Part shown: positions 1 through 35,995 of the stretch, one piece after another
Position numbering within the stretch: position 1 is the first letter of the stretch
Layout of the letters: every line of letters starts with the position of its first letter
Assembly (NCBI GenBank): GCA_017445405.1
Contig: JAFSUD010000096.1
Location: forward strand, 1 to 35,995
DNA from: Synergistaceae bacterium
Lineage (GTDB): Bacteria; Synergistota; Synergistia; Synergistales; Aminobacteriaceae
DNA: 35,995 nt
Direction of reading: 5' to 3'
Program-made: the position numbers and the translations under genes
Notes under the pieces: model-generated
What the model was told of the DNA's origin: nothing
Seen by the model: the letters and a program-made list of their open reading frames with translations, nothing else
The model's database searches: none

Positions 1-2752
1 CGTTGAGCCTGAACGTGTCAGCGAGCACCATTCCCGGAAACTCAGTGTAGAACCCTCCGGCCATCTGGTTATATGCCGCCTCAATGTTCACCGCGCTGAT
101 GTAGTACGCAAGCAGTAATATTTCGTTGGCGTGGATCTCGCGGGTGTACTTTGCGTAGAGCTTCTCAGGAGGAATTATGCCGAGCTGGATCAATCTTGCT
201 GTGAAAGTTCCTGTGCCGCTGAACGGGTCAAGGATGTGCACGCCTTCAGCCGAGAGTCCGCCGTCAATGCTGAGGAGGTCTCTTGCTGCCCAGTCTGCGC
301 TCCTGATGATGAAGTCAACGATCTGTTCAGGGGTGTAGACGATGCCGAGAGTCTTTGCCGTGCGTGAGAAAGCCTGAGCAAAAAAGTTCTCGTAGATGTT
401 GCGGAGTAATTTCTGCTTGGCCTCTCCTGTTGAGGCGGAACGTGCTTTGTCGCGGACGTGCTCGTTGAACTTTTCGAGTCCTCTGGGGTCGAGGTCTGCA
501 CCGCTGGCTTCGAGGATGGCGCGCATTTTCTGCATGGACTGAGAGACAGGGTTGTAGTCAGCGAAGCCGGTAAATATTGCGTCAAAGACTTCTTTGCTGG
601 TGATGTGCTGTGCGAGCATTTCGACGGCCTGCTCAGGAGAGATTGAGGGGTTGATGGCGGCGCGGAGTTCTTGTGTGAAGGAGTCGAAGTCTTCTCTGAC
701 GGTGGGGATAGCTGAGGTTATGCGTGCGGAGATGGCCTGAAAAGCGTTGACGAGGTCAGCAACCCATGATGACCAATATTCACGGTCGCCGCATTTTCTG
801 ACCATGCGGATGTAGATTTGCTGCCTGTATTTTTCTGCGAGGTCGTCATTGAGCCATTCGTGATGTTGTCTGCTGCCGGGTGCTAAGACGCGGATTTTTG
901 CGGAGCTGCCGCCGAAGTCGAGGGAGTTGATGACGGCGTTGAAGTGGTCATCATGAGCGCGGAGGGCCTGAAGGACTTTCCAGACGGTGCGGTAGCTGTC
1001 GTTGTTGTCGAGGGCTTCTTCAGGGGTTTCGCCGGGTTTGACGATTACGGGGAGGATGACGTAGCCGTATTTTTTGCCGGGAGATTTGCGCATGACTCTT
1101 CCCACACTCTGCACAATGTCAATCTCTGAGGATTTGGGGCTGATGAAGATTACTGCGTCTAGTGCGGGAACGTCAACACCTTCACACAGACAGCGTGCGT
1201 TGCTGAGGATTCGGCAGGCGGGGGATTCGTCCTTGAGCCACTGGAGGGAGGATGAACGTTTTGCGGAGGAGTCTTTGCCGTCAATGTGGCGAGTGGCTAG
1301 GGGATAGGGAGTAGGGGCTAGGGGTGAGGGGGTAGGGGTTAGGGATGTGAAGCGGTCGGCGAAGGAGGCAAATTCTTTCGAGGCAGCTATTGTGCTGGCG
1401 AAGGCTACGGCTCTGTGCATGGGGGATGTATCGCTCTCCAGAAAATCCTCGTCAACCGTGCTGATGTCCTTAGCGAGTGCGCGGCTGACTCCCTGAACGA
1501 TTGCGGGCATGTCCGGTTCGTCGGGGTTATCCTTCTCGACCATGAAGACCATAACCTTATAGTCGGTGAGCAGATTTTGTTCGACTGCCTGAGAGAATGA
1601 GAGCCTGAAAAATTCGGGGCCGTAAATTTCTGCGTTGTCCATTGAGCAGAGGAGTATGTTATCGTCCTGAGCTTTGGCCTTGAGGTTTTCGGTGAAGATT
1701 TTGGGCGTGGCAGTCATGTAGAGGCGTTTGCGTGAGTGTATGAAGTCGTTATCGTGCACGAGCCTGAAGTACGAGTCGGCTGAGGCTGTGCCTGCTGTGC
1801 GGTGAGCTTCATCGCAAATCACAATGTCGAACTCAGGGAGGCCGTTTTTCTGTGCGTCAGATATTACCTGCAAAGACTGGTACGTCGAGAAAATCACGGT
1901 CATAGCTTCGGAGTCCGGCGTGAACTCTCTCACAAGATTAACTGCGTCAGTAGTGGGAGGTATCACGAGGTCGGAGAGCTTCATATCCTCATCGGGGTAA
2001 TCTTTTCGTCCGACTGTTGCGTCCGAACACACGGCGAATGAGCGCAGGGGTATAGCTTCGTCGCTGTCATAGTTCCACGCGAGGAGGGACTGATTCAGGA
2101 GGGAGATTGACGGCACGAGCACGAGCACGAGTCCGCCTTTGCCAGCGTAACGTTCTGCGATTCGCTGAGAGGTGAGCGTCTTTCCTGTACCGCAGGCCAT
2201 GATGAGTTTTCCCCTGTCGCTGTGAGAGAAGCCCTCAATGACTGCATCAACTGCTTGCGTCTGGTGAGGGAGTAGAGTCTTGACGGTGTAGCTGACGTTT
2301 TCGGGGTAAGCTGACCAGTCGAGAGTCGAACGGTCTAAATCCCTCAATGTGAGGCAGGTAACCGGAGGGACTTGGCCGGAGAGGGTGTCTCTTGCGTTGC
2401 GCCCGAAATTCCCCGTGAGCGTGAAGAGGATTCGGCGTGAGTAGATGGCTTTGCTGCTTGCGGCGAGGAAGGAGTCGAGTTCGGCCTTTGTGATGGACGA
2501 GTCGTCATCTCTGAACTTGCACTGCACAGCACAGTACGAGTCCGAGTCGCGGAGCTTTGCGACAATGTCAATGCCTGTGTCAGGCTGGCCGTTTGCGATG
2601 GGGGAGTCTTTCCAGAGCCGAGCATCAGAATACAGTGATTTATGGAGCTTGTCATGCCTGAGGAAGTAGAGGCAGAGAAGCTCAAAGAGCCGGCCCTTTT
2701 CGGAGTCGGAAGAGCCGTGAATGCTGGTGATTATGTCGCTGAGAGTCTGCAT
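1..2752 (-). CDS. Type ISP-like restriction-modification enzyme (nuclease-helicase-methylase), partial
   Basis: Single-chain restriction-modification enzyme; the start is ATG at 2752 and the C-terminus lies beyond the window start. The visible 917 codons hold, in order, an Mrr-like PD-(D/E)XK nuclease (D62, then Q77-C-K79), an SF2 helicase with Walker A ACGTGKT (186-192), DEAH (314-317) and motif VI QSVGR (548-552), a linker, and the start of an N6-adenine methylase with motif DPFSGTGTF from D842. This order matches Type ISP enzymes such as LlaGI and LlaBIII, which cleave foreign DNA by ATP-driven translocation and protect host DNA by methylation. The target recognition domain should be off the window. 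The frame was checked at both ends and in the middle and is open. A proline-rich insert at about residues 469-487 is encoded by a G-rich heptamer repeat. An Mrr-helicase-methylase of another subtype remains possible. Confidence 0.88.
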   Translation of the reverse strand, partial: MQTLSDIITSIHGSSDSEKGRLFELLCLYFLRHDKLHKSLYSDARLWKDSPIANGQPDTGIDIVAKLRDSDSYCAVQCKFRDDDSSITKAELDSFLAASSKAIYSRRILFTLTGNFGRNARDTLSGQVPPVTCLTLRDLDRSTLDWSAYPENVSYTVKTLLPHQTQAVDAVIEGFSHSDRGKLIMACGTGKTLTSQRIAERYAGKGGLVLVLVPSISLLNQSLLAWNYDSDEAIPLRSFAVCSDATVGRKDYPDEDMKLSDLVIPPTTDAVNLVREFTPDSEAMTVIFSTYQSLQVISDAQKNGLPEFDIVICDEAHRTAGTASADSYFRLVHDNDFIHSRKRLYMTATPKIFTENLKAKAQDDNILLCSMDNAEIYGPEFFRLSFSQAVEQNLLTDYKVMVFMVEKDNPDEPDMPAIVQGVSRALAKDISTVDEDFLESDTSPMHRAVAFASTIAASKEFASFADRFTSLTPTPSPLAPTPYPLATRHIDGKDSSAKRSSSLQWLKDESPACRILSNARCLCEGVDVPALDAVIFISPKSSEIDIVQSVGRVMRKSPGKKYGYVILPVIVKPGETPEEALDNNDSYRTVWKVLQALRAHDDHFNAVINSLDFGGSSAKIRVLAPGSRQHHEWLNDDLAEKYRQQIYIRMVRKCGDREYWSSWVADLVNAFQAISARITSAIPTVREDFDSFTQELRAAINPSISPEQAVEMLAQHITSKEVFDAIFTGFADYNPVSQSMQKMRAILEASGADLDPRGLEKFNEHVRDKARSASTGEAKQKLLRNIYENFFAQAFSRTAKTLGIVYTPEQIVDFIIRSADWAARDLLSIDGGLSAEGVHILDPFSGTGTFTARLIQLGIIPPEKLYAKYTREIHANEILLLAYYISAVNIEAAYNQMAGGFYTEFPGMVLADTFRLN
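1297..1345. repeat. G-rich degenerate heptamer repeat (TAGGGGN) inside the Type ISP gene
   Basis: On the plus strand about six imperfect copies of a TAGGGGN unit follow one another. Read on the minus strand they stay in frame and encode a Pro/Thr/Leu stretch (SLTPTPSPLAPTPYPLA) between two conserved pieces of the second helicase domain. The clustered G-runs could also form a G-quadruplex. Confidence 0.8.
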
Positions 2753-2830
2753 GACGGAATATCCCCTTAGTGTGTGATAATCTGTGAATTGCGTATACTA
2801 TATCAGATTTCAAGAAGGTAACTTACTAAA

Positions 2831-2866
2831 GCAAAATTGAGGCCTCCCATTTTTCAGAGAGACCTC
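2831..2866 (-). terminator. Intrinsic terminator after the first PepSY gene
   Basis: Downstream of the stop at 2876 the minus strand forms a 10-bp stem (GAGGTCTCTC with GGGAGGCCTC, one G-T pair) around an 8-base A-rich loop, followed by AATTTTG. It should stop transcription before the Type ISP gene. Confidence 0.8.
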
Positions 2867-2875
2867 ACAAGTTTA

Positions 2876-3214
2876 CTAGTCGTCAAGCTCAAATTTCAGA
2901 ACCTTTCCCGTTACTGCATCTATCTCGATGTCGTACTCATCACGTCCTGAGACGCACTCCAGCTTGTACACAGGCCGGAAGTTTTCTGCATTAGGGTAAT
3001 CGTCCGACTCGTCTTCAAGCTCGAGTTCCTTCACCCTGAAGCTCTCCGTCCCGAGAGTCTCTGCCGCAATCTCCCGAGCTTCCCTCTCAGTCAGCAGCGC
3101 AATGTTCCTTCTCGCTGCCTCCTCACGTACATAACGCCCCTCATGATCTGCAAATGCTCCTCCGCAGACATTAAGCACTATCACCCCAATCAATAACGCG
3201 CATAACTTCTTCAT
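2876..3214 (-). CDS. Small exported PepSY-domain protein
   Basis: Protein of 112 aa with a Sec signal peptide (about residues 1-22, cleavage after AFA). The mature part resembles a single PepSY domain: a helix with AREIAAETLG, then a beta sheet with PVYKLEC and a closing IDAVTGKVLKFE. PepSY domains occur in M4 peptidase propeptides and in many small periplasmic proteins, where they are thought to inhibit or bind peptidases. ATG at 3214 follows AGGAGGAAT. It is a diverged paralogue of the gene just upstream (3274-3630), sharing the AYRRN/AARRN and FRPVY segments. An intrinsic terminator separates the two, so it probably depends on read-through. The specific role is unknown. Confidence 0.8.
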   Translation of the reverse strand: MKKLCALLIGVIVLNVCGGAFADHEGRYVREEAARRNIALLTEREAREIAAETLGTESFRVKELELEDESDDYPNAENFRPVYKLECVSGRDEYDIEIDAVTGKVLKFELDD

Positions 3215-3230
3215 GACTATTCCTCCTTAC

Positions 3231-3261
3231 AAAAAATGCCCTCCCGTTTTTCAGAGAGGGC
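3231..3261 (-). terminator. Intrinsic terminator between the two PepSY genes
   Basis: The minus strand reads GCCCTCTC, a short A-rich loop, then GGGAGGGC followed by ATTTTTT. The loop and left arm closely match the terminator at 2831-2866, suggesting that gene and terminator duplicated together. It ends about 17 bases before the next start codon, so it may act as an attenuator for the downstream copy. Confidence 0.8.
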
Positions 3262-3273
3262 TGTAAATCTTAG

Positions 3274-3630
3274 TTAATACACCTGCCGGAAACTGAGTAC
3301 TTGTCCTGTTACTGCATCAACTTTCACGCTGTAGCCTCTGCCGACTGATACGCAGTTCAGCGTGTAAACAGGCCGGAAATCTGTGCTGTCAGGATACTTT
3401 CCTGCTTCGTTGTCGAAAACTATATCCGTGAATGTTATGCTGCGTGAACCTACACGGTTTGCTGTTATCACCTGAGCCTGTGCTATCGGAATAAGCCTTA
3501 TGTTACGTCTGTATGCCTCTGCCCGGACACCCTCGCCTTCGCGGTAATGATTAATCTTGTACGCAAATCCATCTTCTGAGAAAGCCAGCACCATGAAAAT
3601 CACAAGCAGTGCGATGAATTTTCTTCTCAA
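3274..3630 (-). CDS. Small exported PepSY-domain protein, TTG start
   Basis: Protein of 118 aa with a signal peptide (residues 1-23, FSEDGFA) and one PepSY-like domain ending VDAVTGQVLSF. It is the upstream paralogue of the gene at 2876-3214. The start is TTG at 3630; stop codons TAG and TAA lie immediately upstream in frame, so no longer form exists. The only Shine-Dalgarno-like sequence is a run of 13 G that ends 8 bases before the TTG, so tract length could affect translation. A possible promoter lies at 3694-3722. Function is unknown; periplasmic peptidase inhibition is only a family-level guess. Confidence 0.75.
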   Translation of the reverse strand: MRRKFIALLVIFMVLAFSEDGFAYKINHYREGEGVRAEAYRRNIRLIPIAQAQVITANRVGSRSITFTDIVFDNEAGKYPDSTDFRPVYTLNCVSVGRGYSVKVDAVTGQVLSFRQVY

Positions 3631-3638
3631 TTACTAAG

Positions 3639-3651
3639 CCCCCCCCCCCCC
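3639..3651 (-). promoter_or_regulatory. G13 homopolymer acting as ribosome binding site
   Basis: Thirteen consecutive C on the plus strand, G on the minus strand, lie between the presumed promoter and the TTG start at 3630. No other purine-rich site is present. Such tracts are prone to slipped-strand length change. Draft assemblies often miscount them, so the exact length is uncertain. Confidence 0.6.
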
Positions 3652-3693
3652 TGTTAAAATTACTGATTATTAAGAAATGGGATAACGGCTGAT

Positions 3694-3722
3694 ATTCTAC
3701 ACGTATTCTGTCAGAAACACAA
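3694..3722 (-). promoter_or_regulatory. Possible promoter for the PepSY pair
   Basis: The minus strand has TTGTGT (3722-3717), a 17-base spacer and TAGAAT (3699-3694). The -10 is good and the -35 weak. It lies about 65 bases upstream of the TTG start. Confidence 0.35.
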
Positions 3723-3795
3723 ACTGTTTTATGAAGAAATCGGCCGTTAATCTGCTTAAGTTTACTTCCTGAATCTGCGTTCCGTCTTCTCCGCA

Positions 3796-5319
3796 CTAAT
3801 ACACAAATTCCTTCTCGTAGTCCGGATTCTGCTCCGGGTAATCTGTCCTGTTATGAGTCCCGCGGCTCTCCTTTCGGTTAAGGGCTGCTTTCGCGATGAG
3901 GTGAATCGCTAATGCTGTCTGAGACGTGAGGTCGTCTTTCGCGGTGTCAGGTGAAGACATAATATCATGAGTCGCCTTCAAAGCTGCCTCTAAATCTGTG
4001 CCGTTCCTGTAGACTCCGAGCGCATGTCCCGCAATCTTCTGCAGCTCATCAAGATATTTCGTCCTCACAGAATCATCGCGCCTGTACTCTACGGGATGCT
4101 CGCCCACAGCTCTATCAAGTTCGCCCGTCCTCATGATGCCCTCTGCGCAGAGGAGTCCTGAGAGTGTAGCCTGACTCGCTGCGTTCCCTGCACACCTGCA
4201 CGCTCCGTGAATCCCTCCGCAAGCCTCGCCTACCGCGTACAGGCCGGGCACATCGGACTCGTAGTTGCTGTCGACTCTGATTCCTCCGGAGAAGCTGTGA
4301 GGCATAGGCCCGACCTCGAGAAGCTCTTTCGTGGGATCGCACCCGCTCTTCATGAGGCGGTCATAGAACCACGGATAGGCCTTGAGGACTTTCACGTCAA
4401 TGTGCCTTAAGTCTACCCAGATTCCGCCGTGAGGATTGCCCTTCCCCTTTGCGACCTGCTTCCAGATTTCGTGGTTGATGAGTGATTTCGGTGCTCCAGC
4501 TTCTCCCTGAGGCCTGACCTCAAGCAAAAAGCGTTCACCGTCAGAGTTCAGCAAGTATCCTCCTTCGCCGAGCATTGCCGTCGGGCATGGTTCACCTACT
4601 GCACCGGCTGGAGACATCATGACCATCGGCTCGAACTCGATAAACTCAATGTCTACCAGCTTTGCGCCAGCGTTCTTGGCCATGCCTAGAGTGTTTCCCT
4701 TCACGTCGTCAGGATATGTTGACGTGCCGAGAAGATTTCCGACTCCTCCCCATGACGCGACAACTACAGGAGCGTAGACGTTGTAGGGTTCTCCGTCATC
4801 CTCAATGACTGTGAAGCCGTCAATTTTGCCGTCGGGACTCTTGAGGACGTTCACGACGACGCAGTTATTGTGAAACTCTATGCCGGCCTCAGCGAGACGC
4901 TTAAGCATGACGTTCTCTATCTCTACTCCTATCAGATTCGTAGTCTGGCAGAGAGAGCGCGGGTAAGTGTGTCCCGAGACGTGGCGTAACTTGATGCTTC
5001 CGTCGTCATTATGCGCAAAAGTTACTCCCCACCTGCAGAGAAGTTCATAGCCCTGAAGAGTCGCATCTGCCATTTCGTGAACTAGCTGCTTGTTGCCGAT
5101 GTTGTAGCCTGCAGCGAGCATGTCCTTAGCGTACTGTTCTGGAGTATCGCCGTAAGGGTTGCCGGGAAGGACAAAGTTTATTGCTGCGATGTAGGGAGTG
5201 CCTCCGAGTCCATTAGCGTAAATTGCTATGTCCTTCACGCCGTGTTCATGAAGACGTGCTGCAGTTGCGAGAGCGGCTAATCCGCTTCCTGCTATTGCGG
5301 CTTTGTGATGTCTTGCCAT
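3796..5319 (-). CDS. FAD-dependent oxidoreductase, fumarate reductase/succinate dehydrogenase flavoprotein family
   Basis: Flavoprotein of 507 aa. The N-terminal Rossmann fold starts at residue 8 (IAGSGLAALATAARL); HVSGHTYPR at about 113 matches the FrdA/SdhA/NadB substrate region; GGIRVDSNYESDVPGLYAVGE and HGACRCAGNA at about 345-380 form the FAD/active-site segment; the helical C-terminus carries the typical NRKESRGTHNRTDYPEQN. It probably oxidises or reduces a dicarboxylate or related C-C bond in the cytoplasm. No signal peptide, haem domain or SdhB/FrdB partner is present, so its electron partner is unknown. It is the last gene of the acid-catabolism island, 65 bases after the TRAP permease and separated from it by a hairpin. 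Start ATG follows AAGGAGATGCAAAA. L-aspartate oxidase is less likely because no other nad gene is near. Confidence 0.82.
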   Translation of the reverse strand: MARHHKAAIAGSGLAALATAARLHEHGVKDIAIYANGLGGTPYIAAINFVLPGNPYGDTPEQYAKDMLAAGYNIGNKQLVHEMADATLQGYELLCRWGVTFAHNDDGSIKLRHVSGHTYPRSLCQTTNLIGVEIENVMLKRLAEAGIEFHNNCVVVNVLKSPDGKIDGFTVIEDDGEPYNVYAPVVVASWGGVGNLLGTSTYPDDVKGNTLGMAKNAGAKLVDIEFIEFEPMVMMSPAGAVGEPCPTAMLGEGGYLLNSDGERFLLEVRPQGEAGAPKSLINHEIWKQVAKGKGNPHGGIWVDLRHIDVKVLKAYPWFYDRLMKSGCDPTKELLEVGPMPHSFSGGIRVDSNYESDVPGLYAVGEACGGIHGACRCAGNAASQATLSGLLCAEGIMRTGELDRAVGEHPVEYRRDDSVRTKYLDELQKIAGHALGVYRNGTDLEAALKATHDIMSSPDTAKDDLTSQTALAIHLIAKAALNRKESRGTHNRTDYPEQNPDYEKEFVY

Positions 5320-5336
5320 TTTTGCATCTCCTTCCT

Positions 5337-5367
5337 AAAAGTTAAGGGGGACAGCTAATTATCCCCC
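5337..5367 (-). terminator. Hairpin between TRAP permease and flavoprotein genes
   Basis: The minus strand reads GGGGGA, a 10-base loop, TCCCCC, then TTAACTTTT. It is a plausible partial terminator that would lower expression of the flavoprotein relative to the transporter. Confidence 0.6.
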
Positions 5368-5384
5368 TGACTTATTATTGATGA

Positions 5385-7355
5385 CTATGCTGCTGCCGGA
5401 GTCGCTTTCCTGCTGTTCAGGAACAGGATAACGATTCCGAGTACTGCTCCGATGATTGAGCTTATCATCTCGGGAGCTATCAGGCACAACGCCGCCGCGA
5501 AGAGCAATACTCTCTCGAACACGTTCATGTTTGCCTTGAAGTACCCTGCGACCATGACAGCCAGGAAGTAAGTCCCGAGTGCGAGCTGAACCGTCGCAAT
5601 CACTATCTCCTGAACATTGCCCTTGAGAAGAAGCGGAGGGTTATACACGAACACGAACGGCACAAGGAATCCCACCATTGCGAACGTGAAGCCCTTCAGG
5701 CCTGTCTTCATTGCGTCAGCTCCTGCGATACCCGCCGCAGTGTATGAGGCCACGCACACAGGAGGAGTTATCTGCGCCATGATGCCGTAGTAGAACACGA
5801 ACATGTTCGCGCAGAGGTTGGCTGTTGCAGGCTCGAGTCCTGTCTGCAGAAGTATGGGCTGAATGCAGGGCACGAACAGAATCACGCCTACGAGGTACGC
5901 AGCTACTGTTGGCAGAGCCATTCCGAGAATCATGCACCCGACCATAGCAATGCACATTGCGAGGAAGAGGTAATTTGTGCCCAGAGAACGGATCAGGACG
6001 GAGAGGTTCGTAGCCAGAGATGTCTGCTGAGTTACTACGTTGATGATGATTCCGCACGCGGCTGTGGGGATTGCTATTGCGGCGGCCTGTTTCGCTCCGT
6101 CAACGCAGCAGTCCCAGAGCTGGCGGAGATTCAGGAAGTCGGGCTTGTTGACGAAGTAGTTAATCACGTCGCACGCAAGGCATGAGAAGATTCCGACCAT
6201 GCCCGCACGCATGAGCGAGTAGCCCCTGATGATCCACACGACAAGAAGAATCGCCGGAAGAATCAGGTAGAGTCTCGGCAGGATGGGACGGTCTACACGG
6301 ATTGATGCGTCCGCTGTAGAGTCAAGATTTGCTGCTCTCTTGGCCGCGAGCTTGTCGACGAGCACGAACACCGCAAAGTAATACGCCACTGCAGGAATAA
6401 TCGCGCTTGCCGCTATGGACATGTAGTTCACGCCGAGCATTTCAGCCATGATGAACGCTCCGACTCCCATGATGGGCGGCATTATCTGGCCTCCTGTTGA
6501 TGCCACTGCCTCGACTGCCCCGGCCTCTTCAGGTTCGTAGCCTATCTTCTTCATCATGGGAATAGTCATTACGCCGGTGGTTGCGACGTTGGCGACTGCA
6601 GAGCCTGAAATCATGCCCATCAGTCCGGAAGAGAGAACGGCTGCTTTTGCCGGGCCTCCTGATGACTTGTTGGAGAGCTTCATTCCCATATCGATTAATA
6701 GCTGTCCTCCGCCTATGGTTGAGAAGAATGCTCCGAACACTATGAAGTAGAACAATGTGTTAGCACTCGTCAGAAGGGGCGTTCCGAAGACTCCGCTCTC
6801 CGTCATGGTCATTCCGGAGGTGAACTCCTCGATGAACTGGTCAAACGACTTTGCGTTGGTGTGGAGAATGCCGGGCAGGTACGGTGAGATCCATGCGTAG
6901 ATGATGAACGCCGTGATGAATCCTGCGAGCATTCCTCCGAGAGTACGGTAGACAGCCACAAGCAGGAGAACGATTGCGACGACCATAGCCGCGTGGTCAA
7001 TGGTCATGACTTCATCGACACCGATAACGTAATCATTGAGGCGCGCGAACTGAGTCAGGATGTACCACAGCAGATAGCCGATACCTGCGAAAGCTGCAAG
7101 GTCTGTGATGTTCCACCATGAATGCTTGTTCAGAAGCGCAGGGTCTACGGGCTGGCCGGACTCTTCCGCTGCCTTCTTGACCTTCTTTCTGTAGGCGTAA
7201 TCCGCAGGGTAATAGATGAACACAAGCGTTAATGCAAAGATTAAGTGTATAGGACTCTGGAGCATAGGAGCGAACTGCTTAACCAGAGCGATATACATCT
7301 GAAACGCAAAGAATGCCACTGTTACTAGAACTGCTGCTATTGTGCGAATGTCCAT
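5385..7355 (-). CDS. TRAP transporter fused permease (DctQM type, TAXI family)
   Basis: Membrane protein of 656 aa with many hydrophobic segments. The first ~200 residues correspond to the small DctQ-like subunit plus linker, and the rest to the large DctM subunit (segments with GGGQLLIDMG, SGSAVANVATTG and STGGQIMPPIMG are typical). It moves an organic acid across the inner membrane using an ion gradient together with the TAXI binding protein encoded at 8126-9130. The gene for that protein and this one flank the broken SDR in the same transcription unit. The ATG at 7355 follows GAGGAGATGATATTTTT, and the SDR stop overlaps this leader. The substrate cannot be read from the sequence; neighbouring enzymes suggest a hydroxy or sugar acid. 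Confidence 0.93.
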   Translation of the reverse strand: MDIRTIAAVLVTVAFFAFQMYIALVKQFAPMLQSPIHLIFALTLVFIYYPADYAYRKKVKKAAEESGQPVDPALLNKHSWWNITDLAAFAGIGYLLWYILTQFARLNDYVIGVDEVMTIDHAAMVVAIVLLLVAVYRTLGGMLAGFITAFIIYAWISPYLPGILHTNAKSFDQFIEEFTSGMTMTESGVFGTPLLTSANTLFYFIVFGAFFSTIGGGQLLIDMGMKLSNKSSGGPAKAAVLSSGLMGMISGSAVANVATTGVMTIPMMKKIGYEPEEAGAVEAVASTGGQIMPPIMGVGAFIMAEMLGVNYMSIAASAIIPAVAYYFAVFVLVDKLAAKRAANLDSTADASIRVDRPILPRLYLILPAILLVVWIIRGYSLMRAGMVGIFSCLACDVINYFVNKPDFLNLRQLWDCCVDGAKQAAAIAIPTAACGIIINVVTQQTSLATNLSVLIRSLGTNYLFLAMCIAMVGCMILGMALPTVAAYLVGVILFVPCIQPILLQTGLEPATANLCANMFVFYYGIMAQITPPVCVASYTAAGIAGADAMKTGLKGFTFAMVGFLVPFVFVYNPPLLLKGNVQEIVIATVQLALGTYFLAVMVAGYFKANMNVFERVLLFAAALCLIAPEMISSIIGAVLGIVILFLNSRKATPAAA

Positions 7356-7373
7356 AAAAATATCATCTCCTCA

Positions 7374-8109
7374 TTAGTTCATGTAAGTTCCGCCGTTGAT
7401 GTTGATGCTCTCTCCGGTGATGAACCCGGCCAAGTCCGACGCTAGGAACACCGCCAGAGCTGCAATGTCCTCACCTGTTCCGAGATGACGGAGCGGGATA
7501 TTTCCGAGCAGCTTTTCTCTGTACTCAGGAGTCCACTGCAGGGACATATCCGTTTCGACAGGTCCGGGGCATATCGAGTTCACGCGTATACCTTCAGGCC
7601 CGAAGTCGTAGGCGAGCTTCCGGGTGAGTGCGTCAAGTCCTGCCTTGCTTGCTCCGTAACAGGCTGATGATGTCGGGTGAGCTGTCTTCCCTGCACGAGA
7701 TGACAATGTTGATAATCACTCCTGCCTTCTGTGCCAGCATGTGAGGGATTACGCACTGGCACGCATAGAACGCTCCGGTCAGGTTCACACGCAAAATCCT
7801 GTCCCACTCGTCGGGCGTGAGGTCAAGAAACTTTGTGCGCGAGTTGATGCCTGCGTTGTTGACGAGAATATCAATGCGTCCGTATCTGCTCATGCACTCA
7901 TCAGCGAGTCTCTGTGAGGTCGAGAGTTCACCAATATCACCGGCGACGAAAGCACAGCCCAGCTCTTCCGCGAGAGGCCGTGAAGATTCTTCACTGGAGC
8001 TGTGAATCACGAGACCCGCCCCGTGAGAAGCAAAGGCCATAGCTGCAGCCCTGCCGATCCCGCGAGACGAGCCTGTGATTATTGCCGTTTTCCCTTCAAG
8101 AAGTTTCAT
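7374..8109 (-). pseudogene. Short-chain dehydrogenase/reductase, interrupted by a frameshift
   Basis: Two adjacent frames together make a complete classical SDR of about 245 aa. The first (from ATG at 8109) has the cofactor motif TGSSRGIG and NNAG and runs to VIINI; the second (to the stop at 7374) continues with SSRAGKTA, the catalytic YGASK and the C-terminal GESININGGTYMN. The break is at about 7700-7706, just before the expected catalytic serine, and is a net change of one lost or two missing bases. No slippery sequence is visible there. Either the gene is a recent pseudogene or the base count is an assembly error. If intact, it would be an NAD(P)-dependent hydroxy-acid or sugar-acid dehydrogenase of the island. 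It lies between the TAXI protein and the permease genes. The Shine-Dalgarno is weak. Confidence 0.85.
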
Positions 8110-8125
8110 GAAGCGTAAGGGTGAA

Positions 8126-9130
8126 TTAATCTACCTCGTAGCCCATTTCCTCATAGTACTTCTTTGCGCCGGGATGAAGAGGTGCACCGTTCAGCTCATG
8201 TTTGCCTGCTGTCTTGGGGTCAAACCACTTCAGAGAGGCTACTGCTGCTGCTATGTCTTCCTTGTTCTCGCAGATTGCCTTTGCGAGGGCATAAGCTACA
8301 TCATCAGGCATTGAGGCAGGGACTATAACGTTCTGCTGGCTGCCCATCGTCTGAATGTCCTTATCCTGCTTGTTCCATGTTCCGGCAACCATCGTTACGG
8401 GAGCGTAGCCCATCTTGTTGAGGTTGGCGAGAGTCTCGGGAGCGAGCTGGACAAAATGCATCTCGTGAGTCAGGCAGATCTCTGTCGTGGTTGACTGTCC
8501 TGCGTCGACGTGGTCAATCGTTGCGTCGTAGAGGTCGTCCTGAATGCCGGACTTGATTGCGTCTGTGCCGGATTTCTCCCATGTCGCGAACTTCAGGAAG
8601 TCTGCTACGCTGATTCCGCAGGCCTCGATTACGCGCTCTGCCGTAAGTTCTCCGAGCGTACCGTTCTTCTTGGTGATGAGCTTGATGGGTATTTTTTTGG
8701 CGATGACTTCCTCCATTGTGGTGCAGCCTGTCGCGTCTACGAACTTTTTCGTGAACATGATGTTTGCGAACGCGTGGCCGAGTCCTCCTGCGATGCTCCG
8801 GACGTCCGGGCAGTCTCCGAACTGGTAATCTGCCTTCTTGCGCTCATAGCTCCACAGTGAGGGGCCTGCATTGCCGACTATGAGGTCTGCACGTTTGCGC
8901 TGAATGAGCACGGGTGCTCCGACTCCGCCGGGGGAGTTGGTGGTGAGGTCAATTGTTGAGCCTGCGGGGAGTCCCTTGAGCATTGCGCCCTGAATCGCTG
9001 CGCTGACCGAATACGCGCCTGTTCCGACTTCCTGAGCCGCAAAGATGAGCTTCACGGGGTCGGTGAGTTCTGCACATGCTGCGACTGTGAAGCACAGCAC
9101 TAACGCTACTGCAACTGCTAACTTCTTCAT
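8126..9130 (-). CDS. TAXI-family TRAP transporter solute-binding protein
   Basis: Periplasmic binding protein of 334 aa. The chosen start is ATG at 9130 (MKKLAVAV), preceded by GGAGGTAACACA; a longer frame upstream to 9181 lacks a signal-peptide start and a ribosome site. Signal peptide residues 1-22, cleavage near ACA. The mature sequence has the TAXI pattern near its N-terminus (FAAQEVGTGAYSVSAAIQG) and GNAGPSLWSY. It captures an organic acid and delivers it to the fused permease (5385-7355). It is followed after 16 bases by the SDR gene and starts 54 bases after the PdxA-like gene. Confidence 0.92.
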   Translation of the reverse strand: MKKLAVAVALVLCFTVAACAELTDPVKLIFAAQEVGTGAYSVSAAIQGAMLKGLPAGSTIDLTTNSPGGVGAPVLIQRKRADLIVGNAGPSLWSYERKKADYQFGDCPDVRSIAGGLGHAFANIMFTKKFVDATGCTTMEEVIAKKIPIKLITKKNGTLGELTAERVIEACGISVADFLKFATWEKSGTDAIKSGIQDDLYDATIDHVDAGQSTTTEICLTHEMHFVQLAPETLANLNKMGYAPVTMVAGTWNKQDKDIQTMGSQQNVIVPASMPDDVAYALAKAICENKEDIAAAVASLKWFDPKTAGKHELNGAPLHPGAKKYYEEMGYEVD

Positions 9131-9184
9131 TGTGTTACCTCCATTAAGATATATATCTGCCTGCAAAAGTTCACAGGTCATTTA

Positions 9185-10258
9185 CTACTTCTTGCTTGCC
9201 GCTAACCTGATGCCGTAGTCTATCGAGTTGATGAGACTCAGCTCGTTAGCCTCTCCAGAACCTGCAATGTCGTAAGCTGTTCCGTGATCCACACTGACGC
9301 GGATAATCGGCAGCCCTAACGTAACGTTGATTCCTGCGACGGCCTCCCAGTGGTGCTCTTCCTTGTTGTAGACGAAGCCCTTAACTTTGAGGGGAATATG
9401 CCCCTGATCGTGATACATGACTACGACCATGTCATACCAGCCTCCGAGAGCCTTGCTGAAGACTGTATCAGGAGGAGTAGGCTTCTTGTCGGGAATGTTG
9501 ATGCCTTCTGCTAGTGCCTCATCGATTGCGGGCTGGATCTCCTCGATCTCCTCGCGGCCGAACATTCCGTTTTCTCCGCAGTGGGGGTTCAGTCCGGCGA
9601 CTCCGATCTTGGGGTTGTCTATGCCGAGAGCTTTGCAGGTCTCATCAGCTAGGTGAATGCACTCGAGAACCCGGGCCTTCTTGACTCTGTCGCACGCATC
9701 ACGCAATGACACGTGAGTAGAGACATGAATCACCCTCAAATTTTCGTGGGCGAGCATCATTGCGTACTTCTTTGTTTTGGTCTCGTCAGCGTAAATCTCT
9801 GTGTGTCCTGAGTAATGATGTCCGGCCATGTTGATAGCTTCCTTGCTGATGGCGTTAGTTATCGTTGCGTCAACTTCGTGAGCTAATGCCATGCGGATAA
9901 CCTTAACCACATACTGGTATGCTGCCTCACCGCCGAGCTTAGTCGGGCCGATGTTGAAGGGCTTGGGGTTATCAGGGTCTCCTGGAATGTCAGAGGCCTT
10001 AACGATTCCCATGTCGTACACGTCTATTGTGCCGAACTCAAACTTTGCGTCCTTCACGTCCTTGACGGGGTTAATCTTTGCGTCGATGCCTGATACTTTC
10101 TTGGCGACTTTTGCGGCGTACTCCATGACGGCGACATCTCCGACGACGAGAGGCCTGCACCTGTCGTAAACGTCTTTGTGTGATAATGCCTTGAGTGTGA
10201 TTTCCGGGCCGCTCCCGAAAGGATCACCCATGCTTATACCGAGAATAGGTTTGCTCAT
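9185..10258 (-). CDS. pdxA2: PdxA-family dehydrogenase, probably PdxA2-type 4-phospho-threonate/erythronate dehydrogenase
   Basis: Protein of 357 aa. Family motifs are present: MGDPFGSGPEI near the start, GHTE at 151-154, and the three metal histidines in STHVSL (H182), LNPHCGENG (H226) and MYHDQGHIP (H283). PdxA oxidises 4-phosphohydroxy-threonine in vitamin B6 synthesis; the PdxA2 branch works with DUF1537 kinases on 4-phospho-D-threonate or D-erythronate, giving DHAP and CO2. The same cluster contains such a kinase (13270-14454) and a transporter but no other B6 gene, so the PdxA2 role is preferred by inference. The start ATG at 10258 follows AAGGAGGTAACT. A hairpin upstream may separate it from the first half of the cluster. 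Confidence 0.82.
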   Translation of the reverse strand: MSKPILGISMGDPFGSGPEITLKALSHKDVYDRCRPLVVGDVAVMEYAAKVAKKVSGIDAKINPVKDVKDAKFEFGTIDVYDMGIVKASDIPGDPDNPKPFNIGPTKLGGEAAYQYVVKVIRMALAHEVDATITNAISKEAINMAGHHYSGHTEIYADETKTKKYAMMLAHENLRVIHVSTHVSLRDACDRVKKARVLECIHLADETCKALGIDNPKIGVAGLNPHCGENGMFGREEIEEIQPAIDEALAEGINIPDKKPTPPDTVFSKALGGWYDMVVVMYHDQGHIPLKVKGFVYNKEEHHWEAVAGINVTLGLPIIRVSVDHGTAYDIAGSGEANELSLINSIDYGIRLAASKK

Positions 10259-10337
10259 AGTTACCTCCTTCTGTGTGATTGTGCTGTGCGAATGTTAAGG
10301 TTCGTAACAGGCGGATGATTTCAGCCGTTAGCATGTG

Positions 10338-10363
10338 AAAAATGCCGCTCGTACCTCACGGCA
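10338..10363 (-). terminator. Possible attenuator between DapA-like and PdxA-like genes
   Basis: In the 125-base gap the minus strand has TGCCG, an 11-base loop, CGGCA and then TTTTTC. The stem is short, so termination would be partial. About 40 bases further on the AT-richer leader of the PdxA-like gene might hold its own promoter (TTACGA, 18 bases, CACAAT), but this is weak. Confidence 0.45.
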
Positions 10364-10383
10364 GGCCCGCCCACCCTCCCTCT

Positions 10384-11286
10384 CTACTTCATGCCGTTAG
10401 CTTTGCACTGCTCTAACGTCTTCTTGAGTGCCTCGAGTCCTTCAGGAGTAATGCTGCTGAAAGGCCTTCTGCACGGCCCTACAGGATCTCCCAAGAGTCC
10501 CGCAGCCATCTTCACGATCGTGTTCGGGTTGCCGTACTTGAAGCAGTTGCGGAATATCCTGATGCTGTCCTGCACCTTCTTGGCACGCTCATAATCTCCT
10601 GCAGTGTATGCCTCGTAAATCTCTACCATCGTTCTCGGGAAGACGTTTGCACACCCGGCTATGCCTCCCTTGCCTCCGAAGAACAGCGCAGGAAGAATCA
10701 GCGAGTCATTTCCTGAGAGGACGCTAAAGTCTTTGCCAATGCCTGTCGTCAGCTCGATGTACTGCTTCATGTTGTCGAAGTTTCCGCTCGAGTCCTTAGC
10801 TCCCATGACGTTGGGGATGTCCTTTGCGAGCCTCGCCACTGTTGCCGGAGCTAATGCGTTGCCTGTGCGTGCCGGAATGTTGTAGAGCACAACGGGGAGC
10901 TTCACACTTCCTGCTACGGCCTTGTAGTGAGCATAGAGTTCATCCTGTGATGCAGCTGCAAAGTAGGGCACTATCACAGAGAGAATATCCGCGCCTAAGT
11001 CTTCGGCTTCCTTGCTCAGAGTGATTGTCTCCTTAGTTGTGGGGCATCCTGTCCCTGCATATACTGGGACTCTGCCCTTCGTCTCGTCAACTACTGCCTT
11101 GAGAACCTGCACCTTCTCTTTGTGGCTGAGTGCATAGGCCTCTCCGTTCGTCCCGAGCGCGAACACTCCGCTCACGCCCGCATCAATCATCCTGTTCACC
11201 TGATGACGTAATTCTGCCTCGTTGATGCTCTCGTCATCATTCATTGGTGTCAAAATCGGGGGGATTATTCCCTTAATCTCTGCCAT
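10384..11286 (-). CDS. Dihydrodipicolinate synthase/N-acetylneuraminate lyase (DapA) family protein
   Basis: TIM-barrel class I lyase of 300 aa. The Schiff-base lysine is K164 (GAKDSSGN), with Y135 (LYNIPARTG) and the GTNGE carboxylate-binding loop at 45-49; these match T44, Y133 and K161 of E. coli DapA. Members make or split 2-keto acids by aldol chemistry. Because it sits inside an acid-catabolism cluster, a catabolic aldolase or dehydratase acting on a 2-keto acid is more likely than lysine synthesis, but residues alone do not prove it. It starts 12 bases after the alcohol dehydrogenase stop, with AGGAGGATAAC before ATG 11286, so the two are co-transcribed. Confidence 0.88.
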   Translation of the reverse strand: MAEIKGIIPPILTPMNDDESINEAELRHQVNRMIDAGVSGVFALGTNGEAYALSHKEKVQVLKAVVDETKGRVPVYAGTGCPTTKETITLSKEAEDLGADILSVIVPYFAAASQDELYAHYKAVAGSVKLPVVLYNIPARTGNALAPATVARLAKDIPNVMGAKDSSGNFDNMKQYIELTTGIGKDFSVLSGNDSLILPALFFGGKGGIAGCANVFPRTMVEIYEAYTAGDYERAKKVQDSIRIFRNCFKYGNPNTIVKMAAGLLGDPVGPCRRPFSSITPEGLEALKKTLEQCKANGMK

Positions 11287-11298
11287 GTCGTTATCCTC

Positions 11299-12453
11299 CT
11301 ACATTATTTCGCTGTAAATTGCGCGCGCATCTTCCGGCGTAACCTTCCGGCGGTTGTTGACGAGCAGTCTAGTAACCTGCATTCCTGCCTCGACCAGTGA
11401 GTCTAAATCGCTCTCCGGAACTCCGAAATCCTTAAGGCTCTTCGGGATGTCCAGATGTTCAACCATCTCGCCCATGCGCTCAATCATTGCCCTGCTCTTG
11501 GCCTCTTCCGTTGACGCATTGCCTCTGATGCTGCGGTCGTAGGCTTTTGCAAGAAGAGGGCGAATCTCCGGCTCGTTGAACTTCATCACGGGCACAAGCA
11601 ATATTGCATTCGAGACTCCGTGTGCAATGTGATACTTCCCGCCTAACGGGTAGCTCAGTGCGTGGACGGCCGTAGTCCCTGACGCTGTTATCGCGACTCC
11701 GCCGTAGAAGCTCCCGATCTGCATTGCTGTCTTTGCCTTCATGGCTTCGGGGTCATCACATGCAGGTATCAGGTTGTTCATGATGAGGTCGAGTCCTTCA
11801 AGCGCAAACGTATCGCTGAAGGGGTTAGCTTTTGTGCTGGTGAAACACTCTATGCAGTGAGCGAGTGCGTCAATGCCTGTAGCAGCTGCGATTTTGCGGG
11901 GGAGACGCTTAATCATCACGGAATCCAGAATCACGTAGTCAGAGATCATTGCGTTGTTGACGATGCCGATCTTGAGCTGGCGTTCAGGGACTCCGACGAT
12001 GGCGTTCGGTGTAGCCTCTGCTCCTGTGCCTGCTGTTGTGGGGACGGTGAGAGTCTTCACGTACTTGTGAGCCTTCTTCGGGTCGTCGAGCAAGTCTTTG
12101 ATGGTGTACTGCCCGGTCATGAGGAGGCTTGAGAGCTTGGCCGTGTCCATGACGGAGCCTCCACCGACAGCGAGGATGAAGTCTGCTCCGTAGTTCTTGC
12201 ACTGGTCGACGAGCTTCTGGGCCTGCTCATACGTTGGCTCGGGCGGAAGGTCATTCAGGACGACGTAATCGACTCCGGATTTCTTGACGTACTCCATCGG
12301 GAAATCGAGGAGTCCTGCGCCCTGAATGCCTTTGTCGGTGAAGACTGCGAGCTTCTTCACGCCTTCTGCTGCGAGAACATCGGGGATATTGCTTAATGCG
12401 TCCTCACCGCTGAAGACCTGCTGAGGCATTCCTAGTGTGTACTTTGTGAGCAT
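11299..12453 (-). CDS. Iron-containing alcohol dehydrogenase
   Basis: Group III iron-type alcohol dehydrogenase of 384 aa. The NAD(P)-binding GGGSVMDTAK is at 97-106, TTAGTGAE at 139-146, and the metal ligands are D195, H199 (GIDALAHCIE), H264 (HALSYPLGG) and H278 (HGVSNAI). Such enzymes interconvert alcohols or hydroxy acids with aldehydes or keto acids (for example lactaldehyde or 4-hydroxybutyrate dehydrogenases). In this cluster it probably acts on a hydroxy acid or a C2-C4 aldehyde released by the DapA-family lyase. The start ATG 12453 follows AAAGGCAGGTAATTAT. The exact substrate cannot be told. Confidence 0.92.
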   Translation of the reverse strand: MLTKYTLGMPQQVFSGEDALSNIPDVLAAEGVKKLAVFTDKGIQGAGLLDFPMEYVKKSGVDYVVLNDLPPEPTYEQAQKLVDQCKNYGADFILAVGGGSVMDTAKLSSLLMTGQYTIKDLLDDPKKAHKYVKTLTVPTTAGTGAEATPNAIVGVPERQLKIGIVNNAMISDYVILDSVMIKRLPRKIAAATGIDALAHCIECFTSTKANPFSDTFALEGLDLIMNNLIPACDDPEAMKAKTAMQIGSFYGGVAITASGTTAVHALSYPLGGKYHIAHGVSNAILLVPVMKFNEPEIRPLLAKAYDRSIRGNASTEEAKSRAMIERMGEMVEHLDIPKSLKDFGVPESDLDSLVEAGMQVTRLLVNNRRKVTPEDARAIYSEIM

Positions 12454-12474
12454 ATAATTACCTGCCTTTCTCTA

Positions 12475-13257
12475 TTAGTGATAATCCTGCAGTTTACAGG
12501 CTATCTTCTCTATATTCTCTGCGTCTATCAGGATGCGTTTGACTTCATCATTCTGTGCATAATCGAGTGCAGTTTTGCCTTTGCTGTCTCTGGCGGAAAC
12601 ATCAGCACCCGCCTTGATGAGTACCCTCACCACTTCGGGATTGCTGTTGTGCTGAGCCGCTAGCATTAATGCCGTCATGCCGACCATGTTCTTAACGTTG
12701 ACATCTGCACCGGCTTTGATGAGTGCATTCATAACCTCTGCGCTGCTATTCCTTACAGCCGCCATAACTAAGGCCGTATGTCCTTTATCGTTCTTAGCGT
12801 TAACATCAGCACCGGCATTGACGAGAACGTTTATCACTTCAGGATTGCTATTGAACCCGGCAGCCGTCATTAAGGCAGTCCAGCCGTCAGTTTTCGCGGC
12901 GTTGACCTCAGCACCGGCTTTGATGAGTGCGTTCGAGATATCAGGATTATCATTGTCCATAGCCGCATACATTAAGGCAGTCCAGCCGTCCGTAGTCTTA
13001 GCATTAACCTCTGCACCTGCATTGATGAGAGCATTCACAGCATCGAGGTTGCTATCTTTCTGAGCTGCTAACATTAAGGCTGTGCTTCCTTCCGCGTACT
13101 TAGCATTGACATCGACACCAGCTTTGAGAAAATTCTCAATCATTCCCGGCTTCGTATTGCCGTTAAGTATTGCCTCTATCATTTCCTCCGTAGCATCGCA
13201 AAAAGCCGACGACACACTCATAATCACCAGCACTGCACACAAAAACGCTTTCTTCAT
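12475..13257 (-). CDS. Exported ankyrin-repeat protein
   Basis: Protein of 260 aa with a signal peptide (about 1-21, SSAFC-D) and about six ankyrin repeats. The recurrent unit is a TALMLAAQ helix, NPEVVNALIKAG and a DVNAK turn, every 34-36 residues; neighbouring repeats are also alike at DNA level. I chose ATG 13257, seven bases after AAGGAGG; a GTG directly before it is in frame but too close to that site. The ribosome site overlaps the stop of the kinase gene, so the two are translationally linked. No catalytic residue is seen; ankyrin folds bind proteins. A periplasmic binding protein within a metabolic operon is unusual and its partner is unknown. Confidence 0.88.
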   Translation of the reverse strand: MKKAFLCAVLVIMSVSSAFCDATEEMIEAILNGNTKPGMIENFLKAGVDVNAKYAEGSTALMLAAQKDSNLDAVNALINAGAEVNAKTTDGWTALMYAAMDNDNPDISNALIKAGAEVNAAKTDGWTALMTAAGFNSNPEVINVLVNAGADVNAKNDKGHTALVMAAVRNSSAEVMNALIKAGADVNVKNMVGMTALMLAAQHNSNPEVVRVLIKAGADVSARDSKGKTALDYAQNDEVKRILIDAENIEKIACKLQDYH

Positions 13258-13269
13258 CACGCTCCCTCC

Positions 13270-14454
13270 TTACTTGCTTGCCAGCTTGACGAGCAAATCA
13301 GGTTCGCCGAACCCGCCCGATTTCGTCATAATGTAGTAACTCTTACCGCCGTAGCTAAAACTCGTCAGCACCACGCCCAGCTCCTCCTCGCACAATGGCA
13401 CAAGCTCGTGCACTCCCACAGCCTCCATCAGCGCAAGCAATGTATCTCCTCCGACACACATCAATCTTGCGTCGAGGCCTTCATCCATGAGTGCTTTTCC
13501 TGCTCCGGCGATCGCCCTGGAAATATTCAGCCTGACCTCCTCAACCGTGAGTGAGTGAGTGCGTATATATTCATTCGTCGCTTCTGTCTCGTCTGGATTA
13601 TTCGCGTCGAGTATTGCGTGAGACTCTCCGAACTCCCCGAGCCACCTTCTCGCTGCCTCCGAACACTCCGGACTTCCCGGCCAAGTCGGACTCAGCTTCT
13701 GCTCCGGACTCAGCGCACGGTACACGAACCCGAATCTCCCCGCGTAATCCATCTGTGCTCGGGTTACCGGGTTCACGCTCCCGCAGAGCATCACGAACTT
13801 TTCAGGCATTCCCTTAACCTCTCTGGGACTCCCGTGATACCCCAGAACGTGAGCGAGCACTCCAGCGAATCCTGCACACCCTGCCGTAAGCCTCAAGCCC
13901 TCATGTCCCAAGTGCCCGGCAATCGCTACCATGTCGCCGTCTGTCTCAGCGTCGTAGACATAGATTCCCTTCTTGTCAGTCTGCGAAGAAATTATCTCGT
14001 GAACATATGACGACTTCACAGGCTCGAACGGATCGCTCCCGAACATGCTCTGCGCTACAGGTATTCCGTTGATGTAGTGGACTCCGTCCCTCGTTACTCT
14101 GCTCATTGCCGGGAACGCAGGCACAAACGCCATCTCCTCGCGCCCTAACGCATCCATAGCTCCGGCTAACTCCGCTCCGATGTTTCCGCGAAGCCCCGAA
14201 TCCGTCTTCTTGTAGACGAACTCCACTCCGAAATCACTGACTCTCTTCACGAAGTCATGCACTATTCTGTAAGCTGTCTGGGAATCTTTGTGGCGGGACT
14301 CGGCATCAAATATCAGCACATCAAGCCCCTCTGTCTGGGTCAAATCATACTGCGGGTGTGTTACTACTTTCACGGCAGCCCCTAATGAAGCGAACTGCAC
14401 TCCTGAATCTAAAGCTCCTGTGAAATCATCTGCGACTACCAAAAGTTTTAGCAT
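13270..14454 (-). CDS. Four-carbon acid sugar kinase family protein (DUF1537; DtnK/OtnK-like)
   Basis: Cytoplasmic kinase of 394 aa, somewhat shorter than the usual 420-480. The N-terminal substrate domain has ADDFTGALDSGVQF (8-21) and KKTDSGLRGNIGAEL (82-96); the C-terminal nucleotide domain ends with VGGDTLLALME and the loop TKSGGFG. Family members phosphorylate D-threonate, D-erythronate or L-threonate related acids. With the PdxA2-like gene this suggests an acid 4-phosphate intermediate. It is the first gene of the island, 14454 being about 40 bases from a good -10. The ribosome site is weak (AAGGA about 14 bases from ATG). The divergent LytTR regulator (14648) probably controls it. Confidence 0.88.
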   Translation of the reverse strand: MLKLLVVADDFTGALDSGVQFASLGAAVKVVTHPQYDLTQTEGLDVLIFDAESRHKDSQTAYRIVHDFVKRVSDFGVEFVYKKTDSGLRGNIGAELAGAMDALGREEMAFVPAFPAMSRVTRDGVHYINGIPVAQSMFGSDPFEPVKSSYVHEIISSQTDKKGIYVYDAETDGDMVAIAGHLGHEGLRLTAGCAGFAGVLAHVLGYHGSPREVKGMPEKFVMLCGSVNPVTRAQMDYAGRFGFVYRALSPEQKLSPTWPGSPECSEAARRWLGEFGESHAILDANNPDETEATNEYIRTHSLTVEEVRLNISRAIAGAGKALMDEGLDARLMCVGGDTLLALMEAVGVHELVPLCEEELGVVLTSFSYGGKSYYIMTKSGGFGEPDLLVKLASK

Positions 14455-14491
14455 CGTTCATGCAAATCCTTACTATGTGTGGAATGTGGAT

Positions 14492-14520
14492 AATTTATCA
14501 AATAGAAATCACAATGTAAA
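14492..14520 (-). promoter_or_regulatory. Promoter of the acid-catabolism island
   Basis: Minus strand TTTACA (14520-14515), a 17-base spacer and TAAATT (14497-14492) resemble a sigma-70 promoter. It lies 38 bases before the kinase ATG, and the LytTR-like repeats end 27 bases upstream of its -35. Confidence 0.6.
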
Positions 14521-14546
14521 TCAGCCATAAAGCAGAAGCCTCCGTG

Positions 14547-14577
14547 TTCGTGAACGTAAATTTTTCTTCGTGAACGT
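14547..14577 (-). promoter_or_regulatory. Direct repeats resembling a LytTR response-regulator site
   Basis: The 11-mer TTCGTGAACGT occurs twice exactly, at 14547-14557 and 14567-14577, 20 bp apart. On the minus strand each reads ACGTTCACGAA, close to the published LytTR consensus (W-M-M-GTT-N-R-K), and the spacing equals about two helical turns. The repeats point toward the kinase promoter. They lie between that promoter and the promoter of the LytTR gene. Confidence 0.65.
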
Positions 14578-14590
14578 CAGGCCGTCCCCA

Positions 14591-14619
14591 TTGCGCAGGG
14601 TGCTTTGACGCGGGATAAT
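14591..14619 (+). promoter_or_regulatory. Promoter of the LytTR two-component operon
   Basis: TTGCGC (14591-14596), a 17-base spacer and GATAAT (14614-14619), followed by AAAGGAGGG and the ATG at 14648. The -10 is strong. The leader would be only about 22 bases. Confidence 0.55.
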
Positions 14620-14647
14620 CTTTGCCCGAAAGGAGGGAACAGAAAGC

Positions 14648-15391
14648 ATGAAGCTCAACATTGCAGTAGTAGATGATACGCGCCTCGACAGCGAACGCCT
14701 ACAGCGGGGCATCAGCAAGTGGTTCATGAACAGCAGCAATCATTCACGGAACATAACCTGCTTTGCTGACGGAGAGTCATTATTGCGTGTATTTGAGCCT
14801 GAGAAGTTCCAGATTGTTTTCATGGACATCATCATGCAGAATTGCAGCGGAATAGATGCAGCACGTGAACTCAGACTCCGCGACAACAAAGCTCTTCTCA
14901 TCTTCACGACTGCTTCTCGTGAGTATGCTTTCGAGGCCTTCCCGCTTCACCCGTTCGACTACCTGATAAAGCCCTGCAGCCCTGACAAGCTGGGACGTGT
15001 ACTATCTGAGGCAGTAAGTTATCTCGAGACACCAGAGCCGGTTATTGACGTGAGAGTCTCGAGGAGTACCTACACGCTGAGAGTCCGGGACATCTCCGCA
15101 GTGATGAGCAGGGATCATCTGGTCGAGGTCGTCCTCTCTGATGGAAGGTGTATTTTGTGCTCTATGCTGTTCCGCGAGTTCGAGGAGGCATTATCAGGGG
15201 ATAAACGCTTTCTTCTCTGCAACAGGGGCGTATTAATCAACATGGAATGTGTAGCCTCACTGAGCAGGGACAAAGAATCCTTCATCATGAATGACAGCCT
15301 CACTGTGCCCATCAGAGTCAGGGGACGGGCGAAAGTGCTAGCCGACTTCACGCAGTATCAGTTCTCGCGTGTAAGGAGGGTGCGGACATGA
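14648..15391 (+). CDS. LytTR-family response regulator
   Basis: Protein of 247 aa. The receiver domain (1-125) has the acidic pair D9-D10, phospho-acceptor D60 (VFMD) and K108 (YLIKP). A LytTR DNA-binding domain follows (about 135-240, with the typical NRGVLINMECV and a basic end), the arrangement of AgrA, ComE and LytR. It binds paired direct repeats upstream of target promoters. The likely targets are the repeats at 14547-14577 and therefore the divergent acid-catabolism island; this is inference. The gene overlaps the kinase gene by ATGA, so both are translated together. Confidence 0.93.
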   Translation: MKLNIAVVDDTRLDSERLQRGISKWFMNSSNHSRNITCFADGESLLRVFEPEKFQIVFMDIIMQNCSGIDAARELRLRDNKALLIFTTASREYAFEAFPLHPFDYLIKPCSPDKLGRVLSEAVSYLETPEPVIDVRVSRSTYTLRVRDISAVMSRDHLVEVVLSDGRCILCSMLFREFEEALSGDKRFLLCNRGVLINMECVASLSRDKESFIMNDSLTVPIRVRGRAKVLADFTQYQFSRVRRVRT

Positions 15392-16584
15392 CTATTAACT
15401 ACATCCTCAACCCGACAATGATTATTCCGGGTACGCTGTTCGCTCTCGCTCCGGCTGTTGCGTCAGTCAGACATTCATCATCAGACTCATCACTCGTGAG
15501 GGGTATGTTCGCTCTGAGTCCCGGCAGAAAGGCCTTCTGCATCTTCAACTCGGTGATGCTCTGCGAGTTCTGCTCAATGTACACGAAATTCATCGTCGCT
15601 CCCTACGAACTGGCGAGCCTCGTGAACGGCAGGTCTTCACTTTTCCCTGATATGGTCATTCTGGGAATGTCGGCAGTTATCGGCGCAGTATTCTTCAGGA
15701 CTCTGACTCTCAAGCTCCCCGTGCTCATGAACGAGGAAAGAGTCTCGGGAGTCTGGCATTACATGTTTCTTGCTCCTCTGGTGATGTCGGCGGTCGTTCA
15801 CTGGATGACTCCTGTAAGCCCGTTAGTCGTCATGACAGGAAGAGTAAGGCCTATATCTCTGGCACTGGTAACTTTCGTAATGCTCACCGCGTACATGTTC
15901 TATCACATGTTCTGGTGGACGACGACGAGGCTCACTGAGAACGCCCGGCTTCAGCAGGAGAATACATTTCTGCAGATGGAGGCCAAGCGTTATAACGAAC
16001 TCCGCAGGTACATGAACCACACACAGGCAATGCGTCATGATTTCCGGCAGCATGTGTTAGTGATTCACCAGCTCGCAGAAGCAGGACAGCTCTACGAACT
16101 CCGGGAATACGTCTCTGGACTCGCGGAATCCACAAGCAAGAGCTACGTGAATTACTGCGCGAACCCTGCAGTTGATGCCGTCGCCTCACACTACGACCAT
16201 GCAGCCAGACATCAGGACACGGTGATAACGTGGAGCTTGGAGCTTCCTGCAGCACTGCCCGTCAGCGAGTCAGATTACTGCGGACTGTTCGGGAATCTTG
16301 TGGAGAACGCACTGAAGGCCGTCAGGAATCTTCCTGCAGAACAGAGACGCATCAAAGTGTTATCGTCAATGCTCTCAAAGTTCATGATAGGCATATCGAT
16401 AGACAACCCGTATTCAGGCAAAATAACCTTTGGGAAAAACGGCCTGCCTCTCTCAGGAAAACAGGGGCACGGCATCGGCTTAATCTCCGTGATGAACACA
16501 GTGAACCGTTACGGAGGAAGTATGAGTATCACTGCGGAAGGGAATATTTTTTCCGCTGATATTATCCTATATTCCAACTCTTAA
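15388..16584 (+). CDS. Sensor histidine kinase, HPK10/AgrC-like (GHKL ATPase)
   Basis: Protein of 398 aa. The first ~180 residues hold about five or six hydrophobic segments without a clear periplasmic domain, then a coiled-coil (TRLTENARLQQENTFLQMEA). The phospho-acceptor is H217 in MRHDFRQH, followed by a GHKL ATPase with NLVENALKA and GKQGHGIGL. The class pairs with LytTR regulators. It overlaps the regulator gene by 4 bases. The sensed signal is unknown; because of the divergent transporter and catabolic genes a carboxylate is plausible. Four exported DcrB-like genes start 15 bases after its stop and may share its transcript. Confidence 0.92.
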   Translation: MTINYILNPTMIIPGTLFALAPAVASVRHSSSDSSLVRGMFALSPGRKAFCIFNSVMLCEFCSMYTKFIVAPYELASLVNGRSSLFPDMVILGMSAVIGAVFFRTLTLKLPVLMNEERVSGVWHYMFLAPLVMSAVVHWMTPVSPLVVMTGRVRPISLALVTFVMLTAYMFYHMFWWTTTRLTENARLQQENTFLQMEAKRYNELRRYMNHTQAMRHDFRQHVLVIHQLAEAGQLYELREYVSGLAESTSKSYVNYCANPAVDAVASHYDHAARHQDTVITWSLELPAALPVSESDYCGLFGNLVENALKAVRNLPAEQRRIKVLSSMLSKFMIGISIDNPYSGKITFGKNGLPLSGKQGHGIGLISVMNTVNRYGGSMSITAEGNIFSADIILYSNS

Positions 16585-16598
16585 GGAGGAGTTAAGTA

Positions 16599-17030
16599 AT
16601 GAAGCGTTTAGCAGTAGCAGCAGTATTAGCAGTTCTCTCGGCAGCAATGGCCTTCGGTGCAGTTCAGGACTTCGGGAAATTCACTCTTGATGTTCCTGAA
16701 GGCTGGACGGCCTCATCTGAGGGGTCAATGGCTCTCATCTCCAAGCCCGACAACACCGGCAACTTCAGCGTAACGATTGACGACTCAGAGGGAGCATCCA
16801 TCAAGGACTTAGCAGAGGCATTCCGTCAGGAGTTCACGAAGTCCTTCGAGAAGGTCGGCCCGGTAGAGGACGCAGGAGACGGCGATGTTGAGTGGGCAAT
16901 GCAGCTCAACGGTGTAGAGAGCCACGCAATGCTTTCTGTTGACGGAAGCCAGTTCATGCTCATTGTAGCGACCGGCGATGTTGACCCTGAACAGATCGGC
17001 GGGATTCTTGCAACACTCAAGCTGAAATAG
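16599..17030 (+). CDS. Exported DcrB/PsbP-like small protein, paralogue 1 of 4
   Basis: Protein of 143 aa with a signal peptide (about 1-20) and a small alpha/beta domain beginning DFGKFTLDVPEGW, the pattern of DcrB/DUF1795 and PsbP/Mog1-fold proteins. Strong ribosome site AAGGAGGAGTTAAGTA. It starts 15 bases after the histidine kinase. It differs from copies 2-4 in the middle (SKPDNTGNFSVTI) and ends with ILATLKLK. No catalytic residues are evident. Function unknown. Confidence 0.8.
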   Translation: MKRLAVAAVLAVLSAAMAFGAVQDFGKFTLDVPEGWTASSEGSMALISKPDNTGNFSVTIDDSEGASIKDLAEAFRQEFTKSFEKVGPVEDAGDGDVEWAMQLNGVESHAMLSVDGSQFMLIVATGDVDPEQIGGILATLKLK

Positions 17031-17043
17031 GAGGCACATAATC

Positions 17044-17478
17044 ATGAAGCGTTTAGCAGTAGCAGCATTAGTAGTAGCTTTGTCGGCAGTGGCGGCATTC
17101 GGAGCAGTTCAGGATTTCGGCAAGTTCACGCTCGACATTGCTGACGGCTGGACAGCAACACAGACCGGCCCGGCAGTAGTCATCACTAAGGACGACAAGA
17201 CCGCATCCATGAGCATAACAATTGACTCTGCTCAGGGCAACACAGCAGATGCACTCGCAGCGGCATTCGTGGAGAGCTTCAAGGGCAGCTTTGAGAAGGT
17301 CGGCACACCTGAGAAGGACGACGACGGCGACTATTCGTGGGACATGGAGAACGGCGGCATCGAGACTCACGCAATGTTGAGCGTTGAGGACGGCAACTAC
17401 ATGCTTATCACGATGACCAACGCAGACGCAGCGGCTGATGACATGATGGCTATTCTCAATTCAGTTCAGGAAAAGTAG
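17044..17478 (+). CDS. Exported DcrB/PsbP-like small protein, paralogue 2 of 4
   Basis: Protein of 144 aa with a signal peptide (1-20) nearly identical to that of copy 1. The mature part begins VQDFGKFTLDIADGW, then ITKDDKTASMSITID, a long amphipathic helix (ADALAAAFVESFKGSF) and an acidic D/E stretch before the last strands. ATG follows AGGAGGCACATAATC. It starts 13 bases after copy 1. Function unknown. Confidence 0.8.
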   Translation: MKRLAVAALVVALSAVAAFGAVQDFGKFTLDIADGWTATQTGPAVVITKDDKTASMSITIDSAQGNTADALAAAFVESFKGSFEKVGTPEKDDDGDYSWDMENGGIETHAMLSVEDGNYMLITMTNADAAADDMMAILNSVQEK

Positions 17479-17499
17479 GCAGTCAGGAGGTACACAACA

Positions 17500-17919
17500 A
17501 TGAAACGTTTAGCATTGGCAGCAGTATTAGCAGTTATCGCGGCATCAATGGCATTTGCAGGAGTACAGGATTTCGGGAAGTTCACGATTGACGTACCCGC
17601 AGGCTGGACAGCGAATCAGGATGACGAGACAGTAATTTTCACGAAGAACGACAACACGGCATCAATGAGCATCACGGTCGACGCTCTTGACGGCGCGAGC
17701 CTGAAGGAAATTGCTGATGCATTCGTCGAGGCTCTCAGCGGAAAGGGACTCGCTCCTATGGACGGAGGCTACACGTTCACCATGACCAACGCCAACGGAG
17801 TCGAGAGCAAGTGCTACCTTACCGGCGACGACAAAAATTACGGCCTCATCGTGGTAACAGGCGCAGAGAATGCTCCTGAAGAGATCTCCGCAATGATGGA
17901 CTCCATGCAGGAGAAGTAG
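17500..17919 (+). CDS. Exported DcrB/PsbP-like small protein, paralogue 3 of 4
   Basis: Protein of 139 aa, signal peptide 1-19 (SMAFA). Core FGKFTIDVPAGWTANQ, then FTKNDNTASMSITVD and TFTMTNANGVESK. The last motif is shared with copy 4, so 3 and 4 form the closest pair. Ribosome site AGGAGGTACACAACA. It ends 3 bases before copy 4 starts. Function unknown. Confidence 0.8.
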   Translation: MKRLALAAVLAVIAASMAFAGVQDFGKFTIDVPAGWTANQDDETVIFTKNDNTASMSITVDALDGASLKEIADAFVEALSGKGLAPMDGGYTFTMTNANGVESKCYLTGDDKNYGLIVVTGAENAPEEISAMMDSMQEK

Positions 17920-17922
17920 ACC

Positions 17923-18351
17923 ATGAAGCGCATACTGGCACTCTTTGCAGCACTCGCAGTAATCTTCACGTCGGCATCAGCGTTCGGGTTCGTGCAGAAG
18001 TTCGCTAGGTTCAGCGTAGATGTCCCTGAAGGCTGGACGGCAAATCAGGACGGCGACACAGTGATTCTCATCAAGACGGACAACACGGCATCAATGAGCA
18101 TCACAGTAGGCGATCCTCAGGGCATGAACAAGAAGGCTCTTGCTGAGGCATTCGTGAAGGAGCTTAACGGCAAGAATCTCGAGCGCGACGACGACGGAGA
18201 CTACACGTTCACGATGACGAACGCCAACGGAGTCGAGAGTCTTGCACTCCTCACCGGCGATGATGACGATTACGCATTGTTCGTGATGACAGGGCTCGAG
18301 AACGCCAAAGATGAGATGATGGCAATTCTCGGCTCAGTGAAGGACAACTAG
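17923..18351 (+). CDS. Exported DcrB/PsbP-like small protein, paralogue 4 of 4
   Basis: Protein of 142 aa with a signal peptide (about 1-20). The core is more basic than in the others (FVQKFARFSVDVPEGWTANQ), then TASMSITVGD and TFTMTNANGVESL. Its ribosome site GGAG lies inside the end of copy 3, nine bases before the ATG, so translation is coupled. A strong terminator follows at 18373. Function unknown. Confidence 0.8.
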   Translation: MKRILALFAALAVIFTSASAFGFVQKFARFSVDVPEGWTANQDGDTVILIKTDNTASMSITVGDPQGMNKKALAEAFVKELNGKNLERDDDGDYTFTMTNANGVESLALLTGDDDDYALFVMTGLENAKDEMMAILGSVKDN

Positions 18352-18372
18352 ACAACAATAACCTTCTGTTTT

Positions 18373-18411
18373 CGGGGAGTCATGGGAGAAATTCTCAGGC
18401 TTCCCGTTTTT
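18373..18411 (+). terminator. Intrinsic terminator after the DcrB-like array
   Basis: A 34-base hairpin with outer arms CGGGGAGTC and GGCTTCCCG and inner arms GAGA and TCTC is followed by TTTTTG. It closes the regulator-kinase-exported protein operon. In the 213-base gap to glgP the only other feature is the inverted repeat at 18451. Confidence 0.85.
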
Positions 18412-18450
18412 GTTGAGTTTGTTTAGTTTTATCGCAAAATCCGTGAAGTT

Positions 18451-18467
18451 GTGAGATAATCTCTCAC
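18451..18467. promoter_or_regulatory. Perfect inverted repeat upstream of glgP
   Basis: GTGAGA and TCTCAC, separated by TAATC, form a symmetric site 98 bases before the glgP start. It contains GATAAT, a possible -10, so it could be an operator overlapping the glycogen promoter. No convincing -35 was found. Confidence 0.35.
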
Positions 18468-18564
18468 AATACCCATTCTAATAAAATTCTTGCAGGTGGT
18501 CAGATAATTATTACCCATAAATTCCGCCCGTCTGCTTAAACCAGAAAGGAGCTTTGTAGAATAC

Positions 18565-20310
18565 ATGATACAGCGACTTCACCGCAGCGACCTCGGCAAC
18601 TCATTAAGGACGCTCATGGAGAATGACCCGGCCTTCCGCCCCGTAGCATACTTCTCAATGGAGGTAGGGCTTAAAGAGTCGATACCTACATATTCAGGAG
18701 GACTTGGTGTGCTGGCGGGCGACATCCTCAAGAGTGCTGCTGATCTCGGAGTCCCGATGGCAGGAGTAACGCTTCTCTACCGCAAGGGCTACTTCGTTCA
18801 GGAGTTCAACCAGGACGACTGGCAGAAGGAAAAGCCCGTAGTGTGGGATCCGTCAAAAGAGTTGACCCTTCTTCCCAACAAAGTAACCGTAACGATTCAG
18901 GGGCGCGAGATTCAGGTAGGCGTATGGGTCTACGAGTGCATCGGCGCAACAGGATACCCATTACCGATATACTTCCTCGACACAGATTTTGAGCCTAATC
19001 ACCCTGACGATCGCAAACTCTGCTGGTATCTCTACGGAGGCGACAACCGCTACAGACTCTGCCAGGAGTTCATTCTCGGAGTCGGCGGTCTGCGAATGCT
19101 TAGAGACCTCGGCTACATGAACATCGACACGTTCCACCTCAACGAAGGCCATGCAGGATTCCTGACGCTCGAGCTTATGCGCGAACTCGGCTACTACGAC
19201 CCCGACAAGATCCGCGAGCAGGTAGTCTTCACGACACACACGCCTGTTCCTGCAGGACATGACTACTTCGAGTACGGAATGATCGACGAGGTTTTCCCTG
19301 ACGACGCAAAGGCCACGATTCACAAGATGCTTCCTGACAAGCCCGGCGTATCAATGACCGAACTCGGCCTCCGCTACAGCAGGTACGTCAACGGCGTAGC
19401 GAAGAAGCACGCAGAGGTCAGCAACGCCATGTTCAACATGGAGACTGTAGACTGGATAACGAACGGCATTCACCCTACAACGTGGATAAGTTCAGGAATG
19501 CGCAAGCTCTACAACAAGCATATACCCGGCTGGGAACTCGATCCCGGCAGACTCGTTCAGGCACTCACTATCCCGCAGGAAGAGATCTGGGCAGCACATC
19601 AGGCCTCGAAGCTGAGACTCTTTGCCCGCATCATGGAGACTAAGGGAATCCAGCTCGACCCGGACGTACTGACTCTCGGTTTCGCGAGACGTGCAGCAAC
19701 CTACAAGAGGGCCGACCTTCTGCTCACGAACATTGACCGCCTCAAGAGAATAGCCGGAGGAAAGAAAGTGCAGTTTATCTTCGCCGGCAAGTCTCACCCT
19801 CACGATGACGGCGGAAAGAGACTCCTCCAGAAGATCCGCAAGGCCTCTAAGGAACTCAAGGACGATATTACGATAGTCTTCATCGACAACTACAACATGG
19901 AGATTGCGTCCCTGCTGACTCAGGGAGTCGACGTGTGGCTGAATACGCCGGTCAGACCCAGAGAAGCGAGCGGAACATCCGGCATGAAGTGCGCAATGAA
20001 CGGCATAATGAATTTCAGCGTGCTTGACGGCTGGTGGATTGAGGGCTGGATTGAGGACGTAACCGGCTGGTCAATAGGCCCTGAACCTACGGAGACAGCA
20101 GCAGATGCACATTATGACGAGAACCTCGACGCGAACGACCTGTACGAGAAGTTAGAGAAGAAAGTAATTCCCACGTACTACGACCATCACGACAAGTGGG
20201 TAGACATGATGAGACACACGATAGCCCTTGATGCGAGCTTCTTCAACACGCACCGAGTTGTGAGGGAGTACGCAGCGAAAGCCTACTCAATAGACTTCAG
20301 GGGCATGTAA
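18565..20310 (+). CDS. glgP: Alpha-glucan phosphorylase (short GT35 form)
   Basis: Glycogen/maltodextrin phosphorylase of 581 aa, the short bacterial form rather than the ~800-aa enzyme. It splits alpha-1,4-glucan with phosphate to glucose 1-phosphate. Visible motifs are YSGGLGVLAGDILKSA (43-58), HLNEGHAGF (about 191-199), THTPVPAGHD (about 220-229), FARRAATYKR and the pyridoxal-phosphate lysine K475 in EASGTSGMKCAMNG. ATG at 18565 follows AAAGGAG with a long 13-base spacing. It heads the gene set glgP-glgA-glgC. No branching or debranching enzyme is in the window. Confidence 0.95.
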   Translation: MIQRLHRSDLGNSLRTLMENDPAFRPVAYFSMEVGLKESIPTYSGGLGVLAGDILKSAADLGVPMAGVTLLYRKGYFVQEFNQDDWQKEKPVVWDPSKELTLLPNKVTVTIQGREIQVGVWVYECIGATGYPLPIYFLDTDFEPNHPDDRKLCWYLYGGDNRYRLCQEFILGVGGLRMLRDLGYMNIDTFHLNEGHAGFLTLELMRELGYYDPDKIREQVVFTTHTPVPAGHDYFEYGMIDEVFPDDAKATIHKMLPDKPGVSMTELGLRYSRYVNGVAKKHAEVSNAMFNMETVDWITNGIHPTTWISSGMRKLYNKHIPGWELDPGRLVQALTIPQEEIWAAHQASKLRLFARIMETKGIQLDPDVLTLGFARRAATYKRADLLLTNIDRLKRIAGGKKVQFIFAGKSHPHDDGGKRLLQKIRKASKELKDDITIVFIDNYNMEIASLLTQGVDVWLNTPVRPREASGTSGMKCAMNGIMNFSVLDGWWIEGWIEDVTGWSIGPEPTETAADAHYDENLDANDLYEKLEKKVIPTYYDHHDKWVDMMRHTIALDASFFNTHRVVREYAAKAYSIDFRGM

Positions 20311-20347
20311 ATAATATTCAGCGTGAAAGGAATGTAGTTTAGTAGTT

Positions 20348-21808
20348 ATGACTAAAAGCGGTAGTGCTGTAAAAGTATTGTTCGTAACAACGGAGCTTGC
20401 CCCGTTCTCGAAAGTGGGAGGACTGGGCGACGTTGCGGGATCATTGCCCAAAGCATTGCGTCAGGCTGATGTAGATGTCCGCGTAGTAACTCCTGCATGG
20501 CCCGGCGTGCTCGAAAGTGTAGCTGCTTCCGGGCTTAAGACCACAACACTCAAGACGAAAGTTTATGCTGCGTATGACTGGCGCATTCATTCAGCTACGG
20601 TAGTCAAGGCCACAGTTGACGGAGTAGTAACGTACTTCCTCAAGGCAGAAGATTATTCGGGCAGCCAGTATCCTTCACAGCTTAACTTCTGGAGTGCTTC
20701 GCCGTTTGCAGTGTTCTGTATGCAGGCGTTGGAGCTTAAGGACGCGATAGACTGGGAGCCTGATATTTATCACTGCCACGACTGGACGAGTGCATTTCTG
20801 CCGTGCGCATTAGCTTGGCACAGACACTATCGCCAGACCGGCGGAAAGAGCATCATGACTCTTCACAACGTAGCCTATCAGGGAATCTTTGAGCCGTCGC
20901 CGTTCCTTGAGGCCTCCGGACTCGAGCCGTGGAGCTTCAGCTCGTCAACGATGGAGTTCTACGGTCAGGTGAACCTCCTGAAGGGCGGTATCGTCGCAGC
21001 AACAGCAGTGAGCACAGTATCACCGACATACGCAGGCGAGATTCAGACTTACGAGTCGACGCGCGAGCTTTCAGGAATACTCTATCAGCAGAGAAGCAAG
21101 CTCAGGGGCATTCTCAACGGCATAGATACCAAGTTCTGGGATCCTGCTGGAGACAAGGCAATTCCGGCCAAGTACAGCGCAAAGGATCTCAAGGGCAAAG
21201 CAGCGTGCAAGAAAGAACTGCTGAAGCGTGCGGGCTTTGACGAGAACTCGGACGCTCCGGTGATTGTCGCAGTGAGCCGTCTCGTTGAGCAGAAGGGCTT
21301 CGACATGGTGTTTAACGCAGCGCACCAGATAGCGGAGACAGGCGCAAAGCTCCTCATTCTCGGCTCTGGCAACGACTGGATCGAGAACGGAATAATGCAG
21401 GCAGCAGAGGCCAACCCTCAGAGCATCAAGCTGTTCAAGGGCTATGATGAGCCGCTGTCTCACCTGATGTATGCGGGCGGAGATATTTTCCTGATGCCCT
21501 CAGTGTTCGAGCCTTGCGGATTGAGTCAGATGATCTCCATGCGCTACGGAACTGTTCCTGTGGTGCGCGAGGTCGGAGGACTCAGGGACACCGTGTTTGA
21601 CGTTGACAGGCCCGAAGGCGGAAACGGATTCACGTTCCAGACATGCGACGTTGACGGAATGATGTGGGCACTTCGCAGAGCCGTTGACCGCTACAACAAC
21701 AACAAGGACGCGTGGAAGAACATAATGCTTGAGGGAATGCGCGAGGACTTCACGTGGGACAAGTCAGCCGGTCTCTACAAGGATATGTACGAAGATTTGA
21801 TGCAGTAA
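20348..21808 (+). CDS. glgA: Glycogen synthase (ADP-glucose, GT5)
   Basis: Glucosyltransferase of 486 aa that lengthens alpha-1,4-glucan from ADP-glucose. The ADP-glucose loop KVGGLGD starts at K22; HDWTSAFLP and HNVAYQGIF follow; catalytic E388 lies in SVFEPCGLSQM. The length is normal for bacterial GlgA. It begins 37 bases after glgP with a poor ribosome site (AAAGGA 16 bases upstream), so coupling or low translation is likely. A weak hairpin separates it from glgC, which makes its substrate. Confidence 0.96.
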   Translation: MTKSGSAVKVLFVTTELAPFSKVGGLGDVAGSLPKALRQADVDVRVVTPAWPGVLESVAASGLKTTTLKTKVYAAYDWRIHSATVVKATVDGVVTYFLKAEDYSGSQYPSQLNFWSASPFAVFCMQALELKDAIDWEPDIYHCHDWTSAFLPCALAWHRHYRQTGGKSIMTLHNVAYQGIFEPSPFLEASGLEPWSFSSSTMEFYGQVNLLKGGIVAATAVSTVSPTYAGEIQTYESTRELSGILYQQRSKLRGILNGIDTKFWDPAGDKAIPAKYSAKDLKGKAACKKELLKRAGFDENSDAPVIVAVSRLVEQKGFDMVFNAAHQIAETGAKLLILGSGNDWIENGIMQAAEANPQSIKLFKGYDEPLSHLMYAGGDIFLMPSVFEPCGLSQMISMRYGTVPVVREVGGLRDTVFDVDRPEGGNGFTFQTCDVDGMMWALRRAVDRYNNNKDAWKNIMLEGMREDFTWDKSAGLYKDMYEDLMQ

Positions 21809-21820
21809 GAGAAATATGCT

Positions 21821-21848
21821 CCCCTGTGAATTTTGCAGGGGGGCGTTG
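21821..21848 (+). terminator. Weak hairpin between glgA and glgC
   Basis: CCCCTG and CAGGGG form a stem with a 9-base loop, followed by a poor T-stretch (GGCGTTGTTA). It may only reduce read-through into glgC. Confidence 0.4.
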
Positions 21849-21875
21849 TTATACATATAAAGGAGGTTAAGTTTC

Positions 21876-23204
21876 ATGTACACAGGCAAACACGGAAGAG
21901 TGTTAGGAATCGTCCTCGCCGGCGGAAAAGGCGAACGCTTGATGCCCCTGACAAAATACCGCGCGAAACCTGCCGTCTACTTTGCAGCAAAGTACCGTAT
22001 CATCGACTTCGCCCTCTCTAACCTCATCAACAGCGGGATCTACTCCGTCTATGTGCTCACGCAGTTCAAGAGCCAGTCTCTCAACGAGCATATTGAACGC
22101 GGCTGGCAGTTCGGCGGAGCAATGAGAGGCCGGGACTTCTTCGTAACAACGATTCCGGCGCAGATGTGGAGCGGCGAGCACTGGTTCCAGGGCACAGCGG
22201 ATGCAGTGTATCAGGCCAAGCACATGATTACCCGTTTCAGGGCGGACAGAGTGTGCATCTTTGCGGCAGACCACATCTACAAGATGGACGTTGACCAGAT
22301 GATCGGCTGGCACATGGCGCAGAAGGCTGACGTAACGATCGCAGCTAACGTTGTCCCTGTCGAGGAAGCGTCAGAGTTCGGATGCATCAAGACCGACAAG
22401 AACGGACGCATCATTGAGTTCCAGGAGAAGCCGAAGAACCCGCCGGAGATTCCGGGCCGTCCGGGCTACTCGTACGTGTCGATGGGAAATTACGTGTTCG
22501 AGCGCAAAGTCCTTGAGGAAGCTCTCGACGACGACGCAATGAAGGAAGAGACTCATCACGACTTCGGGAAGGACATAATCCCCGACCTTGTTGCACACGG
22601 CATGAAGGTATGTGCTTATGACTTCTCGACGAACGTTCTGCCTCATCCGTCAGCGGAGACCGAGCTTATTCACCAGTGGAGGACGGACAAGCCCTATTGG
22701 CGCGACGTAGGAACGCTCTTTGCGTACTGGAAGGCGCACATGGAGCTGATAGGCCACGAGTCAGAGATGACTCTCTACAACCCGATGTGGCCGATTCGCA
22801 CGGTAAGCTACGGTGATCCCCCTTCGTACTGCTACCCTGACAGCGGGCATCCCTGCAACATTGACAGAGTCATGCTTTCTGAGGGAAGCCGAATTTTCGG
22901 AGCCAGCGTGAAGAACTCGGTACTTGCGCGTAACTGCCTCATTCAGGCGGGAAGCGTAGTCGAGGAGAGCATTATCGGGCACGACGTAGTGATCGGACGT
23001 AACTGCCGCATCAAGAGAGCGATCATTGACGGGCATAACATTATCCCGGACGGAACAGTGATCGGCGAGGATAAAGACCTTGACGGCAAGAACTACTATG
23101 TTGACCCGAAGTCGGGAATCGTTGTGGCAGGTGTGCCGAAGGAGCTTTACTTGACTGGCAGCGACCAGATAGAGGAAGGCCAGAGCTGGGACACTATGGG
23201 CTAA
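21876..23204 (+). CDS. glgC: Glucose-1-phosphate adenylyltransferase
   Basis: ADP-glucose pyrophosphorylase of 442 aa; it makes ADP-glucose from ATP and glucose 1-phosphate, the controlled step of glycogen synthesis. The N-terminal nucleotidyltransferase domain has LAGGKGERLMPLT (14-26), RAKPAV with K31 (equivalent to allosteric K39 of E. coli) and the sugar-binding IIEFQEKP; the C-terminal left-handed beta-helix shows hexapeptide repeats (VLARNCLIQAGSVVEESIIG). Strong site AAAGGAGGTTAAGTTTC precedes ATG 21876. Allosteric control by a glycolytic intermediate is expected for the family. Confidence 0.96.
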   Translation: MYTGKHGRVLGIVLAGGKGERLMPLTKYRAKPAVYFAAKYRIIDFALSNLINSGIYSVYVLTQFKSQSLNEHIERGWQFGGAMRGRDFFVTTIPAQMWSGEHWFQGTADAVYQAKHMITRFRADRVCIFAADHIYKMDVDQMIGWHMAQKADVTIAANVVPVEEASEFGCIKTDKNGRIIEFQEKPKNPPEIPGRPGYSYVSMGNYVFERKVLEEALDDDAMKEETHHDFGKDIIPDLVAHGMKVCAYDFSTNVLPHPSAETELIHQWRTDKPYWRDVGTLFAYWKAHMELIGHESEMTLYNPMWPIRTVSYGDPPSYCYPDSGHPCNIDRVMLSEGSRIFGASVKNSVLARNCLIQAGSVVEESIIGHDVVIGRNCRIKRAIIDGHNIIPDGTVIGEDKDLDGKNYYVDPKSGIVVAGVPKELYLTGSDQIEEGQSWDTMG

Positions 23205-23228
23205 ACGTGCAAGCGTGAAGAAAATTTG

Positions 23229-23265
23229 CAGCACCTCTCGGAGTGATTCGGGGGTGCTGTTTGTT
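23229..23265. terminator. Bidirectional terminator between glgC and the 23275 gene
   Basis: CAGCACC and GGTGCTG enclose a 17-base loop. On the plus strand TTTGTTG follows; on the minus strand CAAATTTTC follows, so it can serve both convergent genes. Confidence 0.65.
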
Positions 23266-23274
23266 GCGTAATGA

Positions 23275-23934
23275 TTAGTTGTAATCGTCGCCGAAAACTA
23301 CCTGCTTGTGTGTCGGCTCGGGCTTAGTAGGCTTCTCGTCTTCCTCTTCCTCGTCGTAGTCCGCATCAAATGCCCGGTTGCGACGCTCAATCTCTGACCT
23401 TGAGGGCTTCACCTGAACATACGTCGCCGCATTGTTTATCACGAACCACAGTCCGCCGTCAAACTCCTGCACCCACACCGTCCTCTGGCTGTCCGCTCCC
23501 GAACTTCTCAGCGGCACCCGCAGGTACGTGCTCTCACGCACAGGCTTTCCCGCAAACATCAGCTTGAAGTCGTCGGGATTCATCGCGTAGTCGTTCTCGG
23601 GGGACGAGCCTTCAGCGAAGCTCCTGAACACTTGATGCCACGCCGGATCTTTCAGCCTGTCCGCAAACGTCGCGTAATAAGTCGAGCGGTCAATCGGAGT
23701 CTCCGAGCGCAGGGCATAACGCAGCATCTTTCCGCCCTCTGAACGCGTCGACTCGTTGATGTACGCAAACACGGCCTCAAAATACATCTTCACTGCTCCC
23801 TGATACGTCTTAGCCTCCGTCTGGTAGCGCGCCTTGAACTCCTTGTACGTCTTGGGAAGCTCCGCGCATGCAGGAACACACAGCACCATCACCAGCAGGA
23901 CAGCATACGCAAAAAATTTCTTCATGTTCTTCAT
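23275..23934 (-). CDS. Exported protein of unknown function with acidic tail
   Basis: Protein of 219 aa, signal peptide about 1-24 (CVPACA). I chose ATG 23934 because GGAG lies 9 bases before it; two ATG codons further upstream sit directly against that site. The mature part is mostly helical (YKEFKARYQTEAKTYQGAVKMY), then a beta-rich segment with a WVQEFDGGLWFV core and a low-complexity DYDEEEEDEKP stretch near the end. No catalytic motif was recognised. It lies 12 bases downstream of the cysteine-rich exported protein gene, so they form a two-gene unit. Confidence 0.7.
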   Translation of the reverse strand: MKNMKKFFAYAVLLVMVLCVPACAELPKTYKEFKARYQTEAKTYQGAVKMYFEAVFAYINESTRSEGGKMLRYALRSETPIDRSTYYATFADRLKDPAWHQVFRSFAEGSSPENDYAMNPDDFKLMFAGKPVRESTYLRVPLRSSGADSQRTVWVQEFDGGLWFVINNAATYVQVKPSRSEIERRNRAFDADYDEEEEDEKPTKPEPTHKQVVFGDDYN

Positions 23935-23946
23935 AGTCATCATCTC

Positions 23947-24534
23947 CTACTTCACGTAATACATGTAATCAAGAATGCTGCTTCCGGCAAAACCGTAAGA
24001 TGTCATAGGCCCTTCTTCCGTCAGCTTGAACACATGCCCGAAATATCCCTCTGACCTCTTGGAGCACTGGAAAATCCCTCTCTGGCCCTTGAGGGACTTT
24101 ATGTAGTCAGGCTGTACGTCCCAGTCTTTGATGTTGAGGTTGACCCCGTAGAATGAGTAAAATTTCTTGTCGCAGAGAATGCATTTCCACCCGTAAAGTT
24201 TCTGGCTCAGTGTTCCGCCTCCGTTGATGACTACGATTCTGTCCATGTTGCTCGCAATAAACACCATGCCGACATTTCTTGTGCCTCTCTTCACAAACCT
24301 ATGCATCTTGAAGTTGTTGCTGCAGTTCTTCATGTTCTTGCTTCGGTCTGAGAGCAGAAATACTTTCTTGGGCTGATCCTCAACGGGGATTTTGTCGAGC
24401 GGGTCTCCCTTGAAGCAGAAATAAGTCTCCTTGCAGATGATACAGTTATGCTCGTCGAGGTCGATCTTCACCTCAGCACATGCAGCACCGGCAGCAGCTA
24501 TCACCAACAGCGCAGCAGCTAACAATTTCTTCAT
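23947..24534 (-). CDS. Exported protein with two zinc-ribbon-like Cys modules
   Basis: Protein of 195 aa with a signal peptide (1-20, ACA). It contains an internal duplication: module 1 has C31-x2-C34, then C71 and H78; module 2 has C118-x2-C121, then C157 and H167. Aligned pieces are CIICKETYF/CILCDKKFY and VEDQPKKV/WDVQPDYI. The pattern suggests two metal-binding or disulfide-linked lobes. The middle has a small beta segment (DRIVVINGGGTLS). No family name was recognised. It is transcribed divergently from the exported gene at 24612 through a 77-base gap. Confidence 0.7.
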   Translation of the reverse strand: MKKLLAAALLVIAAAGAACAEVKIDLDEHNCIICKETYFCFKGDPLDKIPVEDQPKKVFLLSDRSKNMKNCSNNFKMHRFVKRGTRNVGMVFIASNMDRIVVINGGGTLSQKLYGWKCILCDKKFYSFYGVNLNIKDWDVQPDYIKSLKGQRGIFQCSKRSEGYFGHVFKLTEEGPMTSYGFAGSSILDYMYYVK

Positions 24535-24611
24535 CAGTAAAACCTCTTTTCGTGTGTAATGGATTGAGTGCTATAGTATCACACAAATTTATCTTTAAGG
24601 AGGCTGTACAT

Positions 24612-25283
24612 ATGAGGAAATTACGCACATTAGGGCTGTGTATATGCTGCATTCTGGTCTTGGCCGGAGCGTCTTTCGGAGCGAGCAGGCAGGAGAAGAA
24701 GAGCCTTAGCATCTTTCTGAGCAACTTTACGGAAGCGGGACTCTTCAATTTCGACATCAGGACATACGCCGACGAAGGAGAAGATGAACTAGAGGGAGAG
24801 ACTCCCCTGCATCTGGGCATTCCTAACAACGTTACGGAGCTTGCAAGGTTCGGGATAGTCCACAACCTCATCAACAATTACGGTTCACGAATCAAGAAGT
24901 GCAGGGATAGGAACTGCGAGTCCGGGCCGCTGGTTATCGACAAAAAATTTGTGGCTGAATCAGTGCGCAAGTATTTCGGGTTCGACCTTGACGCTATGGA
25001 CTTGAGTCCGATTCAGGATAGCCCCTCTGTAGTGTACTCTTATGACGGCAGGCTATATCACTTCGACGCGGAGAGCTTCGGCGAGCCAGACAATGACACG
25101 GTGTATTACGCAGAAGTTGAGGACGTTGACGAAGGCAGGTACATTACAGCATCAGGGTATATTTACGACACCAAGAGGCCGTCAGTGAGGAAGGGGACGT
25201 TTTCGGCGTTCGTGATTCCGAGCAAGTGGCGGGGCAAAGATTCGTGGCTGATAGTCAGCATGTCTACAGAATGGAGCAGGTGA
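24612..25283 (+). CDS. Exported protein of unknown function
   Basis: Protein of 223 aa. The start is ATG 24612 (MRKLRTLG) after AAGGAGGCTGTACAT; an upstream in-frame extension would remove the signal peptide from the N-terminus. Signal peptide about 1-24. The mature part has CRDRNCESG, then VVYSYDGRLYHFDAESFG and a terminal beta segment ending MSTEWSR. No known domain was recognised. It overlaps the next gene by one base (TGATG), so the two are translated together. Confidence 0.72.
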   Translation: MRKLRTLGLCICCILVLAGASFGASRQEKKSLSIFLSNFTEAGLFNFDIRTYADEGEDELEGETPLHLGIPNNVTELARFGIVHNLINNYGSRIKKCRDRNCESGPLVIDKKFVAESVRKYFGFDLDAMDLSPIQDSPSVVYSYDGRLYHFDAESFGEPDNDTVYYAEVEDVDEGRYITASGYIYDTKRPSVRKGTFSAFVIPSKWRGKDSWLIVSMSTEWSR

Positions 25284-26038
25284 TGAAGATGAAGAAAGTG
25301 ATTGCGTTATTGTGGTTAATGGCGTTATGCGGTTCTGCGTGCGCAATGCAGTATCCGGAACTCGGGGTATGCACAGGCGACAAAGTAAGGCTCAGGGAAG
25401 ACCCCGGCACAGAAGGGCAAGTGATAGGCCGTGCAGATGTCGGGACGCAGTTTATTGTGCTGGGCGAAGTTTACGTTGACGGGCAGAAGTGGTACGAGAT
25501 AGACCATCCTACGAAAGAAGGCAGTGCGTACATCATCGCAAGATACGTGAACGGCTGGTACAACAACGGAGAGTATCCTGTAGGTGAAGTGTGCGCCGGA
25601 GTGAGGCTGACGTTCGGCATAACTCCACAGAAGACCCGGGAGCTGCTCGGCAGACCAACGAAGACCGCCAGAGAAGACTCAGACGAAATTCTGGAGTATC
25701 CCGGCCTGAAGCTGTGGTACAACGAGGGGAGTCTCTCCCGAGCCGAGATTTCGGGGAAGGGCTATGCTGTGGGAGGTATTCAGGTCGGCGATAAAGTCGG
25801 AAAGCTCATGAATCTTGAAATGTCTGAAGATGCCCGCAGTATCCTTGAAGACATTATCCATGACTTGCATGATATAGCCTCAGAAGAGCACGATGACGAT
25901 GAAGCCGTTGACGGGCCTGAAGGCTGGAGTATGACGAGCGCGTCAGGCGAAGAGATATTCTTTCAGTTCGGGACGGACAGCAAGGGAGAATTTATCGTTG
26001 ATTGGATGAGCTGGTATCGTCCGCTCGGTGAAGGCTAG
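25283..26038 (+). CDS. Exported SH3-like domain protein
   Basis: Protein of 251 aa. Start ATG 25283 overlaps the previous stop and lies six bases after GGAG. Signal peptide about 1-21 (CGSACA). Residues about 27-85 form a bacterial SH3 domain (KVRLREDPGTEGQVIGRADVGTQF, then YIIARYVNGW), a fold that often binds cell wall. The C-terminal part contains LTFGITPQKTRELLGRPTK, resembling lipoproteins of the SmpA/BamE type that measure a start of a threshold repeat, but this is weak. Its end overlaps the convergent methylase gene by 47 bases. Confidence 0.75.
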   Translation: MKMKKVIALLWLMALCGSACAMQYPELGVCTGDKVRLREDPGTEGQVIGRADVGTQFIVLGEVYVDGQKWYEIDHPTKEGSAYIIARYVNGWYNNGEYPVGEVCAGVRLTFGITPQKTRELLGRPTKTAREDSDEILEYPGLKLWYNEGSLSRAEISGKGYAVGGIQVGDKVGKLMNLEMSEDARSILEDIIHDLHDIASEEHDDDEAVDGPEGWSMTSASGEEIFFQFGTDSKGEFIVDWMSWYRPLGEG

Positions 26039-27029
26039 AAAGTTCTTGATGCCCCTCTGAAGTTCCGGAGGGGTATTTTCTGCGCCGGATTAATATTCTG
26101 AAGTACGGACACCTGCCCCCGATTGATAAGTCTCTGCCGTCGAGTCCCTTTCTGAAGCCTAGAATCTCGAACTGTTCAGGGTTGTACTTGTGCAGAAAAG
26201 TTATAGGCACTCCCACAGCTCCGAAGTAATCGCAGGGTATATCTTCTGTCCTGTCTGCATTGATGCCTAGGTAATTGTCGTAAGCAGGGTATTTACTCTC
26301 AGTGTAGTGCTTGGTGAGATTAATGAACTCATGCCGTCTGAAGTTGTCCATGTTAGTCAGCCATAAACAGTTATTCGGTGATATTATCCTGCGTCCTGAT
26401 GCGTCAATGCGTGCTTCTGTTCCGTAAAGTTCATAGTCTTCAGGGACAATGAAGCCCGATATTCCTCTGCCAAAGTTCACTCCTAACCAGACTCTATTTG
26501 CCTGAATGAGCGTAAATACTTCCTTGTACGTGATTGCGTTGATGCTGCTGATGATTAAGAACTTCTTACGGTAAGCCATGAGCTGGGCGATGTACTCCCT
26601 GAAGAGCGAGAAGGGAGGATTGGTTACGACAATGTCAGCCAGCTTTAAGAGCGCAATACTCTCTTCACTCCTGAAATCTCCGTCGCCGTGAAAGCGTATC
26701 AGTTCTCCATCATCAGGGTGAATATTCTCACGGCCTGTGTATTCGTAATAGAAGCCGTGCTCAGTTGACGGGCTGAATAAATCGTTATCGTACTTCCTGT
26801 AGCATGAGCATATGACTTTCCTGATGCCGAGCCTGTAAAAATTATCCGTGAAGTACTTGAAGAAATTGCTGTTTCTCGGGTCGTCGCAGTTGCAGAAAAC
26901 TACCTTATTCCTAAAGTGTGCTTCGTAGTGCCGTAATTCGCGCTCAATGTCTGAGTAGAGAGTGTAGAACTCATCGCGTTTGTTGCGTTTCGCGAGGTCT
27001 AGGAGGCTGTGATTTGCCCGTCTTGCCAT
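25992..27029 (-). CDS. EcoRI-family DNA adenine-N6 methyltransferase
   Basis: Methyltransferase of 345 aa, closely matching M.EcoRI over almost its whole length: DEFYT at 19-23, FCNCDDPRNSNFFKYF (45-60), catalytic NPPF at 137-140, GVNFGRGISGFIVPEDYELYGTEARID and ISPNNCLWLTN. It should methylate an adenine in GAATTC to protect host DNA. M.EcoRI is 326 aa and ends shortly after YFRILI; here about 25 extra residues follow, read through the neighbour's terminator and into its coding end, so the ancestral stop seems lost. The ATG at 27029 is 4 bases after the endonuclease stop. Base composition looks more AT-rich than the surroundings, consistent with transfer. Confidence 0.95.
   Translation of the reverse strand: MARRANHSLLDLAKRNKRDEFYTLYSDIERELRHYEAHFRNKVVFCNCDDPRNSNFFKYFTDNFYRLGIRKVICSCYRKYDNDLFSPSTEHGFYYEYTGRENIHPDDGELIRFHGDGDFRSEESIALLKLADIVVTNPPFSLFREYIAQLMAYRKKFLIISSINAITYKEVFTLIQANRVWLGVNFGRGISGFIVPEDYELYGTEARIDASGRRIISPNNCLWLTNMDNFRRHEFINLTKHYTESKYPAYDNYLGINADRTEDIPCDYFGAVGVPITFLHKYNPEQFEILGFRKGLDGRDLSIGGRCPYFRILIRRRKYPSGTSEGHQELSSLHRADDTSSSNQR
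26051..26079 (+). terminator. Intrinsic terminator after the SH3-like gene
   Basis: GCCCCTC and GAGGGGT form a stem with a 10-base loop followed by TATTTTC. It lies inside the 3' end of the opposing methylase gene. Confidence 0.7.
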
Positions 27030-27033
27030 TAAG

Positions 27034-27858
27034 TTACCTCACTGCTAGCTGGCAGAATAGATCGCTGCCTAATACCTTTAATGAAGTTTCTGCTATATCC
27101 AGCATAACAGAAGACATTTCGCGTTCATTCCAGCGTTCACCGCTGCCCTGAGTGTAGATTGAGGCAGCCTGAAGCATTATCATCTTGTCGTAGTGAGGGA
27201 TGAATTTATTCCTGCAGAGGTTAGTGTTCAGGGGCATTCCGTAATTTGCTGCTGTGAGCCTGTCTAACCTGTTGAGAGTGCCTGAAGCATAATCAAGGGT
27301 TACACTTCTGCCGTCCGGCCTGTCAAGCGTTATGCTCTGCGTCAGGAAATTTGAGCCTTCTAGGAAGAGTACGTACGGGAAATGTGATTCTGCAAGCATG
27401 TAGTTAGCTATCTCCGCTATGTTCTTGTGAGCACGCTCTATCGCATTTCCGGCTACCATCAAATCTTGATTGCTGTTCTTTCCGACAAGTATTCCCTTCC
27501 TGATGTTCTCTATGTCTTTGCCCTGATACTTAGCTTCTGAGACAGGAATAACCCTCCAGTTTCCGCAGTCATCCTTCACTTCAAGAATACCTCCGTCGGG
27601 CTTTATGCTTGCATCGCTGACAAACAGCATCTGCCCTAAATACGCATCTATTTCTTGCAGGACAGCATTAATCTCTGCCTTGCTGATACTTGGCCGATGC
27701 CCGAACGATAACTGCGGATATTTCCCCTGCAGGTTATTCATGACTGATTCAGCAGCTATCCTCACTAGAGCGTCGTGCACCTGCGCCTTACCGCCGAATA
27801 TCCCCAAAGCTCCGTGTGATTCTTTCTGCTGTGCTGTTAATCGTCCTGACTGTCTCAT
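27034..27858 (-). CDS. EcoRI-family Type II restriction endonuclease
   Basis: Endonuclease of 274 aa (EcoRI is 277), recognisable as EcoRI-like from end to end: RLTAQQKESHGALGIFG at the start, IKPDGG with catalytic D88, SEAK with E108 and K110 (EcoRI D91, E111, K113), the recognition segment AGNAIERAHKN with N138, A139 and R142 (EcoRI N141, A142, R145), and NRLDRLTAANYGMP. All specificity residues I can align are kept, so cleavage at GAATTC is predicted. The ATG at 27858 lies inside an ancient duplication: upstream is a stray mnmA 3' fragment, not the complete mnmA. The methylase follows 4 bases after the stop. The R-before-M order matches EcoRI. Confidence 0.96.
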   Translation of the reverse strand: MRQSGRLTAQQKESHGALGIFGGKAQVHDALVRIAAESVMNNLQGKYPQLSFGHRPSISKAEINAVLQEIDAYLGQMLFVSDASIKPDGGILEVKDDCGNWRVIPVSEAKYQGKDIENIRKGILVGKNSNQDLMVAGNAIERAHKNIAEIANYMLAESHFPYVLFLEGSNFLTQSITLDRPDGRSVTLDYASGTLNRLDRLTAANYGMPLNTNLCRNKFIPHYDKMIMLQAASIYTQGSGERWNEREMSSVMLDIAETSLKVLGSDLFCQLAVR

Positions 27859-28018
27859 ATTCTCCCGGCAATAGTCCCTCCCGCAAGCACATACTCCCCG
27901 TCGTAAATCACCGCTGCCTGTCCAACCGCAGGGACTCTCTGTCTCTCCGAAAACTCTATCACCAGCTCATCACTGCCTGACTGACTCGCCACACTAACAA
28001 TCCCCTTCTACCTGTACC
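27855..28018 (-). pseudogene. mnmA 3' fragment (duplicate)
   Basis: The last ~53 codons of mnmA, copied by the 328-bp duplication. It ends in the same TGA that overlaps the R-gene ATG. Substitutions include a Trp-to-Gly change near the end (GCCGGG instead of GCCTGG), consistent with decay. Confidence 0.85.
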
Positions 28019-28020
28019 CT

Positions 28021-28186
28021 GCCGATGCCCGAACGGTAACTGCGGATATTTCCCCTGCAGGTTATTCATGACTGATTCAGCAGCTATCCTCACTAGAGCG
28101 TCGTGCACCTGCGCCTTACCGCCGAATATCCCCAAAGCTCCGTGTGATTCTTTCTGCTGTGCCGTTAATCTTCCTGACTGTCTCAT
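28021..28186 (-). pseudogene. EcoRI-like endonuclease 5' fragment (duplicate)
   Basis: Its ATG at 28186 overlaps the true mnmA stop (ATGA). It encodes the first ~55 residues of the endonuclease, up to FGHR, then enters mnmA-derived sequence out of frame and stops at 27959. It lacks every catalytic residue, so no nuclease activity is possible. Confidence 0.88.
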
Positions 28187-29262
28187 ATTCTCCAGGCAAT
28201 AGTCCCTCCCGCAAGCACATACTCTCCCCCATAGATCACCGCTGCCTGTCCGACCGCAGGGACTCTCTGTCTCTCCGCAAACTCTATCACCAGCTCATCA
28301 CTGCCTGACTGATTCACCACACAAGCAATCTCCTTCTGCCTGTACCTCGTCTTCACGCAGACTCTCAGGTTCTCCGGCATCACATCAAACGCAATCATGT
28401 TTACGTCCCTCACGACTACACCGCGTGCATACAGCCCGGCCTCGTCTTCTGACGCAAGGGTTATCGTGTTGCTCGCACCGTCAATCTCTGACACATACAG
28501 CCGAGATTTCCCCGCGACTCCGAGACCCCTTCTCTGTCCTGCAGTGTAGTGAATAATGCCCTTGTGCGTGCCAAGCACCCGGCCCGAAGTGTCGACGAAT
28601 TTTCCTGAATGGTAGCGTTTGCCCGTGTATGCCTCGATAAATCCGCCGTAGTCCCCATCAGGCACAAAGCATATATCCTGTGAATCATGCTTGCGTGCGT
28701 TCATGAATCTCCTGCTCTCGGCCAAGTCCCTGACATCAGACTTCTTCATGCCTCCAAGCGGAAACTCCGTGTGAGCTAGCTGCTCCTGTGTCAGCGTGTA
28801 CAGAACATAGCTCTGGTCTCTGGATGAATCTATGGCTTTCCTCAGCAAATATCTTCCTGAAGGTGTCCTCTCTATCCTTGCGTAATGCCCCGTCGCAATC
28901 TTCTCAAGCCCCAAACTCTCAGCATGTCTCAGCATCGCATCAAACTTCATGTGCCTGTTGCAGTCAATGCACGGATTAGGCGTGCCTCCAGACTCGTAGA
29001 CGTTCACGAACTTCTTTATCACCTTGTCCTCGAAGTCCTGCATGTAGTTCAAGACCTCGTGCTCAATCCCCAGCAAGTCGCACACTGCCTTAGCGTCAAG
29101 GATATTTTCCCGCGAACAGCACGGATGACGTGAAGAGATGCCCAACGCCTCATTCAGATAGAGAAGCATAGTCGCTCCCCTGCATGTCTTGTGATTGATT
29201 GTGCACAAATATGCGGCAACGCTGCTGTCAACGCCGCCGCTCATAGCTGCAAGTATGCTCAA
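28183..29262 (-). CDS. mnmA: tRNA-specific 2-thiouridylase
   Basis: Enzyme of 359 aa that thiolates U34 of tRNAs for Lys, Glu and Gln. The PP-loop SGGVDSS is at 8-14; the catalytic pair is C101 (IDCNRHMKF) and C198 (DSQDICF), equivalent to C102 and C199 of E. coli; GHYARI and YTAGQRRGLGV are also typical. The start is TTG 29262, one base after the aminotransferase stop and without a clear ribosome site, implying translational coupling; ATG 29244 would cut into the first strand of the PP-loop fold. Its TGA overlaps the ATG of the truncated R-gene copy. Confidence 0.95.
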   Translation of the reverse strand: MSILAAMSGGVDSSVAAYLCTINHKTCRGATMLLYLNEALGISSRHPCCSRENILDAKAVCDLLGIEHEVLNYMQDFEDKVIKKFVNVYESGGTPNPCIDCNRHMKFDAMLRHAESLGLEKIATGHYARIERTPSGRYLLRKAIDSSRDQSYVLYTLTQEQLAHTEFPLGGMKKSDVRDLAESRRFMNARKHDSQDICFVPDGDYGGFIEAYTGKRYHSGKFVDTSGRVLGTHKGIIHYTAGQRRGLGVAGKSRLYVSEIDGASNTITLASEDEAGLYARGVVVRDVNMIAFDVMPENLRVCVKTRYRQKEIACVVNQSGSDELVIEFAERQRVPAVGQAAVIYGGEYVLAGGTIAWRI

Positions 29263-29263
29263 G

Positions 29264-30466
29264 TTATTTCAGGAGATCGCCCATCTTGCGGAGTCTCTTG
29301 ATGGCCTCTTCCAGAACGTCAGGAGTCCTCGCAAAGTGGAAGCGGATCAGGTTGTTGATAGGCTCGCGGAAGAAGCTCGATCCCGGAACTGCAGCAACGC
29401 CGATGTTCTTGATGACCCACTCGCAGAACTCTAAGTCCGTCCAGCCCTTGAACTGGTCAAGCGCAAGGAAGTCGCTTATGTCGACCATCACGAAGTACGA
29501 ACCCTGCGGAATGTTGTGCTTGAGTCCTGCCTCGTCGAGTCCCTCAAGGAATCTGTTGCGCAGTCCCGTGTACTTGGCCTTCAGAGCGTCGTAGTACTCC
29601 GGCGGAAGCTCGAATGCGTGAACCGCAGCCTCCTGCAACGGTGCAGCAGCTCCGACAGTCAGGAAGTCGTGAACTTTGCGTGCTCCGTCAACGACATATG
29701 CAGGCCCGATGAGGTAGCCCAAACGCCAGCCGGTGATTGAGTAAGTCTTCGAGAGTGAATTGCAGGTGATGACGTGGTCAAAGAGTCCCGGAAGCCCTGA
29801 TGCGTAAACATGCTTGTACGGGTCAAAGACTATGTGCTCGTAAACTTCATCGGTGATGATGAACGCGTCATACTTCACTGCGAGCGCGCCTATCTCTGTT
29901 AATTCCTTCTCTGTGAAGACTTTTCCGCAGGGGTTAGAGGGGTTGCAGATAACTATAGCCTTTGCTCCCTGCTTGAAGCCGTCCTCGATTAACTTTATGT
30001 CGTAGTCATACGTAGGAGGCACTAACGGAATGTAGATAGGAGACGCGCCGGAGAGTATGGAGTCCGCGCCGTAATTCTCGTAGAACGGGGAGAACACCAT
30101 AACTTTATCGCCGGGGTTGCAGATGGTCATCATTGCGGCCATCATTGCCTCAGTGCTTCCGCAGGTAATCACTATCTCGGTCTCGGGGTCTATGCTGCGT
30201 CCGATTGCCTTGCTCTGTTTTGCGCAGATTGCTTCACGGAAATTCTTTGCTCCGAAGGTTATTGCGTACTGATGCGGGCCGGTGTGGGCAGCTTTGGCGA
30301 GGGAGTCGGTCATCTCTACGGGAGGCTCCCAGTTAGGGAATCCCTGTGATAAGTTGATTGCTCCGTACTTGTTGCAGATGCGGGTCATTCGGCGGATTAC
30401 GGAGTCTGTGAATGTTCCTACCCTGTCGCTTAATGTGGGCATGATGAATACTTCAAGTCCTTTCAT
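29264..30466 (-). CDS. Class I/II pyridoxal-phosphate aminotransferase
   Basis: Aminotransferase of 400 aa. Typical pieces are NLSQGFPNWEPP (about 38-49), CNPSNPCGKVF, DEVYEHIVFD, the pyridoxal-phosphate lysine K240 in SLSKTYSITGWRLGY and RFHFARTP near the end. The N-terminal pattern resembles the kynurenine/methionine aminotransferase group (YbdL-like). The substrate is not certain. The start is ATG 30466, or ATG 30442 (MPTLSDRVG); neither has a convincing ribosome site. It is followed at one base by mnmA. Confidence 0.9.
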   Translation of the reverse strand: MKGLEVFIMPTLSDRVGTFTDSVIRRMTRICNKYGAINLSQGFPNWEPPVEMTDSLAKAAHTGPHQYAITFGAKNFREAICAKQSKAIGRSIDPETEIVITCGSTEAMMAAMMTICNPGDKVMVFSPFYENYGADSILSGASPIYIPLVPPTYDYDIKLIEDGFKQGAKAIVICNPSNPCGKVFTEKELTEIGALAVKYDAFIITDEVYEHIVFDPYKHVYASGLPGLFDHVITCNSLSKTYSITGWRLGYLIGPAYVVDGARKVHDFLTVGAAAPLQEAAVHAFELPPEYYDALKAKYTGLRNRFLEGLDEAGLKHNIPQGSYFVMVDISDFLALDQFKGWTDLEFCEWVIKNIGVAAVPGSSFFREPINNLIRFHFARTPDVLEEAIKRLRKMGDLLK

Positions 30467-30565
30467 GAATAGTTAAGGGTAGATTTTAATTTTTATTCCC
30501 CCAATTTGCAATATTTGTATTATTATCTTGCCTGAACATTTTCATTACAGGAGGCAGATTATCTA

Positions 30566-31864
30566 ATGAAGAAAGCAATACTAGCAGTCATAATTTCGCT
30601 GCTGTGTGTGAGTGCTGGTCATGCACTGCCATCACGCTATGACCTTCGGGACTACGGCAGAGTTACCGGCATCAAGAATCAGGGAGTGCCCGGGCCATGC
30701 TGGGCATTTGCAGCACTCGGAGCAATGGAGAGCAATTACCTCACAAAGAAGCTCAACACTGACGGCAAAGAACCCGACCTCTCAGAGATGCAGTTAGCGT
30801 TCTACTCCTACAGAGACCCTGACAATAAGCGCAACTTCACTCCGCTTCACAACTCCGGGACTCTAAGGCTCGAGGGCAGTGCTTACAGGGCAGCAGCTTT
30901 CCTGATGAGGCTCTCCGGCCCTGCTGACGAAAAGTCTCTGCGCTACGATACCAACATGCCCGACTCCGAGAAGAAAGCTCTCGACAAGAAGTCTCCTGAA
31001 TCCTTCAAGAGAGTGATGCGTCTCCGTGATGCTTACTTCCTCGCGGGCAACCAGATACTCGGCGACACGGCCAAGAAAGAGTTAATCATGGAGCACGGAG
31101 CAATATACGTGAGCATCTACAGCGATCCCCTCAAGTACCGCATGAAGAGCAAGCACTTCACGTACTACAACCCTTCGCACGGACAGGAGACGGATCACGA
31201 CGTTCTGCTCATCGGCTGGGATGACAATTTCCCTCGCAGCAACTTCTCGCCCGAGCCTTCACGGGACGGAGCGTGGCTCGTCAAGAACTCATGGGGGACG
31301 ATTCGCGGCAACGAAGGCGGGTATTTCTGGATGTCCTACGACCAGCACACTTGGGGAGGAACTGCCTTTGTCGTCGAGAGAGCCAATCCGAGAATGAGGC
31401 ATTACGGCTATGATGACTTGGGAGTCTGCAGCAACGTACATTATTCATGGGGAGCAAACATCTTCAGGACGCAGACCAAGAAAGAGAACCTGAACGAGGC
31501 AGCATTTTACGCGCCGGGCAATAATCTGCGCTATGAGCTTTACGTCTACAGGCTGGGCTATAAGATTCCTGCGTCTCCGGTTGCCGGGACTCTGGTTACG
31601 AGCACGTCGGGAACTGTCAAGCTCGCAGGGTACTACACGATCACTCTGCCTGACACGGTGAGCCTCAAGGGGAGCGAGTATTTCTCAGTGGTGCTTAAGC
31701 TGTCTGGAGGGTATATACCTGTCGAGACGAAGAGAGCGAGATATTCTGACAATGCAGAAGTGAATGAACGGGAAAGTTACTTTTCGAAGGACGGACGGAG
31801 CTGGACTGACGGAGTAACAATCGGCAGCAATGCATGTATCAAGGCCTTCACCATTGCCAGATAA
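30566..31864 (+). CDS. Exported papain-family (C1A) cysteine protease
   Basis: Secreted protease of 432 aa with a signal peptide (1-20, GHA). There is no long propeptide: the mature part starts almost directly with YDLRDYGRVTGIKNQG. Catalytic residues are visible: oxyanion Q39, C45 (GPCWAFAA), H211 (TDHDVLLIGWDD) and N241 (VKNSWG). Residues about 285-430 form a beta-rich region like the lectin-like domain found behind bacterial C1A proteases. ATG follows AGGAGGCAGATTATCTA. Substrates could be host or dietary protein. It is divergent from the aminotransferase. Confidence 0.92.
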   Translation: MKKAILAVIISLLCVSAGHALPSRYDLRDYGRVTGIKNQGVPGPCWAFAALGAMESNYLTKKLNTDGKEPDLSEMQLAFYSYRDPDNKRNFTPLHNSGTLRLEGSAYRAAAFLMRLSGPADEKSLRYDTNMPDSEKKALDKKSPESFKRVMRLRDAYFLAGNQILGDTAKKELIMEHGAIYVSIYSDPLKYRMKSKHFTYYNPSHGQETDHDVLLIGWDDNFPRSNFSPEPSRDGAWLVKNSWGTIRGNEGGYFWMSYDQHTWGGTAFVVERANPRMRHYGYDDLGVCSNVHYSWGANIFRTQTKKENLNEAAFYAPGNNLRYELYVYRLGYKIPASPVAGTLVTSTSGTVKLAGYYTITLPDTVSLKGSEYFSVVLKLSGGYIPVETKRARYSDNAEVNERESYFSKDGRSWTDGVTIGSNACIKAFTIAR

Positions 31865-31870
31865 TAATAA

Positions 31871-31898
31871 TCCCCTCAGCCTTTGATGACTGGGGGGA
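31871..31898. terminator. Bidirectional terminator between protease and Spy-like gene
   Basis: TCCCCTCAG and CTGGGGGGA pair over nine bases with one G-T pair. The minus strand then runs TTATTATTATT, the plus strand AATTGTTA. It lies between convergent genes. Confidence 0.6.
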
Positions 31899-31918
31899 AT
31901 TGTTATGATGCGGTTAAG

Positions 31919-32509
31919 TTACTCTGCGGTCTCTGGTTTCTCTTCGGGCTTCGGTGCTGGTGCAGGAGGAACATTGCGGTTGATTTCCTGCTGTTTCCTG
32001 AAGGCCTCTATCTGCTCTATACGCTTCCCGAATTTCCACGCCTCTATTTCCTGCTCTGCCTTCTGAATCTGCGTGAACACTTCAAGAGCCTTTGCCTTGT
32101 CGATGGGCTTCTGTGAAAGTGCTGCATCAAGGTCGATGCGTAATTTTGCGACTTCAACAGCTTTAGCCTTTATGTCTTCGGGCATGTCAGGAGCAAACAT
32201 CATCCTTCCGAATCCGCCTTTACGTCCGCGTCCTCCAAAGTCTCCGGGCATTCCCTGAGGGCCGAAATTCCCGCCTCTGTCGTTGCCTCTGCCCCTGCCG
32301 CAATAGCACGGCTCACCGGAAAACTGAGGATTCATGCGAGGGTTAGGCATGCTGCCTGCCTGAGGTGCCGGCTGTCCGGGCTGTCCCTGCACTGCCTGAG
32401 GAGGCGGAGGGAGTCTGCGTCCCTGTTCGCGAGCACGAGGCTGCGCTAAAGCTGATCCTGCTACACACACTACTGCAATTACTGCGGCTACTGCTAATAC
32501 TTTCTTCAT
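31919..32509 (-). CDS. Exported Spy/CpxP-like protein with Pro/Gly-rich N-terminal half
   Basis: Protein of 196 aa with a signal peptide (1-22, SALA). Residues about 23-100 are rich in P, G, R and Q (RRLPPPPQAVQGQPGQPAPQ, CYCGRGRGNDRGG). Residues about 105-175 form helices with MPEDIKAKAVEVAKLRIDLDAAL, like the helical hairpin of Spy/CpxP/ZraP (LTXXQ) periplasmic chaperones and metal sensors. ATG follows GGAGGTAACAACCA. The neighbouring OmpR-type two-component system suggests an envelope stress role. The helix family call is moderate. Confidence 0.72.
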   Translation of the reverse strand: MKKVLAVAAVIAVVCVAGSALAQPRAREQGRRLPPPPQAVQGQPGQPAPQAGSMPNPRMNPQFSGEPCYCGRGRGNDRGGNFGPQGMPGDFGGRGRKGGFGRMMFAPDMPEDIKAKAVEVAKLRIDLDAALSQKPIDKAKALEVFTQIQKAEQEIEAWKFGKRIEQIEAFRKQQEINRNVPPAPAPKPEEKPETAE

Positions 32510-32590
32510 TGGTTGTTACCTCCGTTAATGTTGCTATCTATATTGCGGACGGCTGCATTCATTTTTCAGAACCAGCCGCTTAACTGGCTT

Positions 32591-32998
32591 TTACTTCCTG
32601 AACTCCGGCGGCCTCTTGTCGGGCGAATGTGCTCCCGGAGGAGGCGGCATTCTGTTATCCCTGCTCATCGGCGGCATCGGAGGACGGTTTCCCTGCATGT
32701 CCGGCGGTCTCCTGTCCGGTGAACGCGTACCCGGAGGAGGCGGCATTCTGTTATCCCTGCTCGCTGGCGGCATCGGAGGGCGGTTATTCTGATTCATCTC
32801 CGGCGGCCTCTGGTTGGGAACTTGCGCTGTTCTCGGAGGCTCGGGTCTGCTGTTCTGCTCGAGCTTCGGAAGGAGCTTCGCACGGTTCGCTGCTGCTGCC
32901 TTAACTTCTCCGTTCACTCCGGCAAATGCTGCTCCGGAAACTGCTAACACTCCTGCTACTGCTAATCCTGCTAATACTTTATTCTTCATCTTCATCAT
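32591..32998 (-). CDS. Exported proline-rich repeat protein
   Basis: Protein of 135 aa with a signal peptide (about 1-27) and a mature part dominated by Pro, Arg, Asn and Met. Two nearly equal 32-residue units (NRPPMPPxSRDNRMPPPPG, then xxSPDxRPP) make up the C-terminal half, encoded by 96-bp DNA repeats at 32605-32700 and 32701 onward. ATG 32998 is very close to AAAGGAG; ATG 32995 is equally possible. No enzymatic motif. The extended composition suggests a wall-spanning or surface-binding polypeptide. Confidence 0.72.
   Translation of the reverse strand: MMKMKNKVLAGLAVAGVLAVSGAAFAGVNGEVKAAAANRAKLLPKLEQNSRPEPPRTAQVPNQRPPEMNQNNRPPMPPASRDNRMPPPPGTRSPDRRPPDMQGNRPPMPPMSRDNRMPPPPGAHSPDKRPPEFRK
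32605..32790. repeat. Two 96-bp coding repeats
   Basis: Units begin at 32605 and 32701 and share most bases, including GGAGGAGGCGGCATTCTGTT. The second is slightly incomplete at its end. They encode the two proline-rich units of the exported protein. Confidence 0.75.
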
Positions 32999-33024
32999 TT
33001 CTCCTTTCTGTAATCTGTCTGTCT

Positions 33025-33405
33025 TTACCAGCGGGGCGGAGGGGGCGGCATATGTCCTCTCGGCTCGTGCGGAGGAGGCGGCATGTGTCCTCCCGGCTCA
33101 GGCGCAAATCCTCTTCTGTCTCCCGGTCTCGGCTGAGGAGGCGGCATGTGTCCTCTCGGCCCGTAATCCGGCGGGGGCGGAACGTGTCCTCTCGGCCCGT
33201 ACTCCGGAGGCGGGGGCATGTGTCTTCCCGGTCCGTAGTCTGGAGGAGGCGGCATATGTCCTCTTGCCTCAGTCTCGTTTCGCTTAAAGACTACTTCTAC
33301 TTTGTCAAGTTCTATTCCCTTTGCGTGTGCCGGAACGCTCCCGTAAAACACGCTTCCTGCTGCCAAAACTGCTAATGCTGCTATGTACTTCCTTGTTCTC
33401 TTCAT
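33025..33405 (-). CDS. Exported His/Pro-rich repeat protein
   Basis: Protein of 126 aa with a signal peptide (about 1-28, VPAHA). After about 20 ordinary residues (IELDKVEVVFKRNETEA) it becomes a repeat of about 12 residues, RGHMPPPPDYGP and variants, with roughly seven copies; each copy carries one His-Met pair. Regular His and Met in a Pro frame suggest metal binding, but that is inference. It is the first gene of the minus-strand set and diverges from the OmpR-type regulator across a 99-base gap. Ribosome site AGGAGGTCGAACGAA. Confidence 0.72.
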   Translation of the reverse strand: MKRTRKYIAALAVLAAGSVFYGSVPAHAKGIELDKVEVVFKRNETEARGHMPPPPDYGPGRHMPPPPEYGPRGHVPPPPDYGPRGHMPPPQPRPGDRRGFAPEPGGHMPPPPHEPRGHMPPPPPRW

Positions 33406-33451
33406 TTCGTTCGACCTCCTTGCTTCAACGCTGATAGAATAGTCCTAGAAT

Positions 33452-33489
33452 GTGAACCAGTTGTGAAATGAAAATGTGATTTTTGTGAA
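33452..33489. promoter_or_regulatory. GTGAA direct repeats between the His/Pro-rich gene and the response regulator
   Basis: GTGAA occurs at 33452, 33463 and 33485, with GTGAT at 33476. The first two are 11 bp apart, one helical turn, as in sites bound by OmpR-family regulators. They lie just before the regulator ATG and upstream of the divergent His/Pro-rich gene. Confidence 0.35.
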
Positions 33490-33504
33490 GGAGGATATTT
33501 ATTC

Positions 33505-34188
33505 ATGAAGTTGTTGATTGTTGAGGATGAAGCACCTATAGCTGAAGTCCTCACAGCTTACGCCAAACGTGAAGGCTACGAGACTGTCTACGCTCCCGAC
33601 GGCATGAAGGCTCTGGAGATATTCGAACATGATGATATTGACATGGTCATTCTAGACCTCATGCTCCCCAAACTCAGCGGTGAAGAAGTCTGCAGAAGAA
33701 TCCGGGAGAAGTCCTCAGTGCCTATCATCATGCTGACGGCCAAGTCCAGCGAATCAGATGTTGTTGAAGGCCTCGACTTAGGAGCAAACGATTACGTCGC
33801 AAAGCCCTTCAGCCCCCGAGTCCTGATGGCCCGCATCCGTGCACAGCTCAGGCCTCGTGAATCGCGGGACAACATAGCTTCGGGACTCTGTGCCGGAGGA
33901 AGGATAGAGATTGACCCCGAACGAGTCGAACTCCGCAAGGACGGCATACCCATTCCTGTAACGAAGAGTGAGTTTCTCATCTTCTCGACCCTCGCCTCAA
34001 GGCCTATCCGCACATGGAGCAGGGAAGAGATAATACGTTCTGCACTCGGAGATGATTACGACGGCTTCGACAGGACTATTGACACGTACATTAAGAACCT
34101 CCGAAAGAAATTAGCCGAGCCAAGCCACGAAAACGGCTGGATAAAGACGATATACGGTTTCGGCTACAGGTTCGACGATGAGAAATAG
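33505..34188 (+). CDS. OmpR-family response regulator
   Basis: Protein of 227 aa. The receiver domain has E7-D8, phospho-acceptor D51 and K100 (YVAKPFSP); the winged-helix domain (about 128-224) ends with DTYIKNLRKKL and TIYGFGYRF. ATG follows AAGGAGGATATTTATTC. It is co-transcribed and overlaps the kinase gene by 11 bases. Divergent Pro/His-rich and Spy-like exported genes resemble BaeR or CpxR targets, so envelope or metal stress is a reasonable guess. Autoregulation through the GTGAA repeats is possible. Confidence 0.95.
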   Translation: MKLLIVEDEAPIAEVLTAYAKREGYETVYAPDGMKALEIFEHDDIDMVILDLMLPKLSGEEVCRRIREKSSVPIIMLTAKSSESDVVEGLDLGANDYVAKPFSPRVLMARIRAQLRPRESRDNIASGLCAGGRIEIDPERVELRKDGIPIPVTKSEFLIFSTLASRPIRTWSREEIIRSALGDDYDGFDRTIDTYIKNLRKKLAEPSHENGWIKTIYGFGYRFDDEK

Positions 34189-35566
34189 ATCCCTGCGTTC
34201 ACACTTTCTCCTGCTGTATGTTCTGCTGGCTGTGCTTTCCGGAATAGTTGTGCCCGCATTAAGTGCATGGTTCAGCGTAAACACTTTCAGGACGTATCAG
34301 GTTCAGAGACGGCAGGCGGACATTGAGAACTTGGGCGAGTCTCTTGCGGCACTCTACAGCGAGGAGGGCGGAGTCTGGAAGCGCAGGCGTGTGATGGATA
34401 TTCTGCGTCCTGCTCCGCAATGGGCAGGAATGATTATCTCGCTGATTGACGGCAGCAATAACGAGGTCTTCACGTTACGGCCTATGCAGCAGATGCCTCA
34501 CAGAGGACGCAGTAACACCAGCAATACCCCTCCTGCTCCGGAGTCTGACAACTCGGAGTCCGAGCATATTACCCTGAAACTTGGCCGGGACGGACGCATC
34601 GGCAGACTCGAGATCGAGCGTCGTCTTCCTTCAGGACGCTATGAGGTGTCATTCATCACGTACCTCACGCGCTACACACTATACGGCGCATTAATCATGA
34701 TTGCTGCTGCCTGCGGACTCGGCTATTTCGTGTCAGGGAGACTCAGCCGTCCGGTCATAAGGGCGATTGAGAGAACAAAGAGCATCTCACGCGGGGAATA
34801 TGCCTCCGAAGAGTCTGCAAGTGCTGTGGGAATCCGTGAACTCGATGCACTCACTAAAGGCGTTGAGGATTTGGGAAGATCCCTCGCAGCTCAGGAGAAG
34901 CTCCGTCGCAGGCTCATGGTTGATGTAGCCCACGAACTCCGGACTCCCCTCACGGTTACCAGGACTCAGCTCGAGGCGATCGCTGATGGAATACTCGAGC
35001 CGACTCCCGAGAGGCTGACTCTGTGCGTGAGCGAGATGCAGAGACTCGCCGACCTCATCGGCAACATAGACTCGCTTACCCGTCTTGAAGGCGAAGTGAT
35101 TACCCTGCACACAGAGAGCACGGACATGCGGGAGTTCCTGATGCCCGTAGCAGAAAGTTTCAGGCCTGTGTTCGCGAAGTCGGGAATAACTCTCACAGCC
35201 AGCCTCGAGTCCGGGTGCGTTTGCGAGATAGACGGAGATAACTTCAGACACGTGATAGATAACCTTCTGAGCAATGCACTGCGCTACACTGACGAGGGAG
35301 GAAGAGTCGAGGTGAAACTCTGCCGTGAAGGCAAGAATGCAGTTATCAGTGTGAGTGATACCGGTATAGGCATTGCGGATAAAGACCTGCCGAACATCTT
35401 TGAGAGGTTCTACAGGGCAGACGAGTCGAGGGCACGCGTTACTGGAGGGAGCGGAGTAGGACTTGCGATCGTGAAGGCATCAGTTGAGGCACACGGAGGA
35501 GAAATCAGAGTTGAGAGCGAGAAGGGAAAAGGGAGCTGTTTCACGATAACTTTACCCGCTGCATAA
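34178..35566 (+). CDS. Membrane sensor histidine kinase (HAMP, HisKA, HATPase)
   Basis: Kinase of 462 aa: TM1 at about 10-32, a periplasmic sensor region of about 130 residues with a Pro/Ser/Asn-rich linker (GRSNTSNTPPAPESDNSES), TM2 at about 165-187, HAMP (188-240), phospho-acceptor H252 in DVAHELRTPLT, then an ATPase domain with NLLSNALRYTD, DTGIGI and GGSGVGLAIV. The architecture is that of BaeS/CpxA. The ATG lies inside the regulator gene. No clear terminator follows. Confidence 0.95.
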   Translation: MRNRSLRSHFLLLYVLLAVLSGIVVPALSAWFSVNTFRTYQVQRRQADIENLGESLAALYSEEGGVWKRRRVMDILRPAPQWAGMIISLIDGSNNEVFTLRPMQQMPHRGRSNTSNTPPAPESDNSESEHITLKLGRDGRIGRLEIERRLPSGRYEVSFITYLTRYTLYGALIMIAAACGLGYFVSGRLSRPVIRAIERTKSISRGEYASEESASAVGIRELDALTKGVEDLGRSLAAQEKLRRRLMVDVAHELRTPLTVTRTQLEAIADGILEPTPERLTLCVSEMQRLADLIGNIDSLTRLEGEVITLHTESTDMREFLMPVAESFRPVFAKSGITLTASLESGCVCEIDGDNFRHVIDNLLSNALRYTDEGGRVEVKLCREGKNAVISVSDTGIGIADKDLPNIFERFYRADESRARVTGGSGVGLAIVKASVEAHGGEIRVESEKGKGSCFTITLPAA

Positions 35567-35601
35567 CAAGCCCAATAACTTATCTGGTTTAAGATTTTGC
35601 A

Positions 35602-35610
35602 TGATATACT
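35602..35610 (+). promoter_or_regulatory. Extended -10 promoter before the last gene
   Basis: TGATATACT (TG, one base, TATACT) is a good extended -10, 36 bases before the start at 35646. The -35 region is poor, as is usual for this promoter type. Confidence 0.5.
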
Positions 35611-35645
35611 TCAACAAATCCATAATCCCATAACAGAAGGAGTGT

Positions 35646-35995
35646 ATGTATCAGTTGAAGGAAGAGATACCAGTATTACGAATAGGGAAATACCAGCCTC
35701 GTTACCCCCTCATTCAGGGAGGAATGGGAGTAGACATATCCGGGCCTAACCTAGCGGGGCATGTTGCTAAGTGCGGAGCTATAGGGACGATTGCCAGCGT
35801 CGGGATAGCTCATGATTCGCCGTTGTTCCAGCTCGACAAGCACAACTACTTTGACGCAAACGAGGTAGTCATCAAAGAGGCCATAGCTCAGGCCAAGAAG
35901 ATAGCAGGCCCGGAAGGCATCATAGCCGTGAACTGCATGGTGGCATTGACGGATTACGACCGGCAGGTTCGCTCGTCAGCAGAGGGCGGAGCAAA
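35646..35995 (+). CDS. Nitronate monooxygenase/FabK-like flavoprotein, partial
   Basis: The first 116 codons of a gene cut by the window end. The protein begins MYQLKEEIPVLRIGKYQPRY, followed by PLIQGGMGVDISG, AGHVAKCGAIGTIASVG and IAVNCMVAL, the FMN-barrel start typical of the 2-nitropropane dioxygenase/NMO family, which includes the enoyl-ACP reductase FabK. Longer NMO-like enzymes with this QPRYPLIQGGMG start are common in anaerobes. ATG 35646 follows AGAAGGAGTGT; the spacing is short. Which branch it belongs to cannot be decided without the rest. Confidence 0.82.
   Translation, partial: MYQLKEEIPVLRIGKYQPRYPLIQGGMGVDISGPNLAGHVAKCGAIGTIASVGIAHDSPLFQLDKHNYFDANEVVIKEAIAQAKKIAGPEGIIAVNCMVALTDYDRQVRSSAEGGA

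Follow-up and report, generated by a model that had tools for sequence, protein, structure and literature searches.

An EcoRI-type restriction-modification pair behind mnmA in one clade of a Synergistaceae genus, probably long resident and repeatedly lost

Introduction

EcoRI and M.EcoRI are known from mobilizable plasmids of E. coli and Klebsiella, with the endonuclease gene placed upstream of the methylase gene. EcoRI relatives in distant bacteria are well known. RsrI of Rhodobacter sphaeroides is an EcoRI-family nuclease with GAATTC specificity, and its partner methylase belongs to a different class. The nuclease RsrI is 50 % identical to EcoRI (PMC5896346, PMC4081073). LraI from Lactococcus raffinolactis was purified as a lactococcal EcoRI isoschizomer, and REBASE contains 526 putative EcoRI-like proteins (PMC5896346). 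Lost restriction-modification (R-M) systems may also be recognised, for the avoidance of a recognition site can persist as their trace in relatives without the system (PMC4687349, Rusinov et al. 2015).

The window, the whole stretch of 35,995 nucleotides from a Synergistaceae bacterium (genome G000) that was analysed, carries a pair of this family. As in the plasmid systems of E. coli and Klebsiella, the endonuclease gene is adjacent to and upstream of the methylase gene, both are full length (65 % identity to EcoRI from end to end, about 63 %, with a range of 63-65 %, to plasmid M.EcoRI across the length), and the catalytic and core recognition residues are the same. Unlike these systems, the window pair is chromosomal and linked to mnmA, has Y114 and V138 in EcoRI numbering, a readthrough tail on the methylase and a duplicated start of the endonuclease gene. 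It resembles RsrI in the nuclease family and the predicted GAATTC specificity, and LraI as a putative EcoRI isoschizomer pair in a non-enterobacterium; LraI is biochemically proven in another host, whereas the window pair is known from sequence. From the lost systems of Rusinov et al. (PMC4687349) the locus differs in that the same position shows, within one genus, a scar as well as several stages of partial decay.

The preliminary description of this DNA had considered an EcoRI-like pair outside the enterobacteria as notable. This could not be maintained: besides enterobacterial plasmids, the endonuclease family was found on plasmids of Leuconostoc, Staphylococcus, Rhodococcus and Acinetobacter and in contigs of Ruminococcaceae and Hydrogenedentota; a further member was contained in a Helicobacter phage record, with 72.6 % over a part of 157 residues. 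A scan of viral contigs for relatives of the endonuclease gave none. The window pair is an ordinary member of the family in an informative evolutionary setting.

Results and discussion

The endonuclease gene (27034-27858, minus strand) encodes an EcoRI-family type IIP restriction endonuclease of 274 aa. PF02963 matched with 426.7 bits (cut-off 22) over positions 1-257 of 257, and phmmer aligned residues 2-272 to residues 5-275 of EcoRI chains (E=1.4e-114). The methylase frame covers 25992-27029 on the same strand. Its conserved 318-aa part (26076-27029) is an M.EcoRI-family adenine methyltransferase according to PF13651 (399.1 bits, cut-off 26.4, residues 10-295) and to the alignment, in which the NPPF motif was found. 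The readthrough tail (25992-26075) adds 27 residues and a stop past the usual family end, and overlaps the 3' end of a convergent gene (25226-26038, plus strand) for a probably exported SH3-domain protein. Thus the complete pair with end-to-end alignment, as described before, was confirmed. A PDB search with the methylase revealed no real relative, and an NCBIfam search no model for either protein. By homology, the endonuclease would be a dimeric PD-(D/E)XK nuclease cutting unmethylated G/AATTC, and the methylase would protect the host by methylation of the adenine in GAATTC. From the sequence, present-day cleavage and methylation of GAATTC may be expected in the source strain, and the pair may serve in the defense against phages.

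Methylases of the M.EcoRI family with about 50 % identity are present in many congeners, several per genome (including L015-L024) and often in frames of 340-430 aa. As candidates for the same system they were rejected, because their presence does not track the depletion of GAATTC; they are likely enzymes of other specificities or solitary enzymes. The whole genome of G000 contained eleven matches to N6/N4 methyltransferase domains and about three C5 methyltransferase genes, and is possibly rich in R-M systems.

The residues D88, E108, K110, N138, A139 and R142 listed in the preliminary description are all present and correspond in the alignment to the catalytic D91, E111 and K113 and to the recognition residues N141, A142 and R145 of EcoRI. 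The accompanying statement that all base-contacting residues are kept applies to those listed, not to H114 and A138 of EcoRI, which are Y and V in the window enzyme. In EcoRI, H114 has a role in recognition and catalysis and the exchange A138T raises the star activity at AAATTC (PMC11755562); low-salt cleavage of AAATTC is known for the isoschizomer LraI (PMC5896346). Nevertheless, a changed or relaxed specificity of the window enzyme, e.g., for AAATTC too, caused by the natural Y114 and V138 appears very improbable. In the alignment, Y114 is also present in the homologues from Leuconostoc, Staphylococcus and Rhodococcus, and V138 in the homologue from Ruminococcaceae; both positions vary among natural EcoRI-family members and neither is a defining feature. 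Among the site variants tested, a strong depletion in the carriers was limited to GAATTC: the star site AAATTC, whose avoidance would have pointed to a relaxed specificity, was unavoided with 0.95-1.85 of the expectation, and the milder dip of CAATTC was genus-wide. The recurrence of both residues in natural homologues and the unavoided AAATTC suggest an ordinary specificity of the window enzyme, and the avoidance of GAATTC without that of AAATTC backs the earlier proposal of a putative GAATTC-type system.

The pair forms the tail of a same-strand gene row. It is preceded by a class I/II aminotransferase (29264-30466, minus strand), the conserved upstream partner of mnmA, and by mnmA itself (28183-29262, minus strand), the gene of a tRNA 2-thiouridine synthase, which is the conserved anchor point of the system within the genomes of the genus. 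The start codon of the endonuclease gene overlaps the stop of an upstream copy of the mnmA tail (ATGA). This copy belongs to a tandem duplication across the mnmA/endonuclease junction (27693-28348) with a spacing of 328 bp and 96 % likeness over 300 nt. Unit 1 (28021-28348, minus strand) holds the real mnmA 3' end and the first ~55-59 endonuclease codons; in unit 2 (27693-28020, minus strand) the mnmA tail has decayed, and the intact endonuclease gene begins there. A truncated endonuclease frame of 75 aa (27959-28186, minus strand), with endonuclease-like sequence in its first ~55-59 residues (the second, truncated copy spans 28010-28186), presumably arose from the duplication and is without function. 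The preliminary description had missed the truncated copy, the readthrough tail and the exchanges at positions 114 and 138 of EcoRI.

The copies are as alike as two strains may be, and G000 is a draft genome of 103 contigs and 87.6 % completeness; the duplication, as a sub-feature and not the pair, could possibly be an assembly chimera of two strains, a reading that we consider doubtful. There is no N gap at the junction, and both units carry sequence differences: a Ser-to-Pro change in the endonuclease piece of unit 1, an in-frame stop and many extra changes in the upstream, non-coding part of unit 2. In comparison to MnmA of congeners, the more typical residues, DGEY and AG, are those of the unit 2 tail, whereas the working mnmA of unit 1 has GGEY and AW. 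The changes in both units together with the typical residues of unit 2 argue that the duplication is real and not very recent. It may have disturbed the coupling of the endonuclease gene to mnmA; a promoter and terminator scan near the endonuclease gene detected no sigma-70 consensus promoter and nothing above shuffled sequences. The pair is, as noted before, somewhat more AT-rich than its surroundings (GC content of 47.6 % for the endonuclease and 46.6 % for the methylase gene versus 52.6 % for mnmA and 50.7 % for a genome sample), and the glycogen genes of the flanks were recovered as phosphorylase, synthase and NTP-transferase. No plasmid or mobilization genes were among the neighbours examined. 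The window further encodes an ankyrin-repeat protein (12475-13260) and a protease of the papain family that has a lectin-like domain (30566-31864).

Avoidance of GAATTC was measured on sampled regions and by pattern counts in whole genomes. The window contains none of these sites versus 11.3 expected, the G000 genome (2.5 Mb) 93 versus 353 for the reversed pattern as control. In all 13 members of the clade that includes the carriers, 5-93 sites were counted, G000 being the least depleted member; for eight congeners not belonging to the clade the counts were 774-1472, and the remaining genus genomes had counts in between or were depleted without any detected system. Ratios of observed to expected sites, based on a second-order Markov expectation, were 0.15, 0.10, 0.02 and 0.02 in the four carriers. 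Four depleted non-carriers had 0-0.04, four non-depleted congeners reached 0.72-0.86, and the ratio for an E. coli sample was 0.93. Depletion in about 20 congeners without the system was equal or stronger. The presence of the endonuclease as the sole cause was therefore rejected. The avoidance supports a long exposure of the lineage to GAATTC restriction, of which it would be a trace, and its cause may be seen in the long residence of the pair; due to the depletion in non-carriers and of many other palindromes, it is no proof of current activity. Throughout the genus, many six-base palindromes are nearly missing. In 389 kb of G000, observed and expected counts were 0/113 for AGCGCT, 0/73 for GGCGCC, 1/123 for GACGTC and 6/136 for AAGCTT. 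The median ratio for six-base palindromes was 0.18-0.6 in the genus (sampled regions L097-L176) versus 0.65 in an E. coli sample of 50 kb.

Among 188 genomes of the phylum, representing 63 genera, the endonuclease family was detected in one genus only, in five genomes. The gene mnmA was found in 40 of the 43 genomes of this genus. Endonuclease and methylase genes follow directly after mnmA in G000, G039, G003 and G031; in G040 endonuclease fragments alone are left at the site. The endonuclease frame of G039 is broken near the N-terminus and may start internally, 17 residues downstream; that of G003 has a TAG near residue 259. G033, a genome with 404 GAATTC sites, has a homologue of M.EcoRI (73 %) beside rpsO without an endonuclease (L038:9129-10115). 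At the empty site of G030 one TATAAT lies between mnmA and the downstream gene, and the cassette of G003, which is followed by a downstream gene of the same kind, has one TATAAT on each side. Both an insertion with duplication of a short target and a loss across the repeat are compatible with this pattern. In G003, G040 and G031, a TATAAT of the extended -10 type, with TG in front, lies at the mnmA stop or directly behind it and a short distance ahead of the endonuclease start (L036 near 7610, L039 near 8990, L037 near 10047); in two of these genomes, G003 and G040, the start codon is close enough to it for a leaderless message to be possible.

An intact pair is missing from nine of the 13 clade members, and the endonuclease tends to break before the methylase, as seen in an N-terminal frameshift, a nonsense codon, a scar and an orphan methylase; the genomes are drafts, and some of the endonuclease lesions could be assembly errors. 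Damage in three related copies (G039, G003, G040) and the solitary methylase of G033 would also suit a decaying relic without restriction in the window itself, with an intact endonuclease poorly expressed behind its duplicated start and a methylase acting as solitary enzyme. The 93 GAATTC sites of G000, more than in its clade mates, the duplicated endonuclease start and the lost normal stop of the methylase point in the same direction. We regard a relic as rather unlikely, since the window endonuclease is full length with every key residue kept and pairwise comparison indicated purifying selection on it. As a tentative and broader reading, the mnmA locus may have caught, in successive stages of its loss, one of the systems responsible for the unusually strong palindrome avoidance of the genus.

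In a host tree of aminotransferase and MnmA, two genes and thus a thin basis, all carriers and the G040 remnant belonged to a single clade, which comprises 13 sampled species and has a support of 0.98. The endonucleases of the genus formed a single clade (1.0), and the window sequences grouped with those of G039 in the endonuclease (0.93) and methylase trees (0.98), as in the host tree. Among each other, these endonucleases diverged to 73-77 % identity, matching mnmA, and pairwise comparison of the carriers gave saturated dS and a dN/dS of about 0.1 or less for both genes, similar to mnmA. The shared mnmA-linked site, the saturated dS and the host-like tree indicate an old acquisition, probably by horizontal transfer at some point. 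The earlier suggestion of a horizontally acquired system may therefore stand for the origin, not for a recent event. A recent acquisition, independent in each species with the mnmA 3' end as a repeated insertion target, would account for the AT-richness of the pair relative to mnmA and the flanks, its absence from most congeners, the plasmid location of the family elsewhere and the TATAAT repeats around the G003 cassette, which a short target duplication might leave. It is nevertheless improbable in view of the single endonuclease clade, the mnmA-like divergence with saturated dS, the restriction of the carriers to one host clade, the scar in G040 as sign of loss and the long-standing depletion of GAATTC. 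As a recently acquired island the pair was rejected: the site is common to three congeners, the tree is host-like and the avoidance of GAATTC strong. For the nine clade members without an intact pair, several independent gains at one site are a less likely reading; the simplest account is a single old arrival in the clade with repeated losses thereafter. Inheritance at the locus would then have been vertical rather than by repeated exchange. We conclude with good confidence that an EcoRI-type pair has long resided behind mnmA on the chromosome in one clade of the genus, was mainly passed on vertically and was repeatedly lost, the endonuclease before the methylase.

Conclusions

As far as our searches show, the classic EcoRI system is extended to a genus not previously noted for EcoRI. 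The natural enzymes with Y114 and V138 offer a cheap test whether changes that loosen the EcoRI of E. coli are compensated in nature. If the broader reading of the palindrome avoidance holds, the genus could serve to trace restriction systems of the past, and the 3' site of mnmA would be one place of their gain and loss. Intact, damaged, scarred and empty states of one locus across sister species, combined with a genome-wide depletion of the target, make a clean comparative case, in which the order of loss, endonuclease before methylase, and the persistence of avoidance after the loss can be measured.
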